Both the position numbers and the translations under genes were made by a program. Shown one piece after another: positions 1 to 64,000 of a stretch of DNA of 64,000 nucleotides (the stretch's first letter is position 1; the number at the start of each line of letters is the position of its first letter). Under the pieces are notes generated by a model. That model had not been told where the DNA came from and searched no databases. It was given only the letters and a program-made list of their open reading frames with translations. Origin of the DNA: Litoditis marina (taxonomy: Eukaryota; Nematoda; Chromadorea; Rhabditida; Rhabditidae); the NCBI GenBank assembly GCA_964036275.1, contig OZ038440.1, forward strand, positions 1,612,001-1,676,000, written 5' to 3'.

Positions 1-377
1 AGTGCTCACCGTATCCTGAAAGCCAACTTGAAGACGGGTGGAGTTGAAGCGGATTTGAAGAAATGACGAAAAAACTCTCTCCGTCCTTCACATATCAGTC
101 AAATCGAAAGCGAATCCGCCAAATTCAAATGAGGATGGCGCAAAAAAAGGAAGGTAGTGGGTAACTCGGTCAAGGCTCGCCTACCATTTAACGAGGCAAA
201 TCAGGTGAGAAATGAAAGCAAAGGAGGGGGAAAAGTACGCAAAACTACGTCGCCGCGGCACACTTACCCAATTAGATACCGCACTGAGAGAACAAGGAAT
301 TCGGGTTAGATCAGGCGGAAACGTCATATTTGAATATTTGAATGGACATGACGACTTCTTGAAGTTCTGAAATTTTG

Positions 378-520
378 AGACAGAGAGAAAGAGAAAGAGA
401 GAAGACAGGATGAGGAGAGTAGAAAGAGTTTGAAATAAAGGGACGGAGCAAGAGATACTTCAAGAGATAGAGAAAGCGAAAGAGCAAGACAGACAGAGGG
501 AGATGGAAAATGCAAAAAAA
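378..520 (+). repeat. Purine-rich (GA) tract
   Basis: An imperfect GAGA/GAAA tract with the purines on the + strand, followed by a GC-rich island at about 600-780. Open frames on the minus strand here are low-complexity artefacts. Confidence 0.8.
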
Positions 521-1480
521 GAAAAACAATGATGTATGTTTTTGAATTATTCAAACATGTAATGTCAACCTGATAAGGTCGGGTTTAAAGAAAAAGGAAG
601 GTTTCGTTTTGCATCAGATGGTTGGCCACGATAACGGCGCGCAAAGGTTAGTCGCAGACCGCCGGCCAGATTCAAATTCTGAGGTCGTCGCGTCGTCAAC
701 GGCTGTAAAAAGCGTTTATACGGCTCCGGCAACGGTTTAGCTAGCCGATTTGAACGAAAAAGAGCCATAGCGCCACATTTACGGGCTTTCACTTTGGTCG
801 TAGACTACTTAGTATCGAAATATATTTTCATATTAGAGAATATATAGTTAGAGAGAGAAATTAGAGTTGAGTTTTGATGTACATGAAACTGTGTTCAACA
901 ACTTAATGCTCTACTAGTTCATGAGTTCCTAAAAGAGTTCAAGTCGTTCAAAGATCCTGCTAGGTCTGAAAATATTATAATTGAAGTTTTCTCACTAAAA
1001 CTTCATTTGTTGAATAATTTCGAAATTTTTCTGTAACATATAATGAATGTAACACATAGGGGCTGCCTATATGGGTCGGGTGTGCGTGTGATGTAGCATG
1101 TGTCGACAGATTGCGCCATACAGCCTGCACGCAATTTAGGCTTTTCATGACCCTAGTCAGGCCTCAACGCACCAACCATTAACATATTAGAGAACATATT
1201 CAAAGCTGTTCTGATTAAGAGTTGAGATCCTAATACTATTCGGTAAAAATGCACCTGGAGGAGCTCATATTCGAAAACGCTACATTTCTGGTTTTCTCAA
1301 GTAGTTAAGGTTTTTGTGACAGTTTATTCACAGTGGGAACTATGGTTGTTGAACCGTTAATGAGAGAAAACGTTGGGAAAGCCACTCGTTCTACGAAATG
1401 TATCTAAACCACTAAGACTTTAACGTTAACTCTATTCGTAAACAGGCTTGTACGGTAGATGTTGCCCTATTACGCTGTGT

Positions 1481-1544
1481 TTGTAGTTTGATCTCGTTGC
1501 TTTCCAGTGGAAATTCGTGAAATTGTTCAGTGATCAAACTACAA
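1481..1544. mobile_element. Short foldback element, GTAGTTTGATC family
   Basis: The left arm TTGTAGTTTGATC is repeated in inverted form as GATCAAACTACAA at the right end, with a loop of about 38 bp. The same arms recur at 5600-5676, 19307-19373, 21544-21605, 26308-26355, about 30480-30570, 38104-38158 and 63083-63152, so this is a dispersed miniature element family. Confidence 0.75.
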
Positions 1545-1653
1545 TGATGATTTGGTTGGATTGAATTGAAACGAATCGGCAAGATGATAGGCATATAACT
1601 ATGTGACGGGGGAGGGTAATATGAGAGGGGAAGTCCTTGAGGTTCGGGGGTCA

Positions 1654-2191
1654 AGTCGTATCGGAATGCCACCTCGGATGCCGTTTGAATCGAAGGTCGA
1701 GAACCGGCGGTGGCAGAGGAGGTGGGAGGGAAGGTGGAGAGGGAGAGCGGCGAGATGGAAGTTATGGAGAGAGTGATATTGGAATGGATAAAAGAGAGTT
1801 ATAGAAACAAGGTAGACAGATAGAGATGAAGAGAAAGCTGGAAGAGAGTTATAGAACGTGCTAAATAGAGCCGGTCGTGTAGGAAAAGGTAGGAGGATAT
1901 GAGGAACGAAAAGAGATAAACATTCACCGAGAATTCAGGGATAGAGTGAAACATTGGAGAAATAACGAGTGTGAGAGAGAGAAAGAGGGAGAGAGTCAGA
2001 GAGGGAGAGAGAGACCGAGAGGGAGGGAAGAGATAGGGGGAGAGAAAGAGAGTTAGAGAGTCAGAAAGGTATTAGGGCAAGGAGGGAGAAAAAGAGAGGA
2101 GAGGAAAAGATAGAGAACACAGACAGGTAGAAAATACACGTGAGTAGATTATTTGTGAGAAAGACATAGTCGTATCGGAATGCCACGTCGG
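1654..2191. repeat. 24-bp direct repeat flanking a purine tract
   Basis: AGTCGTATCGGAATGCCAC followed by CTCGG or GTCGG occurs at 1654-1677 and again at 2168-2191 with 23 of 24 bases identical. Between the copies lies about 480 bp of mostly GA-rich DNA. This may be a duplicated regulatory segment or the edges of a repeat unit. Confidence 0.7.
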
Positions 2192-3892
2192 CTAGAGCAA
2201 AAGTAGTGAAGAGAGAATAACATTACAAGGGTTTGTGAATGTTTAATTCCGCGCACTTTTGTGTCATTTGTATATTTCATGAAAGAAATGACGTATCTTC
2301 AAAATATAAGTAACAGATAAATGTTTTGTATTCATATTGTAAGTGTATAAATGTTAGCCGTAGGCAAATGGCAAATTCAAATCGTGCGGTGTCTGTCTGT
2401 GCATGAGATGAGTGACTAAACCGTCATGTCCTGGGGAACAGAAAAACGAGAAGAGAAAAAGAGAAGAGAAGAGAAAAAGAGGAGATAAAAAGGTGAGAAC
2501 ACCGTTTTGAGGGAAGATGTGTGTCAAATAAATAATCATTGTTACGTTGAGATGGAAAGTTAGTGAAGTCTGGGGAAAAAGTGCTGAAACCTCATGAGAA
2601 AGTGAACGATAGAGTGCGGAGTGAAAGTTTGGAGGTTGTTTTACATTGTAAACCGAACATTGACAAGTATGAAACGAGTTCTTCATCAAACCAATTCAAA
2701 CTAATGGTAAATCAATGTCGTGTTTCATTATGTTTACACGTTTGGCGTGTCTTCTCCATTTACTTCAAGTTGAGTTCCTATTTGACTTTGACTACTTCCA
2801 AAGCGGCTAATGTGAGAGGATTTTCTGGGAAAGCTCCACGTACGTGATTCGGTATACGGAAGTTGGAAGTTATTATAGTTTCCCGAACTCATACAAGCGT
2901 ATACGGTAACTGAAGTGGCTCTACGGAAGCGGTGTTGATTTAAATAGAAGGAACGGTGCCTGCCTGGTTATCTGGGTGACATCACGTGCTGTTCTGTATT
3001 CGCCATATTTGAAAAAAAGTGGGAGAAGAAAAAATAACATTCGAAAAAGGAGTCTACTGCAGATTATCAATTCAATGCTACAGTGATCCAGATAGTCTTC
3101 TCAAAAAGCTGATCAACACATCCACAAAATAAGGATGTTTCCCGCAGGTATTTCCCTCAGTTATTCATAAAATCATCACGAAGCATTCTTATTGGATCAT
3201 TGCCTGTTATCCCTAATTGATGTAGACTTGGAACTTCAAAGTTGTGTTAGTTATGGCTTCTACTTTCGAACTTTCGAATCATCTCAAAATATTTTAGTGC
3301 ACCTACCCTCTATGTAGATCTGAGGCAACTTGCTGTAGAAACTTCTTTTATTCACGGTCAAAATGATTGTTTGGGTGAATACATTTTTGAAATCGAGTGT
3401 GCGTTGTATCGTGACCACAATCTAGCTATACTTGATATTATCGAGAAAAGCAGAAAGATGGTTAGCCGATAAAGGCAACGGATAGAAAAAACACTAGAAC
3501 ACGTATCATGGGGAACACGATACTAACCTACTATTATAAGATGAACTTATAGAACACTTTCACAGATTCCGAGTTAGTAGCTAACGTGAGAATTCGAAAA
3601 CACTCGCAGACCATGTTAGATCTACCTAATTCAAGTCAGAATTTATGTTCCAGAGATACTCAGTCGTCATTGATTCATGGAACTGCACGTTTCAAGCAGT
3701 ATAATAGATTTTTTTGAAAATGGAGAGAGACAACGAGTGAAAACTTTGCATCATTTTAGATGCTTCAGAGACTGGCATGATTTTTTTCAACCGAATAGTA
3801 CAATGTAGTGTTAAAACGTACTTTTCACGAAATTAAGAGAACTTTCAGTATCATCGTAAATTTTATGATGTACTAACTTTTAATTGCTGCAT

Positions 3893-4024
3893 TTAAACAA
3901 GGACGATTGTGGTCCAATCGCAGCGCTTCAGTCCTGTAAACCGCAATACATTTTTCAATTGCAGTTTAAAGGACCGTTGACACGGGATTGGTTCATATAA
4001 TCCCGTGTCAACGTCTTACTTTAA
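3893..4024. mobile_element. TTAA-flanked foldback element, copy 1
   Basis: It starts and ends with TTAA and has GGACGATT near the left end. The interior has the family's GCAGTTTAAAGGACC palindrome. The right arm is diverged (CGTCTTACTTTAA). Four other copies are at 11579-11703, 46490-46868, 48824-48941 and 53328-53451. TTAA target sites are typical of piggyBac-type elements; no transposase is present. Confidence 0.7.
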
Positions 4025-4095
4025 TACAAAAAATCCAGGGATTACCGTTTTTTCTTGAAAAAACCCCGGTATAGTTCAACTTCAGAAAATCTAGA

Positions 4096-4438
4096 GAAGA
4101 AAGGAGAAAAGAAAGTGAACAATGAGGACGGGAGGAAACATTTCAAATGCCAAAGATGTCTGCCATAAAAACTGCCGATTAGGGGATAAATCCTGTTTTC
4201 TGGGGGCTTGTGGGAAGCGCCTCATTAGCGTGGAATGAGTTACAGGAAGAGGAACAGGTATGATTAGAGAGAAAGGAGAAAAGAGAAAGGAAATGAGAAA
4301 TGAAATGAGAAACGAAAAAAAGGAAGAGAAACGAGAAGAGAAAAGAAAAGAAAAGAAAAAGGAAAAGATAAAGGAGAGGAGAAAAGAGAAGAGAAAGCAA
4401 GAGGGAAGGAACAGAGAATGAAAAGAGAAAGGAGACTG
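4096..4438 (+). repeat. Purine-rich tract
   Basis: A long A/G-only stretch on the + strand. The minus-strand open frame at 4179-4478 is a Phe/Leu/Ser-rich artefact of it. Confidence 0.8.
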
Positions 4439-5010
4439 AAAATGGCATAGTCACGGGAAGCGTAAGACAAACCGACAATTGGGAACTTTTTTATGGTAAT
4501 TTTGAAATTCTAATGTCTTACAAAATCAAAAGAATTAAGTAGCCAAATTTCTTATAAACACGGTAGACGTACCTCTGGCCTAGTGAAAAGGTGCACGGCA
4601 ACGCACGAGAGAGCTGGCTGTTGCAACTCTGAAACATTGAAATAATTTAAACTCATTGAGAAAAGTTCCCAAGAATAGGATGAAGCATGACGAAACTTCA
4701 AATTATGAAATTGATAGAACACATAATTTATACAGAAATTCGAAATAAGAGTTCGAACGTAACAGCGCGGCTGCGAGTTTCACACTGAATCTAATATCAG
4801 TTCCGTCGGAAAGGTTACAAACTATACGATGCGGGGTTCGGAGGTCGAAGCGCAATGTGAATCAGCGATATGAATTTGAAACAAAAGATGGTCTTCAAAG
4901 ATGATCACTGCCCTATAGTAAGAAATTGATCTGGTGTATTGTTTCCAGCTAATTTTGTTCATTTCTACAAATCGAAGAAGTAGAAATATAGTTTGAAATC
5001 AATTTGGTTG

Positions 5011-5184
5011 CTCTAAAGTTGAAAACCGAGTTGTTTGCCAAGGTGCGCCAAAGACCCAAGTTGTTAATCAAGGTTTGAGCAGTTTAACAAGAACTTGGTG
5101 CACAATTGTGCATAACATTGGTATCAACTAGTGACCAATTCGGTGGGCGAACCTTGGTAAACAACTTAGTTTTTAACTTCAGAG
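5011..5184. mobile_element. Long foldback element, copy 1
   Basis: Arms CTCTAAAGTTGAAAACCGAG and the inverted CTTGGTAAACAACTTAG...CTTCAGAG enclose a central TTGGTGCACAATTGTGC palindrome. It matches 8328-8517, where the arms continue outward into GTAGTTTGATC-type arms. The short foldbacks elsewhere look like internal deletion derivatives of this longer form. Confidence 0.75.
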
Positions 5185-5599
5185 CGGGTTCGGCTCGAAC
5201 TACTAAGACACATTTGAAATGGTTTATTTGCAGAACACAGTGCAATAGTAGTGAGTGAGTTGAATGAGGTTAGAACGGTGTGCGAGGTGCATGTACTCTC
5301 CTCCCTCAAATTTGCATAATAATGACGGAACCGTTCAAACTGTAATATATTGCATACCTAATGATCGCAGAGAAGTTGATGATATAACTGAATTGCTTGC
5401 CGCGCCGAAACTCAAAGTAACATAACATATTAAATTAACATAACAGACCTTATATAGTGCTCACATTTCCCAACTGGACTGGTTGGCAGCGTGCCAAAAA
5501 CTTTGGATGACTATTATTCAGAGAAAACTTATATTTTACAGAGTACTATAGGGTTCTCACTATCCATAGTAAGCCAGTGTATATCAAAGTATATTGCTC

Positions 5600-5676
5600 T
5601 ATCCTACTGTGTTTGTAGTTTAATCCTGTCAGTCGAAATTGGTAAATTTTGGCGTTTATGGAGTTCAAACTACAAC
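5600..5676. mobile_element. Short foldback element, GTAGTTTGATC family
   Basis: It begins ATCCTACTGTGTTTGTAG and ends with GTTCAAACTACAAC, the inverted arm, and is somewhat diverged from the copy at 1481. The flanking CTATCCTACTGTG also matches the outer arm of the long form at 8550. Confidence 0.7.
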
Positions 5677-5814
5677 TTAGCTGTTCATTCCCTTTATTCG
5701 AATTAGCCACAATCTCATGCCGCCGAGGTATTTGAATGTGATAGTTTTAGTGAATCACACCTTTTTGAATTGCGAACATATACGTAAGCCGTAATGTTTG
5801 GAAACAGTGAGAGA

Positions 5815-6180
5815 CATGAACAAAAGAAAAAAAAGAAGGAATGGAGAGATTAACTGAGATATATATGTAACTTATAACCTGACAGAAGAGAGTAAGCGCA
5901 ACAACTCAAAGAGAAGGGAGGGGATATGGGTGTGAGAGAGATAGAAAGCAAGATACAGAGACGAACAGACTAGAAGAACTCAAGAAGAGAAGTAAATAAT
6001 AACAGTTATATACAAGGCTAATAGAAAAGAGTAGAAGTATGAGTACACTAACTAAAGAATAAAGTTCACACTTGAAACCCTAGGAAAGGGAGAAGATCAA
6101 GGAGAGAAAGAGAGAGAGAGACATGAAGAGAGAGAGAGAGAGAGAGAGAAAGAAAGTGAGAGCGTAAGAGAGAAAGGGGG
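5815..6180 (+). repeat. Purine-rich tract with GA microsatellite
   Basis: Mostly A/G on the + strand, with an uninterrupted GAGAGA run at about 6105-6148, followed by a short GC-rich island at 6180-6260 that contains TTTGAAT. Confidence 0.8.
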
Positions 6181-6871
6181 TTTTCCCTGACCCGCTGCCC
6201 CGTATTCCCACGCTCTGACCGGGAGGGAGATTTGAATGGTGGAGGTTCGAAACCGGGTGCGGCACTCGTTATATGACAGAGAGCAAAAAGCAGGGAAGGC
6301 CATCTGAGCTACTCGCGCAAACTGAAAAAAGAGAACACCTTTCGAAAGTGGTATCTGGTTACACTTTGAATGAATGTTCCAGAATTTGGGTTAGGAACAC
6401 AAGTTATTTCAAAAAAAAAATATAAAGAAATGTTCAGTTTTTGCTTCACTGATTTTGCCATTTGAATACATTTCCTAGAAATTTATTCTTCGGGAAAGTT
6501 GAGAAGTATATTTTAATGTTTTTCTTCACTTAATCTATCTTTTCAATACATTCCGTAACAATTTATGAAGATCAGAAACTTGAGTGGTAGCAAAACCAAC
6601 CAATAAGTGAAATTTGAGTTTTCGTTCAGTTATCTTTTTGGGTCATGTGCTACCTGAACGCTCAACTGAATGTTATTATGTTTTCAAGGGGAATTCCCGA
6701 GTTGTAAAGATAGCGCACATTTACAACACATGTGATAATTTCGTTCGAAAAAGAGCAACCTATATACGACTTTTACTTTAATTCAGTATCAATCAATACG
6801 CATGATTTGCATACTAAGGCAGATTCCATAAACCATTTGGTTGCTTTGTTTTTCTATGTTGTGCATTGCAG

Positions 6872-7035
6872 ATGCGCCTGATTTATATGACAGTGTTGAG
6901 ATTGCGCGCAGAAAGCCAACTTGGAAATATCACACAACTATCGAAAACCATAAATATAAAAAATTTTTTCAGAAAATTGAGTTATTAATTTTGATGAGGG
7001 AAGCACTAGGTATATACTCCCAATCATTCCTATGA
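6872..7035 (+). CDS. Candidate orphan exon, unknown protein
   Basis: An acceptor GTGCATTGCAG is followed by an open frame of about 54 codons that reads like protein (Asp-Ala-Pro-Asp-Leu-Tyr-Asp-Ser-Val-Glu-Ile-Ala-Arg-Arg-Lys-Pro-Thr-Trp). It ends either at a possible donor, CTAG before GTATAT (exon end 7009), or at the stop at 7033-7035. No upstream or downstream exon could be joined to it and I recognise no family. It may be a chance frame or the relic of a gene. Confidence 0.22.
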
Positions 7036-10000
7036 GTGTTCTTACAGTAATCAGAAGTTTGACTTTTGTTTGCTTCCGGCAAAGATACATGAATACATCT
7101 CAAATTTCGATGAAATGCTTCAAATTTTACATTATTCTACCGACGTCAAAATAAGTTCAACTATTATTACAGATTTAGCTTGTCTCTGGAAACAGGAAAA
7201 TTACTGTGATTATCCTTGAAAGTGGGCCGAGTTTCAATGAAAACTCTCAAAGTGCTTCGAATTTTATATTTTTTTCAAACGTATTGACGCCGAATTCAGT
7301 GCGAAATTGTAGTTCTCACAGTTGGATATCTCTGGAACGTGAAAAGTCTTTTGATTCGGCTAGAAATGTGGTAGAGTGACCAATTCTACGAACTGTCATA
7401 TTGGTGACAGTTGATGGGAACAAAAAAGAGTAGTATAATAGATAGTGAGAGACAATAATCTTATCTTCCAAAAGACAGAATACACAAATAGTGTGGGAAC
7501 AAGACAACAAAGAGAGGTTGTAAACGCACATAATACACGTAATTATTTCGATTGTAAGTTTACAATTATGTTCTCGTTCACTTAAAATGGTCTTTCACTT
7601 CATTCTGAAGTTGTGCAGTTTACCGAAGATGAAATGGTGCTGTGAAACACTACATAGGAAGAAGTTTTCCAAACTTTTAGAAAGAAAAAACTTCAATGAA
7701 CAACCGTAAGTTACAGGTTTACAGTTACAAGTGAATTAATTTTTAGTGGGAAATTCATGTGAATCAGGCATACTGCAAAAATCCGCTGAAATCCGAATCA
7801 GGCAAGGCATGATACTGTTTTTAGTAGTTTCCACTAAACCGTGGTCAGAAAGAGTTCGAGAATAGCAGTGATCGTTTTGATATTCTGAGCTTCCGAAGAT
7901 ACTTCAGATGATTCTTAACTACACGCTCACAAGCGAAAGATCTGTAAAGTAAACTGTTTTAACAGTCATTCAAAAGTGTAAATGCATACTGTAAAACCCC
8001 ACGATTGAGAGAATTAGGGTATACCAACACTACACCCTGGAAACAACTGTTCCCGCGACAATAGATATTCAAATGAGAGCATGAGTCGGTTTGGATGAAA
8101 GCAGGTGAGGTATAGTATGAGTTGTTCTGTGGGAAATGTCATATAATGGCAGCGAGGGGCTACTGATTGCGCCATCATTCAAATATTCCTCCTTTTCGGT
8201 TATTCCGAATTTCTTTCAATTCGTGGCACAATTCACGAAACCAATGTGTATATAAGGTGTTCTAAAGTTCTCGTTGTAGTTTGAACTTGTTTACAAGCCA
8301 TAACCTCTGATTTGTGACCAAAAACTACTCTGAAGTTAAACACCGAGTTGTTTACCAAGGTTCGCCAAAAACCCCAGTTGTAAATCAAGGATCAGACTTT
8401 TTACCGAGAACTTGGTGCACAATTGTGCACCAATCTTTGATTTTCCAACTTGATATCAACTAGTGACCAATTTGGTGGGGCGAGCCTTGGTAAACAACTC
8501 GGTTTTCAACTTCAGAGAACGGGATCAACCTACAAACACAGTGGGATAGAGCGGAAGAGTGAAGAATGAAGAGTGGAAGAGTGAACCCATAACGCACAGT
8601 GAGTTGTGAAACAGTCAATCAAGATGAATGGAGCTCAAGTGGATTTTCGCTTACTCACAATGCAAAAATGGAATAACATTGAACCAAAAAGAATCAGAAG
8701 TTCTTTACTCACTGCCGAATTTATGTTACGGCAATCAAGTTGTTGTTCCCGATAGGAAGAAAGTAAGAACCAAACTATTCTGACCAACTTTTGTTCTAAC
8801 ATTGCAATCTACCAAAATCTGAGCAGTTGTACTCACAATTTCACGGTTTTATGTAGGTTTAATTCGAGAAATCTTTTGAAACAAAGTGAAATGTGCTGTA
8901 TTGGGGCCAGTTTTGGGCAGGTGTATTTGTGACTCAAATCGACAACCTTTTCTCTTTTTCTTTCCTCTCCAATACAATTGGAGGGTGAGATTCAAACAGA
9001 GAATGCTCGATGCACAGAACAAAAAGTGACATTCGAACCAGAATGGCCGGATTTCTAGACAAGAATATTTGTATGGGTTGAATTCTAAGATTGGTACCGT
9101 GAAAAAAGCTTATAGTGAGTGGCACTAAGTATTGACTATGCAGAACCTTTAGGTTCTTTACTGAATAAGAGTTTTTAAAAATATATTTTTCATGAATTTG
9201 TACGTAACCTGACTCCGCTTGCTTCGAAGACAATATGAACATGCCAAAACGTATTTTGTAGCTGAAACCCGTGCGTCATTTACCAACATATTATGCATTT
9301 TACTGTTGAGTGTGAAAAGAGTTTTTTATAGTGATCATTTTAAGAGAGCAGGGAAAAACCTGTTAGTTTTCTTCAAACCTGAGTTAGCGTGAATCTACTG
9401 AATCGTGGGTTGAGTCATTTTGTAGTTTTTGGCATAGTTTGAGAAACTTCTGATCGAAAAGTACTTCTGCCCCAATAGAGAAAAGTTCACTATACGATTA
9501 GGGTCGAATTGAGATGGTACTATGTTATTCTAATTTTTATCTTCGCAACATCAAATGGAATCTGGCTGTTATCAGGCGTCTCCAGACCTTTCTTATCTAA
9601 ATAACAGCAGAATTCAAATTGGATGACCACAGGACACCATAAACAGAATGGCGAAGGAGCACACCATTATACACTTTCCGATAAGTGACAAAAACATTTT
9701 ACTGTACTGATTTGTACTTTGAAGTCTGTATGTTTCACCAGTTAGATACTTAAGCGAAATAACATCGGTGTGAAGCTTGTAAGCACAATATAACAAGGAA
9801 ATCAGAATGTGGACTTCACTTCAGAGTAGAACACTCGTAAAAACTGCGCAACTACAAGAAGGAAGAGGTTCAGCTCATATATAACGATTGGGAAAAGGAG
9901 ATCAAAATAATAAGAAGCGTTCTGCCGAAAACCTAAAACTCGTCACTCACTCAGAGAGCACGAGGGTGAATATTATGAGAACTGCACATATAACTGAAAC

Positions 10001-10676
10001 CAAAACTATTCTACAAAAACTATATATGAATACGTATACAGGTCCATGGACCAGATTACAAAATTGAAGCCTCAGTATATACCAAACGGATTTCATTTCT
10101 TGAACCGCATGAATCACCACGGAAATGGCTATAGCTACATTGAAAAACAAAAAGGTACAACAAATCACCGAAAAATGGAGGAAGTTGCTTTGTTCATTAG
10201 GAGAGCGACAAAAAAATATAGGGAAGACCATATTGTAATATGGGTGTCGGCATAAGGATGGGGTCACAGACAGCTGGTCTGAGCCATTTCAAATTGGACC
10301 AGAGGGACATAGAACACCATCTAGGAGCAATGTTGCGTGTCCGAATACATTCTATTTCGGTTTCGAAACAAGAATCGAAAAAAATGAGAAATTCAGTGCT
10401 ATTAAACGAAAAATACAAATAATTTTTCTATATTTTCTGGCTTTGCAACAATCATATTTCAGAGACAAAGGTTAATAGAGAAAGTTCACGAGAGAAGTTG
10501 CATACATTTCAGAAATATGTTGTGGTGAACTAAACACAACATTCAAAAACTTCTTTTGCTAGTTAAACATACATAGTTTAAAATAGTTTAGTTTTGAAAT
10601 TTAATATATAGTTTAAAATAGTTTAGTTTTGTAATCCAGTATAGCTATGTGAACTGGCTTCATTTCTGTTTTTCAG
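7036..10676. other. Intergenic, no gene seen
   Basis: AT-rich DNA with one long foldback element (8272-8560) and no open frame that I would defend. A GC-richer stretch at 10,240-10,340 is open on both strands but lacks splice signals. A 24-bp AT-rich unit (ATAGTTTAAAATAGTTTAG) is duplicated at about 10,573-10,632. Confidence 0.55.
8272..8560. mobile_element. Long foldback element with outer arms, copy 2
   Basis: The inner part 8328-8517 matches 5011-5184 (CTCTGAAGTTAAACACCGAG arm, central TTGGTGCACAATTGTGCACC palindrome). Outside it, TTGTAGTTTGAAC on the left pairs with GGGATCAACCTACAAAC on the right, continuing to CACAGTGGGATAGAG. This copy joins the long and short foldback families into one: the short copies keep the outer arms and lack the middle. 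Confidence 0.75.
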
Positions 10677-10890
10677 GAAAGTGCCACAGAACAAAAAACC
10701 ATTTCCGCGAAACATGTTTCAAACAAATACGTCTGGTTTGAAACTCGACCGCTGGCATGCGGTTACAAAGGGACAAACCGAGGATGTCACTGGCCAAGGT
10801 GAACTGACAATTAGCATTGTCGACAGCCAGCTAATTGCAGATTCTGATCTCGCTAGTAATTGCCAACCTCAACCGGGAGAGAGCATCTAA
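10677..10890 (+). CDS. Candidate last exon, unknown protein
   Basis: A strong acceptor (CTGTTTTTCAG) opens a frame of 71 codons ending in TAA at 10888-10890. The peptide is polar and mixed in composition (it contains Leu-Asp-Arg-Trp-His-Ala-Val and Ile-Ser-Ile-Val-Asp-Ser) and is GC-richer than its surroundings, which suggests real coding sequence. The frame needs two bases from an upstream exon, which I could not find with confidence. No family recognised. Confidence 0.4.
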
Positions 10891-11220
10891 TTATGGGAGA
10901 GCGCAGACGAGGAGGGCATCGCGTTTGAATTTGGCAGCGGAACAGCCGGCTGTATATTAATGACAGATTATGACACAACGCAACGACCCCGGGGATTTTT
11001 TCGAGGAGGGTAAGGGTCAAAAGAGGTCATAATAGCAGGTCACAGAAGAATGGGGTTATAGTCAAAGTCTGCACAATACAGTGCGAATTACTGTATTAGT
11101 CTCTGAACCAGCTCGTAGATTTATTACCAGTTCGACCTCGAAACAATAGGTGACAGCTTACACTATTCATGTTAGTTTATGGTCAACTATGGTGACTTTC
11201 ATTAGAGCCTTTTTCTCAAA

Positions 11221-12238
11221 ATGGCGAAAGAAAAACATTCGGAAAATGAAGGTTCTGGATATGGCGGAAATAGTCAAGATGTTGTCTGTGAGTAATGTGC
11301 AAAATCAATATAAAGAAAGTGAATCGAACAAAACATAGAAAAGCAGGACAAAATACGCAATCAAGTTTTGTTTGACCAGCTTATCAGTGTGTTAACTACG
11401 AACACAGAACCGAATTCAGAACGAAAATCGAATGTTATGCCTGATAAAAACCTACGTTACTGCTAGAATTATGATTGAAACGTCAAGTTTGCATGAAATT
11501 CGCATTTGGAAATAAACCAGAAACTGTTTATGTTGTTTTGATCTGAATTTAGTTATATTTGGCTGTGTTGAGCACGTCTTAAAGTAGGACGATTATGTGG
11601 ACCAATCCCATGTCGTCGGTCCTTTAAACTGCAATTGAGAAATGTGTTGCAGTTTAAAGGACTGAAACGTTGCGATTGAACCACCATAATCGTCCTTCTT
11701 TAATGAGCTCGAAGGGCATGCAGATCAAGCGACAACATAAACATAGTTCGTTTCACCAATCGATGACTTTCTACAGTAATCTTTCAAAAATTCAAACGCA
11801 TTTATCTAGTCAACAAACAGAATTTAAAATTCATTGTTTTGTATGCTTGTAGTACCCAAAGTGGAAAACGAAATCACAAAGTTTAAACTATGTACAACAC
11901 CTACAAGATATTATAAATTCACTTGAAAGTTTCATAATCTTACTGTAGAGGGCTATTGTTTCGTGAAACAGACTATATCAGAACTAATAAATCACGTTTG
12001 AAGTCAACCGGGATCAAACTATGAACATGTTAGAAAGAGGGAAAATAATAGTTTCTCAGTCGTTTTGAACGGATGCCTTCAATGATAGAGAGAAACGGAA
12101 TACACGGTCTTGAAACAGGGAAAACATGGTAAAAATGAGCAGGTTATTGCAGATTTCTATGATGTTCCATTCATTCGCACTTCTCATTCATTATCAGAAT
12201 TTCCCACTGAAGTACGGAAAAGTTTTCGTTCGAGATGA
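11221..12238 (+). CDS. Candidate two-exon small protein, unknown
   Basis: Exon 1 (11221-11287) starts with ATG in a good context (CAAAATGG), encodes Met-Ala-Lys-Glu-Lys-His-Ser-Glu and ends at a consensus GTGAGT donor. Exon 2 (12153-12238) follows GTTATTGCAG and joins in frame to give about 50 aa with the stretch YDVPFIRTSHSLSEF, then TGA. The 865-bp intron holds two miniature transposons (11579-11703, 11738-11980). The model is the simplest join; exon 2 might instead use an internal donor and continue. No family recognised. Confidence 0.35.
11579..11703. mobile_element. TTAA-flanked foldback element, copy 2
   Basis: A 125-bp element bounded by TTAA, with arms AGGACGATTATGTGG and its inverse, and a central CCTTTAAACTGCAATTG hairpin. 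It is one of the best preserved copies and lies in the intron of the candidate small gene at 11221-12238. Confidence 0.85.
11738..11980. mobile_element. Miniature element, ATAGTTCGTTTCACC family, copy 1
   Basis: About 243 bp with imperfect inverted ends (ATAGTTCGTTTCACC on the left, GTGAAACAGACTATATC on the right). A second copy in opposite orientation lies at 58361-58607, with matching internal sequence such as ATTACTGTAGAAAGTCATC and CTACAAGCATACAAAAC. There is no coding capacity. Confidence 0.8.
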
Positions 12239-14456
12239 AAATCAAACCGAGCAATTTACGGAAAAAGTGAATCGTACCGTTGAATTACTGCTTGAATATA
12301 AAACATGACTCGAATCAAGAAAATTCTAAATTTAGTAACCGTCATTTCTTGCTCATTGTTTTGATTATAGTAACAACATAAATGTATAAATATTATCTAT
12401 ATGGCATATTCAAATGAGCGCTGACCACATATTGTTTTGACATGAACCATTTGAGTCAACAACATCCATAGTGTAAACACAGTACATCTAGATTAGCACA
12501 GTTGTGTGTGCTGTTTACAAGAGAAAGAAGCCATAAACTAACGGAAAGCTTAGATAATGCAGTGTGGGAAAGTTTCCTTGTAATCAAGAAACTATTCTCA
12601 ATATGGTAAGAAATAAATGTTTATACAATCAGGAATTATTCCACAATATAAGAATGCATTTATAAAATTTTAAAATTACGGACAAGATCTATTTTCATAA
12701 AAGGCCTACAAAAAACATTAAAATCTCATGCCATGTTTAGTTGCACGAATAGTGAATAAAAGATGTTTTTACAACAGTTTCAAAGTGAATGAATGTATAT
12801 GCGGTAAGCAGTGGTACACCTTCGAATGAGTCCACCAGACCTCAAAAATATTCCAGTTGTAAATCCCTCGGTGAGCCTTTCTGTGCGACCTTTCTCATGA
12901 TATTTAGACTATATTGCTATCTTATTAGGTCCGCTTATCGTAAATTATAGAGATTCTATAGTACTTTAGGAGAAACAAATAAACGCAAAAGGTGTTTATG
13001 GTTTGCTGAAATTTAAAACAAATATTGAAAAGACCGAGTAAACGAATATCCCCCTATGTTATATTTGGGTTTCAGTAGAAATGTGAGTTCAACTAGTCAT
13101 TTTAGAAGTGGGAACTAACTAGCAAAATTATTCTAAGTGTAAAAATTTCAATAGGTGAGTATTCGCGAAATGCACGAATATCGATGTGTAAGACTATTAA
13201 TTGCATGAAGTGAAAGTCGAATGAAAACTAGGTTATTGCCGAGATTCGTAAAGAAAATGAGCATTTCGAAACAAGATACAAATTTCCAAAATGTATAGTA
13301 AACGTTCGAACCAAACAATAAAACGATTACGGTGTCGGTGTTTTTTGCTGTGTAGTTAATGTATTCAGGTGCTGCCAATTGGACTGGATCTAATGACCGA
13401 GACAGGGCAAAACAAAAGCAAACGAACCGGGAATGGCTAATTGGGTATGGCACTGGCTGGTACCCGGCAAATACAGGAAATTCACGAAACAACAACGAAA
13501 TTATAAATTATAATGTTAAATATGTTTTAGAAAAGACTAAACAGGAAATTCATGGAACAACGACAAATTTCATGAGAATAAGGTATTTTTATAGTTTTCA
13601 GAAAATTATCACTGAACAACAAGTAAAGAGAAGGTTTTTTCATAGAGACATTTATACAGAAATAACAGATTAGCAGTAATGATCGAATTGAGATGATTAT
13701 TTAGTTGCACACAGGATACCGAAACAGTGGCAGAATTTACGAATTCGATAGTTTATATAGGTTTTAGTTTTTAGCATAATGAGTATAGTTTTTATCTATT
13801 AAAAAGTTATGTCATCGATGAGGATAGCGATACTCTTTGTTGGTGTCGTTTCAATGCACCTCACCAACTACAAACTACGAAAAATCCAAAAATGCAGATA
13901 TTATGGACGAGCTAGTTGAAGAAACGAAGTAAGAAGAAAAACGAGATACGGAAGAGAAGAAGAGAAAAAGAAGAAAGAGAAACAAGAGGGGAGACAGAGA
14001 GAAAAAATACATATAAACAAGAGACAAGAACGAGGAAAGAGATAAGACAAAAACAAGAAAGAATAAACGGGAAAAGAAGAATGAGAGGAAAGAAAAAAAT
14101 CGAGAAGATAATACATTTTCCATTGGCCTTCGCAAAGACGCGCCATGTGTGTGCGGTAATTTTAATGATTCGAACGTTATTGCGTGAAGAAAGAAAGAAA
14201 TGAGAAAATTGGTCAGTGGTACCAAGCGCCGAAGGCCGCCCAATTATAGTGTAACCGTTAAAGGAGACTGACCGACAATCCAGGCGACCGCTCGGAGCCG
14301 CGCCAATTCACGCAATTCAAATATTATGAAGAAACATTGCGAGTATCTATTGAATTTAGCAAAATTAGAGGTGACAAAGAGACACAGTAATTAACAGTGT
14401 TTTTCGAACATAAGTTGTGTTTGAGTTCGATTGATGACCTTTGCAAGGTTTTTTGT
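12239..14456. other. Intergenic, no gene seen
   Basis: AT-rich sequence with a purine tract at 13,921-14,108 and a GC-rich island at 14,110-14,320 containing GCGCCAATTCACGCAATTC. A plus-strand frame at 13,359-13,673 is open but has neither splice context nor a protein-like composition throughout, so I do not call it. Confidence 0.5.
13921..14108 (+). repeat. Purine-rich tract
   Basis: Nearly pure A/G on the + strand. Open frames on both strands here (Lys/Arg/Glu-rich or Phe/Ser/Leu-rich) are low-complexity artefacts. Confidence 0.8.
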
Positions 14457-14635
14457 TTAACCAGTCTCAAAGCTGACAGCCAGAATAATAGTTTCCGACG
14501 ATTCCTTTATCCACGACCACAGTTTTCCAACAATCAGAACCTCTTCGATTTCCACCTTCGAGTCAGATTGTACATTATCTTCTATTACAAATTCGTACTG
14601 TCTGTTCAGTTTCTCATACAAAACTTGTTTTTCTA
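14457..14635 (-). CDS. Candidate last exon, unknown protein
   Basis: On the minus strand, GGGATTTCTAG is followed by an open frame of about 59 codons with convincing composition (Glu-Lys-Gln-Val-Leu-Tyr-Glu-Lys-Leu, then VEIEEVLIVGKLWSWIKESS), ending in TAA at 14457-14459. It lies about 520 bp downstream of the last exon of the coiled-coil gene on the same strand and could belong to a longer isoform, but the best available donor there is weak. It may equally be the end of a separate gene. No family recognised. Confidence 0.35.
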
Positions 14636-15153
14636 CTAGAAATCCCGTTCGAAAACGTGACCTGATTCTCATGATTAGCCATGTTTTCCATGGCATAAAG
14701 GCCCTTCTTTTGTTTGTGCTAACATGGCGCAATCATTAATGTATTGCGAGAAGGTGGTCCGGGGTCGCCGAAACCCCTTTGAGTAAGGGGTCCCATCTGC
14801 TAGAGAGGGAGAAGTAGTGCACTGTTCCGAGAGGGCGCAGAGGTGGTGGAGGTAATGTATTGAGTAACCGAGTTGCGACACACAGCCACGGGTCTGTGGT
14901 TCAGTATTTGTACGAATATCTAGTAATGGAGGAGGGAAGGGGGTTCGATAAATGTTAACAATTATTTTCGGATCAAAAATCCTCTCAATTAGTAATTTTA
15001 TAGAAAAACGTCAACAACCAAACAATAAAAACTTTGTCAGCTGTATTTTGCCTTGCACTAAACCAACTGAAGCTACAGGAGAGGCAACAATATTTCCCTC
15101 TCACAGGAAGAATTTACCGTTCTCAGAAACAGAAACTGTTAACAATTTTTCAA

Positions 15154-18100
15154 TTACTTTACAATCGGTATTTGACTGACAATCAATGACAACTTGGAGA
15201 ACACTGCATGTCTACTCTCTCCCAGTACATCATCTACAGCTGAATTCTCCGCTTCGCCCAGACAAAGTTTCAGAAACTTTCGCAGTTGATGGACTTTCTC
15301 ATTTTGCGAAGAATGGGCCAGGATGGTCGACTCACGCAGCTTCTGGAAATGATTGCTGTTCAAGTTCTATTTTCTGAATGGTTATTTCATATTTTCAGTA
15401 AAGGGTGTGTATGAACGTATTTTCCCAATGGATGAAGGTTTCGCACCGGCATAGACAGGAAATAACATGGAAAAGATGGTGGTGGTTCAGTGGTCCTGTC
15501 TACACCGGGCGAGGACTATACTTGCCACTATACTAACAATAAGAACATAATTTAAAAAGTTTCCAATAGTAGTTTAACCTTTGAATACTACGCACGACTT
15601 ACTGTGGCGTACGTAGTTCTTGAATAATACGAAACCCAAACAAAACACTTTTGAATAATATGTTTCATATACAAAATAAATACACGAATACAATAATAAA
15701 ACAGAAAGGTTTAATCGATAGTTTAGTTTTCTCGTTGCTATGTGTTTAGCTGTATTACTCGATTCCGATTCTCGTTTCGCTCACATTTTAGGTAGCGATA
15801 TAGAATGTCTACTTATATAAAAAGAACTTAAATATGTTTTGCTCATATGCTCGTTCCTGTCTCGATTCGGTCACATTTTAGGCCGCGATATAATAATCGA
15901 CTGACGGCTCTGATTGGCGAGCTGGAGAAACTCAGCTACGAGCCATTCTAGACGCCTGCGCATCTAACTGGTAGGCGGCGCGCATTTGAATATACAGTTT
16001 CGGCGAAATAGGTACGTCGCCGCGACAGAAGGGGATAAAATAAATGGTTCACCAAAAACCACGACAGAATAAAACTGAACTGTCTTGTATAGCTAAATAC
16101 TGAAAAGTTTTAGAAGATGTTGCGACATCATGATATCACTAACCCACTCGATATCTACTAACATTGAATGAAAATCATTCAATAAAAAAATAAAAATAAA
16201 ACATATGAGATTACGTACATCACAAAATATCCTCTTCCACTAGGAACGGAGGCACCATAGCAAAATCATCCAGGTGATGAGCTCAACCTGATCACATTCT
16301 GGCTAAATAGTTCATCGACCTTTTTAACCTTACTGTAGGGTACTACAATACTGTAGGGTACTACAAGCTGAATCAGCTGCCAACCAGATAGTTGAGCTCG
16401 AAGGAGATCATTTCAAAGAACTTTTCTAAGGTGCTTTGTGTTCGTGGTTACCTGCTCATACGCCATTCCCTTCTCCAGTCTGTCACAGCGGTTCGTTGTC
16501 CTCTTCAGATTCTCCTGGAGGTCAGATATCTGAAAACAAATCCTAGTCTTGCTTGCAAAACATTTTATCACGCAAAACGTGTAAAAACACATGATTATTC
16601 TTATTAGATCCGTTTCTCCTATTTGGTTCTGTATCCGTCCAAAACATCCTCAGAATGACCATCAGTTTTTCCAACTTTTCCAACAACTTTTCAACTTTTT
16701 TCTCCATTTCTCTTGGAGTGCCACATAATATGTGAAAAGTCACGTGTTTAATCGCGAACAAAAAAATTATATTCTTTTCTAAATTCAGCTTTTCAATTTG
16801 CTTCCTGCAGATCTATGACCATTCTCGCATAATTGACTTACCTCTTTTTTCAAGGTAACAATGGTCTCATTGTACTCCGTGGTCAGCTTTGTTCGTCTTT
16901 TCTCCGAATCCTCCAATCTTTTTTTCGTGTCTTTCACCGATTTCTCCGCCTGAATAGTGAGAGAAATAAGTAATTCTTTAGTTTCGAAATTTTTAGTTTG
17001 TCCGCTCTTCATGGATAATTTAATTTCTTGACGTGTTTAATCAGATAACTATAATTCAAACTATACATCTGAAACATCTTCTTGATACAAAGTAAATAGT
17101 TTTTCTGAGGTATCTGATCAAACTCACTATATTTACCATAACACGATCATGTTTGTATACGAGGTAGAAAGACAGAACAAAATACGAAACGGTTTCTCAC
17201 CATTTTCCTAGACTTTTCGAGCAGCTGTCTGAGTTTTGCAACTTCCTCTTGTAGATTTTCCTTGTCAGTATTCAATGTTTCGTTCATCTCCTCTGCCTGT
17301 CTGCGCATCTCATCCAAGCGTGTTATTTCGCTCGACTTGTTTTGTATTTCAACATTGAGCTGCTCAATTATCTAAAAAAAAGTTATCTCTTCAGTGACAA
17401 CTTTGCACTTCGAAATGAAAAAAATGTATTAACTTCAGTGGATATTAAAGTGTCTTGGTTGACTGGTAATGAACCAAGGTACTGTACTGACCGTTTCATG
17501 GATTTTACCTAAATCCTTATAGACCGTGTGTCCGACCTATATTACGTTTCGCTATGAGTAAAACGTGAGACGGCCGCGACAATGTCGTTGCTGTCTCAGG
17601 TTTAACTGTTGTTTATCAGTCTGCGCCTCCTCAAAACATATGCTATTTTCATGAGTAAAATTTGTCACGGCAGCGACATTGTCGTTGCCGTCTGAATTTT
17701 GACTCAGTCGGCGAGGGCCGAGTCAGTGAGTTCTCAGAGCGTGTTTCCATGATTATTGAGAATTGTTGTACGATGAGAAAAAGTTGTCTACTGTAGTTTC
17801 TATTCATTGTCGCGCTCAAATTTTTTTGTAGTACGATCATCTTACTTTTTGGTTCATCTTCAATTCTGCTGACTTTCTCAGCTCAAACTCTTCTTTCATG
17901 TTTTGCAAATCTGCGGCGAATTCCAGCTGCAGTTCATTTCGAGCTCTGTAAAGGGAACGAGATCAACAACTATGAGGTCAGCATATCAACGAGATCAACC
18001 AATCTTGACAATACCCTTTCAAACAATGAAATGAGATCATTTTCTTCGTCGACCTCTATTTCACGTCTTGGCGGAAACGAAAAAGCAGGATTGTGTTTTT

Positions 18101-20694
18101 TGTTTCGAAAAAGCAGAATAGTGTAACTTTTTTCTGAACAAAGCAGGTTATTCCAAATGCATTACACATTTATATGTTTTATGTGTGGAAAATATGATAG
18201 TTTTTGAACAGCGAGAAAACTCACTGTTGTGCGACTTCAACTCGTATTGTGCGCTCGTTCATAACCCGCTCCTCTAGCTCAGCAGCCTGTGAGCAGAACA
18301 ATAAAACATAGATACAATACAATACAAGCTTTATTTTTCTCCCGTATCACTGTGTGTTGTGTGAAGGTGTTGTTGGCGTCAAAAGGGCGCTGGGAGTTGG
18401 AGAAAAAGTGTCTTCTAGATACTTTAATAATGTGGAAGTATTATGAGTTTTCCCATATTTCTGTTGAACAATATTGTGAATAAGTCAATGAATAAGTACC
18501 TGATCTGATAATCGTTTCTTCAATTCCTTTAAGTTTTCTTTCAATTCCACAACTTCTTCTTCCAGCCTCTGCTGACTTCCCAACTGAGTGTCTGCAGAAA
18601 TTTTATCAAAAACGAAATTTCGATTGGTCGATTGAGGTACTTTATTAAATATGAGAAAATGTATCAATTCATCTGATGCGAGGTTATGTTCTAGAAAACT
18701 TTTTGATTGGTCATTTTAGGAGTTATTCGATTAACCATGAGAAAAGTTCTTATGATTGGCAGTTAATTTCTGGGTTCTCAGTTTCTGCAACATCTTGCAA
18801 AACAGCAGTGGTTTCAGTGTTTTTTTGTGGCAACCTGAATTCCAAATTGAAAACTGAAGTATTTGCTGTGTAATGTTCGACGAGGCTCCACTCACTCATT
18901 ATGCTTATTTCGGTTTTCAGTTTCTCCTTTTCCGCGGTCCATTCTTTTTCTTGGTCTTCGTATCTCTGCCTCTCCGCCTTCAGCACAGTCTCTCGCTCTT
19001 TACATTGTCGCTGCTCAATTTCTTCGAGGCGCGCAAGCTGAAAAATAAAGGAGAGGCTAGGAAAACTGAAAAACATCGAATATTCAGATTTTGGAGAACG
19101 AAAGTGGATGAAAGACCTTCTTTTAGTAACGAGTAAAAATTGTCATTTCATCAATAGAAACATTCCCCAGCTTAGTTGACTGGTATATTTTCTGTGTCAT
19201 CATAACACATTCGAAGCCCTAAAGTTGTAACAGTGTACCGAACTGTGTTCAGGGAAGTCGAAAACTAAAATGTCGCGCTGTCGGAGGCTGTGGTCTCACG
19301 CTGTCTTTGTAGTTTGATCCCGCCACGTGGTCGTAGTTCGAAGACCACGATAGAATGTTGATCAAACTACAACTGATCGATGATCAAGGATACTGACTTA
19401 CTTCTTCATCTTTCTCTTCCACCGTCTTCTTCAAATATGAAATGACGTCATTTGTATCGAAAGTAGTGTTCGTCAGCTGATTCGACAATCGCTCATTGGC
19501 CACGATCAGCTCCGCTATTTGTACCTGGAAAAAACCAGGTCAATCAGTTATTTTGTGAAACGTTACGTGAAACATGTGACTTACGTAACAAACTGTGAAA
19601 GTTCATTGAAAAGATGCAATTTGCTACTGTTGTCGACGTTCTCAGTGAGTGATCAATTGGCTTCTAGTATAGCAAGTCAATACACAATTTCTTTTGTGAG
19701 CGGTGACTTTCAGTAGTGTATGTAACCGACGACTGGGGGACATCTCACAAGCGGATGTTACGTCGTAGAGAGTAGAATAGAAGGTGCGACGATTGGGTGA
19801 CATGCGACGTTTGGGTTACACTTTCATTCTACTACTTTCATATAATTGTAGTTTGATGTAGATTACACAGCAGAATTTCAATAAAAACATTCGGACCGAA
19901 AGTTGGTGCTCTGAAAAATTTACAGAAACGCGTGCCTGATACTAAGAAGTGTTTGAACTATTGCATGTAACAATTCGTTGAAACTTTCCAGTAAACGTTT
20001 GTCCCAGAAAATATCTGCTGAGCCCTTCACACGGCTCAATAAATTCGATTACTCAGTCGTTGAAAAGAAGCGAAAACTAAATTTCGCGCGGCATGAAATC
20101 ATTTCCTATCGCCTACCCCGCTACTTTTTGACTTCAAATCTTGTTATTCAACAAGGTTCACTTGATTCGTCATTTTTGCACGGCTCCAAGAAAATAGTCA
20201 TGGAACGTTCAGATAAGTAGCAGTCTCTTTATTTACATACTTCTTGGTTGTATATGTATTTAGTGTTTCGGTACGATTTGTAAAACTCCCGTCATTTTCC
20301 TAAAGGGGAAAATCTATGAACTATGACTTCGAATGAAAATAATAAAATCTCGGACGTTTTTGCACGACTCCCGAATCTCGGACGCCCTCTTATAAAACTA
20401 CTGGGGTAAAATACCAACCTTATCGATACTCAGTGTTTATACACAAAACCATAGGAGTTTTCAATGACACTACATGAAAGACCTCTAAAAACATACCAAA
20501 AAGTATAATCGAGTTTGCTCAATGAATGAGGCATGTAACTCAATTAGATGGTCCAAGCCCCATGAGAAGACATATTTTTGTCTCCAAGACGTCACTTCAA
20601 GCTAAAATTATTAACATGAAATTAAACAAACCTGTAACTTCTCAACTTCTGTTGGAATATGCTCGTACGCAAATGACTTGGAGAGGGCATCCAT
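15154..20694 (-). CDS. Coiled-coil protein, possibly ciliary DUF4515-type (CFAP157/BBOF1-like)
   Basis: Ten exons, minus strand: 20694-20632, 19524-19402, 19037-18896, 18591-18500, 18286-18225, 17945-17846, 17371-17201, 16949-16842, 16529-16452, 15342-15154. All junctions are GT/AG and keep frame, giving about 375 aa. After a short head (Met-Asp-Ala-Leu-Ser-Lys-Ser-Phe), nearly the whole protein is heptad-rich Glu/Lys/Leu coiled coil. Residues about 45-62 contain TNDVISYLKKTVEEKDEE, and about 125-140 contain VVELKENLKELKKRL. This head pattern (a short YLKK segment followed by long coils) reminds me of the DUF4515 family, which includes the flagellar proteins CFAP157 and BBOF1, but coiled coils mimic one another and the length is short for that family (about 520 aa). 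The start is the first ATG after a likely trans-splice site at 20724-20725. Gene structure is secure; the family is tentative. Confidence 0.8.
19307..19373. mobile_element. Short foldback element, GTAGTTTGATC family
   Basis: TTGTAGTTTGATCCCGCC and the inverted GATCAAACTACAAC enclose a second small hairpin (GTGGTCGTAGTTCGAAGACC). It lies in intron 2 of the coiled-coil gene. Confidence 0.75.
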
Positions 20695-20803
20695 TTTGAG
20701 ACGATTATCTCATTGAAAGATGTCTGGAAGATTTCTCAAACAATTAATTATGTTTATTTATTCTTTCGGAACTATACACAATCAAAACAGACTTCAATAT
20801 ATA
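20695..20803 (-). promoter_or_regulatory. Operon-like intercistronic region
   Basis: Only 109 bp separate the stop codon of the upstream minus-strand gene (20804-20806) from the ATG at 20694. Read on the minus strand, the gap contains two overlapping AATAAA signals (20757-20762 and 20753-20758), then GAAATCTTCCAG ending at 20724, then 29 nt to the ATG. Poly(A) signal, acceptor and start at this spacing is the usual layout of operons resolved by spliced-leader trans-splicing. No spliced leader gene was seen in the window. Confidence 0.5.
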
Positions 20804-20887
20804 TTAGGAATAAACTGAGTCCCCAGGAGGCATAACTCTTTCAATTCCAACAAGTCCAGGGATTGTTTCGATATTCCAGCTACTCAA
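20804..20887 (-). CDS. Last exon of an upstream gene, unknown protein
   Basis: The acceptor CATTATTTTCAG opens a 27-codon frame ending in TAA: it begins Leu-Ser-Ser-Trp-Asn-Ile-Glu-Thr-Ile-Pro-Gly and ends Pro-Pro-Gly-Asp-Ser-Val-Tyr-Ser. The composition is protein-like and the position directly upstream of the coiled-coil gene supports it as the 3' end of a cotranscribed gene. Earlier exons should lie above 20,900. One candidate is about 21,200-21,377, after TTTCTCTCAG, but I could not join it securely. Confidence 0.45.
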   Translation of the reverse strand: MSSWNIETIPGLVGIERVMPPGDSVYS

Positions 20888-21767
20888 CTGAAAATAATGT
20901 AATACTGATTTGGAAGTAGAAGAAAGAATAGTTCACTTTCAGTTGGTTTTCAAGTCTGTGTGTTGATTAAGTTACTCCTGTTTTCGCTGAAAATATGTCA
21001 TCAATAACTCTTGTTAGCCAGTAGAAACGTTGAAATATGAGCTGTTTACTGGATTTTCACAGAACGTTCTGAAAAAAAAACGATCATCATCTTTAACAGG
21101 CCTTCTGCATTCCAATATGCAGATTTTGGTTCACTTAGCGTCCATTGTTTTCTCAAACGCAAGAAGGTGTTGGTACAAAAATACGCATACATTTACGTAT
21201 AAAATATCACCACAAAAATATGAGCGATCCTAAACAAAAAACAAAATAAACAGCGTGAATCGTGAAAAAAACATTCAAAGTTGTACTCGGCTACGTATTC
21301 TATAACGAACTCGAGTGTAGTAGTGAAAAGTGAACTGCAGTTGTTACTCGTTTTGAACCGGAAATAAAATCCCACCTGAGAGAAATGGAGCGTGTCGACA
21401 ACTTCCGATACCCGCAATACAGAAAGGTTACAAACATGATAAAAGTATAGAGGAATTGGTTCCACTTTTACTCAAATCACGACAACCTTATAGTTGGGTC
21501 ACAAGGAACAACCAAAGCATGCATGTTGTTCTCATCTTCTACTTTTGTAGTTTGATCCTCCTTCATTCTAGTAGTGAACTGTAATCCAACATCTAACTAC
21601 AACTTAGATAATGTCCCTCGATGTATTGAATTATTCACACCCAACACAACATTCCATATTAATTCCGGCTACAAGCCTCTAATTCTTGTTTGTGTTAGAG
21701 ACAGCAAATTGGATGTCGAAATTAATCATCGCTCCGTTGGTTCTGTGCTTTGTTTTCTACTCTGAGG
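20888..21767. other. Stretch without a confirmed gene
   Basis: It holds a possible minus-strand exon near 21,200-21,377 (acceptor TTTCTCTCAG, Cys/Phe-rich frame) and a short foldback of the GTAGTTTGATC family at 21,544-21,605. Nothing else is supported. Confidence 0.4.
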
Positions 21768-22582
21768 CAGGGTTCATACTTTCTGTCGCCGAATTAGGCG
21801 ACAGCAGCAGTCGCCGCGTAGCATTTTCGAAATGCTGCAGTCGCTCAATTTGGCAGCAGCAATGTCGCTTAATCTAGCTACCAAAAAGTATGAACGACTT
21901 TTTCCTCCGTTTGTTACTAAATGTCATATTTTTGTTTAAAACAATGCTCTTTTTGTAAAATGTCAGTTTTACTTAATAATTTTGATTCAGATTGTTCGAA
22001 AAACCTTATTGCATGGTTGATTGGTGAAAATTTCTATCATGATGCAAAGAGCGATGTTTCTATACGATTCAATGTTTTCCAGACTAATGATCAAATTTGT
22101 TTTAAAACTCACTTAAAGTTCGAAAGTGTGATTTTCGAAGTTTTAATAAACTTACAATCAATATAGAGTGTAGACAATTTGTTTTGATAGCTTTAGAAAG
22201 TCAAAACCAGATCATTTCCCACTCCATTTACCGGGAAATAATTTTGAAAGAAGTAATATATGTTTTAACTGAGTTAGTATCTACCCAAATAATCATTTAA
22301 AATTGAAAAATTAAAGTAATGGAGAAAAAACTGAACAAAAACCAATTAGCGACGCTTCATGTATTTTACTAGCTAGTAAACTACACTTGTCGCTGAATTC
22401 GGCAGCAATTGTCGCCTAATTGAGCGACAGCGACGTGATTTGGCAACAAAAAAGTATGAACACCCAATTGGCGGCGCCACGTCGCTGTAGCGGAATTCGG
22501 CAACAAGCGACGCGATCGATAATCATGATTTGTGTGTTGTCGCGCGTGCTGCCGAATTCAGCGACAGGAAGTATGAACCCTG
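21768..22582. mobile_element. Non-autonomous hAT-like element with subterminal repeats
   Basis: About 815 bp with inverted ends CAGGGTTCATACTT and AAGTATGAACCCTG. CAGGG ends are typical of hAT transposons. Just inside both ends are clusters of a short motif in both orientations (GTCGCCGAATTAGGCGACAG, GTCGCTGAATTCGGCAGC, GTCGCCTAATTGAGCGACAG), the kind of subterminal repeats hAT transposases bind. The AT-rich middle has no transposase frame. The flanks (CTCTGAGG / CCTGACCC) do not form a clean 8-bp target duplication, perhaps because the right end abuts the satellite array. Confidence 0.75.
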
Positions 22583-24788
22583 CCTGACCCAGGCATGTTT
22601 ACTCATATTCCCTTGTTTCTCTAGTTGTCCACCAACTGTTTTCAGCGTGATCTCAGATGTGAAGTTCATACGAGTTTATCATGAGATACCTCATGAGCTA
22701 CTCATGAGCTCCCAAGGTTGTAGCAGAGTAATCAATGGAGTCTCATCAGAAGCTCGTGAGATATAGCTCATGAGGTATCTCATGAGTTGTTCGGGGGACA
22801 GCCAGGCGTGTTTACTCCTATTCCCATGTTTCTCTAGTTGTCCACCAACTGTTTTCAGCGTGATCTCAGATGTGAAGTTCATACGAGTTTATCATGAGAT
22901 ACCTCATGAGCTACTCATGAGCTCCCAAGGTTGTAGCAGAGTAATCAATGGAGTCTCATCAGAAGCTCGTGAGATATAGCTCATGAGGTATCTCATGAGT
23001 TGTTCGGGGGACAGCCAGGCGTGTTTACTCCTATTCCCATGTTTCTCTAGTTGTCCACCAACTGTTTTCAGCGTGATCTCAGATGTGAAGTTCATACGAG
23101 TTTCTCATGAGATACCTCATGAGCTACTCATGAGCTCCCAAGGTTGTAGCAGAGTAATCAATGGAGTCTCATCAGAAGCTCGTGAGATATAGCTCATGAG
23201 GTATCTCATGAGTTGTTCGGGGGACAGCCAGGCGTGTTTACTCCTATTCCCATGTTTCTCTAGTTGTCCACCAACTGTTTTCAGCGTGATCTCAGATGTG
23301 AAGTTCATACGAGTTTATCATGAGATACCTCATGAGCTACTCATGAGCTCCCAAGGTTGTAGCAGAGTAATCAATGGAGTCTCATCAGAAGCTCGTGAGA
23401 TATAGCTCATGAGGTATCTCATGAGTTGTTCGGGGGACAGCCAGGCGTGTTTACTCCTATTCCCATGTTTCTCTAGTTGTCCACCAACTGTTTTCAGCGT
23501 GATCTCAGATGTGAAGTTCATACGAGTTTCTCATGAGATACCTCATGAGCTACTCATGAGCTCCCAAGGTTGTAGCAGAGTAATCAATGGAGTCTCATCA
23601 GAAGCTCGTGAGATATAGCTCATGAGGTATCTCATGAGTTGTTCGGGGGACAGCCAGGCGTGTTTACTCCTATTCCCATGTTTCTCTAGTTGTCCACCAA
23701 CTGTTTTCAGCGTGATCTCAGATGTGAAGTTCATACGAGTTTATCATGAGATACCTCATGAGCTACTCATGAGCTCCCAAGGTTGTAGCAGAGTAATCAA
23801 TGGAGTCTCATCAGAAGCTCGTGAGATATAGCTCATGAGGTATCTCATGAGTTGTTCGGGGGACAGCCAGGCGTGTTTACTCCTATTCCCATGTTTCTCT
23901 AGTTGTCCACCAACTGTTTTCAGCGTGATCTCAGATGTGAAGTTCATACGAGTTTATCATGAGATACCTCATGAGCTACTCATGAGCTCCCAAGGTTGTA
24001 GCAGAGTAATCAATGGAGTCTCATCAGAAGCTCGTGAGATATAGCTCATGAGGTATCTCATGAGTTGTTCGGGGGACAGCCAGGCGTGTTTACTCCTATT
24101 CCCATGTTTCTCTAGTTGTCCACCAACTGTTTTCAGCGTGATCTCAGATGTGAAGTTCATACGAGTTTCTCATGAGATACCTCATGAGCTACTCATGAGC
24201 TCCCAAGGTTGTAGCAGAGTAATCAATGGAGTCTCATCAGAAGCTCGTGAGATATAGCTCATGAGGTATCTCATGAGTTGTTCGGGGGACAGCCAGGCGT
24301 GTTTACTCCTATTCCCATGTTTCTCTAGTTGTCCACCAACTGTTTTCAGCGTGATCTCAGATGTGAAGTTCATACGAGTTTATCATGAGATACCTCATGA
24401 GCTACTCATGAGCTCCCAAGGTTGTAGCAGAGTAATCAATGGAGTCTCATCAGAAGCTCGTGAGATATAGCTCATGAGGTATCTCATGAGTTGTTCGGGG
24501 GACAGCCAGGCGTGTTTACTCCTATTCCCATGTTTCTCTAGTTGTCCACCAACTGTTTTCAGCGTGATCTCAGATGTGAAGTTCATACGAGTTTCTCATG
24601 AGATACCTCATGAGCTACTCATGAGCTCCCAAGGTTGTAGCAGAGTAATCAATGGAGTCTCATCAGAAGCTCGTGAGATATAGCTCATGAGGTATCTCAT
24701 GAGTTGTTCGGGGGACAGCCAGGCGTGTTTACTCCTATTCCCATGTTTCTCTAGGTGTCCACCAACTGTTTTCGGCGTGATCTCAGGA
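22583..24788. repeat. Tandem satellite array, 213-bp unit, about 10.4 copies
   Basis: Units of 213 bp follow each other with very high identity; the first and last are diverged. Each unit has a part rich in TCATGAG palindromes (ATGAGATACCTCATGAGC and its inverse) and a linker (GGCGTGTTTACTCCTATTCC). The TCATGAG part matches the dispersed miniature elements at 33978-34161 and 43268-43452. One site (GTTTATCATGAG or GTTTCTCATGAG) varies in the order A A C A C A A C A C. Open frames of 63 and 69 codons in every unit, on both strands, are by-products of repetition. Confidence 0.95.
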
Positions 24789-27700
24789 ATGCGGTCGACT
24801 TTCACGTGTTCGGGCGACCCTATGTTCTGTGCTCTATTGAACTTGCACTTCTCGATTTTGCACTGCCTAACAGCCTAACTTCTCACTTAAAATTCAGGTT
24901 TAGACTTATACTCTATCAAGCAGGGCATTTATTTTTTTTTGAAGAATTGCAAAAAGTCACCAGAACTTCATACTAGATTGGGAGTTGTTGTTATTATAAA
25001 GAGTGGACACAATCTTTGCTCAAGAAAAATGTTGTGAAAGTTTTTTGTAATCAGAGGTGAATCTGATTTTCATGTGACGTGAGTACGTGAACGATCATTC
25101 TGAATTGGTTGATGAAATAGAGGAATGACGTGTTCAGTTGGATGATTTATGTTGATTGCGGACCTCATTCGGTCATTCTATCAAAATCAACACGTTGACA
25201 TCGAAAGCGATTTCAATCGTCCCATCAAACCAAGACTAACACGCATTTTTTCGGTTTGAAACTAACAATACCTCGGGATGTTTAGAAATCTACAGAGTTT
25301 CTGTTTCAGCCACCAAGTTCTCAAGAATGTAGCTCTCTGTAGCCGAAAAAAACATTTAACAATGTAACTTGATATCATGGGTGATATATTATTGATACGT
25401 CATTAGCGTGTACTTTTCTATTGCACGTATATCAATTCTAACTATCTCACTATTAGGTTTCGAGCTGGTTTTACTACATTAGATAGAATCGACAGAATGT
25501 TTTCCGTTAACATGTTCAGTCGCAGCAATTTGAAGCAGATTTATAAGATCAGGGATGGTTTCCGGCCTCCTTTAAATGAAATTAGCATCAAATATTTTCG
25601 TATTCATTCATGAGTTGGACAGCCACTATTGCACATGCTTTTCTCTTTTCGTTTGATTGAGGGCTCTCCGGGGAATCGAACCCACGACCTCTGAATATGG
25701 CTGTCAGTTCTCTCGCTCTTGTTGACGCACATCATTGTTTTCCATCACGTATGGACGTTAGTTTTACCAAACTACATGCAAAAGTTACTCAAAACGCGAA
25801 AAATCGTTAGACAACAGCGTTTCAGTGTTGCCTTGTACCTTCCGCTGACTTTTATCGTATACAACCGGCTTTCACTTGTGGCTTTAACTTTCACCTTTAC
25901 GTTTTTAAAGCCTTGAAAGTTGAGCTGGACCAGTGAAAGATATTTTTTAAATCTCCTTTTTGTTAGCTGTAAATAGAATAAAACTGTTCTGGAGTAGATT
26001 CAGCAAGTGTTGTCATCTGTCGTCATCAAGAAACATCATAACTTACAAGAACTTTGAGTAACAACTTTCTCTTTGTCACTCAGATGTCACGGATGTGAGT
26101 GCTTGTTTTTCTCGATCAAATCGTGTTCGCTCAAACCTACGCTCAAATCTTCTCGTCTCGTAGTACATAATAATTCCAATGAAGTTGAACGACACGATTT
26201 GAAACTGATTTCCAGTAAGTATTTGCAAATTTGATGAAGGTAAAGAGTTGAACTGATACCTTTGAAAATTCTAGCAGTCCATGTAAATAGGTGATGACCA
26301 AATTTGACTTGTAGTTTGATCTGTTCACACAGAAGAACAGTGAGATCAAGCTACACACATGTTGGGGCGGGGCAACATATTCCGTTAGAGATAGCTTTCC
26401 AAAAAGCACCTACGACTTCCACCAAGTTTGTAGGACTTACCGTAGTCTCAGCGAGAGTTTCGACAGAATGAGTAATCGTTCAGTTATCCCTTGTTTTTCA
26501 ATCCGTGATACCTGACCCTTTCCCTGTTTTTTCTCAACAGCTGTTCAAAACATCGAAGGTCTCCCCTTACCTCTTTTCACACAACGTTACCGGGAGTACC
26601 TACTGGTCGCCAGGAGTATATGGCATACGGTATATCTCAGTTTTGTCTGCGTTGAACGAACAAATATGTAAAATGAGTAGAACGAAGATATTTCTCATCC
26701 CTGTCAGTTCCATAGATTGAGTTTTGGGTTTCCAGAAAACATCATTATGTTCTGTGATGTATACTTCTTGCGTTGTTCACAAACATCTGGCCTCGAATAA
26801 ATTAGTATATATGTTGATCGTCAGCTCATCATGTCTAACCATTGGAGCTTTCCGTAACGCATCGTTTCCATTTTCCAATGCGTACCCATAGTGTTTATGA
26901 TCACAATCTGAGGTGTGGTGAGGTGATGGTTAGCTCAAAGGTGACCTATTTCTGATACTTAGCTAATTGGTGTTTGGCCTAACCATTATAATCATATTTG
27001 CGCACAAAAACTCTAAATAACTCAAATTGAAGATGTCAAAACTTCGGAAATGTCCTGCTTTAGTTCAGTGCTAAGAGGCTTTGTTGAAAACCTGTTGTAA
27101 ACATGATACTTGCTCATTGATCACTTTGTATCCCGGGGGAGATTATTGGCTAATATTCAAAAACAGCACAGGAGCAAAAGTACGAAAAACACTGATATAT
27201 CTCTTTTGTTTTCTTTTTTCTCACTATCTTCTATTTTCTTTCCAGAACAAACATCACGTTCATTTTTCGACATTACTCTATACTCTTATATCTACTTGAA
27301 GTGTTCTTTCTTGTAAACTCTGATTTACTTAGAACTTCCATCCAACATTCATCGCAGTGAGTTCACTACAAGAGGTCAGGTTGGCAAATAAGAAAAAAAT
27401 CGAGTTTCGATCTGTATGTAGTTCAATCTCAGAACATTTGAAGCATCTTCTGCTGTACATGTCCCCGTACTGACCGTACTAAGACAAAGCGAAATTTCAT
27501 ACTTCAATGGAGCTTTTGCCACCCTAGTTTCTAAAGAAATTTGTCTTCGACTCTCACTCAGAACCGAACTAAGTCTGCACTTTCATTTCGGGGTGAAAAT
27601 TTATGAATAAAGTATGACGCGCCATTCTTCGACCCTTTGCTATTTCTCTGAAATCAGATGCCGGCTTTCCCAGAATATCTATGCCACTGCTAGTAATTAG

Positions 27701-28769
27701 AGGGAAAAAACTCCGCTTAACACAAATTACTCTTATGAGCGATAGTTTTTCTTCTAATCGGCATTAAATCTACCGCAGTTTCTCTGAAACACCGACACTC
27801 TCTAAAGTTGCGTATAATTTCTTTAAATATATAAACTATCAGCTCTACATTTCTACTTCTTTTGGCATGTTTCGCTGTAAATGTTCTTAACGGTACTACT
27901 CTTTTGGAGAAAACTAGCTTTCTAGATTCAAAACAAGTATCAAGTGCTGTGTTGTAACTATAACGTGTGAGGATGTGAACCTTTTGTCTAGACTTTTTTA
28001 TCGAGATCGAAGTTCAAAGTTGATAACTTGGAGAAAACTCCGCCCACACGAAACTTGACCAACTTCCATGTTGAACTGGTCTCAATGATGTCTCGGCCGT
28101 GTCACTTTTTCATATGAGCCAACTTTTGGATGCCAGCTCTCGAAACTTCGGGGAATATCCTATTTCAACCTCATGTAGTACTACATAAAATTCAAACTTC
28201 TCTCTATCTTTTCCAAACTCAAACAGTTCACCGACGAACTTCTCGAAAATATGTAGTAAGTTGATCTTCATAGTTGATGACGTGTAACTGAGAATGTAAC
28301 TTGAGAAAGAAGAGAGTACAAATTATCAGGTGACCTGGGTGACAAATTTTGTGAGCAACTTTTGGTGAGATAAGTCGTCTCTCTTCTCATCAACATTTTG
28401 AACGACATCCAACTATATAACATACCATTCAATTGTAACGTTTTGAAGTTTCGAATGCATTCGACCGGCGACTATCCACCAAATTTCAATAAGTCCTCCG
28501 AGCCATTGCAAACCGTTTAAATTTCATGAGCTTCCTTCGAGAACGGCTCATTGTTCCATATCCGATGTGTTGTTTTTCCAAATGTGTTACACTGCTAACA
28601 TTTCTCTTACTATGAGGTGTGAAGAAATTTTTTTTATCATCGTATTATTTGTTTTTGAGTCATCAATTTTCATCTGTACATAATACATATTATATCAATT
28701 TATCTGCTGGTCCATTAGTTGATGTTAGGATAATTTTGGGTAATGTTTTAGAAAGTTTAATTGGGCAAA
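24789..28769. other. Intergenic, no convincing gene
   Basis: Both strands were read. There are isolated splice-like sites (for example minus-strand GTAAGT near 26,040 and 26,435) but no frame that joins into a protein. It contains a tRNA-derived fragment (25,652-25,725) and one short foldback (26,308-26,355). The upstream regulatory region of the globin gene presumably lies at the right end. Confidence 0.5.
25652..25725 (-). pseudogene. tRNA-derived fragment
   Basis: On the minus strand the sequence reads AGAGCGAGAG, an anticodon-arm-like CTGACAGCCATATTCAG, then GTGGGTTCGATTCCCC and GGAGAGCC. The internal promoter B box (GGTTCGATTCC) and an acceptor-like 3' end are recognisable. The D arm and the 5' acceptor half are missing and the T stem is imperfect. 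It is probably a truncated tRNA pseudogene or a piece of a tRNA-derived SINE. Confidence 0.45.
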
Positions 28770-31700
28770 ATGGGAAATTCCGGATCTTCCGTAGACTCCT
28801 CCCTGTCCCGTTCTGGTTCAGTTGATCCCAGAAGAAATCAATCTCAATCCCCAATAACACACCGAAGGACGGGCAGTTTGAGGTGAGATTTCGAAATGCG
28901 TTTCCGCGCAATACACTCACCGCACAATCTAGGGAATTGTGTGAGCCTCGTTAGCTCAGCTGGTAGAGCGTTGGACTTTTAATCCAACGGTCAGGGGTTC
29001 GAGTCCCCTACGGGGCTTAAGTTTTGATTTGCACAATCAAAAATACTTCTCTTTAAACATTCTCTTATGTTAACAGGTGTAGACAAAATTTTATGAAAAA
29101 GTCTACTATAAGAAATAGGTGTACTATCTAAAAAAAAAGTACTAAAAGTGTGTTATCATGGGCTAAAAACGATATCAATGGTTCTCTACAACTTTTCTAA
29201 ATCAATACATAGTATATTTGTTTTCCAGGCGAACGACAGAGCAAATGCCGGGAAAACCATTCCGTAGATCAAAAACATGTCGAACGAAAGACAAGTGAGT
29301 TTTTCCGCTAGGAATTGTGAACTACACTGAATTTATGCACTCATTGTTCAGCTCTCTGGTTCTCTTATTTTACGCAAATTCTTAGTTTGTGCACTTCAAT
29401 TCTATATCAAAAACGTTAGGTGTCGTAAAGTTGAAACATCGAAACATCAAATCTTCTCGGAAACTTTAACTCACTGAAACCTCTATCAAAAAATGTAAGT
29501 TTATTACTTTCAAAAATTTTGTGGTCAAAAACTGTGATGACCGTTCCAAATTCTAGATTGCTCGACTTTTGGAAAATTGAAAATCATTTTTTGATATTTT
29601 CCAGTCAATCAGTGTCTATAGCCACCCTACTCTTGGAAAAGTGAGCTTCGTTTGAACTCTTCTCAAATAACCAAGTTCTAACCTCGAATGTGTTCTAACC
29701 ATACCAAACTAATCCGTTGATAAAAACGTTGACCTAATTTTAGTACTTCTTTTCTCTCTGCTTCGAAAACATCAAATACAAAGATGCAAAAAAAACATGA
29801 AACAGTGAGAATATGATATTGTAGGTGGAACTTATTTCAACGTTCAGAAACGCGAGAAAGGCAATCTGTATGACGACTGGACTGACACTTCACCAGAAAG
29901 CTGTACTTACCAGAAAATGGAACAGGATGGATCGAGGTTTGTTTGATCTCCAAATTGGAAGTTACACGCCATAGTTCATATATTCAATCACACAAATTTT
30001 AATGCCCATAACTGGTCACGTGGTCACTGTTCAAAAGCTAGAGATTTCACCCCAGAAAATGTTCAGTAAACCAAGGGCATTACTGTTGCAGGTACCGTAT
30101 ACGAGATTGGTCGTTTGATGTTCGAGAACGTATTCGTTGAAAATCCACAGTATCTGAGCTACCTTGACCTACGAGATGAACCAAATTGGCTGAATCATAT
30201 CAACTTCAAGATTCATGTTCAAGTGAGTACAATATTGGCTTTTTTCTGGCTGTGAGAACATCATACAATTGTATTTTTTTTGTTTTTTTTTTCATGCGCC
30301 CATAGAGTATTAAGATTATTAAGATATGTAGAAAGATGCTTCGGAGGTGGCAAACCTCTGTTTGTTTTCTCAGAAGCTGTTGACCTTTTCCAACAGCGTA
30401 AATCGAGTGAAACAGTATGTTGCCGGATTTTCTTTGTCGCCTACTATGGCGTTCTCATCCTTCAAAGCGAGGCTACACCATGTATGTTTCCCTTGGTTTA
30501 TAATTCTATCCCGTTGCTTTTTTCGGTCGAACTTCGTGGATTTCTGCTAGTAATGAGATCAAACTACAACAAAAATTCGGTTACTTCCAATACCACTTCA
30601 TCAATCCCTCTCTGAGTACTTCAGTTCAGAAACTAAGGTTCACGAGTGGGGCGTTGTTATGTGATAGTCGATCACCGTGGCCTTATAGGCCCCGAGGGTA
30701 TCCTTGGGTCGGCGATTTATTCTCGCCTGAATTGCGGCATTCAATCTGTTTTGTGAAGGAGGAGAAAAGCCGTCTATCCAACTTCTACTTCCGAGCGAAA
30801 TCGAAGAAAACTAACACCTAATCGATGATGTGAACAAACAACAATAACCAAATTTGATGTATTCTATGAGTGAAAAGTTGATTTACTCAAAACACTGTTA
30901 AAGTTTCACTTAAGTTTACACTTATTGTTTGGGCAAGTATGAAAAAAAACTTGACAACAAGTGAACCTACTTGGAGATGTATACTTGGAGTTTTCTTGTA
31001 AATAGCAAATATTTTTAACCTTATGGCTTTTCAGAGATTCAACACCGCCCTAACTGAGGTCATGCGAAGGCTGCGGGAACCCTCGGGAGCCTGCGATATA
31101 TTACGGTTAGTTTGCAATATACTACGGTTAAGTTCTACTATTTTAAATTCTTTCATCTTGTATTTTCATGATCTAGATCTCACTTTATCGAAAACCCTCT
31201 TGTAACATGCATGGAAAAGTGAACGCAAGGTGCAAAAGCACGGAATTCTGATGCCAATTTGAAAACAAATTTCAAATTTCAAAAAAAAGAAAACAAATTT
31301 TTTTGCTTCACCACTTTCGAATGTTCCAAAACAAAAACTCTTCCATACATACTTTAATTCGATATTATTATATATATTCACACCTTTGTAGTGACTTTGG
31401 CGCCGGCTACGCGACCAACTCAAAGAGAGTCTCTGCGATTTACTTTGAACGACTGGCCAATGCCCTAAACCGAGCTGCAGCCGAACTACAGGAAGGAGAC
31501 CATCTGCAAGTTGAGGTCAGAATTCAGAAAATGTTAAACGAAAGGGAAAAATGGATTAAAAAAAGTTCGATTCCGAGAAACAGCACTTCCACGGTGGTTA
31601 AATTTGGAAGTTTCATGAACTATGTTACCAGACACAACTATGTTCAAAAATTGATCACAGATGAGAAGTGATCAAATATGCCTTCTATCATACAAGGTTT

Positions 31701-33504
31701 TCATTGCACCGTCCGCCATACAGTTTATTATCGGAAAAAGTCTTTCACACGTTCTTGCAGTTGTTCTCGGAATTCCGACAGAGCGTATTTCTAATTCAAT
31801 TTTTTATTCCAGAAAACAGGCAGCTGCAACGAGACATGTACAGAGACGACCGTTTCGAGCGAGTGGGAGAACAGTAATATGGGATCATCAGTGAGTGAAT
31901 AAGATACAAACGTATTCCATATCATAACTTCTTGAAAATCATGTTATCAAAAATGAGAATAGAAGCATTTATTGAACCTTCTGTCTCGCAATATTGTAAG
32001 AAATGCATGAGACCTCAAATGAACAGCGAAAGGATCAAAAAGAAAGGGAAGGAGGTCGGACAAATTGTAGTCTGTTCCGCATCGATAAGAAAGAAGTCTA
32101 GAATTTTTTTGCGATTGCTAACATTACAACATATTATATTGAACAAAAACAGAATAAGATATTTGAATTCCAGCAAACGCTGTCCGACTGTTCCTCTCTG
32201 CGCACCGTGAAGTCCGCGTCGCGCGTATCCGAGGGGTCGCGTCCGGGCGCCATTCTGACACGGAACAGCGAGTCCCAGATGGAAACCCTCCAGGAAGAAG
32301 TGAAGACCAGCAACAATGAATCCTGCGAAACACATTCTCACAATGAAAAAGAGAAGGTGAGTAACATACCGGTTTTAACGTCAACTGATTCACGTTGTGA
32401 TCATGTACTCGTCATATTTACAAGGTTCTCATTACAGAACTTATTCGAAATAGTCCAGTTGGATTCCTAATCACAACTTTGACAACGCTCTAGTCACACC
32501 TACATTTCACCTTACACAAACCAAAACATACACAGCCAACTTTGTTCGGGCAGAAATACAGCCAGAAAATTTCCAGAAATGTCATAACATGAACATTTTT
32601 TAGAAAGAAGACAAATCACAACACAGCGATGGATCCTGCAGTGCACACAGCCACGGAGACAAGGTAGGCAAAATCAAACACTATAGAACGGAAAAACTAA
32701 CAAAACAACTGCGCGACTTCACATATTAGCAGACGTAACAGACGTAGATTAATGAACGAAACCCTACCGATCACTTGAAATCTGTTCTATTCTGTTTCTT
32801 TCAGTACACTTGTATTTACTAAAAGCACAGTTCTGTGATAATTGTAGTTTCCTGATCAGTAACTTTCTTTTTCAGAGTCTTTGTCCTATCACCGCCGAAG
32901 CTTGGATCGTTCTGTCAGCTTTTCTTGCGAACCAGGTATGTTGCCCCAATCTCAACTATTAAACTGCGATTTACTGCGAACATCATATAAAAAAGAAAAA
33001 GCAAACTCGCTCTTTGTTTACTATGTTATCCGACCATTCCCAAACTAGCACTAAAACAACAGCCAGTCATATCAACTACAAACACAAAGCAGTACATGCT
33101 CAGTTTCGCTCTACCCTTCCCGATATGAATGAACATAAAACAAACATACGTTGAAGAGAACGTTGAACGGTTCGAACCGCCTGGAACCGTCTAGTTCATA
33201 TCGAAACTCACGTTATATTTGCCCAGACATGCATTTGACCTACCCAAAAGAGGAATTTAAACTATTGTTTTAAGAATAAGAATATTTATTGATACCTGTG
33301 ATGCAAATAAAAATGATGAGTATTCAAAAACCCGAATGAACCCAAGAAAGACAGTTTTCTAAACTAGGTTTGTTCCAGATCAAGCTCGGCTATGAGCTGG
33401 AGCGGGTGCTGAAGTCTGAGATGGATAAACTGGGACTGGACTGTCTCATCGCCCCCTCCTCCACACTAGACTCGGACATGCGGAAACGAGCTGTACATGC
33501 GTAG
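28770..33504 (+). CDS. N-myristoylatable globin with a large G-H insertion and no proximal His
   Basis: Twelve exons: 28770-28882, 29229-29294, 29605-29640, 29848-29936, 30092-30222, 31035-31105, 31392-31515, 31813-31890, 32174-32356, 32604-32663, 32876-32935, 33379-33504. They give 378 aa in a continuous frame. The N-terminus MGNSGSS fits N-myristoylation (Gly2, Ser6), so membrane attachment is likely; a Ser/Arg-rich leader follows to about residue 82. The globin fold runs from about 83 (A-helix Trp96, C2 Pro120, E7 His143 followed by TAL). The F-helix reads GAGYATNSK, with Tyr175 where the haem-ligating F8 His belongs, and CD1 is Leu126, not Phe. After helix G (about 182-202) comes a 107-residue insert (211-317), then helix H (ITAEAWIVLSAFLANQ). 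Worm globins are often neuronal and membrane-bound; function here is unknown. An AATAAA lies at 33686-33691. The 36-bp third exon is in frame and optional. Confidence 0.85.
28945..29017 (+). tRNA. tRNA-Lys (anticodon TTT)
   Basis: A complete 73-nt cloverleaf. The acceptor stem GCCTCGT pairs with ACGGGGC (one G-U), the D arm is GCTCAGCTGGTAGAGC, the anticodon stem TTGGA/TCCAA has loop CTTTTAA (TTT at 28978-28980), and the T arm is AGGGGTTCGAGTCCCCT. A TTTT terminator follows at 29022-29025. It has no intron and lies on the sense strand inside intron 1 of the globin gene. Confidence 0.97.
30480..30570. mobile_element. Short foldback element, degenerate left arm
   Basis: The right end GAGATCAAACTACAAC and the inner CCCGTTGC plus CGGTCGAACTTCGTGG match the GTAGTTTGATC family; the left arm is poorly preserved. 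It lies in intron 5 of the globin gene. Confidence 0.55.
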
Positions 33505-33977
33505 ATATATTTGAGACAATGAACATATTTTCACAGAAACCGTCGAATTTATCGTTGATTGAAGTTGAACAAACAGAAGTGAAACACCTTCAATGAAGTT
33601 ATGTGAAAACTGAAAAATTCTGAAAAAAAAACTGACTTCCACTTGAAAATCAAGAGTGATCGGTTTCTAAAGAATGGATTTGGAAAATAAATTGTTTCGA
33701 TTTTGCTAATTCAGATTTTTTCGGTTTACCGTCATCACATGCCGCTTCGAAATTCGGAAAATTTCACACATATTTTCGAGAACAGCTATTTTAGTATAAC
33801 GGAATATGTATTTGCCCATTCATGTAGACCTTTGCACCTAAAAAAATGTGGTTTCTACTTTTGCAGTCATCAAAATCGACCTATTTTCTGTAGCACGAAT
33901 CGCGTGTTGACTTCATTAGGAATATAAAGTATTTCACTTATAATCTTCATTGTATCTGTTCGTTGAATCAAACACTG

Positions 33978-34161
33978 GCGGCGTAGCAATCCCTCCGATC
34001 TCACGAGAAGTTCATATGAGTTTCTCATGAGATACCTCATGAGCTACTCGAGAACTCTCAATGTTGTAGCATAGCAATCAATAGAATCTCATGAGAAGCT
34101 CATACGAATAGCTCATGAGGTCTCTCATGATATTTTTGAGGGATTGCTACGTCGCCTGATG
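33978..34161. mobile_element. TCATGAG-rich miniature element, copy 1
   Basis: Inverted ends GGCGGCGTAGCAATCCCTC and GAGGGATTGCTACGTCGCC enclose about 145 bp of TCATGAG-type palindromes. The interior is homologous to the 213-bp satellite unit at 22583-24788 (shared GAGATACCTCATGAGCTACT and GTTGTAGCA). It lies between the globin and TRPV genes. Confidence 0.85.
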
Positions 34162-34448
34162 AAAACACTCTCACCGTGTTCGATAGTTTTACTCAGTTAC
34201 AATAATCTCATATCTGTTTCCTGTGAATAACATATTATAGTTTCCAAGACTACTTCTGTTGACCATTCACAGAACAGAATGTGTCTCTTTCTATTCAAGT
34301 TGCACTAGCATAAGAATTCAAGAAGTACTAAAATTGATCAATCATGTATCTGATTAACATAGTGAAAGTCAATACGACTGTTTTCTTTGAACTCGAATTA
34401 TACTTGAAATGTTATAAAAATTTGTGAATCTGTAATAATCAAGGAAAT

Positions 34449-43557
<9,109 letters not shown>

Positions 43558-43558
43558 A

Positions 43559-44194
43559 ACCAATATTGATTGGGGGAGCAAGTTTACCAGCGATGGTATT
43601 AATTTCTAATATATTTTGATCGATATTATTGATTTCGAATATATTTTGATCGATACCATTGATTAGAAAGATATTTTGCAGAATTCAGCAAAAGGAATTG
43701 TGGTCCGTCCACACTTTGAACCCGAGCACTACCGTTTGGTATATCAAAATTTATCTACAAGAAGTTTGTACGTTTAGTGTTCAGTATGCGAAAGTGAAAA
43801 AGACACGTGCATTTTATAATTCTCAAACACAACCTCGCGAGAGGGCAAAATTAAAACTGTCGTCTAAAACGCCGCTCGGGCAAGCTCAAAATACAATTAC
43901 CGTAGTGATTAATAGAAATGAGGTCAAAAATAGAAAAAAAAGACCTGTTATGTAAAACAATATCACAACTAGATGCCTAGAATAAATTGAATAAAAACAG
44001 TCTCTCTGGAATCCTACCGGATGCTTTACTCTCTCTCTCAATATATGAGACGAGTGCTACCACAAGTGAGATCTAGCAGATAATAATGCAAGAACATTAG
44101 AAAGACCACAACACTGTTCAGTCAACATCAACAATCGTAATTAGTTCTCAACAAAAGAGTACGGTAGTACAATGGAGCGAACTTAGTCACAGCT
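43559..44194. other. Convergent intergenic space
   Basis: This lies between the 3' ends of the TRPV gene (plus) and the phospholipase-like gene (minus). A roughly 27-30-bp unit ending in ATATTTTGATCGAT is duplicated near 43,595-43,655. The plus-strand frame at 43,659-43,955 is Lys/Thr-rich, has no start or splice context I would trust, and is not called. Confidence 0.5.
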
Positions 44195-47100
44195 CTAAAT
44201 GACAGCCGTATATTTGATCTTCTTAGTGTCCTCCCGGTCCTTCCACCATATCTGAGTTATGCACCACAGAACCAGCAACACTGAGCAGGTGGCAGCAACG
44301 GCCTGAGATGAGAAAAGATCCAACCGGCTCAACTGGCAACATTCGTGCTATCTCAAATGGTCTTCCCCATCTTTTTCGACTAATTTCGAGAAAATAACAA
44401 AATTTAAAATCCCATGTTCAAAACGTACAGAGATCGATGTGGCCTGTCGCAACGAGCGCGACGTGTGAGATATTACTGTGGATTCCAAAAACAATCGAAA
44501 TTCGCGAACGAATGCTCCCCAAACTATTTCTCGCCAGTCGCAACGTGTCCGTGCTTCGCGAGATGTGGTGTGAACATTTAAAATAAAATTATGGCGCTCT
44601 TGAGCTACCTTGTGAATCGGGGCATTGGAGGGTTCAAACGGTGTAAACACTGTGCGCAACTAACCACAACTGTGATGCTGAGTCGATATGGACTGAGAAT
44701 GTTCCGCCTGTACCAAACGCGAGCATCTTCCTCCTCCAGAATATTTGCAGCTGGAAAAATGAACTCTAGACAAAAAACAATGAAAGTGTGTTTTACCGCC
44801 CCGCGTTTATAGTTTTAATAAACAGAGAACGGTGGAGATTATTGTTGAATGTATGTGAAACGCCTACACTAATGTAAGGGGAACGGGTGAAAGTAATCAG
44901 ACTCGCAATATTTTGAAACCTTCCCCCACCCCTTCCTATTCTTAATTCAAACATAGCCACTCCCCTCCCTTACTTTTACGTACAATTAGCGATGGCCGTG
45001 GACCGCAGACAGTACAAAACGTCAAAATGACAGTTTTTGTCCATCTTGCCTACCCAGCCATGACAATTGACATGGAGTGAATAGAGCGGAAACGGACCGA
45101 GAACAGCCTCGCGACAGGCATGTGTCACCGCGGCCAGACATGTCGCATTGTAGCCATCCTCAGAGTAGTCGGCGTCCATTCTGAACGAGAAATATGGTAT
45201 GGTATGGTATGGGTGCACATACCAGTAAGTTGTGAACATTCTACAGAAAGTACCCCGTTTTGGATTCAAATAAACAATTCATCATTTTACATTAGAACAG
45301 TCAACTTTTTCCGATTTTGGCAAAATTAGAGCTCGTTGTTGACTGTTTCGACTATTCGAACAACATTACTCGATTATATCTAGGCAAGATGGAAACACTA
45401 AAATACGGCACAACATTACCTCACATTCGAGCCTACCATTATGACCACAGTTCATAGTGTATTGGGCAACATTATTAAAAGGATAAATCAAGTTTTTAGT
45501 ATTTCGAGGTTAAAATAAGTACTAATCATTATAATGATAACTTTATGACATCTGAATGTCTGATATAATAATCAGACGCAGTTAATCTCTCCACCCATTT
45601 TCCTGCAAATAGTAAGTAGTAAACATACTACAAACGTAGTGAACAACATCTTCGGACCAACCTATAGACATCTCGTAGACAGTTGCACATGTTATTGGCG
45701 CACGTCGAGTGATTTGCATACTTATTCAGTTCACATTCGTTCTGCTGAATGGCGCACGAGGAGACCGTAGCTGAAAGGACAAACTAATTTCGAATTGATT
45801 ATACTTCGATAGAAAAACTCAAAAAGCGGCTTCTTCAACTGAGCGTTCTTAATTAGAAATTTAGAGTGTTTAATAGGAACACGGGTTTCTTGTTGAAGAG
45901 TAGTCGGAAATAACTGGTGTATGAAACAAGGCGAAGTGCCCGAACACCAGTCAAAACATCTAGTTCCTTTAAGAAACATGTTTAATGGCGGAGTACAACA
46001 ATCTAATTTAGCTGTTTCTGATGATAATTTTGAAGCATTTTGAACCATGACTGGTTCTTACTGGTTCTTCTCAACGGGATCATCCCACCGCACAGTTGCG
46101 TTTCTAGACCGCGTTAGAACCTTTTTACACATCAAATACCGGAAGGAAAAAAACTTACAGTTGAGCCTATTACAGCTTTTGTACAGGTTTTCATACGATT
46201 CTTGAACCTCCGGCCACTCGAGGGTGGGCAGATACTTGCCCAGATCAGGCGATTCTGTAATTGTGGTCGTCAACTTGGTTCGATTTACAGAACATCGTTT
46301 CGATTTACACATGAAGTTTAGGTTAGGGAAAATATAACTTACGAGGACAAATGCACATGATAGCATTCTCGGTGGATATAATATGTGCATCAACTACCAG
46401 AACATGAGGGTTATTTTCAGTGTATGAAAGTCAGTCGTTAACTAAAGAGTACAATCGTCTACTATATTATCGTCTTCAATATGATCCCGTTAAAGCAGGA
46501 CGATTATGTGGACCAATCCCGTGCAGATATGACCAAAGTTGATACGCGGACAACTTTTTAGGGGGGGGGGGAGGGTCGTTTTCGGCCCAACATTCGAGAA
46601 AATAATAGAAATTCGGGACGACTTTAATATATTCAATCTTCGAATTGGAGTATTTTGGGTTCAGAAAGCTTGTTTTTGACTATTTACCATTGACTTCTGA
46701 TTTTTTGAAGGGGGGGGGGGTCGTTCCGGTTGTCAGGCCGGTAAAAATTCTGGTCATCCCTGATCCCGTGTCAACGGTCCTTTAAACTGCAATTGAAAAA
46801 GGTATTGCAGTTTAAAGGACTGAACCGTTGGCCCGTTGGGATTGAACCACATAATCGTCCTTATTTAACATCCTGTTACCTGTATAGTTCACGCTGTTCT
46901 CATAGGCGACAACTCCAACGAATGGCATCAAGAAACAGACCAAATCAGCTGTAGATCGACACGGTTTCCCGCCCGTACGATTCAGAGCCCGCTGAAAACG
47001 TGTAAAAATAAATATCCGAAATGACTTCTCCTCAACTTTCGAACAGTTTCTTTCCAAACAGTCTTTCATACATTCACATTGGTTGATGAATGTTTGTCCT

Positions 47101-49152
47101 AGTAATTAATACGTGTTACGTGTTTACGTGTTTTCCCTCGATTGGTCAAATACCCCACCAACCAGCAAAGTGGACGTCTTTCAAGCTGTTCGGTGAATGC
47201 TGCTAAAGTGTTCTCGCTGGAGCAATCCTATTCAATGTATTTTGGTTTGGCTAGCTTGAAGTACAACATCGTGACTTCTCAGTATCAGCTTATTTGAGGG
47301 CGGAGGCAAAACAGAACTCTAAAGAGTTTCGCTTGATTCCCCCTGTAACATCTTACACTGCAACTGTATAGACTATAGTTTTTATTCATACTCTCTGCTA
47401 CCCGCTTATGACACCATGCCCCATGCGGCATGTTGCAGCCTACCTTGTTACACTGACAGAAGTCCTCATCGCAAACATCCTGGCCACTCTGTCGCACATA
47501 ACACTCGTCATGGATCACGCAACAGTGGTTCATCTCGCCTGTAAACATATCACTAGTAGGTCAAAAAACACCTCTCTTTTCTGCAACTGGACACCTTCAA
47601 TGTTGTGTGAAACTGATGATAGCCTAACTTTTAGCAGATACACACGCGCGTACAGCAGTAACATTGTACCAATGGTAAAAATTACAAAAAAACTTTTCTC
47701 GAAATCTGAAAACTAAATAATTTTTTATAATTATACTCAAAAAGACTTCTATCGAACTGAATATTGAAAATCGTGAAATGTATTAAAGCTATGGTTTCTA
47801 TACCCCTCATTCACATGGTAAAGTTCAAGTTTATTGATACTAACAAAAAACTAGACTATTTTAAATTTTCCGTTTACAACACGTTCCCCAATCCCGACCC
47901 GACTCTCAGACATAATTATGATTTTCCTTCAGATGTCCTCCCCGGTCCAAAAAAACCATCGAAACTCAGAAATCTCCGTGACACTGACACTAATTCGAAT
48001 TAGTCGAGTACACGTTAGAGGGCGCACGAGAAAAAGTCTGGCCAACTGCCAGCTGTTCAGTCAACTGTAAACCAACTCGGCTAATCTTAGACATGAAACC
48101 TAACAACTTTATATCAACTCCAAGACCATTATTTTATCAGTTCATAACTTCATGTGCTGATTTGGGGATGCGGATTACGCGGATTCTCTATCAATCTATC
48201 TGAGCAAATCAAAATTTTAAAAGAATTGTTTTTTGGCTTCTGATAAACATATTTTCCATGAAGACAATTTAGTTAAGTCAATCCCATAGATCGTGTAGGT
48301 TTGCAAATTTGGAAAAATGAACATCCCCGACGAAAAACGACAGGTCATATGTTATTTTACAGAACAAACGAAAAATTTCCGTACAGTTATTGCCGAAAAA
48401 CAAGATTTTCGAAGTGAACTAAACATGAATGCGATACTCCCCGCTAGTCCTCCCAGGGGCGGGCAGAGAATGGTTTGACGTAGAGTCCAATACGACCCCC
48501 CTCCCTTTGGAAAAATGAAAGAAGTCAAATTTCAACAAATGAACGGTAAATTTCGAAGAAGGTTTCGTTCTGGCTGCTAAAAACGTGCAGCTTTCCACCC
48601 CCTCTGGACCAAAAACGACCCCCCTCCTTGACTTTATTGGTTTGCCAAGCCAGATCTGCCCTCCCCTGAGTCCTCCTGAGATCGTTGACTTTTTCTCTAA
48701 CTAACTGGACTGGGGTAATTAATCCAAAACTATACCAAAATTGCTACAGTTAATCCAAAATCACCTGGGGGGGCCTATAACTTTCGACTTTTGCCATTGG
48801 GGGATTTTTAACTCAACAAACCATTAAAGTAGGACGATTATGTGGACCAATCCCGTGGTCCTTTAAACTGCAAATTGGAAATGTATTGCAATTCAAAGGT
48901 CTGAAGCGCTGGGATTGGACCACATAATCGTCCTTCTTTAAACCGACACTTTCCTACATATCACATATGAAACTGAAAACCCGACTAACCGGCAAAATCG
49001 GGGCAATTGCCCATGACTTCGTCATAGGCCATCTGCCGGGAGACCTCCTCGCTGCCACAGTGCCAGTCTTCCAGGGCAATCTTCCCACAGACGGAGGGAA
49101 GGAGGGCCAGAGAGACGCAGACGAGCAGACATTTCACCCAGGAGGGAATCAT
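44195..49152 (-). CDS. Secretory phospholipase-A2-like protein, two tandem domains, membrane-anchored form
   Basis: Minus-strand exons 49152-48990, 47538-47444, 46991-46880, 46254-46159, 45770-45662, 45180-45054, 44302-44195 give about 269 aa. A signal peptide (CLLVCVSLALLPSVCG, residues 8-23) precedes domain 1, which carries the PLA2 active-site motif CCVIHDECY (His64, Asp65) and CDEDFCQC, but no classical calcium loop: Trp-His-Cys-Gly stands in its place. Domain 2 (about 124-230) repeats the spacing with SCAIQQNEC and CANNMCNC, so the catalytic His-Asp pair is gone. The final exon gives a membrane segment (AVAATCSVLLVLWCITQIWW) and a short basic tail. Exon 45180 can also read on to a stop at 44976 (about 259 aa, secreted) if its GTAGGC donor is skipped. 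PLA2-like proteins without the calcium loop are familiar from nematodes. Enzyme activity is uncertain. A 5' UTR intron ends with TTTCAG at 49161-49166. Confidence 0.82.
44976..45180 (-). CDS. Alternative (unspliced) last exon of the phospholipase-like gene
   Basis: If the GTAGGC donor after codon 234 is not used, the frame continues through Val-Gly-Lys-Met-Asp-Lys-Asn-Cys and LYCLRSTAIANCT to TAA at 44976-44978. This isoform would have no membrane anchor and two extra pairs of cysteines. A third possible ending is a short exon at 45602-45572 (acceptor CTATTTGCAG, stop TGA), giving about 201 aa. Confidence 0.5.
46490..46868. mobile_element. TTAA-flanked foldback element, copy 3, split by a nested element
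   Basis: TTAAAGCAGGACGATTATG on the left and CATAATCGTCCTTATTTAA on the right mark the outer element. Its body is interrupted at 46524-46762 by another element. It lies in intron 3 of the phospholipase-like gene and ends 11 bp from the donor of exon 3. Confidence 0.85.
46524..46762. mobile_element. 239-bp hAT-like element nested in a TTAA element
   Basis: The ends CAGATATGACC and GGTCATCCCTG are imperfect inverted repeats, and the 8-bp sequence ATCCCGTG flanks both sides (46516-46523, 46763-46770), exactly inside the host element's sequence. The interior has two poly-G runs (about 46561-46570 and 46711-46720), each followed by GGGTCGTT. It has no coding capacity. Confidence 0.88.
48454..48668. 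mobile_element. 215-bp hAT-like element with perfect 8-bp target duplication
   Basis: The inverted ends CAGGGGCGGGCAGA and TCTGCCCTCCCCTG are flanked by AGTCCTCC on both sides (48446-48453, 48669-48676). The interior contains GACCCCCCTCC twice, reminiscent of the poly-G/GGGTCGTT parts of the nested element at 46524, so the two may be related. Confidence 0.88.
48824..48941. mobile_element. TTAA-flanked foldback element, copy 4
   Basis: TTAAAGTAGGACGATTATG on the left, CATAATCGTCCTTCTTTAA on the right, with the family's TTTAAACTGCAAATTGG centre. 118 bp. Confidence 0.88.
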
Positions 49153-52100
49153 GGTACCCTGAAACAACTAGAGTATATGAATGTCGAACCAGAACCAAAT
49201 ACTACTCACCATATAGCAAAATGCGCATTTAGGTATGAGAGATCGCACACCCAAAGGATGAATGAGAGAGACGACTGCCTCAAAACAGCACGAACAAAAG
49301 AACGGTGCTGTGTCGGCAGCTGGTAAACTGACTCTGAACTACCAAAAGATCGTCGACTATCTCGATAATTACTGTTTACTGGGTACTGGCCTAAGCGCCA
49401 CATAATTCAATTCAAAGTGAAAGGCTTTTATTAGCTTTCAGACTCAGTGCATTGAATGAAATGAAATTTAAAAACCTTAGTTTGAGCAATAATTGAGTCA
49501 AACGCTGTGATAATTCCGACAATGATGAATGATTTATGTGGAGTTGGCAACAATTCTGGAGTATAACAACTAACCCGGTGGGGGTATCATGATTATTCTA
49601 CACGCCCCCGTAACCAAGCCTGATTTTTTGTCGCGTAAAAACGCGCAGGAGGCGCGCCATGGACACGTATAATCGTCTAAGACTAGTCGCAGTCGTTAAA
49701 ATTAAATAGCCACGACGAGCGGGGTCAACCGTCATGTCGCAGTCTCACTGTCTGAGAAAAAGAAAATAGAAAAAAAGTCAACCTTCTGGCAACAATAGCA
49801 ACTAAATAAGAGACACAACTTCCAGAGCAGGGATTGATGGAATGTACGAAGTTAACACGACGCATGAACCGGATACCAAATGATCAAAAAATGGTAAACA
49901 TCATCTATTACGTATCACATTGACACATCATAATGCTACACTTATGTTTTGCCAGAAGAAGAAAGCATCTATGATTCATGTCCGCCGATAATGGTACGTT
50001 TTTACAGACAGCAGACGAATAAAAAATAAACTCCGAACGTCTACATATCTGTCTATAAGTTATAATAAGACAATTGTGATGATGTATAGGTATAGGTAAC
50101 TTAAGTTACCTACTCCAACCCACTATGCTTCCAAATGAACTTGTTTTGCATTGAAATGAGTTCAAATTCCTCTAATGAAATTTACAGCTTGAACAGAGCA
50201 TTCAAGGTGTGGTCAGTGAAAGGTCAGGAGCACTTAGTTCACGACGTTCACGTTCAGGGATGGACCAGAAAAACATCATATGTGTCAACGAGAATAGAGA
50301 TCAAGGAACCAAACAGTGACCGAGTGTGCACACGCTCACGGACATTCGCAATACAGTACAGACAGTGATTCCGTGTACATTACACAAAAATGATCATATT
50401 TCGTTTCGGTCGAGAGTAGGGGCGAGGGAACGAGAGGGAGGGGCACTAGAACCACGTGGGGTCCGGGTCACCCCACTTGGATCCTAATTCAAATTAACAC
50501 GGAGAACCGCGCAATGTGACATTTATGATCGCTTCGCTGCGAAACCGAAGGACATCTACACCAGTCACTCGTGAGAGACACGATGGCGTGACTTTTCTCA
50601 GGAAGTCGGAGAAGCAGCTACAGTTGGAGTATCAAGGAGTCCATTAAGCCTATACTTCATAATACCATAGGACACAGTACGACAAATCATCAAATTTCGA
50701 TCCTTCCAACAACCATTACTGGATGCACAACCTAATATTAGTGTGACTAGAAATGGCGGAATAGTTATAATTTTATGAGATGGAGAGCAGAGAAAACAGT
50801 AACTAAATCACATGTTACATCCATCCACATATCCACAACGTCCCACGAAAATCCCACGACTTCTAGAACTTCAAGTGACTGCAGGGAAATAACTGAATCG
50901 ATAAATCTGAGAACCGGAAAGTGAAAACTGAACCACTCGATACTCAGATGGAAACATGAAGCCAGGCCGCTTCGCAACACTAGTAAATTATCTGAGGCGA
51001 CAGGTCGCCTTTTTGCCGCCAGCGCAGAACGTAGATAGTAGATACATGGAAACGATGGTATCAGCACGGAACGACTACCAAATTAAACCGGACCCTGAAA
51101 ATTAGGCGCAGACCAGAAAAAAGTGCATCGTGCATGCAATAAATAGCGGACCACTTGGCAAACTTGTACTTTTTAGATCGGAATTTTCCATGTTATTTGA
51201 GTTCTAAGAGTTGTATTGCATTTTGTGAACATAGTCAATCTCAAAACCATTCATATGTCAACTGCCAAGATCTGTAGAATCCAAGTTGAAAAGAAACGAT
51301 ATATCATTCTTTCCTTCAATTCTCTCAGGCTGCAATCAAAACCATAAACATTAATAAACGCGCGGTAGGCTTAAAGATGAGATAAGATTAAGATGGGGTA
51401 AATATAAACTTGTCACAGAAACATGAAATCATTGCAGTACATTGTACATGACAGCACATTCATCATTATTTGTCAGACACGAACACAACTTTATCGAAAA
51501 TCGAACCAAATAGTGCAACTTTTTTATATTTCTAGTCTGCATTATGCATTGGCATTCTACTATTGGGTACGGGAATGATCTTCTGATGAAGGGAGTTTGT
51601 GAAATACCAATTTTTCACCTTTTCCCGAACTAGACCACTTCTAGAGATCATCAAATTAACTCAGTCAGAATCCCAGCTCCAGGAGGAAACCAAACTCCAG
51701 AGTACACAGGCTACAGACTACATTCAAAACCACTTCTAGCTTCTGGTTTTATTTCGACAAACTCCCATCTTTGTAAGTAAATGTCTGTTTTTGCTATTTC
51801 CTCTTGCTCAGGTCTTTTATTTTGAAAAGAATATAGACTAACCTTCAAGGAATGGGGACCCAAGTGAGTGGAGTATCGTCACAATCTCACAATAGACAGC
51901 TGACCGGTCTTCTTCCTCTGGAAATGATTAGGCAATGACCTTAAAACCACAAATAGGTTGCACAGTTCCCAGTAGAGTAGTACGAGTTGAACATTTTATT
52001 AAATATCAATATTTCTGATACACATCGATACATATACATCGAAAAATTACAAGAGACAAAACCTATTTCTATTTGAGAAAAAAAATAAGCGCAATTTGGA

Positions 52101-53327
52101 TTGAAGTGTATCACTCAAGCCATGTTGTGCTAGAAAGATTATGATATTATGAACTGCAATCCAGATCGGTCATATATGTTTTTTTTTCGAAGTAAAAGTA
52201 GTCATTTCATTAGAGTTGCGATGTGTTTTACAGCATCAAATACTCCACCTACTACTCATCCTATTTCAGTGTTCACATAGATAATCTGTGAATTTATACC
52301 AATCTATACTAGAAGAAAGTCGGTTCATTAACCACTATTATTTTTGCACGCACACAAGCCCACGACTATTTTCAATATGAGCTTTGAGATCCCTAATTAC
52401 TATAGTGGACTTACTGTGTGGTTGATGCTTGAACAATGGTTAATATACCTATGCCGTATGAGCACGAGATAAAGAAATACGAGTAGAGCTCTGACGCAAT
52501 GTGTTTAGTTGAAGACAGTCAGAAATCACGCAAAATCAGTCAATTGTACTCGTCACGTATACAAAAACATAAATGTGACATACATGAGTGACGATGAAGA
52601 AACCAAACAACGTTTGCAACGGAACACGCGAACAAATTTACAACACCCAGACGAAAGTGACATGGCTTGCTAACCAGATAAATCATAACAGATTGTGGAC
52701 GTCAGTTAGGCTAGCGAAATGCAGGTAGGTGGGTGTATGTATACGCATTTGAGAAAGTATCTCATGTAATTAGGTTCCATTAAGCAGGTGGGAAACTCGA
52801 GCAGTAAAAATTTTAAATACTAGGGCAAAAACGAAACAGCAATATGATGCAATAGAGTATATTAAAATGAAGTAATGAGAGGGCACAAATAAAAAACCAA
52901 AAGTGGCAATATGAAATTTGCAGAACGCAATCCTATAAGAACGGTATGTAAAACTTAGGTATGGTACGCGTAAGTTGCTCGGCTGTCGGAAAATAGAAAA
53001 GCTCATTCTTCAAACAATTTGTTAGAAATTTACGGCTTATCTGGTCGTATTTTGATATATGTTTCTGATATCAAAGTATGACGATACAAAGCGTGTTGTA
53101 CTATGGATACTATATATTAGCATGTTTCCTATATAGACATATCTGAAATCGATAAAAGTCGGATGTTAATGTGAGATTACTAAATCGCTTTCAAACAGCG
53201 CTGGTTGAAAACTGATTTTGTGAAATTCTTTCAAGTAGTATCGTACTTGCTGGTATCATTTTCTTTACAGTAACTATGAAGTAAAACAGGGCGAGAATAT
53301 TCTTCCCTTGAGATCTCAACGATAACT

Positions 53328-53451
53328 TTAAATAAGGACGATAATGTGGACCAATCTCGTGTCAACGGTCCTTTAAACTGCAATTGAAAAATGTATTGCA
53401 GTTTAAAGGGCTGAAGCGTCGGGATTGGGCCACGTAATCGTCCTTATTTAA
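53328..53451. mobile_element. TTAA-flanked foldback element, copy 5
   Basis: TTAAATAAGGACGATAATGTG on the left end (slightly diverged) and CACGTAATCGTCCTTATTTAA on the right, with the CTTTAAACTGCAATTG centre. 124 bp. Confidence 0.85.
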
Positions 53452-53699
53452 TCTCCGACAATTCCAATAGATAGGATAAGAACACTCTGTGCAGTGTTCG
53501 GTTCCTCGTTGAACCTTGTAATCATACAATGAGAAACGTGGCTCGGTTCAAAACGATATTTGCGTGGGATCATAGCGTGCTATGGCATAAAAAGAGCGAG
53601 AACAAACAGAAAGTATAACGTGGTACTTGACCGCGCGATCGCTAAACAATTTTGACAGCATCTTAATCATCCCTTCTTTAAACTCGACAACGACAAAAA

Positions 53700-53732
53700 G
53701 AGAGGAACTTAGAGTGGGGAAGTTACGAAGTT

Positions 53733-53798
<66 letters not shown>

Positions 53799-53890
53799 AG
53801 AGAGAAAGATGGAGGGAGGGAGTGAGATTAGGAGGGAGACTGGACCGACAGACATGCAGACAGAGAAAAAGGAGGGGGGGGGGACTGAAA
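53700..53890 (+). repeat. (GA)n microsatellite in a purine tract
   Basis: About 62 bp of uninterrupted GA (roughly 53,735-53,797) within a longer A/G-rich stretch, followed by a run of ten or more G at 53,875-53,883. The minus-strand Ser/Leu frames are artefacts. Confidence 0.92.
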
Positions 53891-53974
53891 GATGACGCAC
53901 CTATGAATAAACGAAAAGGAAAAATGAATAGGGCCAAAACGCAAAAATATATTTTTTTTCTTGGCTTTTTTCAG

Positions 53975-54099
53975 TTCACGGGTTTATCTTGATTTCATTA
54001 TGAAACTTTACGTTCGTATAATGAATGATCGACTAGACAGATTGTACTTTTTGGTTTCGTGCAGTATCTGTCTGGGTTTCCCGCTGAATAAGTTATCCG
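53975..54099 (+). CDS. Candidate internal exon, unknown protein
   Basis: GGCTTTTTTCAG precedes a 41-codon open frame (it includes Tyr-Leu-Asp-Phe-Ile-Met-Lys-Leu-Tyr and Arg-Leu-Asp-Arg-Leu-Tyr-Phe-Leu-Val), ending at a consensus GTAAGC donor. Both splice sites are good, but no partner exon could be joined. Frames just downstream (54,134-54,322 and 54,333-54,575) are open and moderately protein-like, so a small plus-strand gene may lie here. Confidence 0.3.
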
Positions 54100-55417
54100 G
54101 TAAGCTTTTTCTTCGCTATTATGTGACCGAAAAATGCTGATTTTCAATTCTCAACTAACATTTGAGTGGTACGGTACACTTACCGAACACCGGAACCCTC
54201 TCTTTGTTATTCACCAAGACAAAATTAGTTTGAAAATAAAAAATGAATTAGTACTCCGCTTTCCCCGGTTCTATTTCCCTAAACCCCTAAACGCGTCCAA
54301 ATTCAGAACTATACGTATTTGAACTGCATCAGATGTTCACACGATATATTATGAAAATTTCGAGTTTTCAAGCTGGGGTATATCAACGAAAAGTTTTGAT
54401 AAAGAACACAGAAACAATTATAATACCTAACCTTATTCGGCGTGAGTTATACCGTTTCTGTAAAAAGAGACTGACTTCAGATGAGCTTCAAGATCTGTTA
54501 TGCACATCAAACAAATTGTATTCTCACACAAACACATTTGCTCTTATTACAGTAGAACAAACAGTGAATAGTTAGCTTGTTTTTCTTGAAGCGAACCATA
54601 TATAGGATGCCATCAAACACATCAAAGTTGTTGGATCTCATGTAGCACAACAGTTCCCTTTGAGCGAATATCGAATACTCTATCTCAAAACTAAAACTTG
54701 AATATCGAAACTATACACATGCTCTGTATGATGGGGACTACAATGGGAAAAGTAGTTACACGAATACAAAGGGGGGTTGCAAAAAGTTTCACACCTCGCT
54801 TCACAAGGAGGCCGTGTTTCATTCAGAAAAGTGACGTTTGAGTGACCTTCCAATAAGGAAAATACAAGAACAGTTTCATCTCGAAAACACTTTTTATGGT
54901 ACACTTTATTTCATAGTTGAGCGACAAGTACACACAACAGTTACCACATGATTAGGTAACTAATATCCGTAATATCAAATTGATTGTAAATGTAAACTAG
55001 AATCTGTGTTAATTTATATAAATTTAATCTGTTTCAAATCGAGATCGTTCGGGTTCATAAAATTTGGTAATGAACGCCTTGCGAAAAACATACAAAAATT
55101 TCCTGACACAGCAGAAATAATATCTACAGTAATTTACCGTTTTGACGACTATGGCTGTGACGGGGATTGTTTCATAGTGTGAAACTATACATTCAGCATT
55201 TTTTGAGGACAAAACTACGTTCGCGAAAACATGAAATTAAAATTAATGACTACATATAATTCAATTTGCAACAAACAATGGTTAACGAAAGAAGTTGGAT
55301 GTTCTTCTACGATACAGTTGATCTCAACTCTTGACAAAACCCGATAAAACATAGTTGTGATAAACGAGATTATTGATGAATACCCATACTTGAAATAAAA
55401 ATAAAAATAATCGATCG

Positions 55418-58400
55418 TCAGACCATTTCTGCGGTCGGAGCACCTTGCGGCCGGAACAAGAAACCACACACGGAATCCTTGTGAACCTGAAGAAAATTGA
55501 TAATTTGAAACTTAATTGCTGTTCTTGTTGGAAAAGTATTTTTACGGTCTTCTCAAAGGCGATTCTATAGGGTTTGGTCGGGGCGAAACTGGCCTAAACA
55601 TTAAGTTTCTGTCTGCGCCGCGCTAGCAGTTTGAACCCTGTACATTTTTGGATGTGATTCGCGACCGTTTCTATAGTTTAGTTATTACCATTGTAGGTGT
55701 AATTGTTCGTTGAGTTTCAGGATGATAATGTTAAGAGTAGTCGGAAACCATCGTGTAAGGAAAATTTCTTAGTTTTCTGTTCAGTTTACATTCATTGCAA
55801 GTGATTATCAACAACTCGAATCCGAATGTTTCTCTGGCTTCACCGTCCCTGTTTTTCCATTTTGGAGTGCTGCATTCGTTTTCTAGTTGAGCCAAAGGGA
55901 GATATTTCAGAGTAGAAAGACAAAGCAATAAGTGTCATTGAAGGCTACCCCGTTCCTTTCATTCCTGATTAGTAGAGGTTTTGCAATGGAAACACTACAT
56001 TCTATGGAAAACATTCTTAGAAAGCACATAATGAATTAAAAATATGAATACAATCCATGATGTAAGTTGCTCCGGGACGATCTCAGTCATTAATAATTTA
56101 CAAGCGCATACACTTCTACGAGAAATAAAACAAAATTGAACCACGGTGAAAGCAAAAATGATCGGCCGAAAGATTGTCTCTTATATTTTTCCTCTCTCTG
56201 AGTGAATGTTACAATTTCATGATTTGGTGAGGAACTATGCTCCCACTCTTGCCGCACATCAGTAAATCAGAACCACAGTATCAAGATCGGAGAGTTCCAA
56301 TTGCGTTGTAGTTGTAGAATGCACTTTTCCTACCTGCCTTTCCTTTTTCCGGATCATTTGCCGGGGATCGTCACAGTCGCTTCCGGAGGCGTCGCGAATC
56401 TGTCGCAAGTCGCCGCGTTCCGGTCGCCGCAACGAGCTGCGCGACGGTTCTTGCGAAGATATTTCGGGTGAGGAACTGAAAAGGACTATCAGGTATCAAA
56501 ATGATGAGTTAATTCATAGAAATAAGTTCACAAAACTATGAGAAACAAACTTTGCGCTATGTGTTCAAAGGAGTTTGCTATAACGTAGAGTCGTAGCATC
56601 GATGAAAGAAAGAAAGAGCAATAAAAATAGAGCGGAAGAGAAGATAGAGAAAAAGGGAATGAGAAAGACAGAAAAAAATGCAAATAGAAGAACTTGACGG
56701 TACTCACGTCTCATCTTCCTGTTCAGAGGGTTCCGTTCCGTTGAAAACGCCTTCCTCTGCCTGTATTTCGTAAACTCGTTTCGAGTGGATGACCACGTTG
56801 GAGAACTCGGATGCTGAAAATATTCAAAATGCAATCCTTTTCGGTCCATAGTGCAACCTCTCCACGAATATTTTCAACTTTTCCCCCACACGACCATTCC
56901 ATGATCACATTATCTAAATTTGGTCAAGACAAGACCAACCATCTTTCATTGAGAGTCCACACAGAAAGTTAGGGGCATAAAGTGTATGTCCCACTATTTA
57001 TTTTCACAGTTTTCGAAACGTTTCTAAGCTAAGTATTTGATCTTGACCTGGTATGGGGTTCAAACACGTTCCAAGTTTCTTATACCATTCCATTTTAGAT
57101 GGTAGATGTTTTTACGTGAGGAAGGCGCGAAATATGATCTATCTCCGTCGTTTAGGTTATTCAACATCCTGATCACATTATGCATTATATTCATTCTCGG
57201 AACGAATCAAGGGAAAGACGTCAACAAATAGCAGCCATATGATGATAACCATGTTTACAAACTCAATAGTTTCTCGATTGCTAGTTGGCAACTACTGAGA
57301 GAGTGAGCTCTGAGCTCCAAACAAATTAAGGAAAAAAATCTAACTAACGGAAAACATACCATTTAAAACGGTCTGGAAGCGTGTGTACGTTTCATTTATG
57401 GATTGAAAACATTGAATGATACTCAAAACTAAAACTTTTTAGATGAAAAGCAGTAAGAGAAATTAATAAAGAAAGAACAAAACTAACGCATATGAGTCTT
57501 TTCCTCGCCGCCGCTGAGTGCTCGATGCATGAACCGCATCATGAGGTAGCAGGCGAGGACCACCAGTAGCACCACAGTGATGATTATCGACAGAACCACG
57601 ATTCCCGAGAGACTGAAAAACTCTCATGTTAATTATAATTATAATAATATAATAATGATAATAATAATATTTTACGGCAACTATTTCAGCCGTGTGTTAC
57701 TTTTATTCATACATACTAGCCTATACTAGCCTTATTCCGTGAATCTTACTCGACATTGTCGTTTTGATACCTCAGTGATACTTTCGATACAAAATGACGC
57801 GAAACATCAACAATTGCATGCTAGGAATCGTGAACGAACGAAGTTTGAAAACAGAAGAATGATTCTTGCTCAGATATGTCATTGAAAATTGGGAAGAATA
57901 AGGAAGGGGTTTTGGCTGTTCCATTAAAAATCAATGAATTTTAGCTGTCTTGACTTTAACAAACATGAAGTGATATTTTTCGGCACACCTAGGAAAACTT
58001 TCCTCTTCATCTTCACGTATGGAAAACGTGAATAATTTTATCTTGTCGATAATTACCTTCCGCCATGGATGCTCTGGAAAAAGCCGGAAATCAGTCCCGT
58101 GTTCTGGTCTCCGAAATCATCGAACAAAATGTCGTTGTCGAAATCACTCGGCTCCAGTAAAGACATCTGGAAATTGATTATTATTAGAAATGGGTAATAG
58201 TTAACATAGATCATAATCACTACCACCGGTATTCCTAATCAGTATTCCGGAACTTCGGTTATCAGTCACACATCACCGAATTAGAACCAGAACATACTAC
58301 ATACAATATAAAATGCCCACTTTAGTTCCTAATTGCGTTCTGCGTGCATTCTGGCATGATTGATATAGTCTGTTTCACGAAACAATAGCCCTCTACAGTA

Positions 58401-61400
58401 AGATAATAAAACTTTTAAGTGAATTTATCATATCTTGTAGATGTTGTATATAGTTTAAACTGTGTGATTCAGTTTTCCACTTTGGGTACTACAAGCATAC
58501 AAAACAGTGAATCTCAAATTTTGTTTGTTGATTAGATAAATGCGTTTGAATTTTTGAAAGATTACTGTAGAAAGTCATCAATTGGTGAAACGAACTATAT
58601 CTGATGATTCGACCTTGAGTTTTCAAAAACGTTTCTCGAAACTATTGTGAAAAAGAAGCAAACGGTTCACTTGAACAATTCACATACTGAAAAAACTGGC
58701 GAGGGGTGTCAAATTCATTCTACAGAGCTCGGTGTAGAAGAAAAGAAAAATGACAATTACAATATTTAGTCCCCTCCCCCACGGCGGGCGGCGGTTTCGC
58801 AGTCGATTGAATCGGAAAAGTCTGTCCATAATAAGTCGATAATATTGATAATATAGTGTATTCGGAAGTAAATTGGCAATATGGCGGCCAAAACGACTAG
58901 TATAGTTCTCGTCTAAGTACACCTCAACTGGGGTATTAGTTCAATAGAATAGCCAGGGAGGATAGAGTGAGCCGTATTTTGCTAATGTCATCGAAGAGAG
59001 CGTGAGACATGGCACCATTTCCGCTGCCTAATGTGGTGTTTGAACTGACGAAAAAGGAAACAGCCTCAGGCTATGTGCATTTACAAGAAACAACGCTCCA
59101 TCTGAATCTCGCGGTGCAAACTAAATTAGGCGGTGTTGCAAATGATTAGAAGAGTTCTGAGAAAATCACGTTTCGAAAATTTCGTTTTTGGCAATAAGAT
59201 GTAATACAAAGTAGAGGAAAACCTAACATAAGTTTCAGACCTCGCACATGTCTTAACAGTTGGAAATGAACAGTTTCGAGCAAGGATGTTTTTATTTTTT
59301 GAGAATGGAAGTGAAGATATTCTATTACATATGCTGTGCAATATCCACATTACCGGGATACTACTGAAACAGCAACACACTTGCCTAATCAATGCAAAAC
59401 ATCAGTTTGTTCCCACTGCGCTGCTAACATATTCTATCCGAACTGTGGGATTTAGAGCGAAACGGCAACTCAACTATGCCAAGGAATATATACTAGAAGT
59501 AGATTGAATAATCACGTGAAGTGAGCATTCTAATGAGGAATCGTGCACTTTGTCATTTCATGTTTCTGAGTTCTGATGTGTTTAACAAGTTTCACGTGAC
59601 TGTGCAATGGACTAAAAGTATAGGAGATCGGAGAAACTGCTCACAAATGGGAGAAAGGGATATCGGATGAAATTCAAGATCCCATTTCCGATGTGAGATA
59701 GGCGTTGCAGAAAAAGTAGTACGATTTTCGATGCTACAATCGGGAATCACAATATAACAGCAAAAAAACGTATTAGGGTTTCTAATTTGAGATTCAAATA
59801 ATCTTCATAAAGTGAAAATCTTTATAATTTTATGGAAAAACAGAAAACTCGAGTAATTACTGAAACATGAACCTGTTTATAGCGCATCTTTGAAACTACT
59901 AGTTGTATTATCAACGAGGAAGTGTAGAGGATTTCCAAGAAGTGTAATCAGGCTGTATTCAAACTATTCATCCACTGTGAACAAAAGCTCCTGTTTGAAG
60001 AGAATATGATTAGCCACCCTCAATTCCACAGAAAGTGAAAATGAAATGGAAAAAGTGTATGATTCAGATAAAAAGCTAAAAAGGGTTATAGTTTCAATGA
60101 TTTTAATAAAATAAACTATTGGGGGAGAAAAATTAGTTGCAAACTAGAACAACGTTTGTTACCTAGATTGAAAACTTTCACTAGAATTTTCTTCCCGAAT
60201 CAAGCAAAGTCGGTTCGTCAGCTAGAACTAGTGAAGACTAGACGCTGTTCAGTCATCAACTGAAGCCGTAAAGATTGGGAAGTTCTGTCATAATCACGAG
60301 ATTGACCAGAGGTTTCACAGTCTCAATATAAGCAACTCGGAACACGTTAGACTAGATGTGAATATTCATTTTCATAATGTTCTTAGTCATCTCGAATACA
60401 TACAAAAGTGCACTGCTTCACGATGCTTCAAAACTATTTGATTGTCATAGTATTCTTAGTCATCTGGAAAACATACAAAAGTGTGTGCATAGATAAATGC
60501 TTTAAAACTTTAGATTGGAATTACATGATTGAAATAAGTATCCGCTCCAATTCAAAACAAGAATTTAGACAGCTGGAGCAAATGCTGCGTTTGCATCAAG
60601 ATGTTCTCTAGTCTAAAAGTTGACCTTTCAAAGATCAGTTCCATACTCAAACGTTTGTATTTAACAACACCTGTAGATAAAATCATTGAAACCATTAATA
60701 CGTAAACGTTTGATTGAGTTCTCAAAAACTGAATGCTATGCCAGCCAAAAGTGCTGCCATTAGGCTTCTCACACACCCATTGAATAGGCTAATGTTTGGT
60801 GCTAAAGACCTCTTTTATTAGATGACATTAAAATGGGATCAATACGTCGCTTTCATATTTGTAGCCGAAAAGACTGCAATCGCAGAAAAAAGTTTCAATC
60901 GCGTTTCTGGGAAAATCTGAACGCACAATCTGTGCTGGAACAAAACTGTAATTTTTGGGTCAATTTTTCTGACGATCGAACTCTCCATAACAATTATACC
61001 ATATGATTGTGTTTCACACTCTATTAACGTTTCGCGCCATATGGGCACCTTTGTCAATATAAATAACAAGTTTTGCCCCCTAACAATCTAGTGAGTTTCA
61101 AACTTCGTCAGAAATTAAAAATCTGTTTGTTTACTGGACTGGAGTGTGCTGAATCGTGTCTATTTTCCTGCTTTTTCTCTATTCAATAGTGATGCGAAAA
61201 GAGCAACAAGGTGGAAATAATTGGCATATTTCCATTAGCAGAGAAGAGTTGCAGAGTGGTTCGTACCCGTGGGCGTTTGCTCGCGGTTCAGTGAACAGAG
61301 CCACTGCGCCATGGAGCAGTAGATGATGAGAAGACTTGAAACGGAAAACAAGAGTGAAATTCTGCAGAGGAACACAAAGAACGTAATATTAATTGTTAGC

Positions 61401-62761
61401 TAAATTTCCGAATGTAATGAAAATTTAGCGGAAACATCAGAAAATTAGTTTGTTCTCTCTAGTGACCACTAGAAAATAAACATAACAGGTTATCGAATTG
61501 ATTCTTCTGTAAGCTTTGGTTTTCTCAGAAAAGAAGAATAGAATAAGTCGTATTGGATGCTAAAAACTGAGTTCTCCTAGAATTGAGGTCGGGAATAACG
61601 CACTGGAAACTCGTCTTTATGCTATCTGCATTCACTCGCTAATCCTCAACGAACTTTGTTTTGTTCCCTCTACACTTATTTCACACAAGCGCTGAACAAA
61701 AAAATGCTGACGTCGTCGTAAGTACAAAATCATACTTGGACAGTGAAACGTTCTACATCAGAGACTTCCAGACGACGGGGAGGTGCGTGAATGTAATGGG
61801 AATCGCACGCTTTCGCTGCAACAGACGTGAAAAAAGTATAACTGCATTCTCACGTCAAAAAGTTTGCTTCAGCAATCAGTAAAACAAGTTCTAAACATTT
61901 CGATAAGTTTTTTTCCAATTAATGTTTGTATCGGATGAAATGCTTTTATTGGACAAGTGGTGTAACTTCCAACGTCAAACGTCAAGTCAAAGTTCAAACG
62001 GTCACTTCCAAGCACGTGCTATTTACATCATTTATCTTTCTTCGAACATTGAGCTGGCTCTCATTTCTGTCCACATCTAATGAGACAAATAATTGTAGTT
62101 TGGTCTGCAAACATATTATTATTTTGGATTTACGACGGAAATAAATTAGAATCAAACTAAATACCAATCAGAACAAAGTTTTCAGAAGTTTTGCTCCCTG
62201 AGCAGTCGCTGTGATACAAATTTTATCCCAGTTTTAGTCACGTATCAAAGTTACACAGAACAATTGCAAAATATTCGTACGAAAGTCTGTAACTGACAGC
62301 TTGCCTATTATGAGAACCGGAAGTTCGTTTCCATTCGAGGAAGTCGGTTGTAATTGCGTTGCTAATAATACAAATGATATGGGTCAACCCTGCTCATGGC
62401 TACAAAAAAACGAAATACAAATCTAGTCAAAACTGATCTGTTATAAAAGTTTTAACAGCTTCCCACTTGAAGTTCATCATGATTGAAAATAAAACTCTTT
62501 CAAAAACATTTCTGAAATCAAGTGGTCTTTCAAAAACATTTCTGAAATCAAGTGGAACGGTTTTTGACCGGGATCGGTAAACAATTTAGTATGAATTAAA
62601 AACTGGTATTCTACGCTCCACCTTTCGTAGAATTTTGTCCAAAAGTTTCCACATGCGCTCACGTACTCACGTGTGACGTGATTATCAGGCTTACCTTAAG
62701 TTTGGCAACAAGACTGCTCTGCATGTTGAATGTGACTACGGAAGCTGTCTCACAGAATGTT
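55418..62761 (-). CDS. Single-pass membrane protein, 3' part (5' end not found)
   Basis: Minus-strand exons 62761-62695, 58166-58057, 57612-57488, 56813-56708, 56475-56334, 55486-55418 join in frame; the last five give 183 aa and the first adds 22 more. The first exon (FNMQSSLVAKLK) ends phase 0 at GTAAGC and the next begins with ATG directly after TTTCCAG, so that Met may be internal. An acidic stretch (SDFDNDILFDDFGDQ) leads to a membrane segment, VVLSIIITVVLLVVLACYLM. The tail, presumed cytosolic, is polar, Ser/Glu/Arg-rich (SSPEISSQEPSRSSLRRPER) and ends APTAEMV. No signal peptide or ectodomain domain is visible because upstream exons are missing. I do not recognise the family. The 4.5-kb intron between the first two exons is long for this window, so that join is less certain than the rest. 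Confidence 0.68.
56600..56690 (+). repeat. Purine-rich tract
   Basis: A/G-rich on the + strand, inside intron 4 of the membrane-protein gene (counting from 62,761). Confidence 0.7.
58361..58607. mobile_element. Miniature element, ATAGTTCGTTTCACC family, copy 2
   Basis: Inverse orientation of 11738-11980, with ends GATATAGTCTGTTTCACG and GGTGAAACGAACTATATC. It lies in the long intron of the membrane-protein gene. Confidence 0.8.
58608..62694. other. Long intron, otherwise empty
   Basis: Apart from the small ORF at 59,009, GC-rich patches (58,770-58,900; 61,260-61,320) and an exact 30-bp tandem duplication (62,496-62,525 and 62,526-62,555, unit starting TCTTTCAAAAACATTTC), I see nothing supported. 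Confidence 0.5.
59009..59149 (+). CDS. Candidate small ORF, 46 aa
   Basis: ATG in the context GAGACATGG starts a 46-codon frame (Met-Ala-Pro-Phe-Pro-Leu-Pro-Asn-Val-Val-Phe-Glu-Leu-Thr-Lys-Lys) ending in TAG. The composition is protein-like and GC-richer than its surroundings, but there is no splice or family evidence. It lies antisense in the long intron of the membrane-protein gene. Confidence 0.22.
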   Translation: MAPFPLPNVVFELTKKETASGYVHLQETTLHLNLAVQTKLGGVAND

Positions 62762-64000
62762 CTATGGGAGAGAGGCAGTGCGCAATAATAATAAGCTCGG
62801 TGGGAATGGCTATGTGATTAATCAAGGCCCAGAATTATACACAGACTAGTAATTACCAGTGAACTAATTCATATTTCAACTACGCAACCACGCAAATCAT
62901 TGAGATCGAGCGTAGAAAATGAACTGCCTCAGAAAAAATTGTGAGATGTAGAGTTCGCCGTGTCACGTATGCTCTTGAACAAACTGTTCGTGTGATACGC
63001 GCGCTTCGAGAAAAAACACAATTTTGCCTTATATGGTTCGCACTTTCCGAAGAAAGCCAATTCGGTGAATGCTGCCTGGTGTTTGTAGTTTGATCCCGTT
63101 GCTTTTCGGTCAAAAATTGTTCGTTATGGCGTGTACCGAGAGCACACTACAACGAAGATTTGAAAACTTCCTACAATCCGTGTTGATCAAGTAAATGGTT
63201 ATCATCTGAGGGAGTGATGAAAGAGAACAGCAAAAAACCCCACAAGTTATTTGAAGACGTTAGAAGAAAAAACTATACAATGGAGGTAGTGGTCCTTTTT
63301 GTTTTCGAGTGTGACATGCGTTGGTTAGCGGGGCGACCAGAAAAGTCACGCATACATTTACAACTCTTTCAAAAGAAGTGGACTGTGAAGCAGGATTGCC
63401 GAGTAGATATCCTACTAGTGAAATTATCGAACACGTGTGCATGCGTAAACTAAAGATCAAAGCAAAACGGGATTGATGATACTCTTTACGTATTACGTGA
63501 TCAATTTTTATTACAACTAGGCCAATTTTCTCTAATGTGCACAATAAATAATGCCTTATAGCCACTGCAACTCGAATCTACCCCTTCCTAGCGTCCTGCC
63601 AACAGAAAAATACAAGAAACTTTTTTTTCCTGGTTTTCTTATTTCATGACAGGGCTAAGTGGCAAACTTGAACGCCATACACTTCCAATATGTTTTCAGT
63701 TCCCACTTTGTATATGTTATGGCATCATTGCACTTTCCCCAAATAACAACTTTCGGTGCTAAACTTTCCAAATTCATCTCATTTGAAATTAAAATGTGAT
63801 TCGAGTGAATACACTTTAACCTTTTTAGTTTCTACTTCTGTTCTGATTCATTAAACACAATGGGTGTTCTACATGATGTTCTCAGAAAGTACGGTACCAA
63901 TCAAACTTGGTCATCAACTTTGAAGTACTTATTATAGACTTAATGGGCCGTTCGTGTATACCCACGTCTAGATTAAACGTGCTAGTCGAAACACTGTGAG
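62762..64000. other. Right edge, no gene seen
   Basis: Upstream exons of the membrane-protein gene were sought on the minus strand without success. One short foldback of the GTAGTTTGATC family lies at 63,083-63,152. Confidence 0.5.
63083..63152. mobile_element. Short foldback element, GTAGTTTGATC family
   Basis: TTGTAGTTTGATCCCGTTGC on the left and CACACTACAAC on the right; the right arm is diverged. Confidence 0.65.

What the first reader, a model, noticed from the sequence alone, without database searches (positions are those of the whole stretch)
31813..32663. Globin split by a 107-residue insert between helices G and H
Helices A to G are encoded up to 31515 and helix H resumes at 32876. 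Between them are three exons of 78, 183 and 60 bp, all phase 0 at both ends and free of stops, which add 107 polar residues in the GH turn. Skipping any or all of them keeps frame, so the gene could switch between a compact and an expanded globin. I know of no globin family defined by such a GH insert.
Basis: partly seen in the sequence, partly recalled or inferred. Interest (0 to 1): 0.85.

Follow-up and report, generated by a model that had tools for sequence, protein, structure and literature searches.

The report
Nematode globin with disordered GH insert
A roundworm gene encodes a globin-fold protein with a long floppy loop built into it and a tyrosine where the usual iron-binding histidine should be; relatives in other roundworms carry the same features, so the loop looks like a standing part of the protein rather than a proven on/off switch.

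Summary
Three phase-0, stop-free exons (31813-31890, 32174-32356, 32604-32663) lie between exons for globin helices G and H and add 107 residues. They belong to one 11-exon gene model (28770-33504, 366 aa). Of 36 sequences examined (35 database proteins plus the window), 27 span the GH junction and all 27 carry 57-122 residues there. AlphaFold models of two orthologues show a globin fold with an unstructured GH loop. The compact/expanded switch is not supported: no spanning sequence lacks the insert, and its splice sites are ordinary. But databases mostly hold one predicted form per gene, and two strongylid models omit the first insert segment in frame. GH extensions are known in C. elegans globins, listed up to 40 aa (PMC2228317, Table 1). 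Less expected: proximal F8 is Tyr in 29 of 29 sequences covering helix F, distal E7 His is kept, and the protein starts MGN, a myristoylation-like signal. Best reading: a nematode orthogroup of membrane-anchored F8-Tyr globin-fold proteins with a regulatory disordered GH loop. Function is inferred, not shown.

The parts
28770..28882 (+). exon 1, MGNSGSSVDSS..., start of the protein with myristoylation-like N-terminus and Ser-rich tail
   Evidence: aligns with MGN of orthologues
29229..29294 (+). exon 2, basic tail (FRRSKTCR)
29848..29936 (+). exon 3, pre-A and helix A (TGLTLHQKAVLTRKWNRMDRG)
   Evidence: helix positions from the model of orthologue P0002
30092..30222 (+). exon 4, helices B, C and start of E with distal His E7 (NFKIHVQ)
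31035..31105 (+). exon 5, rest of helix E and start of F
31392..31515 (+). exon 6, helix F with Tyr at proximal F8 (DFGAGY) and helix G
31813..31890 (+). insert exon 1, 26 aa, phase 0/0
   Evidence: weakly conserved
32174..32356 (+). insert exon 2, 61 aa, phase 0/0; holds the motif TRNSESQMETLQEE shared with part of the orthologues
32604..32663 (+). insert exon 3, 20 aa, phase 0/0; Cys/His-bearing end (SCSAHSHGDK)
32876..32935 (+). exon 10, conserved CPIT and first part of helix H
33379..33504 (+). exon 11, rest of helix H, C-terminal tail and stop

Best explanation
The gene encodes a probably N-myristoylated globin-fold protein of an orthogroup conserved among nematodes. Shown by computation: the insert is coding, is present in every orthologue that spans the junction, is predicted unstructured, and shares a Ser/Arg motif in its middle exon with part of the orthologues; proximal F8 is Tyr and distal E7 is His. 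Inferred: the protein sits at a membrane and is not an O2 carrier; it holds ferric heme with an E7-His/F8-Tyr pair, or no heme; and the GH loop is a constitutive regulatory tether (phosphorylation, partner or metal binding) between helices G and H, not an alternatively included cassette.
Against: No transcript, heme, lipid or phosphorylation data for this gene. 14 of 24 orthologue inserts compared (strongylids, Pristionchus, Mesorhabditis, and the unnamed Caenorhabditis-like P0018) do not beat all shuffles, so the motif is not shown to be universal. MGN lies at residue 1 in only 17 of the 21; in 4 models it is internal. Two gene models omit the first insert segment and five carry extra in-frame pieces, which could mean alternative splicing. 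The window sequence scores 12.9-14.5 bits against Pfam's globin cut-off of 22.
Confidence: 0.55

Rival explanations
1. One reading: alternative inclusion of the three phase-0 exons toggles between a compact and an expanded globin.
For: All three exons keep frame if skipped. Insert exon 3 has one of the weaker donors (4 of 6). In-frame differences in the insert among strongylid gene models: P0010 and P0019 lack the first segment; P0010, P0025, P0026, P0029 and P0019 carry extra pieces. The Heterorhabditis protein P0002 has almost nothing aligned to insert exon 1 (4 residues).
Against: No compact form among 27 spanning sequences, although a compact protein of about 259 aa was inside the size limits of searches. 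Other splice sites of insert exons match as well as those of other exons. P0018 is continuous through the insert on a 978-bp contig. Databases rarely list all isoforms, so absence is weak evidence.
Confidence: 0.15
2. The globin fold is used as a heme-free scaffold; with F8 Tyr it no longer binds heme, and the MGN start and loop make it a membrane adaptor.
For: F8 Tyr in 29 of 29. The authors of PMC2228317 judged that loss of F8 His (Asn in T19C4.5) precludes proper heme binding (section 6).
Against: E7 His kept in 27 of 27, which a bare scaffold would not need; Tyr can ligate ferric heme in other proteins (recalled, e.g. hemoglobin M variants).
Confidence: 0.3
3. Two adjacent genes or a mis-joined model: helices A-G end at 31515 and 32876-33504 belongs elsewhere.
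For: Only that four introns lie between the two parts.
Against: Orthologous proteins from many species contain both parts in order; helix H completes the predicted fold.
Confidence: 0.02

Closest known systems
C. elegans GLB-17 (F49E2.4) and GLB-21 (R102.9)
   Same: Nematode globins with GH interhelical extensions; GLB-17 is also predicted myristoylated with a palmitoylation site (PMC2228317 section 6 and Table 1; PMC3106018 passage)
   Different: GH extension 40 and 32 aa, total 216 and 196 aa, F8 His; here 107 aa, total 366 aa, F8 Tyr
C. elegans GLB-26 (T22C1.2)
   Same: N-myristoylated, membrane-located nematode globin, not a reversible O2 binder (PMC3520999 passages; PMC3106018 passage)
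   Different: 183 aa, His-Fe-His ligation, no GH extension listed in Table 1 of PMC2228317
C. elegans GLB-6 heme domain (PDB 3mvc)
   Different: Its His lies on the family's Tyr in the alignment; listed in Table 1 of PMC2228317 (C18C4.9) without a GH extension
Hemoglobin M variants with F8 Tyr (recalled, no call)
   Same: Tyr at F8 beside a distal His
   Different: Rare human mutations, not a fixed family trait

Membership tests
Globin superfamily (fold) | Globin helical fold with helices A-H | tested here: met
Heme-binding globins as defined for the 33 C. elegans globins | Proximal His at F8 | tested here: not met
   Tyr in 29 of 29 sequences covering helix F; the other globin's His lies on it in 7 of 7 displayed alignments. 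That those His are F8 is recalled.
Heme-binding globins as defined for the 33 C. elegans globins | Distal His or Gln at E7 | tested here: met
   His in 27 of 27 sequences matching the flanking pattern; P0031 and P0032, missed by the pattern because they end there, also read His
Heme-binding globins as defined for the 33 C. elegans globins | Phe at CD1 | tested here: inconclusive
   Aliphatic in the window in the alignments to cytoglobin and GLB-6, but the two alignments pick different columns and the CD1 position is recalled. Six of the 33 C. elegans globins also lack CD1 Phe.
Pfam PF00042 Globin | Score above the curated cut-off of 22 bits | tested here: not met
   Window 12.9-14.5 bits; of 6 core sequences scanned all 6 match at E up to 1, best 1.8e-5
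N-myristoylated globins | Lipid on Gly2 and membrane location | not testable with these tools
   Sequence signal MGNSGSS only; MGNxxS in 21 of 36 sequences, at residue 1 in 17
Nematode globins with GH extensions (GLB-17/GLB-21 type) | Extension between helices G and H | tested here: met
   57-122 residues in 27 of 27 spanning sequences
Nematode globins with GH extensions (GLB-17/GLB-21 type) | Orthology to GLB-17 or GLB-21 | not tested
   Their sequences were not fetched

The most novel reading that the evidence does not exclude
A nematode class of membrane-anchored redox or heme/metal sensors: the proximal histidine is permanently replaced by tyrosine, and a Cys/His-bearing disordered GH loop ending in a conserved Cys-Pro (21 of 21 in the alignment) reports the state of the heme pocket or binds metal, with phosphorylation of the SRxSxS motif as relay. 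The pattern C-x(0-3)-H-x(3-12)-CP is in 16 of 27 spanning sequences against 1.1 expected from shuffles; it was chosen after looking, the sequences are related, and 11 of 27 lack it.
Probability: 0.15. Interest if true: 0.7.

Novelty: new variant of a known kind. Interest (0 to 1): 0.45.

Why it matters
The published C. elegans globin catalogue is defined by F8 His and lists GH extensions up to 40 aa (PMC2228317). An orthogroup kept across several nematode groups with F8 Tyr, E7 His, a myristoylation-like start and a long disordered GH loop lies outside it, and offers a genetically tractable test of what a globin fold does without its proximal histidine. It also shows that the GH turn tolerates very large insertions.

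Full report
What is there. The window lies in a 261.8-Mb genome. Its nearest protein relatives are nematode: Auanema sp. JU1783 (64% identity over 89% of the query) and Heterorhabditis bacteriophora (60% over 94%). A gene model on the plus strand runs from 28770 to 33504 in 11 exons and encodes 366 aa. The finding's three exons were reproduced at the stated places with phase 0 at both ends. They insert 107 residues between the exon ending helix G (31515) and the exon starting helix H (32876).

Is it coding and is it one gene? The protein searches returned 26 proteins with the 323-aa query, 26 with a 14-sequence profile and 17 with a core-only profile, together 35 distinct proteins; the 30 with a name are from nematodes. 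With the window this makes 36 sequences. 27 of them (26 proteins and the window) span the GH junction, 9 are fragments or end early; all 27 carry 57-122 residues there (the shortest, 57, is a model lacking the first insert segment). Identity between the window and 13 orthologues is high in the globin exons and low in the insert exons (against Auanema: 39/43 in exon 4; 3/21, 20/45 and 6/20 in the three insert exons; 20/20 in the next). The insert evolves fast but is not random: 10 of 24 orthologue inserts compared match the window's better than all 500 shuffles, around TRNSESQMETLQEE; 14 of 24 do not, among them the strongylid, Pristionchus and Mesorhabditis ones and P0018.

Heme site. In all 7 displayed alignments to solved globins (GLB-6, cytoglobin, lamprey hemoglobin and others; 3, 4) a histidine of the known globin falls on the family's tyrosine in DFGxxY; that it is the proximal F8 His is recalled. 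Tyr is there in 29 of 29 sequences that cover helix F; E7 His in 27 of 27 that match the flanking pattern. The literature states that the 33 C. elegans globins display F8 His (PMC2228317 section 6; PMC3106018 passage), and Table 1 of PMC2228317 lists no GH extension over 40 aa. So this orthogroup fits none of the 33 as described there. Which C. elegans gene, if any, is its member was not settled.

Membrane signal. The protein begins MGNSGSS. MGNxxS is present in 21 of 36 sequences, at residue 1 in 17 and internal in 4 models with extra upstream sequence; the other 15 are partial models or fragments that lack this end. Myristoylation is a tested trait of GLB-26 (PMC3520999 passages) and predicted for GLB-6, -11, -17 and -20 (PMC3106018 passage). 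Here it is only a sequence signal.

The switch hypothesis. Skipping any insert exon keeps the frame. The five introns from exon 6 on are all phase 0, but phase 0 is also the commonest phase in C. elegans globin genes (55%, PMC2228317 figure 4 legend). The insert exons' acceptors and donors match a simple consensus about as well as the other exons'; insert exon 3 has a weaker donor (4 of 6), as have exons 3 and 6. P0018, 251 aa on a 978-bp contig, runs from helix B to the C-terminus with the insert and no interruption; since another Caenorhabditis-like contig reads into an apparent intron after HVQ (P0034), P0018 is probably a spliced transcript; that is inference. On the other side, H. placei P0010 and A. 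cantonensis P0019 lack the first insert segment that H. contortus P0009 and A. cantonensis P0014 have; P0010, P0025, P0026 and Necator P0029 carry 12-13 extra residues that Necator P0012 lacks, and P0019 a different extra piece. Heterorhabditis P0002 has only 4 residues aligned to insert exon 1. These are gene predictions. They keep partial alternative splicing open but show no compact form.

Mechanism (inference throughout). Most likely the GH loop is a constitutive disordered tether on a membrane-anchored globin fold, with the SRxSxS motif as a kinase or partner site. The end of the loop often carries Cys and His before a conserved Cys-Pro: C-x(0-3)-H-x(3-12)-CP is in 16 of 27 spanning sequences, 1.1 expected from shuffles; the pattern was chosen after looking and the sequences are related, so it is a lead. 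With F8 Tyr and E7 His a ferric heme is possible and O2 carriage unlikely.

Verdict. The size of the insert together with fixed F8 Tyr and the MGN start makes this a new variant of a known kind.

Noticed in passing
window 28944-29018 (+): A tRNA-Lys (anticodon TTT) gene lies inside intron 1 of the globin gene model on the same strand.
   Followed up: no
window 31392-31515 (+): Proximal F8 histidine replaced by tyrosine, in 29 of 29 sequences covering helix F.
   Followed up: yes
window 28770-28882 (+): MGN myristoylation-like start and a Ser/Arg-rich tail shared with orthologues.
   Followed up: partly
proteins P0010, P0025, P0026, P0029 versus P0009, P0012: An extra in-frame piece near the end of the insert (GQLYSLIRPNRAE-like) is similar in four strongylid species, as if an alternative donor were used.
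   Followed up: partly
window 34449-35045 (+): Another gene may start about 950 bases downstream on the same strand; its open frame 34713-35045, one of 10 window frames scanned of 23 listed, has no Pfam match at E 0.01.
   Followed up: no
L001, L002 (own genome, contigs C16 and C1): Two other places in the genome match the Pfam globin model above its cut-off; whether they have GH inserts was not examined.
   Followed up: no
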